Shown in pieces: positions 1 to 62,708 of a stretch of 62,708 nucleotides of DNA. A program made the translations under genes and the position numbers. The stretch comes from Fibrobacter sp. (GTDB taxonomy: Bacteria; Fibrobacterota; Fibrobacteria; Fibrobacterales; Fibrobacteraceae): assembly GCA_024398965.1 (NCBI GenBank), contig JAKSIF010000015.1:1-62708 (forward strand). The letters are read 5' to 3'. The notes beneath the pieces are model-generated. The model was not told the DNA's origin. It saw only the letters and a program-made list of their open reading frames with translations, and did no database searches. The stretch's first letter is position 1. Each line of letters starts with the position of its first letter.

Positions 1-2
1 CG

Positions 3-1043
3 GAATTCTACGTGAATCTCATGCCGGTGCTCACACAGGTGGGTTACGCCCTGGGCCTGCTTTTTATCGTGCCGCTAGGCGACATGATTGACCGCCGCCG
101 CATCGTGCTAGCAAATTTCACCCTGCTGATTTTCGGGCTTATCTCCATCTACTTTTCTACAAACGCCGTGATGCTTCTGGCAGGTTCCTTCGTTACTGGC
201 ATCTGCTCCGTGACGCCGCAAATCTTTATGCCCATGGTTTCCCTGTTTTCAAGGCCCGACGAAAAGGAACTGAAAACCGGCATGGTCTTAAGCGGCCTCC
301 TTACGGGAATTCTCGCCTCCCGTGTGTGCAGCGGCCTTGTAGGCGAATGGTTTGGCTGGCGTTCCATGTTCCTCATTGCCGCAATGATGATGCTCGCCTC
401 CACCGCCATCGTCTTTAAAGTTCTGCCCAATGTGCCCACCACTTACCGCGGCACATTTTTCAGCATGCTGAAATCCATCGGGGAACTTTTTGTGCGGTTC
501 TCCCAGGCACGAATCTACAGCATCCGCTCGGGATTCGCCTTCGGCTCCTTTTTAGCGCTGTGGGCATGCCTCGCCTTCCGTATGAAGCAAGCGCCCTTCT
601 TCCAGGACAGTAAAACCGTTGGGCTTCTGGGACTCTGCGGAATCGCCGGCGCCCTCACCGCTTCTCGCATCGGCAAGTACATCAAACGCTTCGGCGTAGA
701 AAAATTCTGCAACGCAGGCAACTTCCTCATGGCCACCGCCTGGGCCACCTTCTACTTCGGAAGCAACAGCTACGCCGCCATCATCGTGGGCATCATCCTC
801 ATCGATATCGGCATGCAATTTATCCAGTTGGGCAATCAAAGCTCCGTCATGAAACTCTGCCCCGAAGCCACCAGCCGCATGAACACCATCTTCATGACCA
901 TCTACTTTATCGGCGGCTCCCTGGGTACATTCCTCTCCGGCACCTTCTGGACACTCTGGGGCTGGAACGGCACCGTCTTCGCCGGCCTCTTGCTCACCGC
1001 ACTTTCGTTTATAACAACTGCCGTCAGTTATTGCAAGAGATAA
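3..1043 (+). CDS. MFS transporter, C-terminal part (5' truncated by window edge)
   Basis: The reading frame is already open at base 3, so the start lies outside the window. About 346 residues are visible. The segment GDMIDRRR near the beginning matches the loop 2-3 signature of the major facilitator superfamily (G-D-x-x-D-R-R-R). It is followed by alternating hydrophobic stretches that fit the remaining 10 or so membrane helices, so roughly 50-60 residues (helix 1 and part of helix 2) are missing compared with a usual 400-residue member. It acts in the inner membrane, most likely as a drug or metabolite exporter driven by the proton gradient; the substrate cannot be read from sequence. It ends before a GC-rich repeat and shares no operon with the lipoprotein gene downstream. 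Confidence 0.85.
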   Translation, partial: EFYVNLMPVLTQVGYALGLLFIVPLGDMIDRRRIVLANFTLLIFGLISIYFSTNAVMLLAGSFVTGICSVTPQIFMPMVSLFSRPDEKELKTGMVLSGLLTGILASRVCSGLVGEWFGWRSMFLIAAMMMLASTAIVFKVLPNVPTTYRGTFFSMLKSIGELFVRFSQARIYSIRSGFAFGSFLALWACLAFRMKQAPFFQDSKTVGLLGLCGIAGALTASRIGKYIKRFGVEKFCNAGNFLMATAWATFYFGSNSYAAIIVGIILIDIGMQFIQLGNQSSVMKLCPEATSRMNTIFMTIYFIGGSLGTFLSGTFWTLWGWNGTVFAGLLLTALSFITTAVSYCKR

Positions 1044-1109
1044 AATACGTGGCGCAAGCGCACTCCCACGCGTCTCGGCAGTACGAACAGTGTTCGCGTT
1101 ACTCTCAAC

Positions 1110-1242
1110 TTTTGGGCGTTCCCCCGGCTCCCGGGACACGCACAACAGAACCGCCGCCGGGGTCGGGCTGTATTCGCTTCGCTCACCGAGCCGCGCTACG
1201 CGAGTCTCGGCCCATACGGGTAACCATCCCTAACGCGAATGC
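1110..1242 (+). repeat. structured intergenic repeat, copy 1
   Basis: GC-rich, hairpin-forming block in the 334-bp gap between the MFS gene and the first lipoprotein. It opens with TTTTGGGCGTT and closes with CCATACGGG, a short variable stretch, then CCTAACGCGAA. The same opening and closing blocks, in the opposite orientation, occur at 4015-4152 and 5273-5423, with different sequence in the middle. It encodes nothing convincing. Bases 1263-1277 just downstream form another small hairpin (GCCTCA-GGG-TGAGGC) without a T-run. The rest of the gap shows nothing recognisable apart from the AT-rich leader of the next gene. Confidence 0.6.
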
Positions 1243-1377
1243 AGGATGCAAGATGTTCTATATGCCTCAGGGTGAGGCGTATGGGAAACTAGGCAAATTC
1301 TGATTAATAAAATTTATTTTCAGGGGAACGATGTTTTAGAAAAACTAAATTTATGGGGAATATATTCGGAGTTTTTT

Positions 1378-2502
1378 ATGAAGACTTTTAAGAAAATTGG
1401 TTTGGTGAGCGCGGTCGCTTTTGCGCTGTTCGCCTTTAACGCCTGCGGCGACGACTCCAACTCCACCAGCGCATCTGGTGAAAACAGCACACTGAGTTCC
1501 GCTGTTGAGGACGATGAATCATCCTCCAGTATCAACGGCGACTCTTCCTCTTCTGTCATTCCGGGTTCCTCATCAAGTGTCATCCCGAGCGACAGCGAAG
1601 GTTCTAGCAGTTCCTCTAGCGTAAAAGCCGATGGAAAATCAAGTTCTTCATCTAAAAAGGGCGGAAGTAGTAGTTCCGAATTTGTATATAGGCTATGCGA
1701 AGAAAATGAGCATAAAGTTGTTATTTCTGCTTTAGATACGGGATATGTCACATGTAAAAATAACCAATGGGTCATTGATTCTATTGTGGAAGCAGTCTTG
1801 CCCAAGGTTTACCCGAACATGGACAGTGTATTCGGCTCTAAGGCTACTTATGGAACCTTTACGGACCCTCGTGATGGAAAGGTTTATAGGACGGTCAAGT
1901 CTTTTGACATGGATGGAAATTACAGCTTTACTGTGATGGCTCAAAATTTGAATTTTGCAGATACCGTGCTTGATATCGCCACGACCATATTTGATGATGC
2001 GAAAATTGAAAAAAGTTGCTATAAGGACGACCCCTGGTATTGCGACAACTACTTCGGAGCTCTATACTCCTGGAGCGAAGCGATGGGACTCCCAAAAGTT
2101 TGTGACAGTGTGAGTGTGGCCGATAACCCCAAGTGTACCGCCAATTTTAACGATAAATATCCCGAAGACAGCAAGGTGAGAGGCGTTTGTCCCGAGGGAT
2201 GGCATGTGATGAATGAAACTGAGTGGAAACATGTTGCTATCACTCCTGCTGGAATAGATTTGAGTCACAGCCTTCTTTCTCAGGCTATTTGGTCACATAA
2301 GTTTACTGCGAAAAACTCGTACGGTATGAGTATCTTGCCTCATGGCGATGACGGCTATGAGAAGGAATTGGCCAAATTTTGGATACCCTCTGAAAAAGAT
2401 TTAGATGTCGCAAAAACAATTACTTTTAGTTTGGAAGAATTTTCTGTGTCAAAATCTTATAAAAGAAGTCATTTAAATATTCGTTGTGTTCTTGATTATT
2501 AA
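1378..2502 (+). CDS. FISUMP-domain surface lipoprotein, paralog 1
   Basis: Predicted lipoprotein of 374 residues. A short basic start (MKTFKK) and a hydrophobic stretch end in the lipobox FNAC (lipidated Cys about residue 23). A serine/acidic linker follows (about residues 25-105), and then a C-terminal domain (about 150-374) with the features of the Fibrobacter succinogenes major paralogous domain: a G-T-F-T-D-P-R-D-G-K-V-Y opening, a VMAQNLNF motif, CDNYFGALYSWSEAM, GVCPEGWHV, and a final IRCVLDY. This domain family is known from many secreted Fibrobacter proteins; its biochemical role is not established. Start chosen for the GGAG at 1368-1371. The neighbour at 2672 is a paralog with a nearly identical signal and linker. 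The linker includes in-frame DNA resembling a dispersed genomic repeat (see findings). Confidence 0.9.
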   Translation: MKTFKKIGLVSAVAFALFAFNACGDDSNSTSASGENSTLSSAVEDDESSSSINGDSSSSVIPGSSSSVIPSDSEGSSSSSSVKADGKSSSSSKKGGSSSSEFVYRLCEENEHKVVISALDTGYVTCKNNQWVIDSIVEAVLPKVYPNMDSVFGSKATYGTFTDPRDGKVYRTVKSFDMDGNYSFTVMAQNLNFADTVLDIATTIFDDAKIEKSCYKDDPWYCDNYFGALYSWSEAMGLPKVCDSVSVADNPKCTANFNDKYPEDSKVRGVCPEGWHVMNETEWKHVAITPAGIDLSHSLLSQAIWSHKFTAKNSYGMSILPHGDDGYEKELAKFWIPSEKDLDVAKTITFSLEEFSVSKSYKRSHLNIRCVLDY

Positions 2503-2594
2503 GATACGCAAAAAAAATTGAAATCTACCGAGATCCAATATGAACAAGAAAAACAAGCTGCTTAAAAATAATCTTTATAAGATGGAGTCTTTGG

Positions 2595-2654
2595 TTTGCT
2601 CGTGATGACTGCAAAATCGGCATCCATCAACACCGCAAGATTTGCATAGACACA
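2595..2654 (+). repeat. 60-bp duplicated remnant, copy 1
   Basis: Sixty bases, identical to 3899-3958. Each copy lies about 85-95 bp after the stop of a FISUMP lipoprotein gene, which suggests that gene and downstream remnant were duplicated together. The matching stretch at 3899 reads as the beginning of a degraded coding fragment; here only the first part is left before the leader of the second lipoprotein. Confidence 0.75.
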
Positions 2655-2671
2655 TTTAACAGAGTTTTAAT

Positions 2672-3817
2672 ATGAACACATTCAAAAAAATCACACTCAC
2701 CAGCGCAGTCGCTTTTGCGCTGTTCACCTTTAACGCCTGCGGCGACGACTCCACCAGCGCATCTGCTGAAAACGGTTCCCTGAGTTCCGCTGTTGAGGAC
2801 GATGAGTCGTCCTCCAGCATCAACGGTGACTCTTCCTCTTCTGTCATTCCGGGTTCCTCCTCAAGCGTCGTGAGCGATAGCGAAGGATCTAGCAGTAGCG
2901 TCAAGGGCAGCGACACAGCCGATGGGTCATCCTCTTCTGTCATTCCCGACCCCGATCGGGAATCTAGCAGTTCCTCGGAAAAATCCAGCAGCAGCTCGGC
3001 TAAGTCCAGTTCCTCGGTGAACTCCTCATCAAGTGTCAAGTCTAGCAGTAGCTCTTCTGTGAAACAGTCGAGTTCTAGCTCTAATGAAATTCGATCATCT
3101 AGTAGTAAACAAAATCCTTGGGGGACATCGGCTGAATGGAGTCCGTTTAATTGCAAGGATTTTGGAGGGTGCCTTGAATTTACAGATGTTCGAAATAATC
3201 GATCTTATAAATATCTCAAGTTTAAAGGCCGTGATACTCTTGGAAAGGTTACTTCAATTTATGCGATGGTTGAAAATTTAAATATTGGTGTTATGGTTCG
3301 TGGAAGGAAAAATCAGGAAGATAATGATATAATTGAACGGTATTGTTATGATAATGATACATTAAATTGTCATTATTATGGTGGGCTTTATCAATGGGCT
3401 GAGATGATGCAACTGCCAAGTGAATGTAACCAAAAAGATTGTCGGGATAAATATGACGCAACAACTCTTCATCATCAGGGAATTTGCCCGGATGGCTGGC
3501 GTCTGTTGACTTATAATGATTTCTACATCATAGTCAATAGCAATGGTAATACCCACGGTGTTGAAGGGGTGCGATCTACATTCGGTTTTGGTGGTTACAA
3601 TACCACAGGGTATAGCCTTGTTGGGGCTGGCTACAATTGGGACAATACTTTCGTAAATTTAAATGAGGGAACTTATTGGCATTATCCTGAGGAAAATCCT
3701 GAAAATTTTGCATTATGGTCAAAGGGCTCGTGGCAAGATCGAACTTCAAAATCAAATCCTATATCAAATACTCCTAAAAAACAAGGCTTTTCTGTTAGAT
3801 GTGTGATGGATGAGTAA
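2672..3817 (+). CDS. FISUMP-domain surface lipoprotein, paralog 2
   Basis: Paralog of the gene at 1378 (381 residues). It has the same basic/hydrophobic leader, lipobox FNAC and acidic DDES block, but a longer serine-rich linker of about 110 residues made of short Ser runs broken by Val-Lys, Lys and Asn. The C-terminal FISUMP domain (about 150-381) contains FTDVRNNRSYKYLKFK, MVENLNIG, CHYYGGLYQWAEMMQ, GICPDGWRLL and FSVRCVMDE. It should be anchored by lipid in the outer membrane with the domain projected outward by the linker. The domain is much more AT-rich than the linker, so the two parts probably had different histories. N-terminal regions are nearly identical between paralogs while the C-terminal domains differ strongly, consistent with domain shuffling. 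Confidence 0.9.
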   Translation: MNTFKKITLTSAVAFALFTFNACGDDSTSASAENGSLSSAVEDDESSSSINGDSSSSVIPGSSSSVVSDSEGSSSSVKGSDTADGSSSSVIPDPDRESSSSSEKSSSSSAKSSSSVNSSSSVKSSSSSSVKQSSSSSNEIRSSSSKQNPWGTSAEWSPFNCKDFGGCLEFTDVRNNRSYKYLKFKGRDTLGKVTSIYAMVENLNIGVMVRGRKNQEDNDIIERYCYDNDTLNCHYYGGLYQWAEMMQLPSECNQKDCRDKYDATTLHHQGICPDGWRLLTYNDFYIIVNSNGNTHGVEGVRSTFGFGGYNTTGYSLVGAGYNWDNTFVNLNEGTYWHYPEENPENFALWSKGSWQDRTSKSNPISNTPKKQGFSVRCVMDE

Positions 3818-3898
3818 TTCAATCGGAGCCTAGACAAAGACTGCTTTGCGTTATACAACCATTGAGGTCGATGCGTCTAAAAAAATCAGCAAGGAAAA

Positions 3899-4027
3899 TT
3901 TGCTCGTGATGACTGCAAAATCGGCATCCATCAACACCGCAAGATTTGCATAGACACACCGACGGAAGCCGACATGAAAGCCTTCAAGAAAAACATCCCT
4001 GTCGGTTCCACATCGCTTTCGCGTTAG
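3899..4027 (+). pseudogene. degenerate coding remnant after second FISUMP gene
   Basis: From 3905 one frame reads RDDCKIGIHQHRK, then ICIDTPTEADMKAFKK, then NIPVGSTSLSR and stops at 4025-4027: 40 protein-like codons with no start. Upstream, related coding sense (SKKISKEN) lies in another frame, so a frameshift or truncation has removed the gene head. The first 60 bases are duplicated at 2595-2654. The 3' end runs into the structured repeat starting at 4015. I do not recognise the family. Confidence 0.45.
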
Positions 4028-4152
4028 GCCCCGCAGCCCGCATGGGTTAGGACGCGAAGCGGCTGAACGACAAAAAGACCGAACTGGATTTTTCCAGCTC
4101 GGTCTTTTTATAGCGCAAGAGGGCCGGCCCGCCAGGGCAACGCCCAAAACAT
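4015..4152 (-). repeat. structured intergenic repeat, copy 2
   Basis: Read on the minus strand it starts TTTTGGGCGTTGCCCTGGCG and ends GGGCTGCGGGGCCTAACGCG, like copy 3 and, at both ends, like copy 1. The centre is variable; here it contains the terminator-like hairpin at 4072-4109. The right flank (4110-4251) is also shared, base for base except one, with 5381-5522. No coding sense. Confidence 0.65.
4072..4109. terminator. bidirectional intrinsic terminator
   Basis: Long near-perfect hairpin: AAAAAGACCGA and CTGGA on the left arm pair with TCCAG and TCGGTCTTTTT on the right, so each strand ends in a T-run. It occupies the variable centre of repeat copy 2. The matching site in copy 3 (about 5361-5381) holds a different hairpin, CGACTCGC-ATC-GCGAGTCG, without T-runs. 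Confidence 0.75.
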
Positions 4153-4202
4153 CGCCCCCTGTCGCCTATAGTTTGCAAAGTGAAATTTTTTCGCGCCCCG
4201 CC

Positions 4203-4341
4203 TTGACGCCGCCCAAACTTTTGTATAAATTTAGTAGTGAACAAAAGAACAGTTGTTTGTTCGTTTCCGGCCAATGCCGCGTTAAGTATTATGAGTTAAA
4301 CAGTCCGTCGCTTTTTTAGCATGTAGCGACTGGAGGAAAGT
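4203..4341 (+). promoter_or_regulatory. promoter and hairpin leader, copy A
   Basis: TTGACG (4203-4208) and TATAAA (4224-4229) are separated by 15 bp, followed by a leader. In the leader, GTCGC (4307-4311) and GCGAC (4326-4330) form a stem around a T-rich loop, and GGAGG (4332-4336) lies just after the stem, 5 bases before an ATG at 4342. The region 4110-4251 and the hairpin/GGAGG end are shared with 5381-5567, which serves a different gene. The leader between 4252 and 4303 is unique to this copy. Confidence 0.6.
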
Positions 4342-4494
4342 ATGAATAAAGCAGTTTCTGCCAATAATGGCGAATTCCATACTGAAGTTTGCGTAGAGAA
4401 TATTTGTATTCAAAAAAGGGGCCCGGGAAAAATACAAGACCATCCCTGGAATGCTGTAAAAATGTATATTAGCGGGAAGCGAAGGAGGTCGATT

Positions 4495-4767
4495 ATGGCG
4501 ACAATAACAATGGAAGTCCCGGAAGACATCATGAATTTCATGGTGTGCGAAAACAAGTGCGATGAGCTCCGTCGCAATGCTTTGTTGCTGTACCCCTTTA
4601 TCAAGAACGAGACAATCTCGCATGGTCGTGCCGCCGAAATTTTGGGCATTTCCAAGTGGGAACTGATTGAATTGTATGGGAGCGAGGGAATCCCGTATAT
4701 TGACCAGAGCTGGGAAGAAGTTGAACAGGACGCAGGCAATGTGATGGAACTACTTTCCAAGAGGTAG
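4495..4767 (+). CDS. UPF0175-family antitoxin
   Basis: Ninety-residue protein of the UPF0175 antitoxin type: a beta/ribbon start (ATITMEVPEDIM), a hydrophobic helix, then ISHGRAAEILGISKWELIELY, which is the family's helix-turn-helix signature, and GIPYIDQSWEEVEQD. It should bind operator DNA and neutralise the PIN-like protein whose gene begins 2 bases after its stop. Start chosen at 4495 because AAGGAGG at 4482-4488 is well placed and the family begins here. An in-frame ATG at 4342 also has a good GGAGG, provided by the shared leader, and would add 51 residues unlike any antitoxin I know. Family assignment is firm; which start is used is uncertain. Confidence 0.8.
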   Translation: MATITMEVPEDIMNFMVCENKCDELRRNALLLYPFIKNETISHGRAAEILGISKWELIELYGSEGIPYIDQSWEEVEQDAGNVMELLSKR

Positions 4768-4769
4768 GG

Positions 4770-5261
4770 ATGATTGTCGTTTCTGATACAACTCCAATAA
4801 TTTCTTTTCTCAAAATCAACCGTCTTGACATTCTTGAAACTCTCTTTGGCGAGGTCCTGCTTCCCGAGGCTGTGTTCGAAGAACTGGTTGCAAACCCGAT
4901 TTTTCAAGAGGAAGCCGACAAAGTAAAAAACTGCAGTTTTCTCAAGAAAGTCTCGATTGCTAATAGCAACACTGTCAATATGCTGATGCGCATGACTGGT
5001 TTGGATCTTGGCGAAAGCGAAGCAATCATCTATTCCGACGAAAACAAGAGCGATCTTTTAATTGTCGATGAAGTTCGAGCCAGACATGTGGCCACGACTA
5101 TGAAATTACGAATATCCGGCACAATTGGCATTTTAACTGCAGCTAATGAAAAAGGTCTGTTGAATAAAGAAGATGCGATTGAATGCGCTAGGATTCTTCG
5201 ATTGTCCAAAAGGCATATCAGCGAGACGCTCTTAAATTCATTTGTTGAAAATTTGAAGTAG
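4770..5261 (+). CDS. DUF3368 PIN-like toxin
   Basis: 163-residue protein of the DUF3368/PIN-like group that pairs with UPF0175 antitoxins. Visible PIN features are the N-terminal acidic VVSDTTPIISF, the central DLGESEAIIY with conserved Glu, and LLIVDEVRARHVA with a further Asp; these acidic residues coordinate metal in PIN ribonucleases. The family is presumed to cleave RNA when freed from its antitoxin, but activity of DUF3368 members is poorly tested. It is translated right after the antitoxin (2-bp gap). Repeat copy 3 begins 11 bases after its stop. Confidence 0.82.
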   Translation: MIVVSDTTPIISFLKINRLDILETLFGEVLLPEAVFEELVANPIFQEEADKVKNCSFLKKVSIANSNTVNMLMRMTGLDLGESEAIIYSDENKSDLLIVDEVRARHVATTMKLRISGTIGILTAANEKGLLNKEDAIECARILRLSKRHISETLLNSFVENLK

Positions 5262-5272
5262 AGTTTCGCCCT

Positions 5273-5423
5273 GCTTTCGCGTTAGGCCCCGCAGCCCGTA
5301 TGGGGTCGGACTCGCGCGGCGCTTGCCTTGTGCAGTCGCAGGTCGCGCGAGGCTGAACGAACGACTCGCATCGCGAGTCGATAGCGCAAGAGGGCCGGCC
5401 CGCCAGGGCAACGCCCAAAACAT
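5273..5423 (-). repeat. structured intergenic repeat, copy 3
   Basis: Same orientation and ends as copy 2 (GCTTTCGCGTTAGGCCCCGC on the plus strand, then GGCCGGCCCGCCAGGGCAAC and GCCC). The central part is longer and different, including CGCGCGGCGC and the hairpin CGACTCGC-ATC-GCGAGTCG at about 5362-5380. The 306-bp gap 5262-5567 consists of this repeat and the promoter/leader copy B. Confidence 0.65.
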
Positions 5424-5473
5424 CGCCCCCTGTCGCCTATAGTTTGCAAAGTGAAATTTTTTCGCGCCCCGCC

Positions 5474-5567
5474 TTGACACCGCCCAAACTTTTGTATAAA
5501 TTTAGTAGTGAACAAAAGAACACTAATCAAGCCGTCGCTTTTTTAGCCTGTAGCGACTGGAGGAAAA
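5474..5567 (+). promoter_or_regulatory. promoter and hairpin leader, copy B
   Basis: TTGACA (5474-5479) and TATAAA (5495-5500) with a 15-bp spacer, then a short leader with the stem GTCGC (5534-5538) / GCGAC (5553-5557) and GGAGG at 5559-5563, 4 bases before the ATG of the Rpn gene. It is the same block as 4110-4341 apart from a shorter middle section; the 142 bp 5381-5522 differ from 4110-4251 at only one base that I can see, in the -35 box. Confidence 0.65.
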
Positions 5568-6521
5568 ATGAATAGAACCCAGTTTTGGGCCATGGCCCGC
5601 GATCTCAAGGAACATCCTGAGAATCTCCCCAAGTATCGTGAAATCTATAGGAATGTCTATCCGTTCAGCGATGGCATTTTTAAGATGCTGATGGCGAGCG
5701 AAGGCAAGCCGGAGCGAACGATCAAGTTTTTGAACGCCATGCTCGGGCTCACTGGGAACAAGGCGATTACGAAGTTCACCCTGGGCGTTCAGGAACAGCC
5801 TGGCGTGATGGACAACAAGACCAACATTTTTGACATTTACGGATACAATCAGGCGAATGAACCCGTGGTCATCGAGGTGCAGCAGAATTTCAACACGCTG
5901 TTCATGGACCGTCTGGTTTATTACACATCTCGCATCGTGAATAACCAGGTGAAGAAAAACAAGAGTTACGAGCTGCCGCATATCTATGTGCTTTCGCTGC
6001 TTGTGGATGACCAGTTCCCGCTGGAGCCTGACACTTATTTTCATCAGTGCCAGGTAATGCGGAACCGTAAATATCCATTCAAGAAGATTGATGTGTTCCT
6101 TGTGGAAATGTCGAAGTTTTTCCGCATGGACGACCGCCTGCAAGAAGAAAATTGCTGGGAAGCCCGTGATGTGTCGCCCCGCGCAGAAATGCTGCGGCTC
6201 TTTCGCGATGTGCTGGAAGACAAGACCATCGACGAGGAAAAAGCGGGAAATCTCCTTGACGAAGACTTCGCAAAAGATGTATCTTTTGTGGGGTACACCG
6301 ATGAACTTTTACTCCTGGAGGTAGATAACATGACTGACATGCTTTACGAAAAGCAGGGCTCCTACCTGCAGGGAAAAGAAGAAGGTCGCAACGAAGGTCT
6401 TTCCCAGGGGGCAGATGCCAAGAACAAGGAACTTGCCAAGGGGTTCCGTGATGATGGTGTTCCTCTGGAAATCATTTCTAAGCGAACAGGCCTTACTCCC
6501 GAAGAAATCAAGGAGTTGTAA
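5568..6521 (+). CDS. Rpn-family PD-(D/E)XK nuclease (putative transposase family)
   Basis: 317 residues, matching the Rpn / TIGR01784 family (recombination-promoting nucleases, long annotated as putative transposases and abundant in Treponema). The N-terminal part has VYPFSDGIFKMLM, the ILMA-like region FLNAMLGL, and the nuclease core FDIYGYNQANEPVVIEVQ, where the Asp and the Glu-x-Gln are the expected metal-binding PD-(D/E)XK residues. The C-terminus has the usual repetitive GKEEGRNEGLSQG followed by a small helix-turn-helix-like end (ISKRTGLTPEEIKEL). Length is normal, so it appears intact. It is probably a mobile or accessory DNA endonuclease. Its promoter and leader are copied from (or to) the toxin-antitoxin module upstream. 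Confidence 0.82.
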   Translation: MNRTQFWAMARDLKEHPENLPKYREIYRNVYPFSDGIFKMLMASEGKPERTIKFLNAMLGLTGNKAITKFTLGVQEQPGVMDNKTNIFDIYGYNQANEPVVIEVQQNFNTLFMDRLVYYTSRIVNNQVKKNKSYELPHIYVLSLLVDDQFPLEPDTYFHQCQVMRNRKYPFKKIDVFLVEMSKFFRMDDRLQEENCWEARDVSPRAEMLRLFRDVLEDKTIDEEKAGNLLDEDFAKDVSFVGYTDELLLLEVDNMTDMLYEKQGSYLQGKEEGRNEGLSQGADAKNKELAKGFRDDGVPLEIISKRTGLTPEEIKEL

Positions 6522-6649
6522 ATTCTATCATCGTTGATACAACGATTACCGGCATCAACCCAAAATCGCAAACATCCATTCGTTGTATAACAAACTTGAA
6601 TTGGCCAATAATCGGAAATTTCCACAATTCAACAAATGTTTCGGCCTCC

Positions 6650-6678
6650 TTGACTAACACAATTTAATTTCATATATT
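6650..6678 (+). promoter_or_regulatory. sigma-70-like promoter for the abi pair
   Basis: TTGACT (6650-6655), 17-bp spacer, TATATT (6673-6678), 25 bases before the ATG at 6704, with GAGG just before the start. The 182-bp gap also contains a perfect hairpin ATCGTTG-ATA-CAACGAT near 6530, possibly the end of the Rpn transcript. Confidence 0.6.
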
Positions 6679-6703
6679 AAATCTTGTTAATTACGAGGCA
6701 AAT

Positions 6704-7327
6704 ATGCTGCTTGAATTTTTGAAAAAGAACTTTGGCCCCGGAAAGCCGATTTTTACAGCCGACGCAGAATGTCTGGGGTTGTCCCCCGTAAATCTTCGTC
6801 AACAGTTTAAAAAGCTGTGCGACAGTCATCAGCTACTCCGCTTCGAAGCGGGCGTATTCTTCTTGCCCGATCCCAATGGCGAATATTGCCCAAAGCCCTC
6901 GGCCAACATGGTGGCAGAATACAAGTACATCCGCAACGAACAAGACGTGTACGGATACTATTCTGGCTACACCTTTGCAAACCAACTTGGCCTAACCTTG
7001 CAAGTGCCCTACAAGGCTGAAATTGTATCAAACAACGCGACTGCAGTTGTGCGCGAAGTAAAAGTCGGACAAACTCCATTTTTTATCCGTCGTTCGCGAA
7101 TTGCAGTGACTCGAGAAAACGTGAGCACGCTGCAACTCTTAGATTTGCTAAAGGATGTCGAGGAATACACGGACTACGAATGCGAAGAAGAGGCTCCCGA
7201 CCGTATCAAGGGCTTTATTCAAAGAGCAAAAATCACCCGCGCAGACATAGACAAATACATCGGCGAATTTCCGCTGAAAACCTACAAGAGCATTTACGAT
7301 TTGAGGTTGGAAAGTGTATTTGCATAA
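6704..7327 (+). CDS. AbiEi-like antitoxin (DUF6088 type)
   Basis: 207 residues. The N-terminal quarter is a winged helix (VNLRQQFKKLCDSHQLLRFEAGVFFLP), the form used by AbiEi-type antitoxins to bind their own promoter; the rest (YKYIRNEQDVYGYYSGYTFANQLGL onward) fits the DUF6088 family found next to AbiEii toxins. It overlaps the following nucleotidyltransferase gene by 14 bp, the arrangement expected of a type IV abortive-infection pair. It should repress its own operon and oppose the toxin. The promoter at 6650 is a likely target. Family assignment rests on motif layout and partner. Confidence 0.7.
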   Translation: MLLEFLKKNFGPGKPIFTADAECLGLSPVNLRQQFKKLCDSHQLLRFEAGVFFLPDPNGEYCPKPSANMVAEYKYIRNEQDVYGYYSGYTFANQLGLTLQVPYKAEIVSNNATAVVREVKVGQTPFFIRRSRIAVTRENVSTLQLLDLLKDVEEYTDYECEEEAPDRIKGFIQRAKITRADIDKYIGEFPLKTYKSIYDLRLESVFA

Positions 7328-8207
7328 TGAGCCTGATTACTTTTTGAAGTTGATAAAGGGCGCTAGCGACACCCTGAATGTGATGGACGCTTTAGTTGAA
7401 AAAGACTATTACGTCTCCCTCATCCTTGCCGAAATCGCGGCTACATCAGACCTTGCCGTTTTCAAGGGCGGAACATCGTTATCCAAGGCGCACCATACAA
7501 TCAATCGATTTTCAGAAGACATCGACATTGCATTTTGCGGTCACATCGGTGCTTCGCGAAGAAAAAAGCTTAAATACAATGTGATCGCGCCTATCGCAAC
7601 AAAGCTCGGGCTTGTCATTACCAACTTTGACAAGACGCAAAGCGATCGCGACATCAACAACTACACTTTTGCCTATAAGCAGTTGTGCAACTCCAGTGCA
7701 CAAGTCGTTCCAGAAGTCCGCCTAGAAACCAGTATGGTCACCGAAGCGTTTCCTGTTGTAGAAATGTCCATCGGGAATTACATTGCAACATACGCAAGCA
7801 ACGTAGATGTTGAAAAGTATGATTTGCAGCCGTTTCAAATGAAAGTGCAATCTTTAGAAAGAACCTTCGTAGATAAAGTCTTTGCCATTTGCGACTATTA
7901 CCTCGCCGGAAAAACAAGACGCCTGTCTCGTCATCTTTACGATTTGCACAAGTTGTATCCGCAAATCACATTTAATGATGATTTAAAAAAGCTAATCCAG
8001 CAAGTTCGCAGCGTGCGGGCCGCAACTGACACTTGCCCATCGGCCATGCCGGGCATCAACATCAACGAACTGCTGAAAGAAATCTGCGAAAAAGATTTCT
8101 TCAAAAAAGACTACGATGGGGTAACCCAGTTCTTTGTATTTGACAATGTGAAATACAAAGAAGCTAAAAGCACGCTTGGGCAAATTGCAGAAAATTTTAA
8201 TGATTAA
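7314..8207 (+). CDS. AbiEii/AbiGii-type nucleotidyltransferase toxin
   Basis: 297 residues with the nucleotidyltransferase signature FKGGTSLSKAHH followed by RFSEDIDIAF (GG[TS]-S/L plus Asp-x-Asp), the active-site core of AbiEii toxins, and a helical C-terminal half with FVDKVFAICDYYLAGK and RHLYDLHKL. AbiEii proteins are thought to modify a cellular RNA or nucleotide target and stop growth after phage infection. The only start in range is GTG at 7314 (or TTG at 7320), both inside the end of the antitoxin gene, which implies translational coupling. Both catalytic acids are present, so it looks active. Confidence 0.85.
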   Translation: MYLHNEPDYFLKLIKGASDTLNVMDALVEKDYYVSLILAEIAATSDLAVFKGGTSLSKAHHTINRFSEDIDIAFCGHIGASRRKKLKYNVIAPIATKLGLVITNFDKTQSDRDINNYTFAYKQLCNSSAQVVPEVRLETSMVTEAFPVVEMSIGNYIATYASNVDVEKYDLQPFQMKVQSLERTFVDKVFAICDYYLAGKTRRLSRHLYDLHKLYPQITFNDDLKKLIQQVRSVRAATDTCPSAMPGININELLKEICEKDFFKKDYDGVTQFFVFDNVKYKEAKSTLGQIAENFND

Positions 8208-8216
8208 TCCCTCAAA

Positions 8217-9056
8217 TTACAGCGCCGTATCCAGCACCATCATCAGGGAAAATCCCAGAGCGAAAAGCAGAGTTACGCCGTCAAAGTGAACACCTTCATT
8301 GGCTTCGGGCAAAAGTTCCTCCACCACCACGTAGATCATGGCTCCGGCAGCAAGGCTCAACAAATAGGGCATGGCAGGGAGAATGGAACTTGCCAAAAGC
8401 ACCGTAACCACGGCGGCGCCCGCTTCTGCAACTGCAGATACAAAACCAAGTCCAAAGGACTTTAAACGTGTCTCGCCCTCGGCACGCAAGGGCAGCGAAA
8501 CAATTGCACCTTCCGGAAAATTCTGCAAGGCCATACCGATGGAAACTGCAACTGCAGACGCCAACGAGATTCCGCCCGCCGCGCCCACGCTTGCAACATC
8601 GCCAGCAGTTCCCGCAACGGCACCAGCACCCGCAAGCCATCCGGCAAACACCACGCCAATGGCCATTCCCTCTGGAATGTTATGGATGGTTACGGCAAGG
8701 GCAAGCATCGTCGTACGTTTCATTTTCACGCGGGGACCTTCGGGATCATTACTGCCCAAGTGCAAATGGGGCGTAATCTTGTCAATCAGAAACAGCAAAA
8801 GAATGCCCGCCCAGAATCCCGCAACAGGAGGAACAAAGGCAAGTTTGCCGTAATCCGCAGCCGATTCGATGGAGGGCAACAGCAAGCTCCATACGGACGC
8901 CGCCACCATCACACCAGCGGCAAAAGCCATCATGGCCCGCTGCACCTTGGGCCGCAAACTTCCCTTCATGAAAAAGACACAGGCCGCCCCGAGAACCGTT
9001 CCCAAGAACGGAATCCCAATTCCATAAATCACAGGCAAGTAATGAGCAAAATCCAT
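8217..9056 (-). CDS. ZIP-family divalent metal transporter
   Basis: 279 residues of almost continuous membrane helices with the two ZIP signatures: HNIPEGMAIGVV in helix 4 and GMALQNFPEGAIV in helix 5, whose His, Asn, Pro-Glu and Gly residues form the binuclear metal site. A Ser/Ala/Gly-rich loop separates them. Members move zinc, iron or manganese into the cytoplasm; the GufA-like layout fits best, the metal is not predictable. Start taken at 9056 since GGAGG lies 4 bases upstream; the TTG at 9071 is less likely. It is convergent with the AbiEii gene (9 bp apart). Confidence 0.88.
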   Translation of the reverse strand: MDFAHYLPVIYGIGIPFLGTVLGAACVFFMKGSLRPKVQRAMMAFAAGVMVAASVWSLLLPSIESAADYGKLAFVPPVAGFWAGILLLFLIDKITPHLHLGSNDPEGPRVKMKRTTMLALAVTIHNIPEGMAIGVVFAGWLAGAGAVAGTAGDVASVGAAGGISLASAVAVSIGMALQNFPEGAIVSLPLRAEGETRLKSFGLGFVSAVAEAGAAVVTVLLASSILPAMPYLLSLAAGAMIYVVVEELLPEANEGVHFDGVTLLFALGFSLMMVLDTAL

Positions 9057-9139
9057 AAAGCCTCCATTCAATTTTCAATATACAAAACAGAGGATTCTAG
9101 TGACAGTTATAAATAAAAATGCAGAAGTTCGAAGACCTC

Positions 9140-9778
9140 TTATTTTCTATACATCACCACAAAGCTTTTGCGTTTCACGATTTCCTTAATCGTCACTTCG
9201 ACAAAGCCTGCGGCCTTCCCAAGCGAGATCAGTTCTTCCGGTTCAAACTTCTTGAAGCCTTTTTTCGTGTAGCTCAGTTTGTCCAGCCATTCCTTGGTGT
9301 AGACCACGTTATAGAAGGCGGCGCCAGGTTTCAGCACACGGCGAATTTCGGACAGGCCCTTTACAGTATCATTCCAGAAGTAGATGGTGTTGATGGATGT
9401 TACCGCAGAAAATGTATTTTCATCAAAGGTCAAATCGCAGCAGTCGCCAATCTGCAAATGAAGTTTTCCTTCGCGGGAGGCACGCACATTTCGAGAAGTC
9501 GCCGCAGCCACCATGTCTTCGGAAATGTCGATGCCGTACATATCGCACTTGCACTTGCCATAAAGAAGTTGCAACAAGTAACCGTTTCCAAAACCAACGT
9601 CAAGCACCTTGTCATCAGGCGAAACGTCCACCAGGGCAACCGTATTCTTGTACATGGCCCTGTTGATGACGTTCATGATTACGCAGCAAACTGCACCCAC
9701 AAAACCGCGGGGGTTCCCGAACTGACTGCCGATATATTCTGAAAACTTACTCATCATTTTTCCAAAGATTCTATTCAT
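9140..9778 (-). CDS. class I SAM-dependent methyltransferase
   Basis: 212 residues. Motif I is VLDVGFGNGYLLQLL (SAM-binding Gly-x-Gly-x-Gly variant), motif II acidic end is YGIDISEDM, and motif IV lies near FSAVTSINTIYFW. This is the Methyltransf_11/25 type that methylates small molecules or lipids; substrate unknown. Its ATG at 9778 lies within the last codons of the DUF1848 gene (8-bp overlap), so the two are probably translated together from the transcript that starts at the NhaC gene. Confidence 0.8.
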   Translation of the reverse strand: MNRIFGKMMSKFSEYIGSQFGNPRGFVGAVCCVIMNVINRAMYKNTVALVDVSPDDKVLDVGFGNGYLLQLLYGKCKCDMYGIDISEDMVAAATSRNVRASREGKLHLQIGDCCDLTFDENTFSAVTSINTIYFWNDTVKGLSEIRRVLKPGAAFYNVVYTKEWLDKLSYTKKGFKKFEPEELISLGKAAGFVEVTIKEIVKRKSFVVMYRK

Positions 9779-10799
9779 CAAACAGGTTTATCTGCTTATC
9801 GTTTCTAGGAACGATCCAGCTGATTTGCTTTGCCTGGTGAATCACATCATTTGTTTTTAAATTGCCTATAATCAATGGCGATTCCGAATCATGCATTTTG
9901 TGATTTGAAAGCACAACATCTTTACCATAATTTGCATAACAGTATTTGCAAAGATGCAAGCAATTGCTATAGGCACCAATATCGCCGCTGACAACACACA
10001 CTTCGCATTCTGAGCGAGCGAACTTTTTCTTTGGTGGAACAAAAGTCAACGCACTATTTTCAAGACCGAAAGCTTTTTCAAAAACTTGCGCCGTGCTGCA
10101 GCCACTGCAATCAGCACCGAACTTTGACAACACGGAATTTTCCACACAGGTTTTTATTGAAATGTCGTAACGGTTACCAATTTCAACAAAGGCCTTGGTT
10201 ATCGCAATTTGTTCTTCGTTCGAAACAGGTTTTAGCTCCGGAAAATTTTGAGCCACTTTATTATAAATATCTACAAAACTTATGATGCATGTGTGAGTGT
10301 AACCCGCCAAAAGTTCCGCCATTACAGAAAATGATTTTACGTGTTGCTCCACGGAATATTTATCTGTAATAAAGATCGGATCATAGCGCCATTGCACTGC
10401 ATCCAGATTTTTTATGAGAGTAAAATCATCTTCAAGTATAGAACTTGACTTTCTAAAATTTACGTTGTGACGATTCGTTGCAACGGAAAGTTCCTTGAAC
10501 TTTTCCACAACAAAATGCTTATCAGGGACATTAGGCTCTACATCCTTTCCATAAGGCGTCAAAGTCACATGCCACAGCCAACGGTAATCCGCAAGTTCAT
10601 TCAAATGGGGTATAAGTGGTGCTGGATTTTTTGTACAGAAAAAAAGTCCATCTACAACATTTGAATTTAAATCGTAGCGGGTTACAAAATCCTTATTGTA
10701 CGGATTGCGAACAAGCACGTATCCTTCGCGAATACGATTCAAAAACCACTTTGAATAGAACGCCGGTAAATCGGTACGAATGCTTGCCGAGATAATCAT
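9771..10799 (-). CDS. DUF1848 family protein (Cys-rich, radical-SAM-like)
   Basis: 342 residues. It begins MIISASIRTDLPAFYSKWF and continues GYVLVRNPYNKDFVTRYDL and LFFCTKNPAPL, typical of DUF1848. It ends with a cysteine set: DCSGCS, CEVCVVSGDIGAYSNC, and CLHLCKYCYANYG. The spacing C-x3-C-x2-C resembles an iron-sulphur cluster site of radical SAM proteins, though at the C-terminus. The function of the family is unknown. The start overlaps the stop of the antiporter gene by 4 bp (ATGA), and the stop overlaps the methyltransferase start, so all three form one operon. Confidence 0.8.
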   Translation of the reverse strand: MIISASIRTDLPAFYSKWFLNRIREGYVLVRNPYNKDFVTRYDLNSNVVDGLFFCTKNPAPLIPHLNELADYRWLWHVTLTPYGKDVEPNVPDKHFVVEKFKELSVATNRHNVNFRKSSSILEDDFTLIKNLDAVQWRYDPIFITDKYSVEQHVKSFSVMAELLAGYTHTCIISFVDIYNKVAQNFPELKPVSNEEQIAITKAFVEIGNRYDISIKTCVENSVLSKFGADCSGCSTAQVFEKAFGLENSALTFVPPKKKFARSECEVCVVSGDIGAYSNCLHLCKYCYANYGKDVVLSNHKMHDSESPLIIGNLKTNDVIHQAKQISWIVPRNDKQINLFDE

Positions 10800-12106
10800 T
10801 TCTTTGCAAATATATTAAGAACTCGGCACAACGGCAGCAAATACAGGAAGCAAGCACAAAGTACAGCGCTGTTGGGCGCCTGAGTTGCGGCAAGCACGAT
10901 GGCCGTCGCCACGGACCAGGGCACAAGTGCAATCACGGTTACGGCAGAGTCGTAAATATTCAAGGCATGTTGATCGCGATTCGAACCGTCCAAATTCTCC
11001 GTCATTTGATTTGTCAAAATGATAGTCAAGGTCTGGTTGCAAACCACGCAAGAAGTTACAACAGCCGCAGTCAAAGTAGCCACAAAGGGATTGGTCCTTT
11101 TCGACAACTTCGCCACCAGAAGTTGCAAAGGCGTTAGCATTTGCGTTCCCTTGAAAATTCCACCAAAGCAACCTGCAATCACCACAATGGCAAAAACATT
11201 CACCATGGAAACGAGGCCGCCACCATTGATCATTTTCGCCATTTCGGGAACTGTAGTTTCATAGCCAAAAATGATTGATTTTAACAAATTGATAACGAAC
11301 TGATTTTCAATTACAATCGCCACGACAAACGCTGCGAAAGAACTCCACAAAAGAACAAGACTTGTCCGCACCCGAGCCACAGACAATGCAACAATCACAA
11401 ATGCAGGAACTAGGCTCCACAAAGAAAGGGAAAATTCCCTGGAGAAAAGTTCCGTTATGTTTTGCGAAACTGGCGACGCGGAGTCCGCAGTAACTCCATC
11501 ACCACCAATTCCCGCCACAAAATAAATTCCACAGCTCAACAAAAACGGAAGCCATGTCGTGTGCAACATTCCGCGAACATTCTGGTAAATATCCGTCTTC
11601 GTTACATTGGCCGCAAGCAACGCCATGGATGAAATGGGAGAAATGCGATTTCCAAAATAAACACCTGCAAGAACGGCGCCGCCCATCCAGGCTTCATCAA
11701 CACCAAGAGTGCGACCAACCGTAGCGCAAATCACGCCCATGGTTCCTGCAGTCCCAAGAGCGGTTCCCGTCAAAAGGGACATGGCGGAATTCAGCAGAAA
11801 CGTCAGCAGAATAAAGCTTGTGGGGTGAATCAGCTCCACGGCGTAGCTCACAATCGTCGGGATAGTTCCGCTGGCACGCCACAAGGAAGTCAAAAGCCCC
11901 AGCAGAACAAACAACAGCAAAATGCCACGGGCTGTCTTTACGCCGTTCCAGCACATTTCCGCAGTTTTCCGCAGGCCGCAGCGACGAACTCCATAACCGC
12001 CAAAAAGCAGTAGTCCAAAGCCCAGCGCATACAGCAAAGGCACGCCAACCACAAGTGACGTCAAAAGCGCTACGCAAAAGATGGCAAGGACTGCAACTTC
12101 TATCAT
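10796..12106 (-). CDS. NhaC-family Na+/H+ antiporter
   Basis: 436 residues, about 11-12 membrane helices, with the NhaC-type signature FGNRISPISSMALLAANVTKTDIYQN in the middle and a matching second half ending ILTNQMTENL and ALNIYDSAVTVIALVPWSVA. Proteins of this family exchange sodium, or organic acids such as malate and lactate, for protons at the inner membrane. Start set to ATG 12106, preceded by AGAAG; a TTG at 12124 is in frame. First gene of a three-gene operon and divergent from ruvA. Confidence 0.82.
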   Translation of the reverse strand: MIEVAVLAIFCVALLTSLVVGVPLLYALGFGLLLFGGYGVRRCGLRKTAEMCWNGVKTARGILLLFVLLGLLTSLWRASGTIPTIVSYAVELIHPTSFILLTFLLNSAMSLLTGTALGTAGTMGVICATVGRTLGVDEAWMGGAVLAGVYFGNRISPISSMALLAANVTKTDIYQNVRGMLHTTWLPFLLSCGIYFVAGIGGDGVTADSASPVSQNITELFSREFSLSLWSLVPAFVIVALSVARVRTSLVLLWSSFAAFVVAIVIENQFVINLLKSIIFGYETTVPEMAKMINGGGLVSMVNVFAIVVIAGCFGGIFKGTQMLTPLQLLVAKLSKRTNPFVATLTAAVVTSCVVCNQTLTIILTNQMTENLDGSNRDQHALNIYDSAVTVIALVPWSVATAIVLAATQAPNSAVLCACFLYLLPLCRVLNIFAKK

Positions 12107-12219
12107 AAAGTTTCTTCTCGACAATAGTAGAATATTTCAGCTTACATAAAGCTTTAACGGCAAATCATTACAAAATCAGCCCCAAAAAACACATAATTTC
12201 GCATTACCGTGCTTTTTTC

Positions 12220-12248
12220 TTGACATTTTTAGCACAAGAGTGTATATT
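12220..12248 (+). promoter_or_regulatory. promoter of ruvAB
   Basis: TTGACA (12220-12225), 17-bp spacer, TATATT (12243-12248), about 40 bases before the ruvA ATG. This is one of the closest sigma-70 matches in the window. The same 180-bp divergent region must also hold the promoter of the antiporter operon, which I could not assign. Confidence 0.65.
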
Positions 12249-12288
12249 TGTGCAGTAAACAAACGTTCATATATACTATACAGATTTT

Positions 12289-12897
12289 ATGATTGAGCAT
12301 ATCAAAGGCAAGCTAGAAGAAAAGACCCCCACCTTCGTAGTGGTCGATGTCAACGGAGTTGGCTACGGAATCAACATTTCCGCCTATACAGCTGGCAAAT
12401 TGCCCGAGGTTGGCAACGACGTAACCCTCCATACCAATCTTGTGGTTCGAGAAGATTCCATGACGCTTTTCGGATTTGCCGATACAACAGAAAAGCAGGT
12501 ATTCCTGATGATGCTCGATGTAAACGGGGTTGGTCCCAAGATGGCCCAACGTATATTGAGCGGTGTTTCTCCGGCTGATTTACTAAACATGATTGCCAGC
12601 GACAACAAGTCTGCCCTAGGCAAGATCAAGGGGCTCGGTAAAAAGACCTGCGAACAGATGGTGCTTACCCTAAAAGATAAGGCAGGAGTCATGCTCCAGG
12701 GCCTTGGCAACGTAGAAGGAAGCGGCATTACAAGCATGGGCGCCCTTACCGGAGCCAAGATGGAAGCCGTTCTTGCACTCCATACCCTGGGTGTCAAGGA
12801 TCCTGCAGCAGAAAAGGCCGTAGTCAAGGCTGTAGAAGTTCTTGGAAACGAGGCCGACGCAGCAGCCCTGATTCCCGAAGCCCTAAAGTATCTATAG
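12289..12897 (+). CDS. ruvA: Holliday junction DNA helicase subunit RuvA
   Basis: 202 residues. Domain I (OB fold) begins MIEHIKGKL and includes VVVDVNGVGYGINIS and LHTNLVVREDSMTLFGF. The two helix-hairpin-helix motifs of domain II are LMMLDVNGVGPKMAQRIL and ALGKIKGLGKKTCEQMV. The C-terminal domain III that contacts RuvB starts near residue 155 (EAVLALHTLGVKDPAAEKAVVKAVE). RuvA tetramers hold four-way junctions during recombinational repair and load RuvB. ruvB follows 18 bp downstream; ruvC is not here. Length is standard. Confidence 0.97.
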   Translation: MIEHIKGKLEEKTPTFVVVDVNGVGYGINISAYTAGKLPEVGNDVTLHTNLVVREDSMTLFGFADTTEKQVFLMMLDVNGVGPKMAQRILSGVSPADLLNMIASDNKSALGKIKGLGKKTCEQMVLTLKDKAGVMLQGLGNVEGSGITSMGALTGAKMEAVLALHTLGVKDPAAEKAVVKAVEVLGNEADAAALIPEALKYL

Positions 12898-12915
12898 ACC
12901 CAGGCAACGTACCTT

Positions 12916-13974
12916 ATGGAAGACCAGCGCATTATTTCTCCTGAACGTCGCTCAGGCGACGAAAATGATATGGAAAGGAACCTCCGTCCGCCTTCACTTG
13001 AGGAATTTACCGGACAGAAGAGCATCAAAGAGAGCCTATCCATCGCCATGGAAGCAGCAAAGCACCGCGGCGACTCGCTGGACCATTGCCTGTTTTCTGG
13101 CCCTCCGGGGCTTGGCAAGACAACGCTTGCGGGAATCATCGCGAAGGAGATGGGGGTAAACATCCACATCACCAGCGGCCCTGTTCTTGAAAAGGCCAGC
13201 GACCTTGCCGGTCTTCTGACAAGCCTGCAAGAAAACGACATTCTGTTTATCGACGAAATCCACCGTTTGAATCGCGTTGTAGAAGAATACCTCTACCCCG
13301 CCATGGAAGACTTTAGGCTCGACATCATGCTGGATTCCGGCCCCGCGGCCCGTAGCGTAAACCTCCCTCTAAAACATTTCACCTTAGTTGGAGCAACTAC
13401 CCGCAGTGGGCTCCTTACAGGGCCTTTACGCGACCGCTTTGGACTGCAGTACCGTCTAGAACTGTACGACGAAGAAGACATCGTGAAGATTCTTATGCGA
13501 AGCGCGGGCATTCTGGACGTTGGCATCGACGAAGATGCAGCCCGACTCCTGGGCGGACGCTGCCGCGGCACCCCCCGAATTGCCAATAGGGTTTTACGCC
13601 GCTGCCGTGACGTGGCCCAGGTCCGCGGCACGGGCGTCATAGACGTGGCGTCCGCACAGAAGACCCTCGACATGCTTGGAATCGATGGAGAAGGTCTTGA
13701 CTTTATGGACAGAAAGATTCTGGCCATGATCATTGATAACTTCGGCGGTGGCCCCGTAGGCCTTGGCACCATCGGTGCAGCCATCGGTGAAGAGCCCGAC
13801 ACCCTCGAAGAAGTCTACGAACCCTACCTGATTCGAAAAGGCCTGCTGTCTAGAACTCCACGAGGCCGCGTGGCCACCCGAAACGCCTACGACATGCTCC
13901 ATAGGAAAATGCCCTCGGGGCCAGTTCCCACCGGCATACCCGACATTGGCATCCAGGAAGAACTTAAACTTTAA
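12916..13974 (+). CDS. ruvB: Holliday junction branch migration ATPase RuvB
   Basis: 352 residues. Walker A is FSGPPGLGKTTLAGIIAKEM, Walker B is ILFIDEIHRLNRVVEEYLYPAMED, sensor 1 is FTLVGATTRSGLLTGPLRDRFG, and the arginine-finger region and C-terminal winged helix (GGPVGLGTIGAAIGEEPDTLEEVYEPYLIRKG) are all present. RuvB hexamers drive branch migration of Holliday junctions bound by RuvA. Normal length and no missing residue. It is convergent with the Omp85-like gene, the two stops being only 2 bp apart. Confidence 0.98.
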   Translation: MEDQRIISPERRSGDENDMERNLRPPSLEEFTGQKSIKESLSIAMEAAKHRGDSLDHCLFSGPPGLGKTTLAGIIAKEMGVNIHITSGPVLEKASDLAGLLTSLQENDILFIDEIHRLNRVVEEYLYPAMEDFRLDIMLDSGPAARSVNLPLKHFTLVGATTRSGLLTGPLRDRFGLQYRLELYDEEDIVKILMRSAGILDVGIDEDAARLLGGRCRGTPRIANRVLRRCRDVAQVRGTGVIDVASAQKTLDMLGIDGEGLDFMDRKILAMIIDNFGGGPVGLGTIGAAIGEEPDTLEEVYEPYLIRKGLLSRTPRGRVATRNAYDMLHRKMPSGPVPTGIPDIGIQEELKL

Positions 13975-13976
13975 AT

Positions 13977-15422
13977 CTACTTGAATTCCGGAGCGATGGT
14001 CATCACCAGGTTCACACCATGCAACCCGTGGAAACCGAACTGTAGTCGGAACAGGTACATGTTTGGCTGACGCACTCGAATACCGAAGCCCCATGAGTTG
14101 TAAAAACGATCCTTGGACCAATCCTTGATTCCAGGGGCGATTAGGGCATATTCATCAAAAAGCACGCCGTCCACAAAACGGTCCACAGGCCAGCGGTATT
14201 CCCAGCTGAAACTCATGAGCTGATGGGCAGACCAAGCGTCACCATAGCCGCGAAGAGGAGTTCGGGCATTCAATAAGGTGAAGGCATTATAGGGAGCGCC
14301 TCCTTCCTCCATTTCCCATATACCGATGTAACGGTACTGGAAGGCAATAACGCGACGTTCGAAAAGAGTATTGCGTACATTTTCCGGTCGCCAAACACGC
14401 ACGGCCTCATCCCAGGAGAAATCCGTATAGAACTTGCGATTAGCCCTGGCTTCCTTCGCAGAAAGCACATAGTTGTCGCCAGAACCCAAGTAGAAATAAT
14501 GCTGGAACAGAAGTTCTGTCTTGAGGAAGTCGTGATTCAGCCCTCCATCCTTGATTTTGCCTTTTGCCCCCAAGGGAGCATCCTCCCCCAGATCGTCAAA
14601 ATCAAGCCCACTGTACTTGCCCACAAAATTATACGTTCCCGTAATACCGAAACGACTTCCCCTTGAAGGTGCGTAAGGGACATCCAGATTGTCGTACAGG
14701 ATAGACAAGGCCACAGGAATCTGCAGGCTCTTCTGGTAAAGTCCTCTATCCTGAATCGGATATTCATCGCTTACAAGAATGGAATCAGCAACGTCCGGCA
14801 AGGAGGCGTCCACAAACTTTAACGTTGTCCATCCTTCCACATTCCACCTTGCCGACTGCGTCAGGGGGCGCCCCAATCGCCATGTCATTGAGATTGTCGA
14901 ATCCGGCTGGGTAAAGGCGGTCTTGGTTTCCGGCAAGATAAAGGTATCATCCCTGTCCCAAGCCATATCGATTCTATACCCACCAAAGAAGGATGTTCCA
15001 AACAGGGCATGCTTTGTGTAGCGGGCCGCCATCATTACGTCACCATTGGCGTAATAATTGCCCTGAACCACAAGATAATCCTTATCTAGAAAGATTCCGC
15101 GATGGCGGTAGTTCGCCCCGATCAAGGTCCTGGAGCCGGGCTTAAAATTGAAGCTAGGATAGATAAAGATATTATCCCGTTCACCAAAGGTAATCAGGTC
15201 TACGGACTTCTCGATTGCACCATTTTTAAACGCATAATCCATAGGCTTGGCCACCGGGTAGATCAAGCCATTCAAAACAGGCTGAATCACATTGTTAAAG
15301 GGCCATAGCCAGAGGTCCGCCAAGCGAAAGGAATCCCCTGATTCACTCGCATTTTCTTCTGCCGCATAGGTAGTCGAAGCAAGGACGAATAGAAAGCAAA
15401 CACACATTGCCGCCCCACGCAT
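13977..15422 (-). CDS. Omp85-like outer membrane beta-barrel (surface-antigen domain, no POTRA)
   Basis: 481 residues from the chosen start. A signal peptide (MRGAAMCVCFLFVLASTTYA, cleavage before AEE) is followed by a short helix-rich stretch and then alternating beta-strand pattern to the end. LRGYGDAW near residue 390 matches the conserved VRGF/LRGY motif of strand loop 6 in the BamA/TamA (bacterial surface antigen) barrel, and the distribution of Gly-rich and aromatic strands agrees. There is no room for POTRA repeats, so it belongs to the short Omp85 proteins rather than BamA itself. A longer start at 15485 is possible, but would place 21 residues before the signal peptide. Role in the outer membrane unknown. 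Confidence 0.72.
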   Translation of the reverse strand: MRGAAMCVCFLFVLASTTYAAEENASESGDSFRLADLWLWPFNNVIQPVLNGLIYPVAKPMDYAFKNGAIEKSVDLITFGERDNIFIYPSFNFKPGSRTLIGANYRHRGIFLDKDYLVVQGNYYANGDVMMAARYTKHALFGTSFFGGYRIDMAWDRDDTFILPETKTAFTQPDSTISMTWRLGRPLTQSARWNVEGWTTLKFVDASLPDVADSILVSDEYPIQDRGLYQKSLQIPVALSILYDNLDVPYAPSRGSRFGITGTYNFVGKYSGLDFDDLGEDAPLGAKGKIKDGGLNHDFLKTELLFQHYFYLGSGDNYVLSAKEARANRKFYTDFSWDEAVRVWRPENVRNTLFERRVIAFQYRYIGIWEMEEGGAPYNAFTLLNARTPLRGYGDAWSAHQLMSFSWEYRWPVDRFVDGVLFDEYALIAPGIKDWSKDRFYNSWGFGIRVRQPNMYLFRLQFGFHGLHGVNLVMTIAPEFK

Positions 15423-15517
15423 TATGCGAAGGAACTCACCCCAAAAAGGCGTCTTGCAAGCGCTTTGCATTTTTTGTAAGTCCATCCAGGAATCAAATTA
15501 TAATTATATTAGAGGCG

Positions 15518-17935
15518 ATGTTCTCCCTCTTTGCAAAAATTACCAAGAGAATCGCGCAATATCCCAAGGCGATCATAGCAGTCCTTGCCATACTTGGTCT
15601 TTTATGCATCTATCCCATCAACCACTTGCGATGGGAAATCCAGCTACAAGATGTCCTTAAGGGCAACGAAGTCCAAACCGACGTTCAAAAAATCGAGGAT
15701 GCTTTCGGAGGTCTGGGCAGCCTTACGGTTATCCTGAGTTCCGGCGACAGCCTAGCCAACTATGATCTTGCCCATAGCTTTGCGGAAACCTTCGCCAGGG
15801 ATTCCCTTGTCCACTTCATCGACTACACCGCCGATGTCGACTTTTTCAAGAAGAACCGTCTTCTTTATGCCAGCGAAGACGACCTGGAAAAGGTCATTGA
15901 AAGCATCGAGGAAACCCGCAGCAAGATCATTCTGCAGAACAATCCTTTCTTTGTAAGCCTGGATTCTACAGAAGAGAATCATTCTGATTCCGTCCCGAGG
16001 AACATTATCGAGGAGATCGAAGCCAAGTATTTCAAGAATCTCCAGCAGGGATATTCCAATCAAAACGGAACCATCAGGATTATTGACATCTACCCGACCA
16101 AGTCCTTGACAGACCTGAAAAGCAATCGAGAGCTTTACGCCAGCGTGGCCTACTTCATGAAAACCAACGCGGAAGCCCGAGGGATCAAGGTTCTCTATAC
16201 AGGCGAAGTCTACGATTCGGTACGAACCGGGAAAAAGCTCCTGCCGGAGGCAAAGATTGCCGGAGGATTCGCCGCGCTTATCATCCTGATTCTACTGATC
16301 CTGCATTTCTACAAGCAGCCCCAGCTCATTGCGATTTCTGCTTTGCCCATGGCATTGCCTGCTGTATTTACCCTGGCTCTGACATACCTGATCTTTGGAA
16401 GAATCTGTCTGTTTACCCTCCCCCTGGCACTGCTACTGCCGGGACACGCCTGCCAGATAAACACCCATGTACTGGCCCGTTACTTCAAGGAACGTCAGAA
16501 CAACCTGGGGCCTGTCCTTAGCGTCGAAAGCGCCATCCTTGGAATCATCCCTACGGTGGCGGCATCCTCACTGATCATGGCGGCCCTATTTGCTTCCCTC
16601 ATCATCATCCCTCTTCCTGGCCTTAGGGAGTTCGGTGTAATGGGTGCCATCGGAACCATACTCAACCTGACCGTCTGTCCCCTACTGTCTACGTCCCTGC
16701 TGCAATTCCTCCAGCGTAAAAAGACATTCAGCATCATGGGAACGCCCTATACGCGAGTCCGAAAAATCAAGCTTTTGCCCAACGCCGTGAACTGGGTCAT
16801 CATCATCACCCTCAGCATCATCAGCCTGTCGGGAATCCTGTATAGCGGCAACAACTTGAAGTTCCGTTACGACTTCAAGAAGATGGACATCCAGCACAAT
16901 AAGGCCGAGGCAGATTCCCTAATAAGCGAAACCGGATTCTCCCCCTACGATCCGGTCATCATCATGTTGCCGGACTCTTCCTACAATGACGACCTACTCC
17001 AGGATATCAGCCATCTGCAGGAACGAGGCGTTATTCCCGACATCGAGAAGGTGTTCACTCAGTACCAGTTCATGCCCAAGCTTTCCAAGCAGAAATCCGA
17101 GCAGGTTCAACAGCTGAAAAAGCTTGCAACTCCGGAAGTCCTATCCAGGCTCAGTACCAGTGACAGCGCAAACATAGTCGAGATGCTGGAAAACTACGAC
17201 AGCGACGTCAAGGACTTCGAGCTCTCCGAAAACATCCGACGCAAGTTCTCCGACAGGAACGGCAATTCCGGAGTCTTCGCCTTTATCATTCCCAGCAGCA
17301 ATTCCGAAAACGGTCTTTACTGCAGACACGTCACTTCCCAGATTAGAAAACTGGAAGGTGTTCAAGACAAGAAATTCAAGGTGTACGGCACTCCTATCCT
17401 AAGGGCCTCGGTACTGGACGCCATTCTAGCCAACCTGGACAAGTCCATATTCCTCGGGACAATCCTGCTTTGGATTATTCTCCTGCTTTACTACAACAAA
17501 TTGAGCCGCGCCTTCTTTACCATCTTGCCAGCCCTGTTCTCCATGAGCTGGCTTACCATCACGATCCACTTTAACAACATCCATCTTTCGGCATACAGTT
17601 CCCTTGCCTACATCCTGCTTATTGGAACCAGTGTTGACGGTTCACTACAGTTGTGGGCGGCTTACTACGAGAAGCAACGCGGTACAGCCCTGACCGTATT
17701 GCAAAACAATCTTTCTTCTATTATCGTTGCACAGTTGGCCACCTTCATTGGAACCTTCGCCTTGCTATTCTCCTCCCATCCGGGAATCAGAAGCATGGGT
17801 GAAATTTCCCTGATCGGACTTGTGTGCATATTCATTTCCCAGTTTACAATATTCCCCTTAATTGCAGGGACCCTGGACCAGTACAGGGTTATCAAAAAGA
17901 TAAGGCTCAGACATGGCAAAACCTCTCTCCACTAG
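15518..17935 (+). CDS. RND/MMPL-family exporter
   Basis: About 805 residues with the duplicated RND layout: helix 1 (IIAVLAILGLLCIYPI), a large periplasmic loop, a five-helix bundle (about 250-420: GGFAALIILILLILHFY, LTLALTYLIFG), then the second half with helix ITLSIISLSGILYSG, another periplasmic loop and a second bundle (ILLWIILLLYYNK, YSSLAYILLIGTSVDGSLQLW). This is the MMPL/HpnN type with few cofactors, often moving lipids or hopanoids. Start ATG 15518 follows AGAGG; the open frame reaches back to 15407, but the upstream part overlaps the divergent gene's signal region. The last 23 bp overlap the aminotransferase gene. Confidence 0.8.
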   Translation: MFSLFAKITKRIAQYPKAIIAVLAILGLLCIYPINHLRWEIQLQDVLKGNEVQTDVQKIEDAFGGLGSLTVILSSGDSLANYDLAHSFAETFARDSLVHFIDYTADVDFFKKNRLLYASEDDLEKVIESIEETRSKIILQNNPFFVSLDSTEENHSDSVPRNIIEEIEAKYFKNLQQGYSNQNGTIRIIDIYPTKSLTDLKSNRELYASVAYFMKTNAEARGIKVLYTGEVYDSVRTGKKLLPEAKIAGGFAALIILILLILHFYKQPQLIAISALPMALPAVFTLALTYLIFGRICLFTLPLALLLPGHACQINTHVLARYFKERQNNLGPVLSVESAILGIIPTVAASSLIMAALFASLIIIPLPGLREFGVMGAIGTILNLTVCPLLSTSLLQFLQRKKTFSIMGTPYTRVRKIKLLPNAVNWVIIITLSIISLSGILYSGNNLKFRYDFKKMDIQHNKAEADSLISETGFSPYDPVIIMLPDSSYNDDLLQDISHLQERGVIPDIEKVFTQYQFMPKLSKQKSEQVQQLKKLATPEVLSRLSTSDSANIVEMLENYDSDVKDFELSENIRRKFSDRNGNSGVFAFIIPSSNSENGLYCRHVTSQIRKLEGVQDKKFKVYGTPILRASVLDAILANLDKSIFLGTILLWIILLLYYNKLSRAFFTILPALFSMSWLTITIHFNNIHLSAYSSLAYILLIGTSVDGSLQLWAAYYEKQRGTALTVLQNNLSSIIVAQLATFIGTFALLFSSHPGIRSMGEISLIGLVCIFISQFTIFPLIAGTLDQYRVIKKIRLRHGKTSLH

Positions 17936-19109
17936 AACATTGAACATCGCCGCCAGCTTGACGGTTGCAATTGACACCTTGGCAAAGCAGATGATCGCCG
18001 ACGGCAAGGACGTGGTAAGCCTCGGCGCAGGCGAACCGGATTTCGGAACCCCCGCCCCCATCCAGGAAGGCGCATGCAAGGCCATCCACGAAGGCAAGAC
18101 CCGCTACACCGCTCCCGTTGGCATCATGGACGTTCGCAAAGCGGTTGCCAACAAGCTTAAGGTGGAGAACGGACTCAACTACAAGCCCGAACAGATTATC
18201 ATGACCAGCGGGGCCAAGCATGCAGTATTCAACTCCCTGGCGGCCCTCGTCAATCCTGGCGATGAAGTGATCATTCCCGCCCCTTACTGGGTAACCTACC
18301 CGGAACTGGTGAAATGGCTTGGCGGTACTCCGGTCTTTGTCCAGGCAACCAAGGACGCCAACTTCAAGATTACTGCGGAACAGCTTAAGGCAGCCTGCAC
18401 CGAAAAGACCAAGGCCATCCTGCTGAACAACCCCTGCAACCCCACCGGCGCCGTCTATACCAAGGAAGAATTGGCCGCACTCGCCAAGGTAATTGTCGAA
18501 GAGGACATCTACTGCATCTCCGACGAAGTCTACGAATACTTTGTCTACGACACCGAGTTTGTATCCGCCGCAGCATTCCCCGGCATGGAAGAAAGGACAA
18601 TCGTGATCAACGGTTTCTCCAAGTCCCACTGCATGACCGGATGGCGCATCGGCTACGATGCCGCCCCGGCTGAAATCGCAAAGATCATCGGAAAGATCCA
18701 GGGACAGGCAACTCACCATCCCAGCAACGTGGCTCAGTACGCAGCCCTTGCTGCACTCGAAATGGACAAGAGCAACGTGGAAGCCATGCAGAAGGCTTTC
18801 CGCAAGCGTCGCGATTACATGCTGAAGCGCACGGCAGAGATTTTGCCGGTTCCGGCTCATGCTCCCGAAGGTGCGTTCTACCTGTTCGCTCCCGTAGATT
18901 GCTTCTACGGCAAGAAAACTCCCGAGGGAAAGGTCATCGGCGGTTCCATCGAACTTTGCGAATACCTGCTGCAGAGCCAGGGCCTTGCCATTGTGCCGGG
19001 CGCCGCCTTCGGTGACGACACCTGCGTTCGTTTTTCCTATGCGGCAAGCGACGAGACTTTGGAAAAAGCCTGCAACCGATTCATTGCGGGCTTGAAGGCT
19101 TTGGCATAA
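17913..19109 (+). CDS. aspartate aminotransferase, class I PLP enzyme
   Basis: 398 residues, fold-type I. Recognised blocks are VVSLGAGEPDFGTPAPIQEG, the cofactor-binding LLNNPCNPTGAVYTKEEL, CISDEVYEYFVYD (Asp and Tyr to the cofactor ring), the Schiff-base lysine in INGFSKSHCMTGWRIGY, and the C-terminal Arg in DDTCVRFSYA that binds the substrate carboxylate. It should interconvert aspartate and oxaloacetate with glutamate/2-oxoglutarate; related subgroup Ib members also act on prephenate or aromatic acids. It overlaps the exporter gene by 23 bp, so it is likely co-transcribed, though the functions are unrelated. Confidence 0.93.
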   Translation: MAKPLSTRTLNIAASLTVAIDTLAKQMIADGKDVVSLGAGEPDFGTPAPIQEGACKAIHEGKTRYTAPVGIMDVRKAVANKLKVENGLNYKPEQIIMTSGAKHAVFNSLAALVNPGDEVIIPAPYWVTYPELVKWLGGTPVFVQATKDANFKITAEQLKAACTEKTKAILLNNPCNPTGAVYTKEELAALAKVIVEEDIYCISDEVYEYFVYDTEFVSAAAFPGMEERTIVINGFSKSHCMTGWRIGYDAAPAEIAKIIGKIQGQATHHPSNVAQYAALAALEMDKSNVEAMQKAFRKRRDYMLKRTAEILPVPAHAPEGAFYLFAPVDCFYGKKTPEGKVIGGSIELCEYLLQSQGLAIVPGAAFGDDTCVRFSYAASDETLEKACNRFIAGLKALA

Positions 19110-19185
19110 GGATGATAGGCTCGTGACTCCAGATTCGAGATTCGAAGCCCATTATTCATTGTTAATTGTTAATAGTTAATTGTTA

Positions 19186-21351
19186 ATGCAATCATTTAGA
19201 ATCATCAACGTAGAATCCGGCAAGGCTTTTACCATTGGGCGAAAGTCTGACAACAGCCTGGTACTGGACAACCTTATGGTTTCCAGGTATCACGCTGTCA
19301 TCCAGAAGGAAGATACTGCGCAAGATGGTTGCAACAAATGGATGCTCACCAGCCTGACGGGAAATAGCGTGACCCAAGTCAACGGGAAGTCTATTCCCGA
19401 GGGGCACGACAACTCCACGGAAATTCAGGACGGAGATGTCATCCTGATTGGTCCTATACAGCTGCGGTCCACCCTCAGGGGCGACAAGCTTTCACTTTTG
19501 GTGATGGACTCCGTGGACACGGACCTAGTACAAAGCTGGCCCTTGAATTCCCAATGGAAAACACTGGACGACGAAGGCGGCCACATAAATCTCCCTCAGG
19601 GAACCTGCGCAAGGCTTACCGAGATCAGCGGAGAGAACGGCGAAAAGATCCTGGTGGCCCAAGTCAGTTTCAAGGAAAAGGTCGTTAGCCCTCAGGGAAA
19701 ACAGAAAAAGATTGTATCCCTGCAGAAGGGAGAATCCATACGTCTACCCGGATGCAAGATCCAGTTTGACATCACCGGCGGAGAAGGTGAAATCACCTGC
19801 AAGAACCAGCCCTACGGATTCAGCGTAAAGGCCGCAGGCCTTGATGTATTCGCCGGAAAAAAACAGCTGCTGACAAGCATCAACTTTCAGCTTCCCGCCG
19901 GAGAGATTCTTGCCATCATCGGACGTTCCGGACAGGGAAAGTCTACACTCCTGCGACTGCTCCAGGGCATTAACCGCAGTGGAGAAAAGTCCGCTGTAAG
20001 CATCGGCGGGCTGGACTACCGTAACGAAGAAATCCGCAAGCACATCGCCTTTTTGGAGCAGGATCCCGAATTACGTAAGGACCTGACTGTAAAGGAAACG
20101 CTTCTTGACGGCGGACGGATCAGCATGAACCGTCACGAATACAAGGCCGGCGTCCAAGGGCGACTGGAAAAGTTCTGCGAACTTTTCGGGCTGAGCGGAC
20201 GGATGGACAATGCGGTAAGGACGCTCAGCGGCGGCGAAATGCGCCGCGTCGCCCTCGCCCGCGAGCTCATGGGAAACCCTGGGCTTATTATCCTTGACGA
20301 GCCCCTATCCGGCCTCGATCCCTACAACTCAAAAATACTCTGTACCCACCTGAAGCAATTGGCCTTCCTAGGTCACACCGTAATCCTTACCACTCATAGC
20401 TACGAGGCTCTGGAAATCGCAGACAAGGTCCTGGTCATCCACAACGGCGAGCAGGCTTTCTATGGTCAACCTAGGGAATGCTACAGTTTTTTCAACACCA
20501 GGGACCCAGAAGAAATCCTTTCCAGACTGAACCAGGATTCTTCCACCCTCTGGCTGGAACACACCCGCAAAAATACCCTACGACTGGATACACCCCACCA
20601 GGGAAACAACGGCAATTTCTACTTCACAAAGACCAGGCTCTCCCCCACATTCCTTTACAAGGTGGGCCTCACAGCCAAGCAGTGGTTCCGCGACAAGGGC
20701 AAGTTCACAGCCCTGCTGCTGCAGCCCCTAGTTATCGGCTTTCTTTTCTCCCAGATATTCTCCGACCTGTCGTCACTCTGGATTGTATCCTTCGCCTTGA
20801 TCCTTTCCGCCAACTGGCTGGCACTTTCCCTTTCCATCCGTGAGATTGTCCAGGAAAAAGAAATCCTCCTTAACGAATTCCGGAAGGGTGTTCCCGTGGT
20901 TACCACCCTCTGCGCAAAGCTTTTCCTGCCCATGGTTGTAGCCTGGATTCAAACACTAGTGGTATTCGCCTTCGTCAACTTCCGCATGACCCTCCACGTT
21001 CCGGTACCGTTACTGCTATTGACCTTGCTGACCATGGTGATTCCACCCATAACCGTAGGTCTTGCAGTCAGCGCATTCTCCAGAAACGCCGGACAGGCAA
21101 ACGCCCTCCTGCCCCTGCTGATTATACCCCAGGTTGCCTTGGCCGGAGCCCTGGTTCCCCTGGACCAGATGTTACCCATCGGCAGGGCCCTATCCTACGT
21201 TATTTGGTCCCGATACAACCAAAGTAGCCTTACACACCTATTATTGGATCAGCAGGACCCCATAGAAAACACTTTGTTGGCCCTTGCCATCGCTTTAGGT
21301 TTTTATATTGTGATGGTAATTAAAATATTCAGCATCAAGAAAGCAAAATGA
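19186..21351 (+). CDS. FHA-domain ABC transporter, fused ATPase and permease
   Basis: 721 residues. Residues about 1-90 form an FHA domain (FTIGRKSDNSLVLDNLMVSRYHAVIQ, the phosphothreonine-binding Gly-Arg, Ser-Arg-x-His pattern). A second beta-rich stretch follows (115-225). The ABC ATPase has Walker A GRSGQGKSTLL (about 245), signature LSGGEMRRVALAREL (about 346) and Walker B LIILDEPLSGLDP (about 367). From about 510 there are six hydrophobic segments of an ABC-2 permease. The layout matches FHA-gated half-transporters (human ABCG-like order). The kinase gene starts inside its stop codon (ATGA), suggesting that the kinase phosphorylates the partner recognised by the FHA domain. The start ATG lacks a clear AGGAG and follows TTAATTGTTA repeats. 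Confidence 0.87.
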   Translation: MQSFRIINVESGKAFTIGRKSDNSLVLDNLMVSRYHAVIQKEDTAQDGCNKWMLTSLTGNSVTQVNGKSIPEGHDNSTEIQDGDVILIGPIQLRSTLRGDKLSLLVMDSVDTDLVQSWPLNSQWKTLDDEGGHINLPQGTCARLTEISGENGEKILVAQVSFKEKVVSPQGKQKKIVSLQKGESIRLPGCKIQFDITGGEGEITCKNQPYGFSVKAAGLDVFAGKKQLLTSINFQLPAGEILAIIGRSGQGKSTLLRLLQGINRSGEKSAVSIGGLDYRNEEIRKHIAFLEQDPELRKDLTVKETLLDGGRISMNRHEYKAGVQGRLEKFCELFGLSGRMDNAVRTLSGGEMRRVALARELMGNPGLIILDEPLSGLDPYNSKILCTHLKQLAFLGHTVILTTHSYEALEIADKVLVIHNGEQAFYGQPRECYSFFNTRDPEEILSRLNQDSSTLWLEHTRKNTLRLDTPHQGNNGNFYFTKTRLSPTFLYKVGLTAKQWFRDKGKFTALLLQPLVIGFLFSQIFSDLSSLWIVSFALILSANWLALSLSIREIVQEKEILLNEFRKGVPVVTTLCAKLFLPMVVAWIQTLVVFAFVNFRMTLHVPVPLLLLTLLTMVIPPITVGLAVSAFSRNAGQANALLPLLIIPQVALAGALVPLDQMLPIGRALSYVIWSRYNQSSLTHLLLDQQDPIENTLLALAIALGFYIVMVIKIFSIKKAK

Positions 21352-22850
21352 TCGCACCGCAGAAACCTGAAATTTTTCCTCGTCCATTCAACGAAAACTA
21401 CGACCTTCTCGGCACCTTGGGAAAAGGCGGCATGGGAAACGTCTACAAGGCCATGGACAAGAGGCTGAAGCGTGAAGTTGCTTTTAAGATCCTGGACGCC
21501 TCCTCCGACGAGGAAGCCATCAAGCGCTTCTACATGGAAGCCCAGGCCATGAAGGAACTGGACCACCAGAACATCGTTCATGTGTTCGACTTCGGTCAGC
21601 AGAACAATCAACTGTTCATTTCCATGACATACGTCCAAGGCACCAACCTTTCAGAGATTCTCCACAACAAGGAACAGCTCTCTTTCGAGGCCATCGAGGT
21701 CATTATCCGCCAGATTGCCCGCGGTCTTCTCTATGCCCACAGCAAGGGAATCGTACATCGTGACGTAAAGCCCTCCAACATCATGCTGACCCGCGACAAC
21801 CGCGTGTACATCATGGACTTCGGCATTTCCTACGTCCAGGAAATGGAAAAGGACCGTCTGACCCGTACCGGCATGACCATGGGAACTCCCGAATACATGA
21901 GCCCCGAGCAGTGCCACGGCGACAGCGTCACCCTGCAGTCTGACATCTACAGCATGGGCGTCATCCTGTACGAAATGACATGCGGACGCCTGCCCTTCGA
22001 AGGCAACCGCCCTGTGGAAATCGCCCTGAAGCACGTTCAGGAACAGCCTCCTGCACCCGCCCAGTTCCGCAAGGACATGCCCCCGGGACTTACTGAACTG
22101 ATTCTCAAGTGCCTCAAGAAGAAATTGAACGAACGTTTCCATGACATGCAGGAATTCCTGGATGCCTGCGACCAGGTTTTCGGAGCTGGAAGCGACAGAC
22201 AACGACTTACCGGAAGCCACACTCCGCTGCGCCGCCGCACTGTGTCCATTTCCGATACGGTTACAAGGATTTCTCCCAAGGCTCGAGCCCTCCAGAAGAA
22301 ACTTGCCGCACTGACAATCTTCATCTTCCCCATCATCATCATGCTGCTTATCCTGCTGATGCTTACCCATAAGCCGGAAAGCACACTCCGTGAACTTGAA
22401 TGGACAGATGCCCTCGGCAACTACGAGACAAAGGCCTTGGAAGTGGACCAGTCCAAGGGCTACCCATTGTCCAACCTGAGCGACGACGACCTTACTACGG
22501 CATGGCTCTACACCAAGCCCCAAAAACCCCAGAATCCGGTGCTGACCCTGTACTTTGAGAACAATGCCATCGTTACCCATTTCGGTATCGCCATCGGTTA
22601 CCAGCGTTCCGTTGACGATGCTTTCGGTGACCGTTTCCGCATCTTCAAGAAGCCAAAGACAATCACCATCGAGACCAAGGATGGCTTTAAGCAGAAGGTA
22701 AAGCTCGAGAACATCAAGGGTATGCAGTATCCCAACATCCAGGCAATGGAAACCACGGAACTGAAAATCTACCTGGATGATGTCTACGAGGCCGAAAACG
22801 AAGACTTCGCCATTTCGGAAATCCGCTTGCTGGGCATGGAACTTCCTTAA
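21348..22850 (+). CDS. membrane Ser/Thr protein kinase with extracytoplasmic beta-sandwich domain
   Basis: 500 residues. The kinase domain (about 17-275) is complete: glycine loop LGKGGMGNVYKAM, lysine in VAFKIL, catalytic HRDVKPSNIMLT, magnesium-binding MDFGIS, and activation segment GTPEYMSPEQC. A basic linker leads to one membrane helix (about 320-340, IFPIIIMLLILLML). The external 155 residues (YPLSNLSDDDLTTAWLY, LTLYFENNAIVTHFGIAIGY, FAISEIRLLGM) resemble a discoidin-like/NADase-type glycan-binding beta-sandwich, so it may sense a wall or extracellular ligand. Coupled to the FHA-ABC gene by a 4-bp overlap; the two likely work as one signalling-transport unit. Kinase call is certain, the external domain is inferred from strand pattern. 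Confidence 0.9.
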   Translation: MIAPQKPEIFPRPFNENYDLLGTLGKGGMGNVYKAMDKRLKREVAFKILDASSDEEAIKRFYMEAQAMKELDHQNIVHVFDFGQQNNQLFISMTYVQGTNLSEILHNKEQLSFEAIEVIIRQIARGLLYAHSKGIVHRDVKPSNIMLTRDNRVYIMDFGISYVQEMEKDRLTRTGMTMGTPEYMSPEQCHGDSVTLQSDIYSMGVILYEMTCGRLPFEGNRPVEIALKHVQEQPPAPAQFRKDMPPGLTELILKCLKKKLNERFHDMQEFLDACDQVFGAGSDRQRLTGSHTPLRRRTVSISDTVTRISPKARALQKKLAALTIFIFPIIIMLLILLMLTHKPESTLRELEWTDALGNYETKALEVDQSKGYPLSNLSDDDLTTAWLYTKPQKPQNPVLTLYFENNAIVTHFGIAIGYQRSVDDAFGDRFRIFKKPKTITIETKDGFKQKVKLENIKGMQYPNIQAMETTELKIYLDDVYEAENEDFAISEIRLLGMELP

Positions 22851-22906
22851 TCTTTTTTAGTTCATACATCATTTCTTACATCGCCTAAGGGCGCGTTATT
22901 AGATTG

Positions 22907-22937
22907 AAAAGTTTTCCCCAAGGAGGGAAAGCTTTTT
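22907..22937 (+). terminator. terminator after the kinase gene
   Basis: AAAAGTTTTCCC pairs imperfectly with GGGAAAGCTTTT around the loop CAAGGA, followed by T-residues. It lies 57 bp after the kinase stop and 37 bp before the yraN start, so yraN probably has its own promoter or depends on read-through. Confidence 0.55.
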
Positions 22938-22973
22938 GCATATCGAACCACAAACCCAAGGAGCGAAGGAAAA

Positions 22974-23399
22974 ATGATTAAAAATAAGAACGCAGACACA
23001 AACAAAAAAGAAAACAAGTCCAAGGGTAACTTTATAGAATCCCTGGCTGCAGCCTACCTTAGGCGCTTAGGCTACGAGATTCTGGCACGCAATTACGCCT
23101 ACCGCGGAGGCGAGCTGGACATTGTGGCAAAAGACGGCAACACCATCGTTTTCGTGGAGGTAAAATCCGTGTGGAACAACCAGCAGGGAAATCCTGCGGC
23201 ACGTGTCAACCGCATGAAGCAGCAAAAGATCTGGCGCACCGCCTGCCATTACCTGCAGGAGAACAGGGCGGCGGCACCCAAGGGATTCGACCAGCCTTGC
23301 CGTTTCGACGTGCTCAGCGCAAGAGTCTACCAGAAGCCACTGCAGTTCAGCCACCTGAAAAATGCCTTCGAGGGAACACAAGTTATTCCGCAGTGCTAA
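22974..23399 (+). CDS. YraN-family endonuclease-like protein (UPF0102)
   Basis: 141 residues; the family core is visible: FIESLAAAYLRRLGYEILARNYAYRGGELDIVAKDGNTIVFVEVKS, where the Glu, Asp and Glu-x-Lys correspond to the PD-(D/E)XK nuclease triad, then RMKQQKIWRTACHYLQE and CRFDVLSAR. YraN proteins are conserved near rnhB, trmD and related genes and are presumed to cut branched DNA, though evidence is limited. AAGGAGCGAAGG upstream supports the start at 22974. The N-terminus is more Lys/Asn rich than usual. Confidence 0.88.
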   Translation: MIKNKNADTNKKENKSKGNFIESLAAAYLRRLGYEILARNYAYRGGELDIVAKDGNTIVFVEVKSVWNNQQGNPAARVNRMKQQKIWRTACHYLQENRAAAPKGFDQPCRFDVLSARVYQKPLQFSHLKNAFEGTQVIPQC

Positions 23400-23486
23400 G
23401 AATCCAGTGGAACAATTGCTCTCACATGGAACATTATTTTTGCAATTTTAATGCACAAATCCTCAAATTTTGTGTAAATTCAGCCT

Positions 23487-24086
23487 ATGCGATTCGAAGT
23501 ACATCCTCAAAATCCCCAGGCCCGCATCGTAAAGCTGGCCGCAGCCGCTCTCGAAGACGACGGTCTCGTACTGTACCCTACGGAATCCGGCTACGCCATC
23601 GGCTGTAACGCGGAATCCCCCAAGGCCATCCACAAGCTATACGCCCTCAAAAAGCCTATGAAGAAATTCTTCATGGCATTGATCATTCCGGACATTCGAA
23701 CCGCAACCGACTACGCCCGCGTAGACAATTTCGCCTTCAACATCATGAAGCCCCGCGTTCCCGGCCCCTTCACCTTCATTCTGCCGGCAGACCCCCACAT
23801 CGCCCGCCGCCTGGACGTGAAGCGCCCCGAAATCGGTGTCAGGATGCCTACCCACCCCTTCTTCCAGGAACTGTTCCAGCACTTCGACAAGCCCATCCTG
23901 AGCACCGCCGCAAAACTCAGCGACGAAGACATCTACGAACCCGACGATCTCTGGAAAACCTTCGAGCACTCCGTGGACATGATGGTGGACTGCGGCCCCA
24001 TCGAAATCCGCCCCACCAACATCATCAGCCTGGTGAACCATCACGAAGTTGAAATCATCCGCGGCGAACTGGACCCGGAGATGTAG
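23487..24086 (+). CDS. L-threonylcarbamoyladenylate synthase family protein (Sua5/YciO/YrdC)
   Basis: 199 residues with the YrdC fold signature: a Lys-rich start, GLVLYPTESGYAIGCNAESPKAIHKLYALKK (the KxRxx[ST] and nucleotide-binding region), FNIMKPRVPGPFTFILPA and VGVRMPTHPF-like IGVRMPTHPF, ending DMMVDCGP and PTNIISLVN. Members make threonylcarbamoyl-AMP for the t6A modification of ANN-decoding tRNAs; the shorter YciO branch may have another substrate and this sequence (ALKKPMKKFFMALI) is closer to YciO-like members. Stand-alone gene with no close neighbour downstream. Confidence 0.85.
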   Translation: MRFEVHPQNPQARIVKLAAAALEDDGLVLYPTESGYAIGCNAESPKAIHKLYALKKPMKKFFMALIIPDIRTATDYARVDNFAFNIMKPRVPGPFTFILPADPHIARRLDVKRPEIGVRMPTHPFFQELFQHFDKPILSTAAKLSDEDIYEPDDLWKTFEHSVDMMVDCGPIEIRPTNIISLVNHHEVEIIRGELDPEM

Positions 24087-24130
24087 AGCAAAGAGGCCGC
24101 GACATCATCCCAAGTGTAAATGGGATTGTC

Positions 24131-24193
24131 GTCATTCCGAGAAACATAAGCATTCTTCGTCATTCTGAGAGCCGCAGGCTCGAAGAATCCATA
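24131..24193. repeat. dispersed GTCATTCYGAG-type repeat in intergenic gap
   Basis: Within the 313-bp gap 24087-24399 there are two short copies of a motif related to GTCATTCTGAG...GAAGAATC: GTCATTCCGAGAAACATAAG followed by CATTCTTC, then GTCATTCTGAGAGCCGCAGG followed by CTCGAAGAATCC. A further fragment (GGATCCTTCAGGATGAC) is at 24342-24358. The rest of the gap has the terminator at 24294 and nothing else I recognise. Confidence 0.6.
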
Positions 24194-24293
24194 ACGAAAT
24201 TAGAACAAATCAAAATACAAATCCCTCCATGTTGGATTCACGCTTTCCAGCAATTCTATCTTGCGCACCCTTCTCCATAAAAACGAAGATACC

Positions 24294-24330
24294 AAAAAAG
24301 GACTGTCATTTGATGACAATCCTCTTTTTT
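24294..24330. terminator. bidirectional terminator between convergent genes
   Basis: AAAAAAGGA-C-TGTCAT and GATGACA-A-TCCTCTTTTTT form a strong hairpin with A and T runs on both sides. It lies between the Sua5/YciO gene (plus) and the fabZ-like gene (minus), so it can serve both. Confidence 0.8.
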
Positions 24331-24399
24331 ACTTATGTACTGGATCCTTCAGGATGACGTAACGCCGTTAACGAAACAGCATTCCCGCGCGGCAAGCCA

Positions 24400-24903
24400 C
24401 TAAACCATTGCAGCGCTGAATTCAGCTTCGGTCACCAGGTCTTCACCGATGAACACCTGACCGGCATACTTGAAGATGCCGCGGCGAGCCATGCGAAGGT
24501 CAGTGAGGCGAACCTTCAAAATGATATCGGTGGGAGGAATCACAGCCTTGCGGAAGCGGCAGTTTTCCACACCCATGAAAGCCGGGCGCTTGCCCACGGT
24601 CTTTTCTTCCATAGCAATCATGGTAAGGAGCGTTGCAGCCTGAGCCATAGATTCAATCTGGATCACGCCGGGCATCACCGGATTGCCAGGGAAATGACCC
24701 TTGAAGAAATCCTGTTCGCCAGTCACGTGCATGCGGCCCACCAGAGAAGGCGAATTTTCAGCAGTGCCATCACCAACGTTCAGTTCCAGGATTTCGTCAA
24801 CGAAAGCAAAGGGGAACTTCTGGGGAAGAACTTCGTGGCAAACATCTTCGCCGTAGAGAACGCCTTCTTTATCAGATTTTTTCAAAGAGTCCAGCAGAGA
24901 CAT
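24400..24903 (-). CDS. fabZ: 3-hydroxyacyl-ACP dehydratase, FabZ-like
   Basis: 167 residues, hotdog fold. The active-site segment HFPGNPVMPGVIQIESMAQA contains the catalytic His and the Glu that define FabZ. The N-terminal LPQKFPFAFVDEILEL corresponds to the usual LPHRYPFLLVDRVLE, with the first His changed to Gln. It dehydrates 3-hydroxyacyl-ACP in fatty acid synthesis and competes with lipid A synthesis for the same acyl-ACP. Its start lies 32 bp inside the lpxC gene, so both are coupled; in Bacteroidetes the same two activities are fused in a single protein. Confidence 0.9.
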   Translation of the reverse strand: MSLLDSLKKSDKEGVLYGEDVCHEVLPQKFPFAFVDEILELNVGDGTAENSPSLVGRMHVTGEQDFFKGHFPGNPVMPGVIQIESMAQAATLLTMIAMEEKTVGKRPAFMGVENCRFRKAVIPPTDIILKVRLTDLRMARRGIFKYAGQVFIGEDLVTEAEFSAAMV

Positions 24904-25867
24904 AGGGAATTAACCTCTCCATGATTTGTCGGTGGGAAACATGCCCACCATTTGTGATTTCGATTCGGACTCTGGGAAGAGCCGGACAGATAAATGTGAT
25001 ATCGCCAATTAAATCTAGTATTTTATGCATGGCAGGTTCGTTTGCCACACGAAAATCCTTGGAACATTTTGCACCGTCGCAACGGTTCAGCAGCATGCCG
25101 CAGGATTCATCTACACCGCCCAGCAGGCCATTGGCCTTTGCCTGTTCAAATTCCTCGGCAGAAATGAAGGTGCGGGCCATAAAAATCTGGAACAAGTTTT
25201 CCGGCGAATAAATACTGACAGCGGCGGCAGACTGCAGGTCGCAAGCATCCCCGCGACTCTTGCTGCGGTCCAGAACATATTCCACCTCAAAAGTTTCTGC
25301 AGGGCAAATACGAACATGACCGAAAGTGCGTTCAGAACCGTCGGCAGCCTTCGCCGTCAAATCCCATTCGGCCTTTACAGGAGCATCATAAAACACAAGG
25401 GCTTCCGGCTCCCCCGCTGCTCGACGCAGGCCATAGAAGAAGGGCGCTGCAGAACCATCCATCAGGGGAACTTCCGCGACGTTCTGACCAGCGATGCTCC
25501 GACCTGCGGCTTTCCCGGCTGCATCATCAGCGGCTGTTCCGCGAACCAAGTTCACGTTAAACCTGCGGCCAGGCCACATCAGGAATACAGGAGCCAGATG
25601 TTCCGGGCCGGCAATAGCACCAGCATTCAGCCCCACCGCATGAGCACGACTCTCATCCTCGTAAGAATAAATTGCCGTACGTGCAGCGCCAAACTTCAAG
25701 TCAGAAAAAATCTTGCAGAGATCCGTGCGGTAAACTTCGCGACCGTCCACACTCCAAACCACACGAGGTTTGTGGGTAGGATCCCTTTCCAGAACATCCA
25801 CCGTCACCTTGGCATTCCTATAGCTCAAGGACGGAGATTCAAATTCAAAATGCTGAGCGTTGGTCAT
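24872..25867 (-). CDS. lpxC: UDP-3-O-acyl-N-acetylglucosamine deacetylase LpxC
   Basis: 331 residues. LpxC motifs are visible although divergent: PEHLAPVF (zinc-binding His of the EHL motif), VPLMDGSAAPFFYGL (the MDGSA-PF motif), VDESCGMLL, HKILDLIGDITFI (zinc His and Asp), and the distal His in NGGHVSHR. Deacetylation is the first committed step of lipid A synthesis and occurs at the inner face of the membrane. The gene lies downstream of lpxD with an antitoxin gene between, and its 3' end overlaps fabZ. Function is firm from motif order; sequence is unusually diverged around the EHL site. Confidence 0.88.
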   Translation of the reverse strand: MTNAQHFEFESPSLSYRNAKVTVDVLERDPTHKPRVVWSVDGREVYRTDLCKIFSDLKFGAARTAIYSYEDESRAHAVGLNAGAIAGPEHLAPVFLMWPGRRFNVNLVRGTAADDAAGKAAGRSIAGQNVAEVPLMDGSAAPFFYGLRRAAGEPEALVFYDAPVKAEWDLTAKAADGSERTFGHVRICPAETFEVEYVLDRSKSRGDACDLQSAAAVSIYSPENLFQIFMARTFISAEEFEQAKANGLLGGVDESCGMLLNRCDGAKCSKDFRVANEPAMHKILDLIGDITFICPALPRVRIEITNGGHVSHRQIMERLIPYVSAGLFEKI

Positions 25868-25892
25868 AACTTAGGAACAAAGATAATATAAC

Positions 25893-26240
25893 TTACTTCG
25901 CTTTGTATTTTGCACGCTTTTCAGCGACAACGTTTGCTCGCACTTTCTTTTCGGGCACAATCTTCAAAGAAAGTTGAAGTCCCATTGCGTTCAAAACCCG
26001 CATTACCGTATCGAAGCGAGGATGAGCATCCTCCTTCATTGCCTTGTAAAGACTTTCACGATTCAGCCCAGATTTCTCAGCAATTTTCGCCATACCCGCT
26101 GATCGAGCCGCAGTGCTAACGCAATGTTGCCAAAACACAGGATCATTTTCAGCAAGAGCCTCCTTCAAAAAAAGTTTAACAGACTCTTCTGTATCCAAGA
26201 ATTCTGCAACATCCAAATCCGTAACTTTAACCTTACCCAT
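25893..26240 (-). CDS. addiction-module antidote protein (HI1420/HigA type), orphan
   Basis: 115 residues. It matches the addiction-module antidote family TIGR02684: FLDTEESVKLFLKEALAENDP, then a helix-turn-helix MAKIAEKSGLNRESLYKAM followed by PRFDTVMRVLNAMGLQLS. The C-terminus is a short basic tail. Such proteins normally follow a RelE/HigB-like toxin gene and repress the pair; here no toxin reading frame lies upstream (26241-26484 is non-coding) or downstream, where lpxC begins 25 bp on. The gene has its own operator-overlapped promoter (26267-26295). It may now be a solitary autorepressor, or may drive lpxC-fabZ transcription. Confidence 0.82.
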   Translation of the reverse strand: MGKVKVTDLDVAEFLDTEESVKLFLKEALAENDPVFWQHCVSTAARSAGMAKIAEKSGLNRESLYKAMKEDAHPRFDTVMRVLNAMGLQLSLKIVPEKKVRANVVAEKRAKYKAK

Positions 26241-26266
26241 TATTCAGTTCCTTCTTATTCCTCCTT

Positions 26267-26295
26267 AATGTAGCCATTCGGCTACAAACTGTCAA
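26267..26295 (-). promoter_or_regulatory. promoter with embedded palindromic operator of the antitoxin gene
   Basis: On the minus strand TTGACA (26295-26290), a 17-bp spacer, and TACATT (26272-26267). The palindrome TGTAGCC-GAAT-GGCTACA (26286-26269) fills the spacer and runs into the -10 box, an ideal site for repression by the helix-turn-helix protein. A further half-site TGTAGCC is at 26349-26355. The ribosome site AAGGAA sits 8 bases before the ATG. Confidence 0.72.
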
Positions 26296-26484
26296 GATTT
26301 TCACAAACAAAAAAAGGCCGTATTCCTACACGCACCATTTCAGGCATTTGTAGCCTATCTATGGGATATAAGAACGCGACCTAAAGCGAGAGCAGCGACC
26401 ATTTATGGTCATTGCCTTCAGCAACCATTGTCTGTCTAAAAAGAATGTACTAAAAAATAAATGTCAAAAGATGATAATGAAAAA

Positions 26485-27489
26485 TTATTTCTTCAGATTC
26501 TTTTTTGCCATCATGCGGAGTTCCACCATTTGCCTGCGCCAGACATCGGCGTCGATGGCGGGGAAACCTGCTACGGTGCGGCCTGCGGGAACGCTCTTGG
26601 TGACGCCGGCTTTTGCGGTGACGATGGCGCCGCGACCGATGGTAAGGTGGCCAGCAGCCTTTGCGCCGCCGGCAATGTTCACATCATCTTCTACGATAGT
26701 GGTGCCGCCTAATGCAGTTTGTGCGGCCATGTAGATGTTGTTTCCCAGAACGCAGTTGTGACCGATTTGCACCATGGCATCGAAATGGCAATCGTTCCCG
26801 ATGGTGGTGGGCGAAATAAATCCGGCGGCCACCACGGTGTTTGCGCCAAAGCTGCAGTTGTCGCCAATGCGGACTCCTGCCACATGGGGCACCATGCGAC
26901 GTTTGCCCTGGTATTCATAGAAGCCAAAACCGCGGCTACCGACCACAACGCCTGCCTGAAAAATGCAGCCCTCCCCCACAACAACGTTGGGGTAAATCAC
27001 TACGTTTGCTTCCAGGCGGCAGCGGGCACCAATCCTTGCGCCGGGCATTACAACGCAGCCGGGGCCAATTTCTGCCGTGGGATCAATCTCGGCAACCGCC
27101 TTGCCCGACGAATCTCGCGGCACGTCCACCAGGTCTTTTCCGTACTTTTCCAGAAAGCAGACCATGGCGTGATAGGGATTTTCTACAGGAACCAGGCAGC
27201 GGACCTTGGGGAAAATTTCTCGCGCGGTACCCATTGGAACAAATAATACGCCGGCCTCGCACTTTGCCAAATCCGCCGCAGAAAATCCGTTAGCCCCCGT
27301 AATGCTCTTGACATTCCCTGTCCAAAAGCTGACGTCTGCAGGGCCTGCTTTTTCCAGGGAGGCAAAACCGGAAAGCACTAGATCCTTCGCTTCGCTCAGG
27401 ATGACAACAGAAGAGGACGCGACGCTACTTGCGACAGAAGATGATGCAACGTCATTTAATATTTCTTGCAATTTGACGGAATGCATCAT
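26485..27489 (-). CDS. lpxD: UDP-3-O-acylglucosamine N-acyltransferase LpxD
   Basis: 334 residues. An N-terminal uridine-binding domain (GFASLEKAGPADVSFWTG, VLFVP) is followed by left-handed beta-helix hexapeptide repeats from about residue 110 (IGPGCVVMPGARIGARCRLEANVVIYPNVVVGEGC...). The catalytic His is in VQIGHNCVLGNN. It adds the second 3-hydroxyacyl chain in lipid A synthesis. Start at 27489 overlaps the lipid kinase stop (ATGA). Unusual: residues about 15-42 (VASS runs followed by VVILSEAKDLVLS) are extra relative to typical LpxD and are encoded by a dispersed DNA repeat (27378-27406). They fall between helix 1 and the first strand, so the enzyme could remain active. Confidence 0.93.
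   Translation of the reverse strand: MMHSVKLQEILNDVASSSVASSVASSSVVILSEAKDLVLSGFASLEKAGPADVSFWTGNVKSITGANGFSAADLAKCEAGVLFVPMGTAREIFPKVRCLVPVENPYHAMVCFLEKYGKDLVDVPRDSSGKAVAEIDPTAEIGPGCVVMPGARIGARCRLEANVVIYPNVVVGEGCIFQAGVVVGSRGFGFYEYQGKRRMVPHVAGVRIGDNCSFGANTVVAAGFISPTTIGNDCHFDAMVQIGHNCVLGNNIYMAAQTALGGTTIVEDDVNIAGGAKAAGHLTIGRGAIVTAKAGVTKSVPAGRTVAGFPAIDADVWRRQMVELRMMAKKNLKK
27378..27406 (-). repeat. dispersed GTCATCCTGAGCGAAG repeat inside lpxD
   Basis: Minus-strand reading TTGTCATCCTGAGCGAAGCG, then AAGGATCTAG. In frame it gives VILSEAKDL, the recurrent peptide seen where this repeat type lands in coding DNA. Related DNA occurs at 48665-48703, 24131-24193, and in altered form in both FISUMP linkers. 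Confidence 0.75.
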
Positions 27490-28448
27490 TCCCCCAGGGC
27501 AAGAATCTGAACCTGGCAAGCATAGTCAATCTGAACCTGGCCACCAATTTTGCCACTTAAATCTTCACCATCCAGCTGCAGGAATTCATCTTCTGCAAAT
27601 TCCATCTTCAGGGACTTCGCCTTTCGAGAAATCAAGAAGTATTTCTTCACAAGATTTCCCACCACAGGAACAGAACCGATTGCAATGGCCAACAGGAACA
27701 TCAACATGTTGGGAACGCAAACCACTTCCAGCAGGCAATCTGCCATGTCGGACTTATAGAAAGGCCTTGAGCCACCGGCAAAGCTGGGGATATTCCCCAC
27801 AATGACAGTTCGATGACCAGAAAGATCCTGAGAATATTCCTTACCATCAGCATCGACAAAGGATACCTTTGCCTGCTTCAACTTATAGTTCCTATCCGCA
27901 AAGAAACGATCCACATAGTGAATTCGATTTGCAATCACGGAATTGGAGTTGAACGCGCCCTCAGAGCGATCCTGATTAAAGTCATGGGCGATTCTAGCGT
28001 CAATTCCACCGGAGAAATAATTGGCAAAGGCCATCTTGCCATTGACCTTCCAAATATCGAAGGGGCGGGACTTGGCAAGCAGAAGCCTACGCACAAGGAA
28101 CAAAAGTCCCTTATCCACATAGGGCTTGTACAAGTTCAATACTCGGGCCAGGTCGTTACCTGTTCCCAAGGGAATGAGGCCAATCTTGACAGACTTTGCA
28201 TAGTCGGAGGCAACCATTACAGACAGCACGGAAGACACCGTTCCATCGCCACCTACGGCAATCAAGGTTTCGGTGCATGCGAGAGCATCTTCAATCTGTT
28301 TTTCCATACCCTCATGAATGGTGAACTCAGCTTTCCACTGGTCCTCCTTGTAATTCATGGACGACATGATCTCTGGCAAGAACTGAAAAATGGTCTTGCC
28401 CTGGCCGCCGCCACTAATGGGATTGATCAGAAAAACAAACTTGTACAC
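27486..28448 (-). CDS. diacylglycerol kinase-family lipid kinase
   Basis: 320 residues. The catalytic-domain blocks of the DAGK/YegS family are clear: FLINPISGGGQGKTIFQFLP at the start, LIAVGGDGTVSSVLSVM (nucleotide-binding GGDGT), IPLGTGNDLARVL, and the C-terminal beta-sandwich with FAGGSRPFYKSDMADCLLEVV and LQLDGEDL. It should phosphorylate a lipid alcohol using ATP at the inner face of the membrane; substrate (diacylglycerol, undecaprenol, or sphingoid base) is unresolved. First of a minus-strand envelope cluster with lpxD; the genes overlap by 4 bp. Confidence 0.88.
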   Translation of the reverse strand: MYKFVFLINPISGGGQGKTIFQFLPEIMSSMNYKEDQWKAEFTIHEGMEKQIEDALACTETLIAVGGDGTVSSVLSVMVASDYAKSVKIGLIPLGTGNDLARVLNLYKPYVDKGLLFLVRRLLLAKSRPFDIWKVNGKMAFANYFSGGIDARIAHDFNQDRSEGAFNSNSVIANRIHYVDRFFADRNYKLKQAKVSFVDADGKEYSQDLSGHRTVIVGNIPSFAGGSRPFYKSDMADCLLEVVCVPNMLMFLLAIAIGSVPVVGNLVKKYFLISRKAKSLKMEFAEDEFLQLDGEDLSGKIGGQVQIDYACQVQILALGE

Positions 28449-28464
28449 GAACTACCCTTTTGCG

Positions 28465-28986
28465 TTACCGTTGCTGAGCCTTTAACAGCTCATCCTTTGC
28501 TTCTATGTAATGCAAAACACCATCGTGAAATTTACGAATTTCTTCGTCGGTTAGTGTACGGGCAACCCTTGCCGGAGCCCCAACAATAAGGCTTCCTTCG
28601 GGATATTCCTTGCCTTGAGGCACCAAGGCCCCTGCGGCAACCACGGAATTCTTGCGAATCCGGGCCCCGTCCATGACAATGGCTCCCATTCCGATTAGGA
28701 CATTATCCTCGATATCACAGGCGTGGATAATTGCGTTATGACCAACCGTGACCTCATTTCCGATATGGACCCCAACATCCTTGGACAAGTGTACGCTCAC
28801 GTTATCCTGGATATTGGTTCGGCAACCGATACGAATTTCTGCCAGGTCCGCACGGATGACTGCGTTGTAGAAAACAGAGGAATCATCCCCGATTTCAACG
28901 TCACCGATAAGACGGGCTCCCTCAGCCAAGAAAACCCGTTCTCCAAGAACAGGTTTCATGCCTTTATATTCAATTATGCTAGCCAT
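28465..28986 (-). CDS. gamma carbonic anhydrase-family protein
   Basis: 173 residues of hexapeptide-repeat (left-handed beta-helix) sequence with the gamma-CA layout: FLAEGARLIGDVEIGDDSSVFYNAVIRAD, CRTNIQDNVSVH, and VTVGHNAIIHACDIEDN with three His residues that bind the metal between subunits of the trimer. A C-terminal helix follows SLIVGAPARVARTLTDEEI. Members such as PaaY and CaiE hydrate CO2 or have acyltransferase-linked roles. It ends 16 bp before the lipid kinase start and is likely in the same operon. Confidence 0.9.
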   Translation of the reverse strand: MASIIEYKGMKPVLGERVFLAEGARLIGDVEIGDDSSVFYNAVIRADLAEIRIGCRTNIQDNVSVHLSKDVGVHIGNEVTVGHNAIIHACDIEDNVLIGMGAIVMDGARIRKNSVVAAGALVPQGKEYPEGSLIVGAPARVARTLTDEEIRKFHDGVLHYIEAKDELLKAQQR

Positions 28987-29030
28987 ACCAACAATGTATA
29001 ATATTTCCCGACAAAAAATCGGGCAGTTGG

Positions 29031-30116
29031 CTAAATATCAAAGAATAGGGAAATATAGGGGCCTTGACCAAAATTAGTGATGATGGAATAGCCACCTTCA
29101 AGACCAAGGAATCCAGACTTGATATAGGCTCCAGTCCTGTAAACCGTACTTAAGACGGAACTTCCATCAATATGCCAGGCCAAGGTCTGACGAAAACCAA
29201 TAAAGGGGAAACCCGCTTCAACTTGGGCCGCAGGCATGATGGCTCCATCAAGATACCCAAAGTTGGTATAATTGAGGTTGGCTGCAAAAACTCCGCCCAC
29301 GCCAAGAGCCATTCTCCATTCATTTTCATATCCCGCAAGGAAGAAGGCGTCCGCGGACCCTCTAAGAACGAGTCCGTTTCCTTCTACATCTTCCAGATAG
29401 TACGGAGAATTAGGATACAAAACATAGGGGTTTATAGTAACGGCCATGCGGATACTGGAGAAGAACCCGTGTTCAGAACGAGTCAGCATCGACGGAATGC
29501 CTGCAACAGCAACTTGATTCGCAGCATTCGGTACTGCAGTTGCAGAAGCGCTGGAACCCTTGACAACAGCAGCAGGCGCAGGACATACAATACTTGCACT
29601 GGGGACATAGCGGATCGGTTCACGCTTAGACGGAGGAAGCTGTTCCGGAGCGGCGTCAGGAACAAATACCGGAGCAGGCTGGGCAACAGGTGTAGGCTGC
29701 GCAACAGGGGCTGGTGCAGGGGCGGGCTGAGGAGCGGCTACAGGCTGGGCAACAGGTGTAGGCTGCGCAACAGGAGCTGGTGCAGGAGCGGGCTGAGGAG
29801 CGGCTTCTGGCTGGGCAACAGGTGCAGGCTGCGCAACAGGGGCTGGTGCCGGAGCAGGCTGAGGAGCTGCTTCTGGCTGGGCAACAGGCGCCGGCTGCGC
29901 AACAGGGGCTGGTGCCGGAGCAGGCTGAGGAGCTGCTTCTGGCTGGGCAACAGGCGCCGGCTGCGCCACAGGGGCTGGTGCCGGAGCAGGCTGAGGAGCT
30001 GCTACTGGCTGGGCAACGGGTGCAGGCTGCGCAACAGGTGCTGGTGCAGGAGTCTGTCCCATAGAAAAGGCGAATGCAGACAAAACACAGATTGACAACT
30101 TTGAGAACTTCTTCAT
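29031..30116 (-). CDS. secreted protein with Pro/Ala repeat stalk and beta-rich C-terminal domain
   Basis: 361 residues. A signal peptide ([20 protein letters not shown]) is followed by 5.6 copies of a 22-residue Ala/Pro/Val/Gln unit (about residues 26-149), then a short linker, a cysteine-containing segment ([12 protein letters not shown]), and a C-terminal half with amphipathic beta strands ending in [10 protein letters not shown], with terminal aromatic residues typical of outer membrane barrels. The Pro-rich part could span the periplasm or wall, as in TonB- or OprF-like stalks. I do not recognise the family. Start 30116 follows GAGGG; it lies 11 bp after the stop of the upstream gene, so they form an operon. 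Confidence 0.65.
29670..30041 (-). repeat. 66-bp tandem coding repeat
   Basis: Five full units and one partial unit of 66 bp encode [12 protein letters not shown], then (V/E)AAPQPAPAP. The middle three units are nearly identical at DNA level, a sign of recent expansion or homogenisation and a probable site of copy-number change between strains. Confidence 0.85.
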
Positions 30117-30127
30117 AATTCCCTCGT

Positions 30128-31258
30128 TCACTTTAGATTCTTACGCATCTTCTTGATGCGTTTTTTCCACTGCTCAAAACCTTCTTCATGAGAATAATCA
30201 AGAATCATGAATTTTCCGCAGTAATCAAATTCAAAACTCGGATGGGTCAAATCCATCTTAATAACGCCGGCATAAAGGTCCCCATGATCCGTATGCAACG
30301 GATCATTAAAGAACTCCACTCGAACATCGAATCCAGTCAGGGTTCGATCAAAGTCCTTTGCCTTGTCAATAGGCATATACAGCCAGCCGGCATAGGCAAA
30401 CGGGACTTCCGGGTTCAATGTATCCAAGACGTTCAACTCAAAGGCTTCCTTTTCGGAATCATAGTTGCCAAGAACTACGGAAGCATCCTTTGCATAAGTC
30501 CAAAGATGAAGGGAACGAACCTCGTTAATGAACCCCTCCAACTTGGATATACCCAGCACAAGTCTCTCTCGATAAGCATCGCACCGTTTCAGCAGAGAAG
30601 AATAGAGACTGTCTCCTGTTTGCTGCCATACAGTTCGCCTTGCAACAAATTCCTGTTCTGTTTCAAGATCTTCCTTGGGATTCAAACGGGGATAGGAATC
30701 CAGAAACCGAGTTAACAGGACCTCGCGTTCCTTATCCGTATTCTCAATTCGTTCCTCAATAATTTGGATGCGACGTTCATACTCATCCACATGCTTGGAG
30801 GTTGGCTTCAGCAAGACATCCAAGTCTATTTCACCTTCCGCAGAGAAGGGACTTACGTTTCCATTTCCGGAGGCCATAGCATCTGCCAGCACCTGACTTT
30901 GAATTTCAACGATTTTCTTGTAGATGACTTCGCACTCGTTTTTGTACATCAAGTAACCAGCAATCTGGCCTTCCACCTTAGACTTGACGAATGCGTCGTA
31001 GTCCGCTTTTCTGGATTCATAATCAGCAAGTTTTTCAAACTCCCCCTTGGGTTCCAAAGGAGGCAAACTGGAAACAACGGTATTGGTAACTTTCTGGATT
31101 TGCGCATCCACGGCCGCGATACTATCGGCAACCATTTTTAGACGACTGGAATATTCATTGAAACTTTCACAATTTCGAACAGCCAGGTCAGCAAGAGTGG
31201 CGGATTGCACCGACACTGTCAACAAAACAACGCAAAACAAGGAATACAGTAACTTCAT
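30128..31258 (-). CDS. secreted coiled-coil protein of unknown function
   Basis: 376 residues. A signal peptide ([20 protein letters not shown]) precedes a long alpha-helical part rich in Glu, Lys and Leu (about 20-260) that contains two similar segments: [21 protein letters not shown] and [21 protein letters not shown], each ending with a Tyr/Val-x-x-Arg-x-x-W or -Y. This internal duplication suggests two copies of one helical module. The C-terminal about 120 residues are beta-rich ([27 protein letters not shown]). I recognise no family. Probably periplasmic, co-transcribed with the Pro/Ala-repeat protein. Confidence 0.6.
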
Positions 31259-31348
31259 ATTGTAAACCAATCGATACAATACGAATATAAAACAAAAAAT
31301 CCCTTTTGTATAAGGGATAAAAAAAAATAATGCGGATTGAGCTTTAAA

Positions 31349-31783
31349 TCAGGGGTTTTCCTGGTAAACAGCCCACATTTCTGCGGGAATGGCCATGGGA
31401 CGGCCCCTGGTCATGTCCATAAAGACCCAGGTTGTCTCAGATTCGAAGATGACCTTGCCATCGGATGCTCGAACAAACTGGCTTTTACGAAGACTGGCCA
31501 ACTTGCTCATGCCATCCACCCAGGTAGTCCCGATAATTTCATCATCAAGGAACGCCTGATTCTTGTATTCAATGTGCTGGGTACGGATCATCCAGCCTGC
31601 GCCAAGCTGACGCATCAGGGCCATGCCACCCTTTTCCTCGGAATGGGCTATGGCAATGTCCTGGATCCACTGTACAGACCATACGTTGTTGAAATGCTTG
31701 TTATCATCGATCATCTCGGGAGTAACCTTGAAGCTCTTCGTAAACTTCATGGCCTTGGGATTTTCTTCGAAAGCAATTGCCAT
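31349..31783 (-). CDS. acyl-CoA/acyl-ACP thioesterase, hotdog fold
   Basis: 144 residues of the YbgC/4-hydroxybenzoyl-CoA thioesterase type: SFKVTPEMIDDNKHFNNVWSVQWIQDIAIAHS holds the conserved Asp/Asn-x-x-x-His-x-x-N active-site pattern, and RTQHIEYKNQAFLDDEIIGTTWV and ETTWVFMDMTRGRPMAIP form the central strands. It hydrolyses acyl thioesters, substrate chain unknown. GAGG precedes the ATG at 31783; it follows the pyridoxamine kinase stop by 3 bp and thus forms a two-gene operon with it. Confidence 0.82.
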   Translation of the reverse strand: MAIAFEENPKAMKFTKSFKVTPEMIDDNKHFNNVWSVQWIQDIAIAHSEEKGGMALMRQLGAGWMIRTQHIEYKNQAFLDDEIIGTTWVDGMSKLASLRKSQFVRASDGKVIFESETTWVFMDMTRGRPMAIPAEMWAVYQENP

Positions 31784-31786
31784 TTG

Positions 31787-32617
31787 CTACCTCAGGGAAT
31801 CAATCAACGTGGGAAGTGCGGTTTCAAACTTGACACCATACCAGTGGGATTCTTCGTCTCCATAGGTATTCTCGATACTCTTCAACGTAAAGTCTGCAGC
31901 AATCTTGACAGCTTCCATCTTGGACTTGCCTCGCATAATACAGCCTGTAAAAGCAGAGGCGTAAAGGTCTCCGGTACCATGGCACCACATGGACACCTTC
32001 TTGTGCTCATAATGTTCAAGCACCCCGTTTTCAAACACTGCAACACCGGTATAGCCATCTCTGAAGCCAATGCCGGTCATGACAATGCACTTGGCACCCA
32101 AATCACAAAGACGCTTGCAAAGTTCGGTAATCAAGGTTCTGTCGTAGACTTCCGTATATTCCATGCCAGTCAGGAAGCAGGCCTCGGAGATATTGGGCAG
32201 AAGCACATCGGCTTCGGCGCAGAGGCGCTTCATGGCTTCAACGAACTTCATGTCAAAACCGGCGTAAAGCTTGCCCGCATCGGCCAAAACCGGATCCACG
32301 ATGCGTAAGGAGCCCGGGTTACCTGTCGTGGCCATGATTTCACGGACAATGTCCACCTGGCGAACGCTTCCAAGATAGCCTGTATAGAAAGCGTCGAACT
32401 TGATTCCCTCCCGAACCCAGTGGTCCCTGATCGGCAGCATGTCGTCGGTCAAGTCGCGGAAGGTGTAGCCGCGGAAACGGCCCGTATGAGTGCTAAGAAC
32501 AGCGGACGGCATCACCGCGGTCTCAATACCGCAGGCGGATATCACCGGCAAAGCTACGGTAGAAGAACATTGCCCGAAGCAGGATATATCCTGAATGGTT
32601 AGAACACGCTTATACAT
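31787..32617 (-). CDS. pyridoxamine kinase
   Basis: 276 residues, ribokinase-like fold. Motifs are TIQDISCFGQCSSTVALPVISACGIET at the start (substrate pocket), VLSTHTGRF, FDAFYTGYLGS, IVDPVLADAGKLYAGF, PNISEACFLTG, and the C-terminal anion hole GTGDLYASAFTG with the catalytic Asp. It phosphorylates pyridoxal or pyridoxamine in vitamin B6 salvage; bacterial relatives are annotated as pyridoxamine kinase/PdxY. Start chosen at MYKRVL; the open frame extends 10 codons farther. Divergent from glgB across 180 bp. Confidence 0.88.
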   Translation of the reverse strand: MYKRVLTIQDISCFGQCSSTVALPVISACGIETAVMPSAVLSTHTGRFRGYTFRDLTDDMLPIRDHWVREGIKFDAFYTGYLGSVRQVDIVREIMATTGNPGSLRIVDPVLADAGKLYAGFDMKFVEAMKRLCAEADVLLPNISEACFLTGMEYTEVYDRTLITELCKRLCDLGAKCIVMTGIGFRDGYTGVAVFENGVLEHYEHKKVSMWCHGTGDLYASAFTGCIMRGKSKMEAVKIAADFTLKSIENTYGDEESHWYGVKFETALPTLIDSLR

Positions 32618-32797
32618 GGTTACAAATGTAGTAATATCATCAAGCAAAATTCGCGAATAATCAGGCTTTCATCGTCAATGAGACTCGTCCCCTAATACTC
32701 CAATATGAAATGAAAAATCCATTTTATTTTAAGGTTTTTGGCAACAATCAAAAAATGTTTTACTTATATTTATATTGATTAAAATTGGAGTTTACAC

Positions 32798-35014
32798 ATG
32801 GAATGGAATGATTTTACCAGTTTGACGTCTGACGATATGCAGGCTATCTGGAACTTCACGACCAAGGACCCGTTCTCGATCCTCGGCATTCACCCCCTGA
32901 ATACCGACAAGGGCGTAAAGACCGTTATCCGCACCTATCAGCCCCAGGCAAGCTTTATCCGTGGCGAATCCTGCGACGGCGAATTCGAATTTGACTTTAT
33001 GAAGATTGGCGATACAGGCTTCTTTGAAGCAATCCTTGACAAGGAATACGAGCCCTTCTTCTACAATCTGATTATCCGTCAGAACGACGGTAACGAATAT
33101 ACGCTTACCGACCCATACGCATTCCTTCCGGTGCTGTCCGACTTTGACCGTCACTTGATCAGCGCAGGAACTCACTACGAACTTTACCGCAAGCTGGGCG
33201 CCAACCTGGTTGAACACCAGGGCTTCAAGGGCATCCACTTCGCCGTATGGGCTCCCAACGCACAGGCCGTATCCGTCATCGGTAACTTCAACAGCTGGGA
33301 CGGCCGCCGCCACCAGATGCGCATGCTTGGCTCCAGCGGCATTTGGGAAATCTTCATCCCGAACCTGGGCGAAGGCGAACTTTACCGTTTCGAAATCCAC
33401 GGCGCCGACGGCCACCTCCACGTGAAGGTGGACCCGCTGGCAAAGCTTTCCGAAGTGCGCCCGGCAACCGCCTCCATCACCACCCACCTGGATGGTTACG
33501 AATGGGGCGACGACCTGTACATGTGGACCCATACCGCTACCAAGGTCTTTGGCAGCCCCATGAACATCTACGAAGTCCACGCCGGCTCCTGGCGTCGCGA
33601 CCCCGCAGATCCGGATCGTTTCTTGAACTGGGAAGAACTGGCAGAAACCCTCATTCCTTACCTGAAGGAAATGGGCTACACCCATGTGGAATTCCTGCCT
33701 CTGGCAGAACACCCGCTGGATGAATCCTGGGGTTACCAGGTTACCGGTTACTACTCCCCCACCAGCCGCTACGGCACTCCCGACCAGTTCCGTAAGTTCG
33801 TGGACCTTTGCCACCAGAACGAAATCGGCGTGATCATCGACTGGGTTCCCGCACACTTCCCCAAGGACGCCCACGCCCTTGGCCGCTTCGACGGCACCGC
33901 CTGCTATGAACACGCAGACCCCCGCCAGGGCGAACACCCCCACTGGGGCACCTACATCTTTAACCTGGGCCGCAACGAAGTCAAGAACTTCCTTATTGCA
34001 AACGCAATGTACTGGCTCAAGGAATTCCACTGCGACGGCCTCCGCGTAGACGCCGTTGCAAGTATGCTGTACCTTGACTACGGTAAGGGCCCCGGCGAAT
34101 GGGTACCCAACAAGGATGGCGGCAACATCAACTACGACACTCTTGAATTCCTGAAGCACTTGAATTCTGTGATGGGCCGCCTGGCTCCCCACGCAATCCT
34201 CATTGCCGAGGAATCCACCAGCTTCCCCAGCATCACCCGTCCTCCTGAACAAGGCGGCCTGGGCTTCCACTACAAGTGGAACATGGGTTGGATGAACGAC
34301 TTCCTCAGCTACATCCAGCACGAGCCCATCCATCGTAAGTATCACCACAACAGCCTCACCTTCAGCATGGTGTACGCCTACTCCGAAAACTTCATCCAGG
34401 TGTTCAGCCACGACGAAGTTGTTCACGGCAAGGGTTCCATGCTGGGCAAGATGCCTGGCGACAACTGGCAGAAGTTTGCAAACCTCCGTTTGACCTACGC
34501 CTTCCAGTACGCACATCCGGGCAAGAAGCTGAACTTCATGGGCAACGAATTCGGTCAGTTCCGTGAATGGTGCGAAAAGCGCTCCCTGGACTGGCACCTG
34601 GTCAGCTGGGATAGCCACGGCAAGATCCTCGCCATGATGAAGGACTTGAACCACATCTACAAGGACAACGCCCCCTTCTGGGAAATTGACCATTACCATA
34701 CCGGTTTCGAATGGATCTGGTGCGATGACGCCGACAACTCCATCGTAAGCTTTGTCCGTAAGGATGACCACGGCAACGAAATCCTCTGCGTCTTCAACTT
34801 CACTCCGGTGGTCCGCAACGACTATCGTTTGGGCGCCCCCACCAAGGGCAAGTGGAAGGAAATCTTCAATACCGACGCAAGCGCTTACGGTGGCTCCAAC
34901 GTTGGAAACTTCGGCGAAGTCTGGACACAGGACATTCCCTGGCAGAACCGCGCTCAGAGTCTGAACGTACAGGTCCCGCCCCTGGGAGCCGTATTCTTCA
35001 AGCTGGAACGATAA
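32798..35014 (+). CDS. glgB: 1,4-alpha-glucan branching enzyme GlgB
   Basis: 738 residues, GH13. The N-terminal CBM48 region is near 120-220 (GIHFAVWAPNAQAVSVIGNFNSWDGR), then the (beta/alpha)8 barrel with EVHAGSW, DWVPAHFPKDAHALG, nucleophile Asp in GLRVDAVASMLYLDYG, acid/base Glu in LIAEESTSFP, and FSHDEVVHGKGSMLGKM; an all-beta C-terminal domain ends PPLGAVFFKLER. It makes alpha-1,6 branches in glycogen, a storage polymer prominent in Fibrobacter. No other glycogen gene is nearby. The codon bias is strong, so the complementary strand stays open for almost the whole gene; this is not a second gene. Confidence 0.97.
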   Translation: MEWNDFTSLTSDDMQAIWNFTTKDPFSILGIHPLNTDKGVKTVIRTYQPQASFIRGESCDGEFEFDFMKIGDTGFFEAILDKEYEPFFYNLIIRQNDGNEYTLTDPYAFLPVLSDFDRHLISAGTHYELYRKLGANLVEHQGFKGIHFAVWAPNAQAVSVIGNFNSWDGRRHQMRMLGSSGIWEIFIPNLGEGELYRFEIHGADGHLHVKVDPLAKLSEVRPATASITTHLDGYEWGDDLYMWTHTATKVFGSPMNIYEVHAGSWRRDPADPDRFLNWEELAETLIPYLKEMGYTHVEFLPLAEHPLDESWGYQVTGYYSPTSRYGTPDQFRKFVDLCHQNEIGVIIDWVPAHFPKDAHALGRFDGTACYEHADPRQGEHPHWGTYIFNLGRNEVKNFLIANAMYWLKEFHCDGLRVDAVASMLYLDYGKGPGEWVPNKDGGNINYDTLEFLKHLNSVMGRLAPHAILIAEESTSFPSITRPPEQGGLGFHYKWNMGWMNDFLSYIQHEPIHRKYHHNSLTFSMVYAYSENFIQVFSHDEVVHGKGSMLGKMPGDNWQKFANLRLTYAFQYAHPGKKLNFMGNEFGQFREWCEKRSLDWHLVSWDSHGKILAMMKDLNHIYKDNAPFWEIDHYHTGFEWIWCDDADNSIVSFVRKDDHGNEILCVFNFTPVVRNDYRLGAPTKGKWKEIFNTDASAYGGSNVGNFGEVWTQDIPWQNRAQSLNVQVPPLGAVFFKLER

Positions 35015-35036
35015 GTTCAAATAGGACAATCGAAGT

Positions 35037-35070
35037 TAAAAAGGCTTCGCAAAACGCGAGGTCTTTTTTC
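35037..35070 (+). terminator. terminator of glgB
   Basis: CTTCGC-AAAAC-GCGAGG hairpin with flanking A-rich and TCTTTTTT ends, 25 bp after the glgB stop. Confidence 0.7.
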
Positions 35071-35100
35071 GCATTCTCATTATAGTTCTTCATTCTCTAT

Positions 35101-35130
35101 AAAGACTGCATTTTAAACCCGCAGTCTTTT
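35101..35130. terminator. bidirectional terminator between glgB and the GH51 gene
   Basis: AAAGACTGC and GCAGTCTTT are perfectly inverted around an 11-nt loop, followed by T-run on each strand. Confidence 0.7.
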
Positions 35131-35135
35131 ATATC

Positions 35136-35175
35136 AAAAAGAATCCCCCGCATCGCTGCGAGGGATTCTTTAAGC
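35136..35175 (-). terminator. terminator of the GH51 gene
   Basis: AAAGAATCCC and GGGATTCTTT stem, with a smaller CGCA-TCGC-TGCG stem on top. It lies 18 bp beyond the stop of the minus-strand glucanase gene. Confidence 0.75.
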
Positions 35176-35192
35176 ATTTTGCGTTTCGCTAA

Positions 35193-38100
35193 TTACTTGT
35201 CGAGAACGATCAAGTTAACAGTGCGCTTGCCAACCTTGACCGGCTTGGACAGGTCAACGTCCTTAGCCTTCTTGGAAGGATCGTTAGCCCAGCCTTCCTT
35301 CAGCTTTTCGGAAGTCTTGTCCAAAGTCTGCATCTTGGCCTTGCCCTTGAAGCCAGGGATATCCAGCTTCAATTCGTAATCGCTGTAGGGGCTCTTGTTG
35401 ATCACGAGGAGGCTCTTCTTCTTACCATTTTCAGTGTAGTAAGTAGTGAGGAGGGATTCCTTGTCACCAGTGATGGTGGTCTTCAGGAGCTTACCGCGGA
35501 GAGCGTCAGAAGCCATCTGGAATGCCCAGTAGCTGGGACGCGGGCAGTTCATGCATTCTTCTGCAGAACGGGTCAGGTAACCGTAGTCACCGCCTTCCGG
35601 AGTGATGTCGTTGTGGATATCCCAGTACTGAGCGTTGTCAACATTTTCAGTTGCAAGCATACCGAGGTAGTCAGCGACGAACAGGCCGTTTTCGAGAGCG
35701 ATGGTCTGCGGACCCGGGTTGAAGTCAACAGAGTTCCATTCGGTGAGCCAGAGTTCGATCTTCTTGTCCTTACCCTTAGACCACTTGTCAACAGTCTTGT
35801 GCAGACGGCTGTAGATCGGGGTCAGGTCCTGCGGAGCAGAGAGCATTGCGAAGTCGTTTTCTTCACCGAAGTGCTGCGGATAGTGGTGAACGATAAGACC
35901 GTCAGCAATATCAGCAGTTTCCTTAAGAACGTTGTCGTTCCAAGCACCATCGAGAACGCCGAGCACAGCAACCTTAATGGTCGGGTCAACCTTCTTCATG
36001 GCTTCGATGAACTTACGAGCGCGCTTACCATAAATGGTACCGCCGTCCTTACCATACTTTTCGTAGTACGGATGCCAGTTACCGTAGACTTCGTTACCGA
36101 TTTCCCAGTACATGATGCCGGCCTTCTTGTCAATGTTGGTGTGCTTGACCCAAGCGGCAGCTTCCTGTTCGGTACCGGAACCGAAGTTCACAGTGAACAT
36201 AGCGTTAGAACCAGTCTTCTTCAACCATGCGAGGAATTCGTCGGTATCGACCATCCAGTCGTGGTTGTCGAGGATTTCCTTCCAGTGGTCGTCATCAGCA
36301 CGGAGACCACCCGGGTAACGGATAATGCCGTGGTTGATGCGCTTTGCATATTCCCAAGTCTGGGTCTTGAACTTCTTGTTGTCCAGCATGTCGCCATCCC
36401 AAAGGGCAGCGTTGATGCCGAAGAGGCCGCCAGAGATTTCCGGGTTGATGACATCGGAAGAACCCTTAACGTCAACCTTAACAACGGCCGGACGATCAGC
36501 CTGCTTGACTTCCTTCTGGTTGGTCAACTTGATGTTGTCGATTTCGAAGGAACCATTGGAGCCTTCTCCACCCGGCTTGAAGTCGAGGGAAACGACACCC
36601 TTCAGGTCGAACACGCCGTTTTCCTTAGCGGTAGGCGGCTGGTAGTACGGGAACTTGCTGAAGGTACGGAACGGAACGATCACAGTGGTACGACCGCGAG
36701 GTACACCAGTGTTGGAAACGAAGAGTTCGTTACCAGCGTCGCCGATCTGAACGGTGATGGACTGCCATGCACGTTCAGAGTAGACGTCGAACATAATGCC
36801 CCAGTGGTTGGTCCAGTCACGACCCTTAGCGTCGTGGTTTGCACCATTCTTGGTGAAGTCGAGAACGAAGTCAACCCAGTCGGACATTTCGAAATGCTTG
36901 ATGAAGAGGGAATTGCCATCGAGCTTTGCAGACTTGAACGGCATTTCGATTTCGGCCTTGGACTTAGGACCGAAGGAGGGTTCCCACTTATCCTTAGCAA
37001 ACTTGCCTTCGAAGTCGGAGATGACCATGTCCGGAGCCTTGGACTTCCAGTTGTCCCACTTGATATCCGGGTCAACCCAGTCGATGGTTTCGGTGAAGGT
37101 AATCTGGTCGACGAAGATGGTCACAGGAGCCGGCTTACCCGGTTCACCCTGGTTTTCGCCCTTACCAACAGAGAAGCGGATTTCCTGGATCTTGTTCCAC
37201 TGGATATCCTTAGCAACTTCGGCCTGCTTGTTAGCGTCCCAAGCCTTACCCTTGTCGCCGAACTTCTTCAGAGGAATCTTGACCAGCTTCCAATCGGTAC
37301 CAACCTTGGAGCCTTCGATCCAGTCGTTCAGGCTAATCTTGGTCTGGCTCTTGATATCGTTGCCCTGGTTGTCCAGGATACCAACGTATACCTTTTCGCC
37401 ACCGAGCTTACCCTTGATCCAGAAGTAGAGACCACCCTTGTTACGGACCTTGGACAAGTCGATGTACTTGCCTTCGCCCAGAGAGTAGGTCACACCGGAC
37501 CAGTCGTTGTTATCGATGTAGAGAGCGAGAACGTTCGGGTTACCAGCAGTCTTGGAGTCTGCTTCACGCTGAGCGGAGAGACCACCGTAGCTGTAGCTGA
37601 AGCCCTTGAGGCCGTTGGAGTAGAAGGTGCCGTTTGCAACGGGCTTAACCTTGCCGTCCAGCTTTTCGGGGTTCTTCGGGCCGTCGATAACGTCGTTGTT
37701 TTCGTCCCAGTAAACAATCTTAGCCTTGGGCTTGGCCTTTTTGTTGCCCTTGACAACTTCGATATTGTCAACCCAGACTTCGAAATCGCCTGCACCGCTC
37801 TTGTCGATGGAGAAGCGGATTTCAGCAATCTTGTCCCAGTCGATACGAGCCGGGAATTCAGACTTACGGGTGTTGTCCCAGTAGAGACCACGGTCCGGGA
37901 AGTCTACGAGAGGAATGGAAACCTTCTTCCAATCGGTAGTGACAGCGCCACCTTCGATGTACTTGTTCATGGGAAGAACGACCTGGGTCTTCTTGCCGTC
38001 AGAAACTTCTTCATCGAGGAGACCGATCTTTACCTGTTCGCCACCCTTCTTACCCTTGATCATGAATTCAATGCGGGAATCCAGCATGAACTTGTTCAGG

Positions 38101-38375
38101 TCGAAGGTTTCGTTGTACAAGCAAACAGAAGCACCAGAATATTCACTGGGGTCGAGCTTAATGTTCAGGGCAGCCTTGGACTTATAACCACCATCCTTAG
38201 TAATGGTGATACCCTTGCTCTTGCCACCGTATGCGTAGTCAAATCCTCCGGGACGATACTGTTCGTCGAAGAACTTGTAAGGAACTACGCGAGGTGCTTT
38301 CGGCTGAGCCATTGTAGCTGTCACACCAAAGCTGAGAGCAGCGATGGTTGCAGCAGTCAATGTACGCTTCATCAT
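35193..38375 (-). CDS. secreted family 51 glycoside hydrolase with CBM-like repeats (Cel51A/CelF-like)
   Basis: About 1060 residues. The signal peptide ends ATMAQ. Three beta-sandwich modules follow (about 30-220, 245-430, 450-625), the first two of which are clearly related: LDKSGAGDFEVWVDNIEVV and SVGKGENQ...VTIFVDQITF, each preceded by TDWKKVSIPLVDFPDRG or TDWKLVKIPLKKFGDKG. They resemble CBM11/CBM30. The catalytic barrel (about 635-960) has acid/base Glu in MYWEIGNEVYGNWHPYYEK and nucleophile Glu in IELWLTEWNSVDF, the GH51 pattern; a C-terminal beta domain follows. It fits the cellulose-binding endoglucanase F of Fibrobacter succinogenes from memory of its layout. Start 38375 suits AAAAGG; alternatives differ by 1-3 codons. 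Confidence 0.85.
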   Translation of the reverse strand: MMKRTLTAATIAALSFGVTATMAQPKAPRVVPYKFFDEQYRPGGFDYAYGGKSKGITITKDGGYKSKAALNIKLDPSEYSGASVCLYNETFDLNKFMLDSRIEFMIKGKKGGEQVKIGLLDEEVSDGKKTQVVLPMNKYIEGGAVTTDWKKVSIPLVDFPDRGLYWDNTRKSEFPARIDWDKIAEIRFSIDKSGAGDFEVWVDNIEVVKGNKKAKPKAKIVYWDENNDVIDGPKNPEKLDGKVKPVANGTFYSNGLKGFSYSYGGLSAQREADSKTAGNPNVLALYIDNNDWSGVTYSLGEGKYIDLSKVRNKGGLYFWIKGKLGGEKVYVGILDNQGNDIKSQTKISLNDWIEGSKVGTDWKLVKIPLKKFGDKGKAWDANKQAEVAKDIQWNKIQEIRFSVGKGENQGEPGKPAPVTIFVDQITFTETIDWVDPDIKWDNWKSKAPDMVISDFEGKFAKDKWEPSFGPKSKAEIEMPFKSAKLDGNSLFIKHFEMSDWVDFVLDFTKNGANHDAKGRDWTNHWGIMFDVYSERAWQSITVQIGDAGNELFVSNTGVPRGRTTVIVPFRTFSKFPYYQPPTAKENGVFDLKGVVSLDFKPGGEGSNGSFEIDNIKLTNQKEVKQADRPAVVKVDVKGSSDVINPEISGGLFGINAALWDGDMLDNKKFKTQTWEYAKRINHGIIRYPGGLRADDDHWKEILDNHDWMVDTDEFLAWLKKTGSNAMFTVNFGSGTEQEAAAWVKHTNIDKKAGIMYWEIGNEVYGNWHPYYEKYGKDGGTIYGKRARKFIEAMKKVDPTIKVAVLGVLDGAWNDNVLKETADIADGLIVHHYPQHFGEENDFAMLSAPQDLTPIYSRLHKTVDKWSKGKDKKIELWLTEWNSVDFNPGPQTIALENGLFVADYLGMLATENVDNAQYWDIHNDITPEGGDYGYLTRSAEECMNCPRPSYWAFQMASDALRGKLLKTTITGDKESLLTTYYTENGKKKSLLVINKSPYSDYELKLDIPGFKGKAKMQTLDKTSEKLKEGWANDPSKKAKDVDLSKPVKVGKRTVNLIVLDK

Positions 38376-38429
38376 ATGTCGCATCCTTTTGTTTATGTGT
38401 AGTTTAGTTTGAATTTATGTTTTTTTAAA

Positions 38430-38463
38430 CGCAAAAAAGCATACACGACCCAAAGTCGTGTAT
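38430..38463 (-). terminator. terminator of the DsbA-like gene
   Basis: ATACACGAC-CCAAA-GTCGTGTAT perfect 9-bp stem; on the minus strand a GCTTTTTTGC run follows. It lies 16 bp after the stop of the lipoprotein gene and ahead of the GH51 leader. Confidence 0.8.
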
Positions 38464-38478
38464 ACAGGCGAAACCAGA

Positions 38479-39213
38479 TTACTTAGCTTCCTTCAGGAGC
38501 TTTTCAACCAATTCTTCGCTGAAACGATCCTGACGCTTGCCGTTGATGTAGAAGTTCGGGGTTCCCTGAACGCCGACCTTGGCACCCAGATCAAAGTCCT
38601 TCTGGATACGAGCGTTCATTTCGTCGGTCATTTCGCGGTCCTTGTTGAACTGTTCAATGTTCAAGCCGACCTGCTTAGCCACTTCGACGTAGATGGAGTC
38701 ACCCAGTTCGCGGGAGTGCGGTGCCAGAGCATAGCGGTATTCCCAGAACTTGCCCTGCTTCTGTGCGGCAATGGCAGCTGCGGCAGCCGGACGGGCATTG
38801 GGGTGGAAGGACAGCGGGAAGTGCTTGTAGACGAACTTGATTTCGTTGGGGTACTTCTTGTTGAGTTCCTGCATGACCGGAGCTACACGAGAGCAGTACG
38901 GGCACTGGAATTCGGTAAATTCTACGATGGTGAGCTTGGGATTTTCGGCACCAAAGACCGGGCTGTCATCAACAGGAATGTCCCAAACCTTGTTTGCCTC
39001 TTCCATTTCCTTCTTGGCATCTTCGATAGACATGCCAGCACGCTTTTCGAGAATGTAGCCCACGGCTTCCAGGTTGGATTCCATTTCGGCGACCTTCTTT
39101 TCGAGGGCTTCGAGCTTAGCCTGCTGGTTCATAGAACCACCAGCGGAAGCCTGGTTGCAAGCAACAAGGCCGGCTACGCAAATGGACATGGCGAGAATAG
39201 AGAGACGTTTCAT
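38479..39213 (-). CDS. DsbA/DsbG-like thioredoxin-fold lipoprotein
   Basis: 244 residues. Lipobox LVAC at residues 16-19, then a short coiled coil (KLEALEKKVAEMESNLEAV, about 33-60), and a thioredoxin-fold domain with the active-site FQCPYCSRV and cis-Pro loop VQGTPNFYINGKR. A helical insertion lies between them. The protein would be anchored to the inner or outer membrane and form, or shuffle, disulphides in the periplasm, useful for the cysteine-rich secreted FISUMP proteins. The CPYC motif matches DsbA/BdbD-like enzymes. Single-gene transcript bounded by the terminator at 38430. Confidence 0.87.
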   Translation of the reverse strand: MKRLSILAMSICVAGLVACNQASAGGSMNQQAKLEALEKKVAEMESNLEAVGYILEKRAGMSIEDAKKEMEEANKVWDIPVDDSPVFGAENPKLTIVEFTEFQCPYCSRVAPVMQELNKKYPNEIKFVYKHFPLSFHPNARPAAAAAIAAQKQGKFWEYRYALAPHSRELGDSIYVEVAKQVGLNIEQFNKDREMTDEMNARIQKDFDLGAKVGVQGTPNFYINGKRQDRFSEELVEKLLKEAK

Positions 39214-39357
39214 AGTATTCCTTTTAGATGTTAAAAGTCTGGCAGACGGGGTCCGTCCGCAATATATGACTGAAATATATATAATAGCGAAAAGATGAAA
39301 GGTTAAAGTATAAAGAAAAGACCTTTAAACTTTATCCTTTAAACTTTATGCTAAACA

Positions 39358-40923
39358 CTACCCCTGGGAAGTTTCAGCGAAAGTGAGGCTTTCGTAGTTC
39401 TTCATGGCCAAATTCAGGCGATATTCGTTGGGGAACAGGCAAACCAGGTTACGTTCCTTGTCGAACATGCAGTCCATGGCATACTCTTCGGCAAACTTGG
39501 CCACATCCTTTTCGGGGCCATTGACCCAACGGATACCGTGGGCGGGCACGCGGTCAAGGGACACATCGGCGCCATATTCGCTCTGGAGGCGGAACTTCAG
39601 CACATCGAACTGCAGCTCACCCACCACACCGATCACAGGAATGGCGGACTTCATGGGTTCGTACAGCTGGGTAGCACCTTCTTCGGAAAGTTCAGCCAGG
39701 CCCTTGGCCATCTGCTTACTCTTCAACGGGTTCAGCAAGGTCACGCGGGCGAAGTGTTCCGGGGCAAAGTCGGGAATGCCGGTATAGTTCATCTTTTCGC
39801 CATCGGTAAGGGTATCGCCAATGCGGAACAGGCCCGGGTCGTTAATGCCCACGATGTCGCCAGCCCAGGCATGGTCGATGACTTCCTTATCCTTGGCGAG
39901 GAATGCGGTGGGCGCAGCCAGACGGATTTCACGGCCGGTACGCACGTGGAAAACCTTTTCGCCACGGGTAAAGCTTCCGGAGCAGATACGCAGGAACGCA
40001 GTACGGTCGCGGTGCTTGGGGTCCATGTTGGCCTGGATCTTGAAGACGAAAGCACTGAAAGGTTCTTCACCGGGGTCCACGGGACGCTTGTCGGTATCAC
40101 GGACCAGCGGCGGCGGGGCCAAGCTGGCAAAGGCGTTAAGCAGCTGACGAACACCGAAGTTGTTCACGGCGGAGCCAAAGAACACGGGGCACATCTCCCC
40201 CTTCAGGAACTTTTCGTGATCGAAGGGATCCATGGCGCCAGTGACCATTTCGTATTCTTCCTTGAACTGTTCAACCCAGTTCTCACCACATATTTCCACC
40301 AGGCGGGGATCATCGGGGCCGGTCATCTGGATGAGTTGCTGCTCCCCTTCTTCCTTGTTGAAGGTGTGGAAGGTGTTGTCGGCGATGGAGTACACACCCT
40401 TGAAGAGCTTACCTACGCCAATGGGCAGAGTGAAAGGCGCCACCTTGATCTTCAGGATGTTCTCGATTTCATCCAGCAGGTCCAGCACATGGCGGCCGTC
40501 CAAGTCCATCTTGTTGATGAAGGTAATGATAGGAGTGTGGCGCATGCGGCAGACGTTCATAAGGCGGATGGTCTGCTTTTCCACACCGTTCACACTATCG
40601 ATAAGCACGAGGGCTGCATCCACGGCAGTAAGGGCGCGGTAGGTGTCTTCACAGAAGTCCTGATGCCCCGGGGTATCCACCAGGTTGAACATGCAACCTT
40701 CGAAGGGGAAGTTCAGCACAGAGCTGGAAACGGAAATACCGCGCTGCTGTTCAATCTTCATCCAGTCGGAAACAGTGTAGCTGCGGTTGGACTTGGCGCG
40801 GACATGGCCCGCTTCGCGAATGACGTTACCGTACCACAGGAACTTTTCGGTGATAGTAGTCTTACCGGCGTCAGGATGGCTGACGATAGCGAATGTACGG
40901 CGTTTAGAAATTTCTTCGTTCAT
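39358..40923 (-). CDS. prfC: peptide chain release factor 3
   Basis: 521 residues, translation GTPase. G1 is VSHPDAGKTTITEKF, G2 near QQRGISVSSSVLNF, G3 is NLVDTPGHQDFCEDTYR, and G4 is TFINKMD. The RF3-specific later blocks are present (RKRPVDPGEEPFSAFVFKIQANMDPKHRDR-like DKRPVDPGEEP... region, GVVGELQFDVL). RF3 recycles RF1 and RF2 from terminated ribosomes using GTP. I start it at MNEEISKRR (40923), which matches the family; 12 more codons are open upstream. It stands alone between the DsbA-like and diguanylate cyclase genes. Confidence 0.95.
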   Translation of the reverse strand: MNEEISKRRTFAIVSHPDAGKTTITEKFLWYGNVIREAGHVRAKSNRSYTVSDWMKIEQQRGISVSSSVLNFPFEGCMFNLVDTPGHQDFCEDTYRALTAVDAALVLIDSVNGVEKQTIRLMNVCRMRHTPIITFINKMDLDGRHVLDLLDEIENILKIKVAPFTLPIGVGKLFKGVYSIADNTFHTFNKEEGEQQLIQMTGPDDPRLVEICGENWVEQFKEEYEMVTGAMDPFDHEKFLKGEMCPVFFGSAVNNFGVRQLLNAFASLAPPPLVRDTDKRPVDPGEEPFSAFVFKIQANMDPKHRDRTAFLRICSGSFTRGEKVFHVRTGREIRLAAPTAFLAKDKEVIDHAWAGDIVGINDPGLFRIGDTLTDGEKMNYTGIPDFAPEHFARVTLLNPLKSKQMAKGLAELSEEGATQLYEPMKSAIPVIGVVGELQFDVLKFRLQSEYGADVSLDRVPAHGIRWVNGPEKDVAKFAEEYAMDCMFDKERNLVCLFPNEYRLNLAMKNYESLTFAETSQG

Positions 40924-40996
40924 ATAATTGCCTGGAGTTGCACCGTCAAGGCGGCACATCGGTTCAAACTTTCCTCGGCAAATTTAGAAAAAAAGA

Positions 40997-41034
40997 AAAA
41001 AGGTGTTTTCTGCTAAGAAGAAAACACCTTTTAT
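40997..41034 (-). terminator. terminator of diguanylate cyclase gene
   Basis: AAAAGGTGTTTTC and GAAAACACCTTTT are exact inverted repeats around a 9-nt loop. It begins 2 bp after the stop codon of the minus-strand gene and ends in a T-run on that strand. Confidence 0.8.
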
Positions 41035-41035
41035 A

Positions 41036-42145
41036 TTACACGTCCATGTAGATTTGGTAGCTGTTTCTACCTGAATTCTTGACATCGTATAGAGCCTTGT
41101 CTGCACGATCAAACACAGTCTGGTAGCTCATGTCCAAATCGTTGATGAAGGCGGCACCCACGGATATGTTGATCGCGTTCAACTTTTCATCGTTGCAGAA
41201 CGATTCGTCCACTTTCGAAATAAGTTGGCTAATATGCAGGGTCAAATCCGCTACCGTTTGAACAGAAGGCAAAAGCACTGCAAATTCATCACCACCAAAA
41301 CGACAAATCGTAGCCGACTCGCATTTTGCAAAAACTTTTCGCATAGTATCGGCAAGAATTTTAAGGGCACGGTCCCCTTCAAGATGACCGTAGGAATCAT
41401 TGACAAACTTCATATGGTCCATATCCACAACAAGAAGCGCGCCAACATTATGCTGAACAACCACGTACTTGTCAAATGCCAGGTCAATATAGCGACGGTT
41501 CCAAAGACCGGTCAGCTGATCCGTATAGGCTTCACGCTCGGTCTTTGAAAGGCTGACCTCATTGAAGTACATGGTACGTAGATACTTGTTCATGACTCCG
41601 TTAATAACCCAGCCTCCAGCAAACATTACCAGGAACTCGATGGTTTCTCCACCCACGCGGCCAATGAACCAGGGAACAGCATCAATATCAACGCGCAGGT
41701 TTGCAGAATACTCCGCGATTTGCCAGTTACTCAGCAGAAGCATTATGTAGGTAAGGATACTTATGGAAACAAAGGTCTTGCGACTACAATAAAGCAAGCT
41801 TACCAGGGGAACAAAGAAGTAGGTAAGATAGACGCCAATATTCTCTACACACATGGTGTAGATCGTTACAAGAGTTCCTATCAAGCCGATATACTTGATA
41901 ACAGGGCTTTCTGGCTTGAACTTAAAAAGAATCGTATGACCAACGGCGAAGGCGAGTGTTACCAGCAATGTTTGCAAGCATGCGCCAAAGGTCACTTCAG
42001 GGAAGGCACCCAATAAAACACCAATGGCAATGGCCGGACCAACCAAACAGCAAAGCCAAAGAATGCGGCAGAAAAGAGCGTTTTTCTCTCGTTCATTTTG
42101 AGCAAGAAAATATTCGTAATGATTTTCAAAAATTTCGTTACCCAT
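41036..42145 (-). CDS. membrane diguanylate cyclase (GGDEF)
   Basis: 369 residues. Six or so hydrophobic segments occupy residues 20-185. The GGDEF domain follows (about 205-365), starting DQLTGLWNRRYIDLAFD, with active-site RFGGDEFAVLLPSV and ISVGAAFINDLD. All catalytic features for making cyclic di-GMP from two GTP are present. The inhibitory I-site (RxxD five residues before the motif) is not found, the corresponding residues being CESA, so product inhibition at this site is unlikely. The membrane part is an unassigned sensor. Confidence 0.9.
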   Translation of the reverse strand: MGNEIFENHYEYFLAQNEREKNALFCRILWLCCLVGPAIAIGVLLGAFPEVTFGACLQTLLVTLAFAVGHTILFKFKPESPVIKYIGLIGTLVTIYTMCVENIGVYLTYFFVPLVSLLYCSRKTFVSISILTYIMLLLSNWQIAEYSANLRVDIDAVPWFIGRVGGETIEFLVMFAGGWVINGVMNKYLRTMYFNEVSLSKTEREAYTDQLTGLWNRRYIDLAFDKYVVVQHNVGALLVVDMDHMKFVNDSYGHLEGDRALKILADTMRKVFAKCESATICRFGGDEFAVLLPSVQTVADLTLHISQLISKVDESFCNDEKLNAINISVGAAFINDLDMSYQTVFDRADKALYDVKNSGRNSYQIYMDV

Positions 42146-42268
42146 ACACAGGAATATAAATGAAAAAAAAGCGATTGAATCGTTTTTTCTAAAAAAAAAT
42201 TTATGTAAGGAAGACCACCAACAAAGCGAGAGCTTGCGCCTACAAGAGGTTATTGAATGATTCTAGCG

Positions 42269-42730
42269 CTAGCGGTGATGATAAGGGTGGTTTTGCATCA
42301 CCATCTGCACCCGATACAGCTGTTCCGCCGTAATGATGCGGGCATGATCGTGGGTAAAAGTCAATGGAGATAGACTGAGAAGCATGTCGGCAGACTTCTT
42401 CAAGTTCTCGTCAATGCCATAGGCAGATCCTATCAAGAACACCACGTTCCCAGGGAAACGGTCCCGCAAGGTATCGGAAAGCTTTACCGTATCCATCAGC
42501 TTGCCCTCTTCAGACAGAATCACACGCTTGAACTCGCCCTTAGGGAACTTCTTCTCGAAAAGGGCTGCCTCCTGGGCCAGAGACTGCACGCGGTCATCCA
42601 GCTTGGATTCCTTAAGTTCCACCACCTCCAGAGGGATGGCTCCCCCACGGAGACGCTTGACGTACTTATCCACCTCGTCGGCGATGTAGGCAGAACCAGC
42701 CTTACCAAAAACAGCTAAAACCCACTTCAT
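42269..42730 (-). CDS. rlmH: 23S rRNA pseudouridine-1915 N3-methyltransferase RlmH
   Basis: 153 residues of the SPOUT class. KWVLAVFGKAGSAYIADEVDKYVKRL opens the protein; the knotted SAM site is VVFLIGSAYGIDENLKKSADMLLSLSPLTFTHDHARIITAEQLYRVQMVMQNHPYHHR, whose final Tyr-His-His is the RlmH C-terminal signature. It methylates a pseudouridine in helix 69 of 23S rRNA. The usual His-Glu in SxxTFPHE is His-Asp here. Isolated minus-strand gene. Confidence 0.93.
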   Translation of the reverse strand: MKWVLAVFGKAGSAYIADEVDKYVKRLRGGAIPLEVVELKESKLDDRVQSLAQEAALFEKKFPKGEFKRVILSEEGKLMDTVKLSDTLRDRFPGNVVFLIGSAYGIDENLKKSADMLLSLSPLTFTHDHARIITAEQLYRVQMVMQNHPYHHR

Positions 42731-42839
42731 GATCTTCGATAACTATGATTTATGAATTACGAATTACAAGATAAAGCAAGGCGGCAAAGCCGCGATTATA
42801 ATCTCATAATTCATATTTCGTACTTTGTAATTGGTCGCG

Positions 42840-43568
42840 CTAGCGGCCGACGGCGAGGCGTTCAATAAGGAAGTCCGGCATGCCGGCCTTACGCATGCGT
42901 TCCTGTGTTTCAAAGACGTCGTAGTCAACACGAATCAGGCGGACGCACTTGGTCTCGGTATCCAGCAGGCACCAGCAAGAACGAGGATCTCGGTCGCGAG
43001 GCTGACCAACGCTACCGACATTCACCAAGAGACGTTCCGTATCCTCGATGGTGTACTCGTACTCATCCAGAATCTTTGGAATGGCCATGGGACGGCTCGC
43101 TACAATCACAGGGCTATGCGTGTGACCAACAAAGCAGTAGCGTCCGGTGAAATGGTCAAAGGCATCAAGGGCATCTTCCAGTTCAGTCACATAGACCCAG
43201 TCCGCCGGGCTCAAGGGAGAGGCATGGACAAAGCAGATGTCATTTTCTTCAAAAATGTACGGAAGGCTGCGCAGATATTCAACAGATTCCTTGGAAAGAT
43301 GCTGTTGGGTCCACATGATGGCCTGTTTTGCATAGGGATTGAACCCCTCGCAGGACTCATGCTTGATAGCAACGCTATCATGGTTTCCAATGATACAAGC
43401 GTCCATATTCTCGCGGGCCAAGCGGACACATTCATCGGGATCAACACCATAGCCAACCAGGTCACCAAGACAAATCTTTCTTTCTACGCCATTGTCTTTC
43501 ATAGACTGCAAAACAGCCTCGAAAGCCACCGCGTTGGAATGAATATCAGAGCAAATTCCGTAAAGCAT
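42840..43568 (-). CDS. calcineurin-like metallophosphoesterase
   Basis: 242 residues. The metal-binding motifs appear in order: CSDIHSNAVAFEAVL (Asp-x-His), KICLGDLVGYGVDPDECV (Gly-Asp-Leu), IIGNHDSV (Gly-Asn-His-Asp), and YCFVGHTHSPVI (Gly-His-Thr-His). It belongs to the YfcE/MJ0936 group with phosphodiesterase activity on unknown substrates. Preceded and followed by AT-rich sequences carrying ATTACGAATTAC-like words. Divergent from slyD over 143 bp. Confidence 0.88.
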   Translation of the reverse strand: MLYGICSDIHSNAVAFEAVLQSMKDNGVERKICLGDLVGYGVDPDECVRLARENMDACIIGNHDSVAIKHESCEGFNPYAKQAIMWTQQHLSKESVEYLRSLPYIFEENDICFVHASPLSPADWVYVTELEDALDAFDHFTGRYCFVGHTHSPVIVASRPMAIPKILDEYEYTIEDTERLLVNVGSVGQPRDRDPRSCWCLLDTETKCVRLIRVDYDVFETQERMRKAGMPDFLIERLAVGR

Positions 43569-43711
43569 GGGCCTAATTTATATAATTATGAGATATGAGT
43601 TACAAATTATTAGAGTTTGTTTAGTGTTTTATTTGTTTTTTTACTCTAATTTGACCGACAATTAAACTTTTCAACCCCAAAAACAGGGCTAAAAATCTAT
43701 CTTTGTTCCGT

Positions 43712-44338
43712 ATGGAAACAATTCAAGACAAGCTGAAGGTCAGCATTGCCTATACACTTATGGAAAAGGACGGCAGAATCCTCGAAGAGGTGCCTCCTAC
43801 CCACCCCTTTGTGTACATCCACGGGTATAGCAACATTATTCCCGGTCTTGAAGATGCCTTGAACGGCAGGCACCTGGATGAAAAATTCTCTGTAGACATT
43901 CCAACGATCCTAGGTTACGGACCTTACCGAGAGGACCTGGTGCTGGAAGTTCCCAAGGAGGAGCTGAAGGACATCGGCGAAATCTGGCTGGGAATGGAAC
44001 TGGAAATGTGCATGGACGAGGATGTCCGCGAGTTCCAGATGCCCGAAACCCCGGACGAATTCATCGACGGACTGAACCTGGACGATGACGACGAGTCCGA
44101 TGGAATCTACACAATCAAGGAAATCAAAAAGGATACAGTCATCGTTGATGGAAACCACCCCTTCGCCGGCAAGGACTTGACCTTCGACGTGCAGGTGGTA
44201 GGCATAGACGCCCCCAGCTTTACGGAACTGGAATCCGGTTTCCCAGACAAGAACGAAGAAGATTTTGACGATTTTGAAGACGGCGAGAATTTCGACGACT
44301 TCGGACACAATCCCGACAACCACAGGAGATGGCGCTAA
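43712..44338 (+). CDS. FKBP-type peptidyl-prolyl isomerase, SlyD-like
   Basis: 208 residues. Residues 1-75 contain the FKBP core with YTLMEKDGRILEEVPPTHPFVYIHG, IIPGLEDALNGRHLDEKFSVDIP, and GYGPYREDLVLEVPKEEL; the chaperone IF insert follows before DDESDGIYTIKEIKKDTVIVDGNHPFAGKDLTFDVQV. The last about 30 residues are acidic and aromatic in place of the His-rich metal-binding tail of enterobacterial SlyD. It catalyses prolyl isomerisation in folding. Its stop overlaps the rpiA start (TAATG). Confidence 0.88.
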   Translation: METIQDKLKVSIAYTLMEKDGRILEEVPPTHPFVYIHGYSNIIPGLEDALNGRHLDEKFSVDIPTILGYGPYREDLVLEVPKEELKDIGEIWLGMELEMCMDEDVREFQMPETPDEFIDGLNLDDDDESDGIYTIKEIKKDTVIVDGNHPFAGKDLTFDVQVVGIDAPSFTELESGFPDKNEEDFDDFEDGENFDDFGHNPDNHRRWR

Positions 44339-45027
44339 TGGCAAACATGGACGAACTGAAGAAGGCAGCTGGCGTTAAGGCAGCAGACATGATCAAGGAC
44401 GGCATGACCGTTGGTCTCGGTACAGGCAGTACCGCAGCCCACATGGTGAATCGTCTTGCCGAACGCATCAAGACCGAAGGCATCAAGGTCGTTGGCGTCT
44501 CTACCAGCTGGAGCACCACCTTGCAGTGCCGCGCCCTGGGCATTCCCCTGAAGGAAATGGGCGAAGTCTCCCACCTGGACATGGTCATCGATGGCGCCGA
44601 CGAAATCGACGACAACCGCAACCTGATCAAGGGCCGCGGAGCCGCTCACCTGCTGGAAAAGATCGTCGCCTCCATGACCGACAACTACGTGATTATCGCA
44701 GACTCCGGCAAAAAGGTTGACGTTCTCGGCACCAAGTTCGCCGTTCCCCTGGAAATCATCCCGGGCGCCATCGCCGTTGTTACCGAGAAGGTAAAGCAGC
44801 TGGGCGGTGAACTGAAGGTCCGCATGGGCGCTCCCGGCAAGGACGGTCCGGTGATTAGCGATTCCGGCAACCTCATCGCCGATGCCAAGTTCGCCCCCAT
44901 CGCCAATGCAGACAAGCTGGCTCGCGACCTGGAACACATCGTGGGTATCGTTGGCCACGGCCTGTTCATCGGCATGGCCACCAAGGTGATTCTCGCCGAC
45001 GCTGAAAAGGGCCTGATTGAATTCTAG
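44338..45027 (+). CDS. rpiA: ribose-5-phosphate isomerase A
   Basis: 229 residues. Motifs: MTVGLGTGSTAAHMVNRLAERIK (phosphate loop), GVSTSWSTTLQCRALGI, HLDMVIDGADEIDDNRNLIKGRGAAHLLEKIV (Asp and Lys catalytic residues), and LGTKFAVPLEIIPGA, GNLIADAKF. It interconverts ribose- and ribulose-5-phosphate in the pentose phosphate pathway. I chose ATG 44338, which follows AGGAGA by 6 bases and overlaps the slyD stop; an ATG at 44329 overlaps the ribosome site. Strong terminator at 45059. Confidence 0.96.
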   Translation: MANMDELKKAAGVKAADMIKDGMTVGLGTGSTAAHMVNRLAERIKTEGIKVVGVSTSWSTTLQCRALGIPLKEMGEVSHLDMVIDGADEIDDNRNLIKGRGAAHLLEKIVASMTDNYVIIADSGKKVDVLGTKFAVPLEIIPGAIAVVTEKVKQLGGELKVRMGAPGKDGPVISDSGNLIADAKFAPIANADKLARDLEHIVGIVGHGLFIGMATKVILADAEKGLIEF

Positions 45028-45058
45028 TAGAAAGTCTAAAGGTTAAAGTATAAAGATA

Positions 45059-45086
45059 GTCGCGGGTAAATTCCGCGACTTTTTTT
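45059..45086 (+). terminator. terminator of slyD-rpiA
   Basis: GTCGCGG-GTAAATT-CCGCGAC followed by TTTTTTT, 32 bp after the rpiA stop. Confidence 0.9.
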
Positions 45087-45115
45087 ACAGCGACTTTTCT
45101 TCAACGTCTAGATAA

Positions 45116-45152
45116 AAAAGAAGCCCCGATCCTTTCGGATCGGGGTTTCTTT
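45116..45152. terminator. bidirectional terminator
   Basis: CCCCGATCC-TTTC-GGATCGGGG with AAAAAAGAAG before and TTTCTTT after; ends the minus-strand gene at 45181 and backs up the one at 45059. Confidence 0.85.
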
Positions 45153-45180
45153 AAGCTTTAAGCTCTAAACTTTAAGCTAA

Positions 45181-45852
45181 TTATGCTTCTTCGTCGGAAA
45201 GTTCCGGAGCCTTCTTGATCACATTACGGCGGCCGTAGCGAACCTTGGACGGATCAAAAGTGGTTTCTACCGGAGCGATATCATCGTCAGAAACAGCGGG
45301 AACTGCAGGTGCTGCGGGAGCTGCAACAGGGGCAGCGGCAGGAGCAGCCGGGGTTTCAACGGGGATACGGGGAGCCAGAGGACGGCGTTCTGCGGCAGGA
45401 GCTTCGGCAGCTGCAGGAGCTGCTTCTACTGCGGGTGCGGCAACGGGAGCCTGGGCTTCGTTATTGTTTTCACGACGAGCGCGTTCGGGACGACCTTCGC
45501 GACGGTCACGGCGGTTGCCGCGGCCTTCACGCTGTTCGTTATTGCGTTCGCGGTTGGCAGCAGGCTGCTGAGCAGCAGAAGCGGCCTTTTCGCGATTATT
45601 TTCGCGGTTTTCCTTTGCAGGACGGTCCTTACCGTTATTGTTCTGGCGATTTTCCTTGTTAGACTTTTCACCGCGCTGAGCCATTTCCTGAGCGCTAACG
45701 GGGCGGCGGGAATTGGGCTTCAAGTTCATGTCCGGTGTGAGCTTCTTGAAAATCGGGGTACGAAGCATAGTAAGGAGCTTGTTAACCTTAGTCAGGATAA
45801 CAATGCACAGAATCACTGCTACAAGAGACAGTGCGATTGCGATGTATTCCAT
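45181..45852 (-). CDS. membrane-anchored low-complexity protein
   Basis: 223 residues. An N-terminal membrane helix (YIAIALSLVAVILCIVILTKV) is followed by a short conserved-looking basic part (LRTPIFKKLTPDMNLKPNSRRP), then an Arg/Asn/Glu-rich segment (about 65-125, repeats of ENREN and RRDRREGRPERARR) and an Ala/Pro-rich segment (125-195), and ends with DPSKVRYGRRNVIKKAPELSDEEA. Charge-patterned disordered tails of this kind occur in RNA-binding or RNase E-like proteins, but no domain is present to prove it. Preceded by a possible structured RNA leader. Confidence 0.6.
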   Translation of the reverse strand: MEYIAIALSLVAVILCIVILTKVNKLLTMLRTPIFKKLTPDMNLKPNSRRPVSAQEMAQRGEKSNKENRQNNNGKDRPAKENRENNREKAASAAQQPAANRERNNEQREGRGNRRDRREGRPERARRENNNEAQAPVAAPAVEAAPAAAEAPAAERRPLAPRIPVETPAAPAAAPVAAPAAPAVPAVSDDDIAPVETTFDPSKVRYGRRNVIKKAPELSDEEA

Positions 45853-45951
45853 TCGGGGCACCTCATAAGTAAGGGTTGACCGAGCGTACAGGCTGGAAAT
45901 AAACCCATAGGCCGGGTGACTGACTGTGTTTAGTTAAAGGGACCATCTTAC

Positions 45952-46076
45952 TTGCCTAAAAAAGGCTGCGCCTCCTTGGAGGCTTGACGGCAAAGGGCTT
46001 CGGGCAATAATTGGGCCAGCGAAGCGGGTTTAGGGTCCCCGCCTTGGCGGTGGACCTAGCAGTCACGGGCCCAAAT
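45952..46076 (-). ncRNA. candidate structured RNA or long leader
   Basis: The non-coding gap 45853-46208, read on the minus strand, contains after an AT-rich promoter-like start (TTATCTATATTTG near 46085-46072): an outer stem GGGCC/GGCCC enclosing the long hairpin GGTCC-A-CCGCC-AA-GGCGG-GGACC, then CCTCC-AA-GGAGG and a run of seven T (45962-45956). This order fits a small RNA of about 120 nt ending at an intrinsic terminator, or a leader of the gene at 45181. It contains none of the signatures of SRP, RNase P, tmRNA or 6S RNA that I looked for. Confidence 0.4.
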
Positions 46077-46112
46077 ATAGATAATTTTTTGTTTTTATCC
46101 CAAAATTATCCA

Positions 46113-46144
46113 CAAAAAATCCCCCAAATCGGTTCGACTGGGGG
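46113..46144 (-). terminator. terminator of the small lipoprotein gene
   Basis: On the minus strand CCCCCA-loop-TGGGGG followed by ATTTTTTGTGG. It lies about 65 bp beyond the stop at 46209 and separates that gene from the candidate RNA. Confidence 0.75.
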
Positions 46145-46208
46145 TGGCAGTTTGATTTCTACAAGTAATTTTTAGGAATAAAGCTTACGGCAGATCCGTA
46201 TATATGGA

Positions 46209-46442
46209 CTAAATTCCCATATCCAGCTTATCTAGTGACTTCTTAACAGAATCGGCATACCTGTTCAGGGAATCCAGATTTGTCTGCAGAGAATCAGCCG
46301 TTTTCTGAAGAGAGGCATTTTCCTGGGTCAGGCGGGCGATTTCAGCCTCGGCTTCCTTGTCAGAGCAACCCATGGCGGTTAAAGCGAAAAGAATAAAGGT
46401 CAAAGTCGAAAGAGGTGCGCAAATTTTCTTCAGCATTTTCAT
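46209..46442 (-). CDS. small coiled-coil lipoprotein
   Basis: 77 residues from MKMLKK. A signal with lipobox TAMGC is followed by a heptad-type helix (EAEIARLTQENASLQKTADSLQTNLDSLNRYADSVKKSLDKLDMGI), resembling murein lipoprotein in size and build but without the C-terminal Lys for peptidoglycan linkage (it ends Met-Gly-Ile). Probably an outer membrane lipoprotein forming a coiled-coil trimer or dimer. Its 5' side faces the decamer array. Confidence 0.7.
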   Translation of the reverse strand: MKMLKKICAPLSTLTFILFALTAMGCSDKEAEAEIARLTQENASLQKTADSLQTNLDSLNRYADSVKKSLDKLDMGI

Positions 46443-46492
46443 AACCGCTAAATTAGAATATTCCCACAAGACAGGGGAAAAAAATGGCAAAA

Positions 46493-46870
46493 TTAGGACT
46501 AACATTTAAAATAAATAGTTTCAGTTCTATCAAAAATCCGTAAAACGTATGGCTCAATAGGACTAAAACACGCGCTTGTACATTTTAATCCTATGAAAAT
46601 CGTTGAAAAATTTTCTCACTAGGATTACGATGCTTGATTTGGAATTTTAGTCCTAGCAAAGAGCAAATAGTCAAAGAGAATGTTAGGACTAATACGAAAT
46701 AAAGCGATTTTGGTTCTATGAGCCTATGGGATGCAAGTAAAAAAATAAGGCTAGTCTAAGAGTTTTAAGGGATTAGTCCTAACCAATTCTCCCAACACAT
46801 TGATTGCCTAGGACTAAAGTCACAACAGATAACAGTTAGTCTTAACAATCTTCTACGAACAATCATCTGC
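46493..46870. repeat. array of six 63-bp units with paired inverted decamers
   Basis: Decamers close to TTAGGACTAA start at 46493, 46557, 46619, 46683, 46745 and 46808; the inverted form (near TTAGTCCTAA) starts at 46521, 46585, 46647, 46710, 46773 and 46836. Spacing between direct copies is 62-64 bp and from a direct to its inverted partner 27-28 bp in each unit. The 17-18 bp inside and 24-26 bp between pairs are not conserved. The 482-bp gap 46443-46924 contains this array and otherwise nothing recognisable. Confidence 0.85.
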
Positions 46871-46924
46871 GAAATACCAAAATTTCTATGTTTGATGAAG
46901 AACATAAGCAACGGTACAGTCACG

Positions 46925-49708
46925 ATGAAAGAACAAGAACTTTTGATGCCTGTGGGAACCTGGGACATGCTGGAAGCCGCCGTGAAGAACGGGGCCAACG
47001 CCGTTTATTTTGGAGTCCCTCACTGGAATGCCCGCGGCCGCACCGAGGATTTTTCTTTCGAAGACGTTGGAGCAATGATCCGCTATGCCCGCGCCCACGG
47101 AGTCCGCAGTTTTTTGGCGATGAACGTTCTTGTGTTCGAGCGCGAACTGCAGGGCCTGCCGGAATTCTTGGCGAAGATTATTGAACTGAAGCCCGACGCA
47201 TTTATTATCCAGGACATTGGCCTTGCTCGCCTGATTCGCGCCATCTGCCCCGAGCAGGAAATACACGCCAGCACCCAGATGACCTTGGCCAGCGCCGAGG
47301 GCGTAAACCTGGTGAAGCCCATCGGATTCAACCGCGCAGTTCTAAGCCGCGAACTTTCTGCCAAGCAGATTGCCGCAGTAAAGGCAGGCACCGACCTTGA
47401 AATAGAAGTTTTTGTTCATGGTGCCCTTTGCGTTTCTTATTCCGGACAGTGCCTCACCAGCGAAAACTTCGGCGGACGTTCCGCAAACCGCGGGCAGTGC
47501 GCCCAGAGTTGCCGCCTTCCCTACCGCATTTTCGTAGACGGCAAGGAATATACTGAAACCAACGCGCAATACTTGTTCAGTACTAGGGATTTGTGCGCCC
47601 TGCCCAAGCTGAAGGAACTGGCTGAAATCGGCGTGGAATCCCTGAAGGTGGAAGGCCGCCTGAAGAGCCCCGAATATGTAGCAGCGGTGACAAGAGCCTA
47701 TAGGAAGGCTTTGAATAATTTAGGTGAAAGCGGGAAGAACCGCGCTTTAGGTGAAAGCGAAAAGAACCGCGCGGACTTGGGATTGGAAAGCGCCGACCTG
47801 GAGCCGCTGGAAGTTCTGTTCTCCCGCGGTTTAACCACCGGCTGGCTAGATGGCGATAACCATCAGGAACTGGTGAACGGAACCTTCAGCAACCACCATG
47901 GGATGTATTTAGGCAAGGTGGTGAAAGTGGACCGCGGAGCAGTTTATGTGGAACTGAATATGCCTGCCTCCATGGTTAGCAGGGATGGCGCAGACAGAAA
48001 CACCGCACTCCCCCGCCCCGGCGACGGCATCTTGTTTGAAGATGCGACCTTCGGAATAAGTACTGGCAGCCGTTTGTACGGTGCAGAGATGGTGAAGAAC
48101 GCCCACAACAGGCGCGGTGATGGCATGCGTGGCATTGGCCCCGTGCTACGACTGGATTTCAGCCGTGATTTTGACATGCGCCAGATTGGGCGGAACATGG
48201 ACGTTTTCCGCAACGACTCCCCCGCTCTTGAAAAAGAACTGCGCAAGACATTTACCGACCGCAACCAAGAAACGAAGCGTCCCGTGAACATGGAATTGAC
48301 GGGCGCAGTAGGCGAAAAACTGACCTTGAAGGTTTGGCTTGCTGGCACAACCCTGATGCAGGGAGTAGACAAGGCGGCTGTCGTTGAAAGCGAAAGCCCG
48401 CTGGAAGCCGCGAAGAACGCCGTGGATCCTACGGCCATTGAGGCTCTAGCCCGCAAGGAGCTGGGCGGATTGTCGTCCACGCCTTACGAACTTGGAACGC
48501 TGATGGTTCGCGTGGACGGCACACCTTTCGTTCCCGGAAAGGTGCTGCGCAACCTGCGCCAATCCGCCGTGCAGCAGCTTGAAGATGTTCAGCTCCAGTG
48601 GAAGGAAATGCACGTGAGCGCCGCCGAAGGACGCAAGTTCCTGGAAGATGTTATAAAAAAACAGCTAGATCCTTCGACTTCGCTACGCTACGCTCAGGAT
48701 GACAAGCAGGGTTCACAACGCAAAGTTCAGGATGACAAGCAGGGTTCACAACGCAAAGTTCAGGATGACAAGCAGGGTTCGCAGCGCAAAGCTCAGGATG
48801 ACTCTAGGGAATCTTTCGGTATCATTTCCAAAGTAACAAAGCCCGTAATTTCTGTCCTGGTCCGTAACCCGGACCAGATTGCTGCCCTGAAGGGCCTTGC
48901 CATCGACAACGTCATCATGGACTTTGACTGGGGCGTCAAATACGACGAACCCCTCCAGCAGATTCGCGACCTTGGTTTCAAGGCAGGCATGGCCACCCTT
49001 CGCATCCATAAGCCTGGCGAAAACCATTACCTGAGAAAGATTCTGGAGCTCTGCCCCGACTTCGCCCTGGTACGTAACCTAGGTTCCCTTTCCATTCTCA
49101 AGGACAGCGGCATCCCTCTGGTTGGCGACTACAGCCTGAACGCAGCCAACAGCGCCAGCTACCAGTGGCTTTTGGACCAGGGCCTCACCGCCCTGCATCC
49201 CTCTTGGGACTTAAACAGCACCCAGCTTTTCGACCTGCTGGACAACATCGACGGAAGCCGTCTGGAACTGACACTTCACCAGTACATGCCCGCCTTCCAT
49301 TCCGAATACTGCGCCTTTGCAAGGAGCCTTACCACAGGCCGACGCTTCCCGGAATGCGGCAAGATCTGCACCCAGCACAAGGTTGAAATCGAGGACCATA
49401 AGGGCGAACGCCACTTCCTGCAATCCGATGCGGAATGCCGCAACACTTTGTTCGTAGGCCACCCGCAATCCGCATTAAAGTTGTTGCCGCAGCTCCGCAC
49501 CGCAGGCGTAAACCGTTTCCGCCTTGAAATGCTGAACGAAGACGCCGAAACCGTCCGCCGCAAGGTGCTGATCTACACCCAGGCAATCCTCGGGAAGATT
49601 TCCATCGAAGACGCCATCAAGCAGGCAGGTATTCAGGAAAAGTACGGTTTAAGCGAGGGCCAGCTGTTTAACGACAGCACCTGGCAAAACCGCAAGAAAT
49701 GCGACTAA
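46925..49708 (+). CDS. U32-family protein with DUF3656-like C-terminal half
   Basis: 927 residues from MKEQELLMPVG. The U32 core is clear: KNGANAVYFGVPHWNARG, DAFIIQDIGLARLIRAICPEQEIHASTQMT, VHGALCVSYSGQCLTS, ANRGQCAQSCRLPYRI, and LKVEGRLKSPEYVAAVTRAYRKAL, with the Cys residues that in relatives (RlhA, TrhP) bind an iron-sulphur cluster. The second half (about 300-900) fits long U32 proteins. The family was named for peptidases but tested members hydroxylate RNA, so an RNA-modifying role is likely. Two insertions of repetitive DNA occur at 47720-47773 and 48665-48812. The array at 46493-46870 lies directly upstream. Confidence 0.85.
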   Translation: MKEQELLMPVGTWDMLEAAVKNGANAVYFGVPHWNARGRTEDFSFEDVGAMIRYARAHGVRSFLAMNVLVFERELQGLPEFLAKIIELKPDAFIIQDIGLARLIRAICPEQEIHASTQMTLASAEGVNLVKPIGFNRAVLSRELSAKQIAAVKAGTDLEIEVFVHGALCVSYSGQCLTSENFGGRSANRGQCAQSCRLPYRIFVDGKEYTETNAQYLFSTRDLCALPKLKELAEIGVESLKVEGRLKSPEYVAAVTRAYRKALNNLGESGKNRALGESEKNRADLGLESADLEPLEVLFSRGLTTGWLDGDNHQELVNGTFSNHHGMYLGKVVKVDRGAVYVELNMPASMVSRDGADRNTALPRPGDGILFEDATFGISTGSRLYGAEMVKNAHNRRGDGMRGIGPVLRLDFSRDFDMRQIGRNMDVFRNDSPALEKELRKTFTDRNQETKRPVNMELTGAVGEKLTLKVWLAGTTLMQGVDKAAVVESESPLEAAKNAVDPTAIEALARKELGGLSSTPYELGTLMVRVDGTPFVPGKVLRNLRQSAVQQLEDVQLQWKEMHVSAAEGRKFLEDVIKKQLDPSTSLRYAQDDKQGSQRKVQDDKQGSQRKVQDDKQGSQRKAQDDSRESFGIISKVTKPVISVLVRNPDQIAALKGLAIDNVIMDFDWGVKYDEPLQQIRDLGFKAGMATLRIHKPGENHYLRKILELCPDFALVRNLGSLSILKDSGIPLVGDYSLNAANSASYQWLLDQGLTALHPSWDLNSTQLFDLLDNIDGSRLELTLHQYMPAFHSEYCAFARSLTTGRRFPECGKICTQHKVEIEDHKGERHFLQSDAECRNTLFVGHPQSALKLLPQLRTAGVNRFRLEMLNEDAETVRRKVLIYTQAILGKISIEDAIKQAGIQEKYGLSEGQLFNDSTWQNRKKCD
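47720..47773 (+). repeat. 27-bp tandem duplication inside the U32 gene
   Basis: Two copies of a 27-bp unit encoding LGES(G/E)KNRA, with three base differences. It lies between two otherwise continuous parts of the U32 region and probably extends a surface loop. Confidence 0.8.
48665..48812 (+). repeat. dispersed repeat and 33-bp tandem repeats inside the U32 gene
   Basis: CTAGATCCTTCGACTTCGCT, then ACGCTACGCTCAGGATGAC, is an inverted relative of the lpxD repeat (27378). It is followed by three 33-bp units starting at 48695, 48728 and 48761 (QDDKQGSQRKV) and the start of a fourth at 48794. The reading frame stays open throughout. The first three units differ at two or three bases. Confidence 0.85.
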
Positions 49709-49717
49709 CATAGCGTT

Positions 49718-50998
49718 CTATTTTCGGATGGAACGGTGGCCACTGCCCGTGGGATCCGTATTCATTTTAGATAAAGGTATACGTCCTTCGTATACAAAGC
49801 CCAAGAAGAAATGATGGAGCAGCCCCCAGCGGTTACGCCCCGTAACGGGATTTTCGTAATCCACCATCTTGGCAAGCCACTGGAGCTTCGGGGATATGTA
49901 AAGAACATCACCCACAGGAAGGCGTTTCATCACCTGGATTCCTCCAATGTAGGCCATATTCATAGACGAATCCTTGTCAACCACAAATTCCACAAATCCA
50001 ATGCCAGCCAAGGCATCAACGACAAAGGAACCTATTTCAAAACTGTAGCCAAAAATTCCATCCAACCCCGTTGCAGATGAGTTGTGTCCCAAAATACCGT
50101 CCATCTGGAGTTGGAACAGAAGATGATGGTACTGGAACCGCCCAGCAAATCCCAGAGCCACAGTTTCGTCAACATCTTCAAAGGGCGAACCCAGCAATGT
50201 CTTTCCAAAATTTAGTCCAATACCCATACTGAACTTATCATCTTCGCGATCATAATTTTCAAGCAGGCTTACAGTTTCCTCGTCCATGAGATTTTGGATG
50301 GCAGCTTTATAGCGGCTTTCCGGATATTTTTCCAAAAAGTTATCGCGGACTTTCATAATCCAGGAATAATCAACATCAAACTTTTCATTCCGGCCAAGGG
50401 GACTTTCGTTATCAAACCATAGCCCCGCCCAGGATTCCGTAATATCATACACCACACCAGTGGTCGTCTTCCCCACGCTTTTTGCAATTGTAGCAAGCCT
50501 ACTTTCGTTAAATAATTTATCCGAAACAAGTTTCACCAAAACCCAGGAGCTATGGGGAATATCCATCAACATTTCCCGCTTGGAACTTGCAAATAAAAAA
50601 TTGTACTTGGCTATGGTAAAATCCAGCAGTAGGTTGTACGCCGCATTATCCTCGTCGGTAGCGATTCGCCCCTTTTCTTCGCGGCCCCTAAAATAGGCAT
50701 ACTTCGTGTATACATCAAGCATTTCATGAGCGCCCCTTTGTTCCTGGTAAAGTGTGTAGGTAACTTCCACCAACTTGTCTAGGCGATTCTTATCAGCACA
50801 GATTTTTGTTTCTACCTGGGGCCCATATTCAACAACAAAGTCCAAAAGTTCCAAATGCCTTCGGGCAGAATCAGCAACTTCATTCTCGTTAAACAAACCA
50901 AGCAAATACCGGTCAAAGGTGCAGGCATCCATTTGCCCTGCCGCAGAAAACGAACAAAGCATCAACAGCACAATAAGAATGTTTTTCAGAGAGCGCAT
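49718..50998 (-). CDS. secreted protein, paralog B of a tandem pair
   Basis: 426 residues. A signal peptide (IVLLMLCSFSAAGQ) is followed by an alpha-helical half (DACTFDRYLLGLFNENEVAD, YTKYAYFRGREEKGRI, DNAAYNLLLDFTIAKYNFLFA) and, from about residue 255, a beta-strand-rich half with alternating residues (FSMGIGLNFGKTLLGSPFEDV, GLDGIFGYSFEIGSFVVDALAGIGF) resembling a small outer membrane barrel. It begins within the stop of its paralog (TAATG), so both are translated in tandem. I recognise no family. Confidence 0.65.
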   Translation of the reverse strand: MRSLKNILIVLLMLCSFSAAGQMDACTFDRYLLGLFNENEVADSARRHLELLDFVVEYGPQVETKICADKNRLDKLVEVTYTLYQEQRGAHEMLDVYTKYAYFRGREEKGRIATDEDNAAYNLLLDFTIAKYNFLFASSKREMLMDIPHSSWVLVKLVSDKLFNESRLATIAKSVGKTTTGVVYDITESWAGLWFDNESPLGRNEKFDVDYSWIMKVRDNFLEKYPESRYKAAIQNLMDEETVSLLENYDREDDKFSMGIGLNFGKTLLGSPFEDVDETVALGFAGRFQYHHLLFQLQMDGILGHNSSATGLDGIFGYSFEIGSFVVDALAGIGFVEFVVDKDSSMNMAYIGGIQVMKRLPVGDVLYISPKLQWLAKMVDYENPVTGRNRWGLLHHFFLGFVYEGRIPLSKMNTDPTGSGHRSIRK

Positions 50999-52293
50999 TA
51001 TAGGCCCGCTTCTACATCATGGTCCCAGATCATAAATTCAAGGGAAATCCCTGCATAGAACTGGTTAACAACACCCCAACGCCTACGGCTACTTAAGGGC
51101 GAGTCAAATTTCATCGCCTTTACGGACCACTGAACCTTGGGCACCAGGGCCGCATTGGTGTGCAGATGAATCCGCTTTAGAGCCTGCACACCCAAGAGTC
51201 CAATCTTTGAAGACGTAGTATCCGCCCCCATAAAGAACTGGTCAAAGCCAAATCCCGCAAGAGGATCCACTTCAAAAGTTCCAAAGTCAAAGGCGTAACC
51301 CAGAATTCCTTCCAAGCCCATGGCAGAAAGGCTATGGTCAATGTACATGTCGCCCTGCAACTGCAACACAGCGCGACCAAAACGGAAACGGGCATGGGGA
51401 ACAGAAACAGAAACTTTTTCCCCTACAGGATCAAAGGCGGACGACAACAGGGATTTGCCGACCATGGCACCCACGCTAAAGACAAAGACAATTTCGTCAT
51501 CCCTACGACTTTCTATTTCATGCTCTTCCTGATTTTCTGCAAGGGCAGCCATTAAACTGTCATCAATCATCAAATCAAGAATAGGCGCATAAGTGCTGTA
51601 TTCGCTTCGATAATAGACTGTTTCATAACCCCGTAAAAAATTTTGCAGCCATTGGTATTGACTGGAACTGTACTTAGGATGAACATTCCAATAAAACGGA
51701 ACAACTTTCTCCAATTCAGACCGCATAATCTCAAGGGAAACTCCATTTTCAGCAGCCAACCTGGTAACGAGAAATTCATCCAGAACAGCATCCCACTTTG
51801 ATTCAAATCCATACCGTTTATAGTTTCTCTTAACTCCTGCCAGGAACATGGTATTTTTCACATGGGCAAAGTGACGGTCATACTTTGCAATCATAAGGTC
51901 CAATGCAAAATTGTAGAAGGCATTGTCCTCGTACGTGTAACCGCTCTCCTCGCCACCCGCAAAATAGACATACTTCGTATAGGCCACGTCGTATTCCGGC
52001 AAATCCTTGTCGGTCTTGCTTCTATTAAAAAGTTTGGAAACCTTTTGGGACAAAAATTCATACCGGACACTGTCTGCACAAACAGAATGTCTTACCAAAG
52101 AGCCTTCCTTCAAGAATAAATCCAGAACCGTCCTGTAATTGGATGGGGCATTTTCATTGGCAATAAAGGCGTCGATGACCTTGTCATCAAAATCGCAGGC
52201 ATCATATTCCCCGGTCTGGGAATAGCACAAGCTTACCGCACAAAGCAAAAGCGCGATAAATCCATGAATCCAACCTAGCCCTAATTTCAACAA
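50998..52293 (-). CDS. secreted protein, paralog A of a tandem pair
   Basis: 431 residues. Same plan as its neighbour: signal peptide (FIALLLCAVSLCYSQ), YDACDFDDKVIDAFIANEN, YTKYVYFAGGEESGYTYEDNAFYNFALDLMIAKYDRHFA, and a beta-rich end with VFSVGAMVGKSLLSSAFDPV, GLEGILGYAFDFGTFEVDPLAGFGFDQF and FYAGISLEF. These aligned blocks show clear homology over the full length, at modest identity. The first codon is TTG at 52293 (AAGGGA upstream); no ATG is suitably placed. Probably outer-membrane associated; role unknown. Confidence 0.65.
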   Translation of the reverse strand: MLKLGLGWIHGFIALLLCAVSLCYSQTGEYDACDFDDKVIDAFIANENAPSNYRTVLDLFLKEGSLVRHSVCADSVRYEFLSQKVSKLFNRSKTDKDLPEYDVAYTKYVYFAGGEESGYTYEDNAFYNFALDLMIAKYDRHFAHVKNTMFLAGVKRNYKRYGFESKWDAVLDEFLVTRLAAENGVSLEIMRSELEKVVPFYWNVHPKYSSSQYQWLQNFLRGYETVYYRSEYSTYAPILDLMIDDSLMAALAENQEEHEIESRRDDEIVFVFSVGAMVGKSLLSSAFDPVGEKVSVSVPHARFRFGRAVLQLQGDMYIDHSLSAMGLEGILGYAFDFGTFEVDPLAGFGFDQFFMGADTTSSKIGLLGVQALKRIHLHTNAALVPKVQWSVKAMKFDSPLSSRRRWGVVNQFYAGISLEFMIWDHDVEAGL

Positions 52294-52343
52294 AATCCCT
52301 TCCCCAAAAGCGAACTATACAGGTCTCGATGACAAGAGAGCCG

Positions 52344-52943
52344 CTACCCCTCTTTTTTCTCAGCCTTGCGTCCCTTCGCAATGGCTTCTTTTGCCAGCTG
52401 GTCCACCAGTTCGTTCCACTTGACGCCGGTGTGGGCGGCAACCTTTTCGAACTGGACGCGGTGCAGGTAAGGTTGGGCGGCGGTTACATAACGCTTGGCA
52501 ATGTTGCTCTTTGCAGCCCATTCGCCTTTGGCCCAACGGGCGATTCCTTCGTAGTCGTGGCAAATAACACCATTTTTGTCGTGGGCGTCCAGCCAGCGCA
52601 TGGCCTGGTAGCTAGCCATCACTTCGCCGTCGATGTTGCGGCTCTCGGCCTCAAAGGCGGTAAGGCCGTTTCCGCGGGCAAGTTCCTTGTCATCTTCTGT
52701 CACAACAAAAGCCCAACCGGAATAGGGATAGCCAGGCGAAAAAGAACCGTCCACAAACACGCGGATTCCACCGGGCGTTGGAGCGGCCATCCCAGAGATC
52801 CAAGCCTCCGCATCAGCCTTAGTTCCGAAGGATTTGAACAGCACTCCCTTTACCCCATGGGTCAGTTTTTCACATTCATCCCAAGTGGTTACGATTTTGC
52901 TTTCTGTAGGGGTCTTAATTGCATAGAACTTCGGTTTAGCCAT
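52344..52943 (-). CDS. ribonuclease H with viroplasmin-like N-terminal domain
   Basis: 199 residues. The first about 50 (KFYAIKTPTESKIVTTWDECEKLTHGVKGVLFKSFGTKADAEAWI) form the small caulimovirus viroplasmin/RNase H1 hybrid-binding domain. The catalytic part has Asp in IRVFVDGSFSPGYPYSGWAFV, Glu in NIDGEVMASYQAMRWL, a third Asp in VICHDYEGIARWAKGEW, and VKWNELVDQLAKEAI at the end. It removes RNA from RNA-DNA hybrids. The domain order matches RNase HI of eukaryotic type, found in scattered bacteria. Confidence 0.88.
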   Translation of the reverse strand: MAKPKFYAIKTPTESKIVTTWDECEKLTHGVKGVLFKSFGTKADAEAWISGMAAPTPGGIRVFVDGSFSPGYPYSGWAFVVTEDDKELARGNGLTAFEAESRNIDGEVMASYQAMRWLDAHDKNGVICHDYEGIARWAKGEWAAKSNIAKRYVTAAQPYLHRVQFEKVAAHTGVKWNELVDQLAKEAIAKGRKAEKKEG

Positions 52944-52990
52944 ACCTCTAATTTAGTATATTTTGAACCGTATTTGCTCATGGAGTCACA

Positions 52991-53539
52991 GTGAAACCCT
53001 CACCGTATTTTGCAGACCGTTTCCGCTACTTTTTTAAGAGATTCAGCAGTCAGGAATCCCTGTTCCGCTGGTTTTTGAAACAGGCTGGCGAAGACTCCGG
53101 AGCTTTCAATTTTCCAGAAGCCCTGAGGGGATCCCCCAAGACATTGCTGATCCTCCCCCGAGACATGGAACATGCCTCCAATTTTATGCATGCCATGCCC
53201 CAGTCATTCTTCCAGAACGCCCTGCTCTGCGCCCACGAATCCCTACATGCCGTTATCTCGGCTAAGCGAGCCCAGGCAATCTACTTTAGCGATTTGGAAT
53301 GCCGTTTTGGCGAAATCGCCTTTGCGACTCTGGAAGAAAAAATCAAGGCCTTTGCACCCCAGGTGGTTATTTACGTAGGCGAAGTATTTCTCCCCCGTCT
53401 ATACCTGGCCAAGGTCAGCGGAGCATCCTGCCGAATCGGTTTCTGTTCCGAAAAATGCTATCCCTTCTTGAACTTGAGCCTGCAACCGGACAAGTCCTCT
53501 GAAGCATCCCTTATCGCCCAGTACTACGGAATCAAGTAA
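52991..53539 (+). CDS. hypothetical protein, possible short GT9-like fold
   Basis: 182 residues from GTG (GGAG upstream). A positively charged aromatic start (YFADRFRYFFKRFSSQESLFRWFLKQAG) precedes alternating strands and helices: KTLLILPRDMEHASNFMHAMPQSFF, AIYFSDLECRFGEIAFATLEEKIKAFAPQVVIYVGEVFLPRLYLAKVSGASCRIGFC. This pattern looks like the N-terminal Rossmann half of family 9 glycosyltransferases (heptosyltransferase-like), but the C-terminal nucleotide-binding half is absent. Function is uncertain. The stop overlaps the PHP gene start (TAATG). Confidence 0.55.
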   Translation: MKPSPYFADRFRYFFKRFSSQESLFRWFLKQAGEDSGAFNFPEALRGSPKTLLILPRDMEHASNFMHAMPQSFFQNALLCAHESLHAVISAKRAQAIYFSDLECRFGEIAFATLEEKIKAFAPQVVIYVGEVFLPRLYLAKVSGASCRIGFCSEKCYPFLNLSLQPDKSSEASLIAQYYGIK

Positions 53540-54411
53540 TGCAGAAAGGCTTTTCCACCATCATTACCGAAAACGGCGGCTATGCAGACCTCCATCTGCA
53601 TACCAAGCTCTCCGACGGTACCCTGGAAGTGGAAGAACTTCTGACCTTGTGCAAGCGCAAGGGTTTACGTTGCATTTCCATTACCGATCACGACAACCTG
53701 GACAGCTATAATCTGGCTGCGGAACCGGCCAAGAATATCGGCCTGGAGATTATTCCTGGCATCGAGATTTCCGCCGTATGGCAGGGCAAGGACATCCATA
53801 TCCTTGGATACTACTGCGACCCTACCAACCTGGCCCTGAACATGGAGCTCCAGGATTTCGCCAAGCAGCGAGTAACCCGCGTAAAGGCAATCATCAAGAA
53901 ATTGAACGCCCTGGGTATCGACATCACTTTCGAAAAGGTCTTGAGCTACTGCAAGGGCAAGGTCATCGGCCGCCCCCACATTGCCATGTCCATGGTGGAT
54001 GAAGAATACATCGGTAGCTTCTCCGAAGCCTTTACCAAGTACCTGGGCGACGGTTGCATCGCATTCGTTGAAAAGAAAGGCCTCAATCCTCAGCAGACCA
54101 TCCGCCTTATCGAAAACGCAGGCGGCATCGCAGTGCTTGCCCACCCCTACAAATCCGGTGTCAGCGACGAGTTCATCGAGGACATGGTGGAATGGGGCAT
54201 CCAGGGTATCGAAGTCTACAGCCCGGCCCAGAAGGGTGCCGTTGGCAGAAAGTACAAGGAAATGGCCGCCCACTACGGTCTGGTTGGTACAGGCGGATCC
54301 GATTTCCACACCGAAAGCGGAACCTACCCGCCTAACTGCATGAAGATGCCTTACACCGTGGTACAGGCACTTCGTGAACGCCGTGAAAAGTCCCGTGCCG
54401 AATGGTACTAG
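53539..54411 (+). CDS. PHP-domain phosphoesterase (TrpH/RNase AM-like)
   Basis: 290 residues. PHP motifs: YADLHLHTKLSDGTLEVEELL, CISITDHDNLDSY, IIPGIEISAVWQGKDIHILGYYCD, GRPHIAMSMVD, GGIAVLAHPYKS and VGTGGSDFHTESG; these His and Asp residues bind a trinuclear metal site. The insertion between residues 95 and 155 is typical of YciV/TrpH, which hydrolyses 3',5'-nucleotide bisphosphates and trims RNA 5' ends. Translationally coupled to the gene before it. Confidence 0.88.
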   Translation: MQKGFSTIITENGGYADLHLHTKLSDGTLEVEELLTLCKRKGLRCISITDHDNLDSYNLAAEPAKNIGLEIIPGIEISAVWQGKDIHILGYYCDPTNLALNMELQDFAKQRVTRVKAIIKKLNALGIDITFEKVLSYCKGKVIGRPHIAMSMVDEEYIGSFSEAFTKYLGDGCIAFVEKKGLNPQQTIRLIENAGGIAVLAHPYKSGVSDEFIEDMVEWGIQGIEVYSPAQKGAVGRKYKEMAAHYGLVGTGGSDFHTESGTYPPNCMKMPYTVVQALRERREKSRAEWY

Positions 54412-54422
54412 TCGTATCCAAG

Positions 54423-56432
54423 ATGCTTCGCCTACTGCTGTTCGCCGTTTTAGCCTTTATAGCCTTTGCAAACGCCGAGGTTATCCACCCCACCAAGTAT
54501 AGGCAACCCGCCCCCAGTGACAGTCTGTTCCAGACGCCCTGGGGCCCGGATCCCGCACCTCGAGAAACCGACGCCGGCCGTTGGGTTCTCCCACTTCGTG
54601 AAGTCATGCAGAGAACCTACGACCTGTCCGGACAAAAATCCGAATGGGTCCTGGGCACATCCATCTTGGGAAGCCCGGAACCGGATGCAGACATCTTGGG
54701 CATAGGCTCCCTCAGCCGCAGGTACCCAAGCAAGCTGGCCGGTCTGTATACCACCCGTCTTGGTTACGACGGGAGCGCCCTGGGGCTGAACGGCGAAAAC
54801 GGAATCCTGTTTGAACAGCGAAAGGGCATTCCCGTAGACACCCCCATTACCGACCTTAACTGGGAGCGCCCCGCCTTTAGCGGAAATGCCCTGCGCCTGG
54901 AATTTCGTCGACTGGTGACCGACTCTGTCACCCTGGACCTGGGCTTGACGAGCCATTCCGATGTGGACTCCAAGGAGTACAGCTACACCAACGTAACCCA
55001 CTCCCCCTATTTCTCCCTCGGTCGCGACTCCACCCAGATTCCTTTTGGCGGCAGAAACATTGCCATGAACAGCATGCATATCCAGCCTATGCTGACCTGG
55101 CGTTTCGGCCTTGGCAAGGCCTACGTCAAGATGAACTATTTTGACCTTCATAACGCAGACAACCCGAACCACAAAGTTCTGCTGGATACTCTGGACTGGT
55201 CCATCCGCAACTTCCAGGCAGACCCCTACACCATTGACATTTCTACGGTTACCTACGGTGCAGGCCTTGAACTTTACCTCACCCGCAAGTTGACATTCAG
55301 CACAGACTTCACTTACGGCAATCACGAAATCGAAGAGGATTCCCTGCCCCACTTTGTAAGCGGCGTCAAGGAATACCAGGATACCCTAGGCAGAACCCTA
55401 CAGGATACACTCTACTACGATACGACCAAGCTCGTCAATTACGAGACCATGCTTGGAAGTTTCGGCATTGCCTATCACACGCTGTTGAATCCGGCAATCC
55501 GCCTGAAGTACGAATTCATTAACGCCGATCACACCAGCAGCGACGACATTAAGCGAGATCACCAGCAGGACCGCGAAGTGGGCTACATAGAGATGTCTGA
55601 CACACTGTGGCGCCGTCTTATGTTCCGCACCCAATCGGGCATGCAGCGCAACAGTTCCGTGCGCGACAGCGTCGACTACGCCCAGGCCTATTCCATTGAC
55701 GCCACAGCCCTTTTGCCCTTCCACCTGCGTCTGAGCGGAAGCATCCGCCATGACAACAAGTTCCCCGACGTGGACCAAATCCGCTTTGACGAAACGGGAC
55801 GATTGGCCTTCCACCGTAAGGACCTGAAGTACGAAGAAAGAACACGCATGGCCACAAACATCGGATGGCAGATGCGCAACGTTTTCTACGGGATTGGACT
55901 ACGCAAGGAACACGTGGACAACCTGATCAAGCCTCGCTGGGTCAAGTGGGGCTACGTAGATTCTACCAACACCCTGGATGAGGTCTACACCTGGACAAAC
56001 ATCGACCATGTGGAAACCTTCGACTGGATGTTCCAGGTGGGATTTGGACTTGGCAACTGGAGATTCTATCTGGAACGCGGTCAAGTTCTTGACCGAAGCC
56101 GCAGACTGCTGGACACTCCGGAACTTTACTACAAGGGAAGCATTCACTGGCAGAATCGCTTTGTATTTGACCGCCTCGGTGTCAGCATCCGTGTGGATTG
56201 GCAGTGGTTTAACGACCGTTACGACTGCACCATCGGCGAACACGGCGGACCGGAACTTGAACACCTGAAAAAGTACCTGGCCTTGGATTTCGAAGCCCGT
56301 ATGCAGATTCTGCAATTCGAGCTTTACTCCAGAATTGAAAATTTCAACCACAGCATCTATATGCCGGAATCGGGTTACACTCCCGAAGGGCTTAGATTTG
56401 CTTACGGTATCGTATGGACCTTCGGAAACTAG
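54423..56432 (+). CDS. predicted outer membrane beta-barrel protein
   Basis: 669 residues. A signal peptide (MLRLLLFAVLAFIAFANA) is followed by alternating hydrophobic/polar strands over its whole length with many Tyr, Trp, Arg and Asp residues, e.g. LRLEFRRLVTDSVTLDLGLTSHSDV, FYGIGLRKEHVDNLIKPRWVKWGYV, WRFYLERGQVLDRSRRLL, ending FEARMQILQFELYSRIENF and FAYGIVWTFGN, with a terminal-strand aromatic residue. This layout fits a large porin-like barrel of about 26-30 strands, but I do not recognise the family. Overlaps by 19 bp with the cyclase gene. MLRLLL chosen as start since it begins the signal sequence. Confidence 0.62.
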   Translation: MLRLLLFAVLAFIAFANAEVIHPTKYRQPAPSDSLFQTPWGPDPAPRETDAGRWVLPLREVMQRTYDLSGQKSEWVLGTSILGSPEPDADILGIGSLSRRYPSKLAGLYTTRLGYDGSALGLNGENGILFEQRKGIPVDTPITDLNWERPAFSGNALRLEFRRLVTDSVTLDLGLTSHSDVDSKEYSYTNVTHSPYFSLGRDSTQIPFGGRNIAMNSMHIQPMLTWRFGLGKAYVKMNYFDLHNADNPNHKVLLDTLDWSIRNFQADPYTIDISTVTYGAGLELYLTRKLTFSTDFTYGNHEIEEDSLPHFVSGVKEYQDTLGRTLQDTLYYDTTKLVNYETMLGSFGIAYHTLLNPAIRLKYEFINADHTSSDDIKRDHQQDREVGYIEMSDTLWRRLMFRTQSGMQRNSSVRDSVDYAQAYSIDATALLPFHLRLSGSIRHDNKFPDVDQIRFDETGRLAFHRKDLKYEERTRMATNIGWQMRNVFYGIGLRKEHVDNLIKPRWVKWGYVDSTNTLDEVYTWTNIDHVETFDWMFQVGFGLGNWRFYLERGQVLDRSRRLLDTPELYYKGSIHWQNRFVFDRLGVSIRVDWQWFNDRYDCTIGEHGGPELEHLKKYLALDFEARMQILQFELYSRIENFNHSIYMPESGYTPEGLRFAYGIVWTFGN

Positions 56433-57184
56433 CACAACTTATTCGCACAACCGTCATAGCCATGACCGTGCTTTCGGCAGTTGCTACGGCCGAAGCCCCG
56501 AGGATAACACCGACCATCGTGGACTCCATTCCCCACGAACAGAACCACTTTACCCAAGGACTGTTCTTTGATGGACTTGACCTGATCGAGACTACCGGAC
56601 AGTACGGAGAATCTGGACTTTACCGTCGAACCTTGAACGGCAAGATCCTGGATTCCGCAAGACTTGGCAAGCAGTACTTTGGCGAAGGATCCATTGCCGT
56701 CGGTGATGACATTTTCTACCTGACTTGGAAATCACGAAAGGCGTTTATTTACAATCGAAAGCCCTTCCAGAAAAAAGGAGAATTCCGTATTCCTACAGAG
56801 GGATGGGGACTGACCTACTGGAAAAGCGCACTCCTGATGAGTAACGGGTCCAATGAACTTCTACAGATTGCCCTAGGTGGATTCTACGTGGCAGGAGTCA
56901 TCTCCGTAACCGACGACGGTCGCCCGGTAAAGATGCTAAACGAACTTGAAGTCATCGGCGACATCCTCTACGCCAATATCTGGCAGACCGACGACATTGC
57001 CGTCATTGAACTGCCCAGCGGAAAAGTCCTGAAGTACCTGAACTTTTCCAAGAAAGCCGCCGAACTGCGACGCAAGTATCCAAATATGGATGTGCTGAAC
57101 GGAATCGCCTTCGATGGCAGGAACCTTTGGGTTACCGGTAAGGACTGGCCCTACATCTACAAGCTTTCAAGCGAGGGTCTATAA
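56414..57184 (+). CDS. glutaminyl-peptide cyclotransferase family protein
   Basis: 256 residues. After a signal (LIRTTVIAMTVLSAVATAEA) the beta-propeller sequence shows the glutamine cyclotransferase pattern: HEQNHFTQGLFFDGLDLIETTGQYGESGLYRRTL, YFGEGSIAVGDDIFYLTWKSRKAFIYNRK, EGWGLTYWKSALLMSNGSNELLQI, LYANIWQTDDIAVIELPSGKVLKYLNF and LNGIAFDGRNLWVTGKDWPYIYKL. It converts N-terminal Gln to pyroglutamate in exported proteins, which would protect surface proteins against aminopeptidases. In the same operon as the barrel (19-bp overlap) and DUF4416 (TAATG). Confidence 0.88.
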   Translation: MDLRKLAQLIRTTVIAMTVLSAVATAEAPRITPTIVDSIPHEQNHFTQGLFFDGLDLIETTGQYGESGLYRRTLNGKILDSARLGKQYFGEGSIAVGDDIFYLTWKSRKAFIYNRKPFQKKGEFRIPTEGWGLTYWKSALLMSNGSNELLQIALGGFYVAGVISVTDDGRPVKMLNELEVIGDILYANIWQTDDIAVIELPSGKVLKYLNFSKKAAELRRKYPNMDVLNGIAFDGRNLWVTGKDWPYIYKLSSEGL

Positions 57185-57771
57185 TGGGCGCCATCAGGGA
57201 ACCAGCCAAGGTTAAAATCATTGTCGGAATCCTGGCCAAGGACACCCAGGCTGTAGAAGCCGTACGAGAAACCCTTCGCCAAAAGTTCGGAGAAGAGGAT
57301 CTAAACCTATCCCCCTTCCCCTTCACATTCACCAACTACTATATCGACGAAATCGGAGCAGCCCCTGTGCGAGCTTTTTTCAGTTACGAACAGCTGGTGG
57401 ACCGTACTGACATTGTAGATATCAAGCTCTGGACCAACGACGTAGAACTCGCCATCGCCGAAGCAACAGGAACACCAGGACTTCGCCCAGTCAACCTGGA
57501 CCCGGGTTACATGACCCTGGGGCAGTTCTTCCTAGCAACAACCAAGGACCAGCGCCAACGCGTGTACATGCAGCGGGGCATTTTTGTGGAGCCCACCCTG
57601 TACTTCCAGGACGGGCATTTCCATGCCTTCGACTGGACTTATCGCGATTACCAGAGCGAGACTTACATCAAGTATCTTGAACAGGTCCGAGCAAGACTTG
57701 CTTATCAGCATTCCACGGGCCGCCCCTACGGGAAAAGGTGCGAGGTTCGAGGCTCCAAGCGCGAGATTTAA
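57184..57771 (+). CDS. DUF4416 family protein
   Basis: 195 residues with typical DUF4416 features: VKIIVGILAKD near the start, FGEEDLNLSPFPFTFTNYYIDEIG, and RPVNLDPGYMTLGQFFLATTKDQRQRVYMQRGIFVEPTLYFQDGHFHAFDWTYRDYQSETYIKYLEQVR. The function is unknown. The last 10 residues (CEVRGSKREI) appear to be read-through into the repetitive AT-rich region that follows, as they fall after the family's normal end. TAATG coupling to the cyclase gene. Confidence 0.8.
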   Translation: MGAIREPAKVKIIVGILAKDTQAVEAVRETLRQKFGEEDLNLSPFPFTFTNYYIDEIGAAPVRAFFSYEQLVDRTDIVDIKLWTNDVELAIAEATGTPGLRPVNLDPGYMTLGQFFLATTKDQRQRVYMQRGIFVEPTLYFQDGHFHAFDWTYRDYQSETYIKYLEQVRARLAYQHSTGRPYGKRCEVRGSKREI

Positions 57772-57875
57772 GGCGCGAGGATAGAGTTATGAGTTACAAA
57801 TTACGAATTACGAGATAAACATTTTTCACCTTTCATCTTTCATTTTTCACTATTCACTGTTAATTGTTAATTACT

Positions 57876-58247
57876 ATGCGCGCCGGAATTTTTACTGTTT
57901 TACTTCTCTGCTGTTCCAATGTCTTTATGACCTTCGCCTGGTACGGCAACCTTAAGCTCAAGGAAATGCACATCAGCACCGACTGGCCCTTGATTCTTGT
58001 CATCCTCGCCTCCTGGGGGCTGGCTCTTTTGGAATACTGCTTCATGATTCCCGCCAACTCCATCGGCAGCAAAATCAACGGCGGCCCCTTTAGCCTGATG
58101 CAGCTGAAAATCATCCAGGAAGCCATTTCCCTGACCGTTTTCACCACCATTGCCGTAACGGTTTTTCATACCGAGACTTTGCAATGGAACCACATCGTGG
58201 CATTCCTGCTGATTATCGCAGCCGTCTTTTTTGCATTTCTCAAATAG
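57876..58247 (+). CDS. small DMT-like membrane protein (DUF486)
   Basis: 123 residues with four helices: GIFTVLLLCCSNVFMTFAWYG, WPLILVILASWGLALLEYCFMIPAN, LMQLKIIQEAISLTVFTTIAVTVF, and HIVAFLLIIAAVFFAFL. The motif FMTFAWYG and YCFMIPANSIG is characteristic of DUF486, distantly related to the drug/metabolite transporter superfamily (EmrE-like dimers). Substrate unknown. Start MRAGIFT follows the AT-rich leader TTAATTGTTAATTACT without a ribosome site. Confidence 0.8.
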   Translation: MRAGIFTVLLLCCSNVFMTFAWYGNLKLKEMHISTDWPLILVILASWGLALLEYCFMIPANSIGSKINGGPFSLMQLKIIQEAISLTVFTTIAVTVFHTETLQWNHIVAFLLIIAAVFFAFLK

Positions 58248-58262
58248 AGTAAAGGATTTTCT

Positions 58263-59369
58263 GTGGCTTATACCGGGTTAAAAAAGTGGAGATTCATTCT
58301 CATCGCTTTGGCAGTGGCGCTGACGTGCCTCGCCTCCCCGGCTATTGCTGCAAGTAATACCAGCAAATCCAAACAGGAATCATCTAAACAAACCAAGGCC
58401 AAGGACGCCAAGAAAAAGAAGGATTCCAAGAAGGCAAAAAAATCTAGGCCTACCAAGAACGCGCCGCAAAAAGCCCAATTGGTTTCACAGGACGATATTT
58501 TTGAAAATGCAGAACCCGTAACAGACGAATTCGAGAATTCTCCCGAGGGTAAGAAAGTTACCATCAAGTCCAACGATCCCAAGGGATTCACCAAAGCCCT
58601 TCTTTACGAAAAAGAGGGCGTAGAAGTAGAGGTTGAATTCGTAGATCTGAACCAGATGTCCTCCTCCAAGAAAAAGAAGAAGACCCAAAAGGAAAAACAG
58701 CTGGAAGCCGAGGAAAAAGACGCAAGCACAAATCCCGACGACTACATCGATTTTTCCACAATGCTGGTTCCCGTAACCCACGAAGCACTGCTAGGATCCC
58801 GCTACGGCATTCGTGATCACCGCCTACACCGCGGAGTAGACGTTCAAGTCATCAAGGAAGAACCCGTTGTTGCAGCCTATCCTGGCAAGGTCATCGTATC
58901 CAAGTACAACAAGGGCGGCTACGGCCATTACGTTCTCCTTCAGCACGAAAACAACCTGCAGACTCTATACGGACACTTGTCAGAAAGATCCGTCAAGGTC
59001 GGCGACGAAGTCTTCCCTGGCGACATCGTAGGCCTGGCAGGAAACTCAGGAAAATCCTCCGGAGCACACCTCCACTTTGAAATCCGTTACAAGAACGACA
59101 TCAATATCGACCCGGCCACCGTCATCAATTTTCCAAAATGGGAACTGCAGCCTGGTGCCGCCCACATGTCCAAGAAGAAAATCCTGAACGCCCATTACAA
59201 CATGCAGAAGAAGCTGAAGTCTGAAAACCTCTATATTGTAAAGGCCGGCGACACCATCGAAGATGTTGCCAACTGGTTCTACATTTCTGTCGATGCCGTA
59301 CGTCGAATCAACGGACTAAAAAAAGACCAACCCATCAGGGTTGGCATGCGCCTCAAAGGCTGTAAGTAA
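58263..59369 (+). CDS. M23 peptidoglycan endopeptidase with C-terminal LysM
   Basis: 368 residues from GTG (AAAGGA upstream). A signal peptide or membrane anchor (FILIALAVALTCLASPAIA) leads to a lysine-rich disordered stretch (about 30-70), another charged stretch, then the LytM/M23 domain (about 180-285): HRLHRGVDVQV (zinc His and Asp), GHYVLLQHENNLQTLYGHLSE, VGLAGNSGKSSGAHLHFEIRYKN (HLH motif). The C-terminal LysM is YIVKAGDTIEDVANWFYISVDAVRRINGL. All metal ligands are present, so it is probably active on cell wall cross-links. 15 bp after DUF486. Confidence 0.92.
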   Translation: MAYTGLKKWRFILIALAVALTCLASPAIAASNTSKSKQESSKQTKAKDAKKKKDSKKAKKSRPTKNAPQKAQLVSQDDIFENAEPVTDEFENSPEGKKVTIKSNDPKGFTKALLYEKEGVEVEVEFVDLNQMSSSKKKKKTQKEKQLEAEEKDASTNPDDYIDFSTMLVPVTHEALLGSRYGIRDHRLHRGVDVQVIKEEPVVAAYPGKVIVSKYNKGGYGHYVLLQHENNLQTLYGHLSERSVKVGDEVFPGDIVGLAGNSGKSSGAHLHFEIRYKNDINIDPATVINFPKWELQPGAAHMSKKKILNAHYNMQKKLKSENLYIVKAGDTIEDVANWFYISVDAVRRINGLKKDQPIRVGMRLKGCK

Positions 59370-59374
59370 AGTTA

Positions 59375-60151
59375 TTAACCGTCCTTGCGACGGTAGCCGC
59401 TCAACGCCAAAAGAACCAGAGCCGGGGTATAGAAATACCATACAAAGTTGTTCGCCACGGTAGCCACGATTTCCTGAGTACTGTGGTCTGCGCCGGTAGC
59501 CAGTGACAATCCCACACAGGCATCACAGCAGAAGAACAGGATCATACCATACTTAATGCAACGGGCATTCTTTTCCGGAAAATACCCAACCCCAGGTACC
59601 TTGCATGCAACGACAACGGAACAGATCAAGAAAGTTCCGTAGGTGGCAATAATAGGAACCGTTGCACTTTCAAACACGCTGAACAAATGCAGTGCATTGG
59701 TTATAAACATCACCGCAAAGGGAAAACAAATAATCCAGGGAACATCCTTATCCGAATCACTAACGCGGGAATGCCTGAAAATAAACAAAGCCTGGACTAC
59801 CATGAAAAAACAGATACCTAGCAACGTGTAATCAGAGCTATGTTTAAACAAAGCCGCTACATTATGCAAAATCTTAAGGCAAAAGTCTGCACACAGCGCC
59901 ATGGCAAAACCGGACTGCAACAGCGTGCGATCGCGAGCACACAGACAGGATCTACCAATAAAGAATACAACAATGGTAACGATAGTAGTTACCGCGAACT
60001 TGGCATAGTTCTGGAAATGGCTTGAATCCACAAGGCACTGTTCTACTGCTCCGCACTGATAGAATACATACCAGTCCCGAACAAAGAAGGCTACCGCAAG
60101 AATTGCAACCAGGATCAGTGCTGCCACAACATGATTTTTCTTGTATTTCAT
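59375..60151 (-). CDS. multi-pass membrane protein, possibly YhhN-like
   Basis: 258 residues with about eight hydrophobic segments: VVAALILVAILAVAFF, FAVTTIVTIVVFFIG, LLGICFFMVVQALFIF, WIICFPFAVMFITNALHLFSVF, IIATYGTFLICSVVVACKV, YGMILFFCCDACVGLSLATG, and FVWYFYTPALVLLAL. The regions ALCADFCLKIL and FFCCDACVGLSL each hold an intramembrane Asp, as in the YhhN/TMEM86 lysoplasmalogenase family, but overall likeness is weak. Unusual number of Cys residues. Convergent with the M23 gene (5 bp apart). Confidence 0.5.
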   Translation of the reverse strand: MKYKKNHVVAALILVAILAVAFFVRDWYVFYQCGAVEQCLVDSSHFQNYAKFAVTTIVTIVVFFIGRSCLCARDRTLLQSGFAMALCADFCLKILHNVAALFKHSSDYTLLGICFFMVVQALFIFRHSRVSDSDKDVPWIICFPFAVMFITNALHLFSVFESATVPIIATYGTFLICSVVVACKVPGVGYFPEKNARCIKYGMILFFCCDACVGLSLATGADHSTQEIVATVANNFVWYFYTPALVLLALSGYRRKDG

Positions 60152-60213
60152 TCCTCCCCCAAAATTTTCAAATAAAGCAATCTTTATTTAGACTTGCAGA
60201 ATTCAACCTTCAC

Positions 60214-60837
60214 TTACAACGCCAGGAAAGCAGCCTTCAGTTCGCGGGCGGCAGCTTCTGGGTCAGCGGCCTTCTGGATTGCGGAAACGGCACAGATGCC
60301 TGCGATTCCGGAGCCAGCCAAAACATGGATGTTATCCTTGTTCAGGCCACCGATGGCATTCACAGGAATGGGAACCGCCTTCACGATGTCCTTCAAGGTA
60401 TCAACGCTTGTAAGGATGGTGACCACCTTGGTGGTTGTGGGATAAATGGCGCCCACACCGCAGTAGTCTGCACCCTGTTCATAGGCTTCAAGAGCCTGGG
60501 GCACCGTCTTGGTGGTGGCTCCCACAATCTTATCCGGGCCCATGAGCTTACGGGCTGTAGAAACCGGCATATCGGTCTGCCCCACATGAACACCTTCGGC
60601 ACCAATAGCGAGGGCAACGTCTACGCGGTCATCGATAATCAGGGGCACGTTATAGCGGCTGGTGATTTCATGAACTGCGGCAGCCAACTCCATGTATTCG
60701 CGGGTAGACTTGTTCTTTTCGCGAAGCTGGATGATGGTAGCGCCACCCTTGCAGGCCGCCTCCACAGAAGGCAAGAACTTTTCGGCGGGAACGGTAGAAC
60801 TATCGGTAATGAAGTAAAGAGTGGTATCAAGATTCAT
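60214..60837 (-). CDS. thiE: thiamine-phosphate synthase
   Basis: 207 residues, TIM barrel. Blocks: LYFITDSSTVPAEKFLPSVEAACKGGATIIQLREKN (diphosphate and Mg site), VPLIIDDRVDVALAIGAEGVHVGQTDMPVSTARKLMG, VGATTKTVPQALEAYEQGADYCGVGAIYPTTTK, and IPVNAIGGLNKDNIHVL. It joins the pyrimidine and thiazole phosphates to form thiamine monophosphate. The start ATG at 60837 lies in the last codons of the diguanylate cyclase gene (11-bp overlap). No other thiamine gene nearby and no TPP riboswitch seen upstream. Confidence 0.93.
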   Translation of the reverse strand: MNLDTTLYFITDSSTVPAEKFLPSVEAACKGGATIIQLREKNKSTREYMELAAAVHEITSRYNVPLIIDDRVDVALAIGAEGVHVGQTDMPVSTARKLMGPDKIVGATTKTVPQALEAYEQGADYCGVGAIYPTTTKVVTILTSVDTLKDIVKAVPIPVNAIGGLNKDNIHVLAGSGIAGICAVSAIQKAADPEAAARELKAAFLAL

Positions 60838-62389
60838 GGGCTGCGCCAATATCCTTTACATACAAATACAAGGTCTGGTTTTCTGCGGTGTAATCATCGG
60901 AGGGAATCATTTCCATCATCACACGGCGGTAACCATCGGCAGAAAGTCGCCTATAGAAAATACTCAGAGACGTATTTCCTTCCGTAAAATAACTGCGCAA
61001 GAATTCCAGGGAAGTCTTTTCCAGGTAGCCGCTTAAGTCTTCGGCATGAACCTGTCCGGACTTTCCAAAGCCATGAAGCCATTCGGAAATTTTATGGGAG
61101 AAACCCTTCTGTTCCGTTTTCTCATCCTGGTTCATCTTGATGATTCCATAGGAATCAGCCATCAGGTTAACCTTCAGAATCTTGGTATAGGAATTGCAGA
61201 CCGCATCAAAGGCTTCGCGCTGGCCACGGCGATCTACGCCCTTGGACTTGTAGTACATTTCCTTATCGCGATACATCATCTGGTCTGCAGACTTTTTCAA
61301 TTCCATCAGACTAGCATCAGGCATATCCCGTTTAGCTGCATAACCAATAGAAAGAGACAAATCCTTTATTCTTAGGCCTTTCCACTGGTCAACTTCATTT
61401 TCAAGCCTTTCCTTATATTTCTTGCCGGATTCATCGGAATGTACAGCAACAATAAATTCGTCACCACCTACGCGGTAAACCTTGCCGCTTCCGGAAAAGG
61501 CGTTGGTAATGCAAAGGCTGGCCCCTTGAATCAGCTCGTCTCCTGCAAGATGTCCTAGAGAATCATTGACCTGCTTTAAACTATTCACGTCCACAGAAAA
61601 AAGAATAAAGTCGTCTTCTACAGGATGTTCCTCATAACGCCTAAAGTCATCTTCGTAGGAACGTCGATTGTATACCTGGGTCAGTTCATCGGTAGTAGAT
61701 GCCAGTACCAGGCGATCGTTATGCTCCCTTGATGCAATGAATACGTGAATGATGGTACAGCCTACTGCATAGCCAACAGCATAGAAAGGTGCGTTGGGGA
61801 AGAAAAACTGGAATATACCGCACAATATGGGAGCCAACACGAAAACAAAAACGGCGGCATATTGCTTACGGGTATCCCCCTTCTTACTTAAGACAGAAAT
61901 TGCCGTAATCAAACCAATCAACACATAGATAAAGTACTGATTAAAGAACGCAACCTGCCTAAAGGCTTCGCATTGGTATTCGTTATTGGGGCCGATGGTA
62001 AAGATGGTGGGTACAAAAATATTCCTTATTACCAAGGCTGTCTGAAAAACCACCGCCAGAAGAACCAGCGCACGGAAAAACCTTTTATGGTGGATTTCGC
62101 TGCCTAGATAAACCAGAACAAAATGAAGCCAAACGTACGCCGAGATTACCGTAAAAATATGGAACCCAGTAGTTATCCAAAAAAGGAACGACGGATGGCC
62201 AACTTCGGGCATGGCCGCAATTCCCCACAGGGCATCCTGCAAGCAAAAGAACACACACCAGGAAACAAGAATTCGATAAGCCTTATCTACAGGGGAGGCC
62301 TCGTTCTTATAGGTATAGGCATGCCACAAGATAATCGCCAGAATTATGGCGAATGTCAAAGAAGCAATCCAGTAAAGAGCCTGTTCCAT
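60827..62389 (-). CDS. membrane diguanylate cyclase with C-terminal extension (GGDEF)
   Basis: 520 residues. Seven hydrophobic segments in the first 220 residues resemble a MASE/7TM sensor. The GGDEF domain (about 240-395) starts TTDELTQVYNRRSYEDDFRRYE and has RVGGDEFIVAVHSDESG and LSLSIGYAAKRDMPD. No RxxD I-site precedes the motif (GSGK). The C-terminal 125 residues (about 395-520) form an additional alpha/beta domain (SYGIIKMNQDEKTEQKGFSHKISEWLHG, YLYVKDIGAAHES) of unknown kind. It should make c-di-GMP. The thiE gene overlaps its end. Confidence 0.87.
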   Translation of the reverse strand: MEQALYWIASLTFAIILAIILWHAYTYKNEASPVDKAYRILVSWCVFFCLQDALWGIAAMPEVGHPSFLFWITTGFHIFTVISAYVWLHFVLVYLGSEIHHKRFFRALVLLAVVFQTALVIRNIFVPTIFTIGPNNEYQCEAFRQVAFFNQYFIYVLIGLITAISVLSKKGDTRKQYAAVFVFVLAPILCGIFQFFFPNAPFYAVGYAVGCTIIHVFIASREHNDRLVLASTTDELTQVYNRRSYEDDFRRYEEHPVEDDFILFSVDVNSLKQVNDSLGHLAGDELIQGASLCITNAFSGSGKVYRVGGDEFIVAVHSDESGKKYKERLENEVDQWKGLRIKDLSLSIGYAAKRDMPDASLMELKKSADQMMYRDKEMYYKSKGVDRRGQREAFDAVCNSYTKILKVNLMADSYGIIKMNQDEKTEQKGFSHKISEWLHGFGKSGQVHAEDLSGYLEKTSLEFLRSYFTEGNTSLSIFYRRLSADGYRRVMMEMIPSDDYTAENQTLYLYVKDIGAAHES

Positions 62390-62439
62390 CGCAAATAATC
62401 TAAATAAAAATCAAGTCGACGGCATCCCGATGGTTTAAA

Positions 62440-62708
62440 CTACACGTACAGATAGTCATTCAGCACAGGCTGGAGGCCTTCGCCGCTAATATCCTTGTAC
62501 ATGGCGTTGAAACTACGGTTGTCGTTGATTTCGAACTGCTCGTCGCCCTCGGCGTCGGAGGTCTTCTTGCCGGCATTTACGTCGGCGGTCTTGGTTTTGA
62601 CCTCGTCGTCGCGGTCCTTGTACTTTTCTTCGTGGTCGCCAACGCCTGTGGAGACACCTGCGGAAACCTTGGTGGCGGCAATCTTTACGATGCCGTTACG
62701 GAATTCCT
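62440..62708 (-). CDS. unidentified protein, C-terminal part (truncated by window edge)
   Basis: An open frame enters at the right edge on the minus strand and stops at 62440-62442; 89 residues are visible (EFRNGIVKIAATKVSAGVS, TGVGDHEEKYKDRDDEVKTK, ..., NDYLYV). It is rich in Asp, Glu, Lys and Thr, with no hydrophobic stretch. The start is outside the window. I do not recognise a family. Confidence 0.6.
   Translation of the reverse strand, partial: EFRNGIVKIAATKVSAGVSTGVGDHEEKYKDRDDEVKTKTADVNAGKKTSDAEGDEQFEINDNRSFNAMYKDISGEGLQPVLNDYLYV

Follow-up and report, generated by a model that had tools for sequence, protein, structure and literature searches.

The window, that is, the whole stretch of 62,708 nucleotides of Fibrobacter sp. 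DNA analysed here, contains an array of six units (46493-46845) that fills the gap between a minus-strand gene for a small lipoprotein-like protein and a plus-strand gene for a U32-like peptidase. The two genes are divergent, and transcription of both leads away from the array (Table 1). Each unit consists of an inverted pair of half-sites of approximately 9 bp round an unconserved spacer of approximately 18 bp, and the inverted copy starts 27-28 bp after the direct copy. The spacers of the array are unrelated to each other. All twelve decamer positions and the spacings reported in an earlier note on this DNA were confirmed, as was the start of the array; its end, given there as 46870, is in fact at 46845. 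The start of the left ORF was set at the ATG at 46442, from the lipoprotein-like signal MKMLKKICAPLSTLTFILFALTAMGC. The U32 label of the right gene is that of the earlier note, where it was given from the sequence.

Table 1. The array and its flanking genes (positions in the window; distances are from the start of the preceding unit).
Feature	Start	End	Strand	Direct half-site	Inverted half-site	Mismatches	Spacer	Distance, bp	Remarks
Small lipoprotein-like ORF (left flank)	46209	46442	-						transcription leads away from the array
Unit 1	46493	46530	.	46493-46502	46521-46530	3/20	N18		
Unit 2	46557	46594	.	46557-46566	46585-46594	3/20	N18	64	
Unit 3	46619	46656	.	46619-46628	46647-46656	4/20	N18	62	
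Unit 4	46683	46719	.	46683-46692	46710-46719	3/20	N17	64	
Unit 5	46745	46782	.	46745-46754	46773-46782	4/20	N18	62	
Unit 6	46808	46845	.	46808-46817	46836-46845	2/20	N18	63	
U32-like peptidase (right flank)	46925	49708	+						ORF 46892-49708, likely start 46925; transcription leads away from the array

Repeats of other kinds were observed in the same window. The U32-like gene holds in-frame tandem repeats of 33 bp (3.3 copies, 48694-48802) and 27 bp (2 copies, 47719-47772). The 33-bp repeat expands a segment containing LRYAQDDKQGSQRKV, and this segment has the look of a dispersed intergenic repeat across which the reading frame continues. A GC-rich, apparently coding 66-bp tandem repeat (5.7 copies, 93% matches) is located at 29677-30052.

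Units were scored as TTAGGACTAA-N17/18-TTAGTCCTAA with at most 6/20 mismatches. Among 1000 dinucleotide shuffles of the 551-bp region, 916 contained no unit, 81 contained one and 3 contained two, as against six in the real sequence; the comparison with shuffled sequence proposed in the earlier note thus favours a real array. Genome-wide, the pattern TTAGGACTAA-N18-TTAGTCCTAA with at most three mismatches occurs 37 times versus once for the reversed control, and TAGGACTAA-N18-TTAGTCCTA has 20 exact occurrences versus none. The source genome (G000) carries about 11-12 array clusters, located on contigs C2, C3, C4, C5 (two clusters), C6, C11, C15 (the window), C25, C62 and C79, so that some dozen arrays of one dialect are spread over at least nine contigs of one genome. 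A related TAGTACTAA array is located on C4. Three of the twelve decamers of the window array are exact (46493, 46683, 46773), four more have at most one mismatch (46557, 46647, 46808, 46836), and the remainder have 2-4 mismatches; for this reason the array is counted among the more degenerate ones of the genome. It is a degenerate member of the TAGGACTAA set.

This distribution bears on several of the first suggestions. Some dozen arrays scattered over many contigs do not fit the iteron-like and centromere-like functions that the earlier note proposed. Nor is there a specific link to the U32 gene: the candidate partner gene lies elsewhere, and a local explanation by the two flanking genes was rejected because the same type of array occurs at about 11 unrelated loci. 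The chance that the arrays are accidental or recent tandem duplications is close to nil, given the shuffles, the genome-wide counts against the control, the many integer-turn spacings described below, and spacers that are unrelated both in the window array and in most others. The duplication explanation does find some ground in two arrays of C11 and C62 (L026:9558-9806 and L028:8247-8548), which consist in part of 53-bp tandem duplications and whose spacers are conserved. They are unlike the others: between most arrays of the source genome both the spacers and the flanks are unrelated.

The distances between units are 53, 63, 74, 84, 95, 105, 116 and 136 bp, that is, 5 to 13 whole turns of the helix. 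Pooled over 57 arrays with 161 spacings, where 6-bp arms were allowed and a few weaker or spurious calls are included, and where some arrays are orthologous between genomes and not all are independent, the phasing gave R=0.856 with the best period of 10.5 bp and phase 0. With one spacing per array (n=57), p is approximately 8e-17. For the 78 spacings of strict gene-adjacent arrays, called without a phase condition, R=0.948. The idea of a kept geometry, with equivalent sites facing one side of the helix in a multi-site platform, had been put forward in the earlier note and is strongly supported by integer-turn spacing over 5-13 turns in three dialects of the source genome and in many other genomes.

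Two of these dialects have half-sites other than TAGGACTAA. The TGTCACTAA dialect was read from the array adjoining a family gene of C28 (see below); three more loci with these arms came to light afterwards, where the spacings are 105 and 84, 105 and 74, and 168 bp. The third, GTTACTAAA, has spacings of 95 and 74, 95 and 95, and 95 and 85 bp. Its arrays, of the form GTTACTAAA-N17-TTTAGTAAC (L269:6335-6538, L270:6471-6695 and L027:14324-14538, on C4, C12 and C25), are phased at 7-9 turns. No family gene was found near them or identified for this dialect in the source genome; they may be either orphan arrays or sites of a paralog that escaped the search.

Averaged over 31 arrays, the footprint is confined to the arms: the identity between units is 0.72-0.98 only in the stretches that lie 9.5-17.5 bp to the left and to the right of the dyad, and elsewhere it is at background, with a small bump at the dyad. 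The composition there differs between dialects. Units of G028, e.g. L145:21-222, have a G-rich spacer centre (GGGGGT), several other dialects are A/T-rich at this place, and this hints at a dialect-specific contact at the dyad.

Substitutions in the arms are uncompensated in 71 cases and compensated in 7, and since arm changes are so rarely compensated, the arrays are treated here as DNA sites rather than hairpins. The same count largely refutes the RNA-hairpin option that the earlier note had held open for the array as a whole, whether the hairpins are imagined as terminators, as 3' processing signals or as RNA-binding sites. Some outer units do form extended hairpins followed by T-runs. However, helical phasing has no role in RNA, arrays also occur upstream of genes, and Rfam, searched with seven array loci at the gathering score, returned tRNAs only. 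A function at the RNA level is thus very improbable.

Dispersed arrays occur in convergent gaps much more often than expected from background. In the source genome 9 of the 11 dispersed arrays of the TAGGACTAA dialect (the TAGTACTAA array counted) lie in gaps between convergent genes, and so do 19 of all 33 called dispersed arrays, as compared to 6 of the 58 intergenic gaps of at least 150 bp in 400 kb of the source genome; these counts use crude ORF calls, and some convergent pairs are missed. The window array, with its divergent neighbours, is an exception. In five arrays the outermost units facing a gene end carry 6-8 T on the correct strand and resemble intrinsic terminators. The inner units generally have no terminator-like T-run. 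Both observations would suit a device of chromosome architecture or transcription insulation, in which the arrays form roadblocks between convergent genes or bridge distant loci, and nuclease activity is secondary. However, the TGTCACTAA and GTTACTAAA arrays occur in other contexts with no bias towards convergent gaps, the catalytic residues of the protein family described below are invariant, which argues that cutting matters, and genomes lacking the family gene manage without the arrays, several having ordinary terminators at the lgt site. As an account of the whole system, insulation is possible, with the evidence leaning somewhat the other way.

The search of related genomes suggested in the earlier note was productive. 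The pattern GGACTAA-N18-TTAGTCC was found in 11 of about 73 sampled Fibrobacter genomes, the source genome counted; the sampled Fibrobacterota outside this genus lacked it. The Fibrobacter dialects differ (TAGGACTAA, AAGGACTAA, TACGGACTAAA). An array between tldD and lgt is common to G000, G023, G081, G077 and G064, although its spacers have diverged; where it is missing, the two genes are separated by a short gap or by an ordinary terminator. TTGTAGG arms account for the otherwise different glgA array in G023 and G081. Arrays of the same type with TGGGACTAAA, TACGACTA or TCAGACTAAA arms were found in metagenome-assembled genomes (MAGs) of rumen Clostridiales. A phage origin of the arrays was considered and rejected, as 2.9 million viral contigs yielded one lone match, and the viral relatives of the protein family share only its C-terminal domain, in RecD-like helicases.

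As to a conserved neighbour, also proposed for checking in the earlier note, the likely partner of the arrays is a family of PD-(D/E)XK-like proteins of about 280 aa, and the member that would go with the window array appears to be encoded elsewhere in the source genome. A protein of about 290 aa was first met beside an array in G000 (C5, next to lspA) and between two arrays in G028. Immediately upstream of the C5 gene (L024:8373-9251, minus strand) is an array whose arms are also those of the window array. The product of this lspA-adjacent paralog is the probable partner of the window array. When 43 genomes were searched at the protein level, each of the 11 Fibrobacter genomes with GGACTAA arrays proved to have the family, as did four of the Clostridiales genomes. 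The same search found no family gene in G131, G133 and G134, where only one or two lone array matches occur.

Several genomes without GGACTAA arrays carry family genes. It was noted beforehand that such genes should adjoin arrays with other arms, and this was confirmed: the paralog-specific arms beside them include TAGTATG, TTGTAGG, TACATAC, GTACAGG, TGGGTAC, TACTAGC, GGTACTA, TGCTAC, CATACTTTT and more. With a strict detector, which required three or more units with arms of 7-8 bp and set no condition on phase, an array was called within 800 bp of 31 of the 47 family genes, and 27 of these 31 arrays are upstream of the gene; in the control, 2 of 782 pieces of 860 bp were called (0.3%, arms of 7-8 bp). 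Detection with 6-bp arms gives false calls on about 8% of the 860-bp control pieces and 75% of the 3.8-kb pieces, and the adjacency counts were therefore limited to 7-8-bp arms. Approximately 8 of the 16 genes without a strict array have a weaker one by eye. In Clostridiales, a small number of genes have the array on the downstream side instead. Of 148 genomes sampled from the order to which the Clostridiales MAG G128 belongs, 67 have the family, with up to 8 copies each; of the ten loci of this order that were newly examined, five have clean arrays in phase, with 7-8-bp arms.

In two cases a family gene lies between near-identical arrays: on C31 of G077 (L208; 255 bp, 98%) and in G028 (L145:20-222 and 1650-1854; 209 bp, 92%). 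This suggests that an array and its gene may be rearranged together, by movement or duplication. Simple copying of arrays is argued against by the spacers, which are unrelated elsewhere. One could imagine a selfish homing or gene-drive-like element, in which the nuclease cuts the arrays and the gene spreads among them, so that a dispersed array would be either a landing site or a scar. The two flanked genes, the many paralogs per genome (up to 8-9), their patchy gain and loss, the invariant catalytic residues and the location of arrays at safe intergenic sites agree with it. On the other hand, dispersed arrays share neither spacers nor flanks with the gene-side array, which leaves little homology for repair-driven copying, an intact array remains beside the gene, and the lgt arrays, vertically inherited in five genomes and matched to the local dialect, are unlike scars. 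We consider homing unlikely.

One family gene with no detectable array, that of G092 (L228, C5), is situated directly downstream of a tmRNA-like sequence; the tmRNA gene is a common integration spot. A nearly full-length distant relative of the family (approximately 28-30% identity), likewise with no array detected, is encoded in MT839528.1, an unannotated contig of a human gut 'Bacteriophage sp.' (L245).

The family proteins are about 280 aa long (range 260-330), with a PD-(D/E)XK domain at the C-terminus preceded by a variable N-terminal part. No significant match was found in Pfam, NCBIfam and PHROGs, and no relative among solved structures. In their C-terminal half they are similar to PDC-S68, a PADLOC candidate, whose C-terminal domain is matched with E-values down to 4e-26 over only the last 110-140 or so profile positions; the corresponding domain of RecD-like helicases in viral contigs is matched as well. 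Eight residues are invariant in all 47 proteins: R164, K166, E168, D199, F200, E214, H215 and G217 (numbering of A1). Homology and the conserved acidic core place the family among the predicted members of the PD-(D/E)XK nuclease superfamily, and the invariant residues are those expected of a working enzyme of this kind.

The relationship to PDC-S68 raises the prospect of defence or self-control, the arrays serving as a sponge or an inactive assembly from which the nuclease is freed by phage infection or loss of an array, or else being cut in programmed self-destruction. Rapid turnover of specificity and copy number, and the fact that dispersed sites stay in register with the local protein, are compatible with this. 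However, no neighbouring defence genes were noticed, the occurrence of homologs of the domain in RecD-like helicases means that the relatedness to PDC-S68 is at the level of the domain only, and a sponge needs no placement in convergent gaps. A defence role is doubtful.

The N-terminal part of the protein is the more variable one: its mean identity is 0.31 versus 0.48 in the C-terminal part. The similarity of half-sites tracks the identity of the proteins (Mantel r=0.49, 0/2000, with 6-bp arms allowed and hence a few weaker or spurious array calls included), and the partial correlations are 0.31 for the N-terminal part and 0.08 for the C-terminal part. A natural domain swap was observed between the proteins of G079 and G023_C12, which are 93% identical in the C-terminal part and 42% identical in the N-terminal part, and have different half-sites. 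From these correlations we infer that the N-terminal part probably binds DNA. At the lspA locus, lspA itself is 87-92% identical across G000, G023, G077 and G064, whereas the nuclease of G000 is 41-44% identical to those of the other genomes; the arms change from TAGG to AAGG both at this locus and in dispersed arrays, that of lgt among them. A counter-point is that the G000 protein is only 41-44% identical to proteins paired with nearly identical AAGGACTAA arms.

Several known systems resemble the arrays in some respects. One parallel is offered by the RAYT (Y1 HUH) nuclease genes flanked by REP/BIME elements, with clustered palindromic units, often at 3' ends of genes, a gene for a cognate nuclease-type protein flanked by them, and lineage-specific dialects. 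However, a REP unit is conserved including its loop, whereas the arrays conserve only two 9-bp half-sites and leave the spacer free; moreover, the distances here are whole turns, the protein is PD-(D/E)XK rather than Y1 HUH, and the arrays are not copies of each other. Inverted half-sites, an unconserved spacer of fixed length, and separable specificity and nuclease parts are shared with engineered TALEN and zinc-finger nuclease sites and with the modular dimeric nucleases of the FokI type. The present system, in which cleavage is predicted, differs from these in being natural and in its phased arrays of many units, which occur both in the host chromosome and next to the gene itself. PDC-S68, PDC-S69 and HEAT_CxxC_PDDEXK of PADLOC and the RecD-like helicases share the homologous C-terminal domain over some 110-140 residues; PDC-S68 and the helicases are fusions of about 1150-1270 aa, whereas the family consists of stand-alone proteins of 260-330 aa with their own N-terminal part and arrays.

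The C-protein operators of restriction-modification systems and the sites of homing endonucleases offer a parallel in that they are autogenous, lie upstream of a nuclease-system gene and change rapidly in specificity. In contrast to the former, the arrays have many units and occur at unrelated loci; no cognate methyltransferase was noticed beside the family genes inspected. In contrast to the latter, whose recognition site is interrupted by the gene, intact arrays adjoin the genes and most arrays contain no inserted gene. Integron attC sites and CALINs, CRISPR, parS and iteron arrays are all repeated elements with inverted or regularly spaced features. There are no cassettes in the arrays, and units mostly 53-116 bp apart leave no room for them. 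CRISPR, judged a poor fit in the earlier note too, has identical direct repeats and spacers of one length, whereas the repeats here are inverted pairs of about 9 bp at variable distances quantised in helical turns (53-136 bp apart in one family). Iterons and parS are one or few sites near an origin or partition genes, and the arrays are dispersed over many loci. A likeness of GGGACTAAA to direct repeats of Cas13a was judged a coincidence.

Taken together, the window array is very probably one of about a dozen dispersed arrays to which a nuclease-like PD-(D/E)XK protein binds sequence-specifically, the gene for this protein being located in another part of the genome. In the mechanism that we infer for binding and cleavage, two subunits would hold the two inverted half-sites through their variable N-terminal parts, and the paired nuclease domains would be placed over the central spacer in the fashion of engineered TALENs and zinc-finger nucleases. 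Several dimers would align on one face of the helix and cooperate. As most family genes carry an array, the gene-side array may serve autoregulation. The dispersed arrays would most likely be sites of cooperative docking by which the ends of genes are marked or insulated, combining a roadblock with a terminator; titration of the nuclease and its conditional cleavage at the arrays are close alternatives.

More generally, the data point to PD-(D/E)XK nucleases that are modular, dimeric and sequence-specific, use helically phased arrays of inverted half-sites, and probably make up a natural class of wide occurrence. Each paralog would have an array at its own gene and some would have co-evolving dispersed sets, with several parallel address systems in one genome. 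A search of the open-access literature by sequence and by topic retrieved no description of such an array-nuclease system. If the interpretation is correct, this is a new kind of genome-addressing system in which the DNA specificity is recorded beside most family genes, in a family that is large in gut bacteria, where it occurs not only in Fibrobacter but also in one order of rumen Clostridiales (67 of 148 sampled genomes). Since half-sites can be read directly from DNA, comparison alone could suffice to derive the code by which the N-terminal part recognizes them, as was the case for TAL effectors. The arrays also offer a test of the use of helical phase over 5 to 13 turns, and bear on the question of why bacteria keep protein arrays in the gaps between convergent genes.
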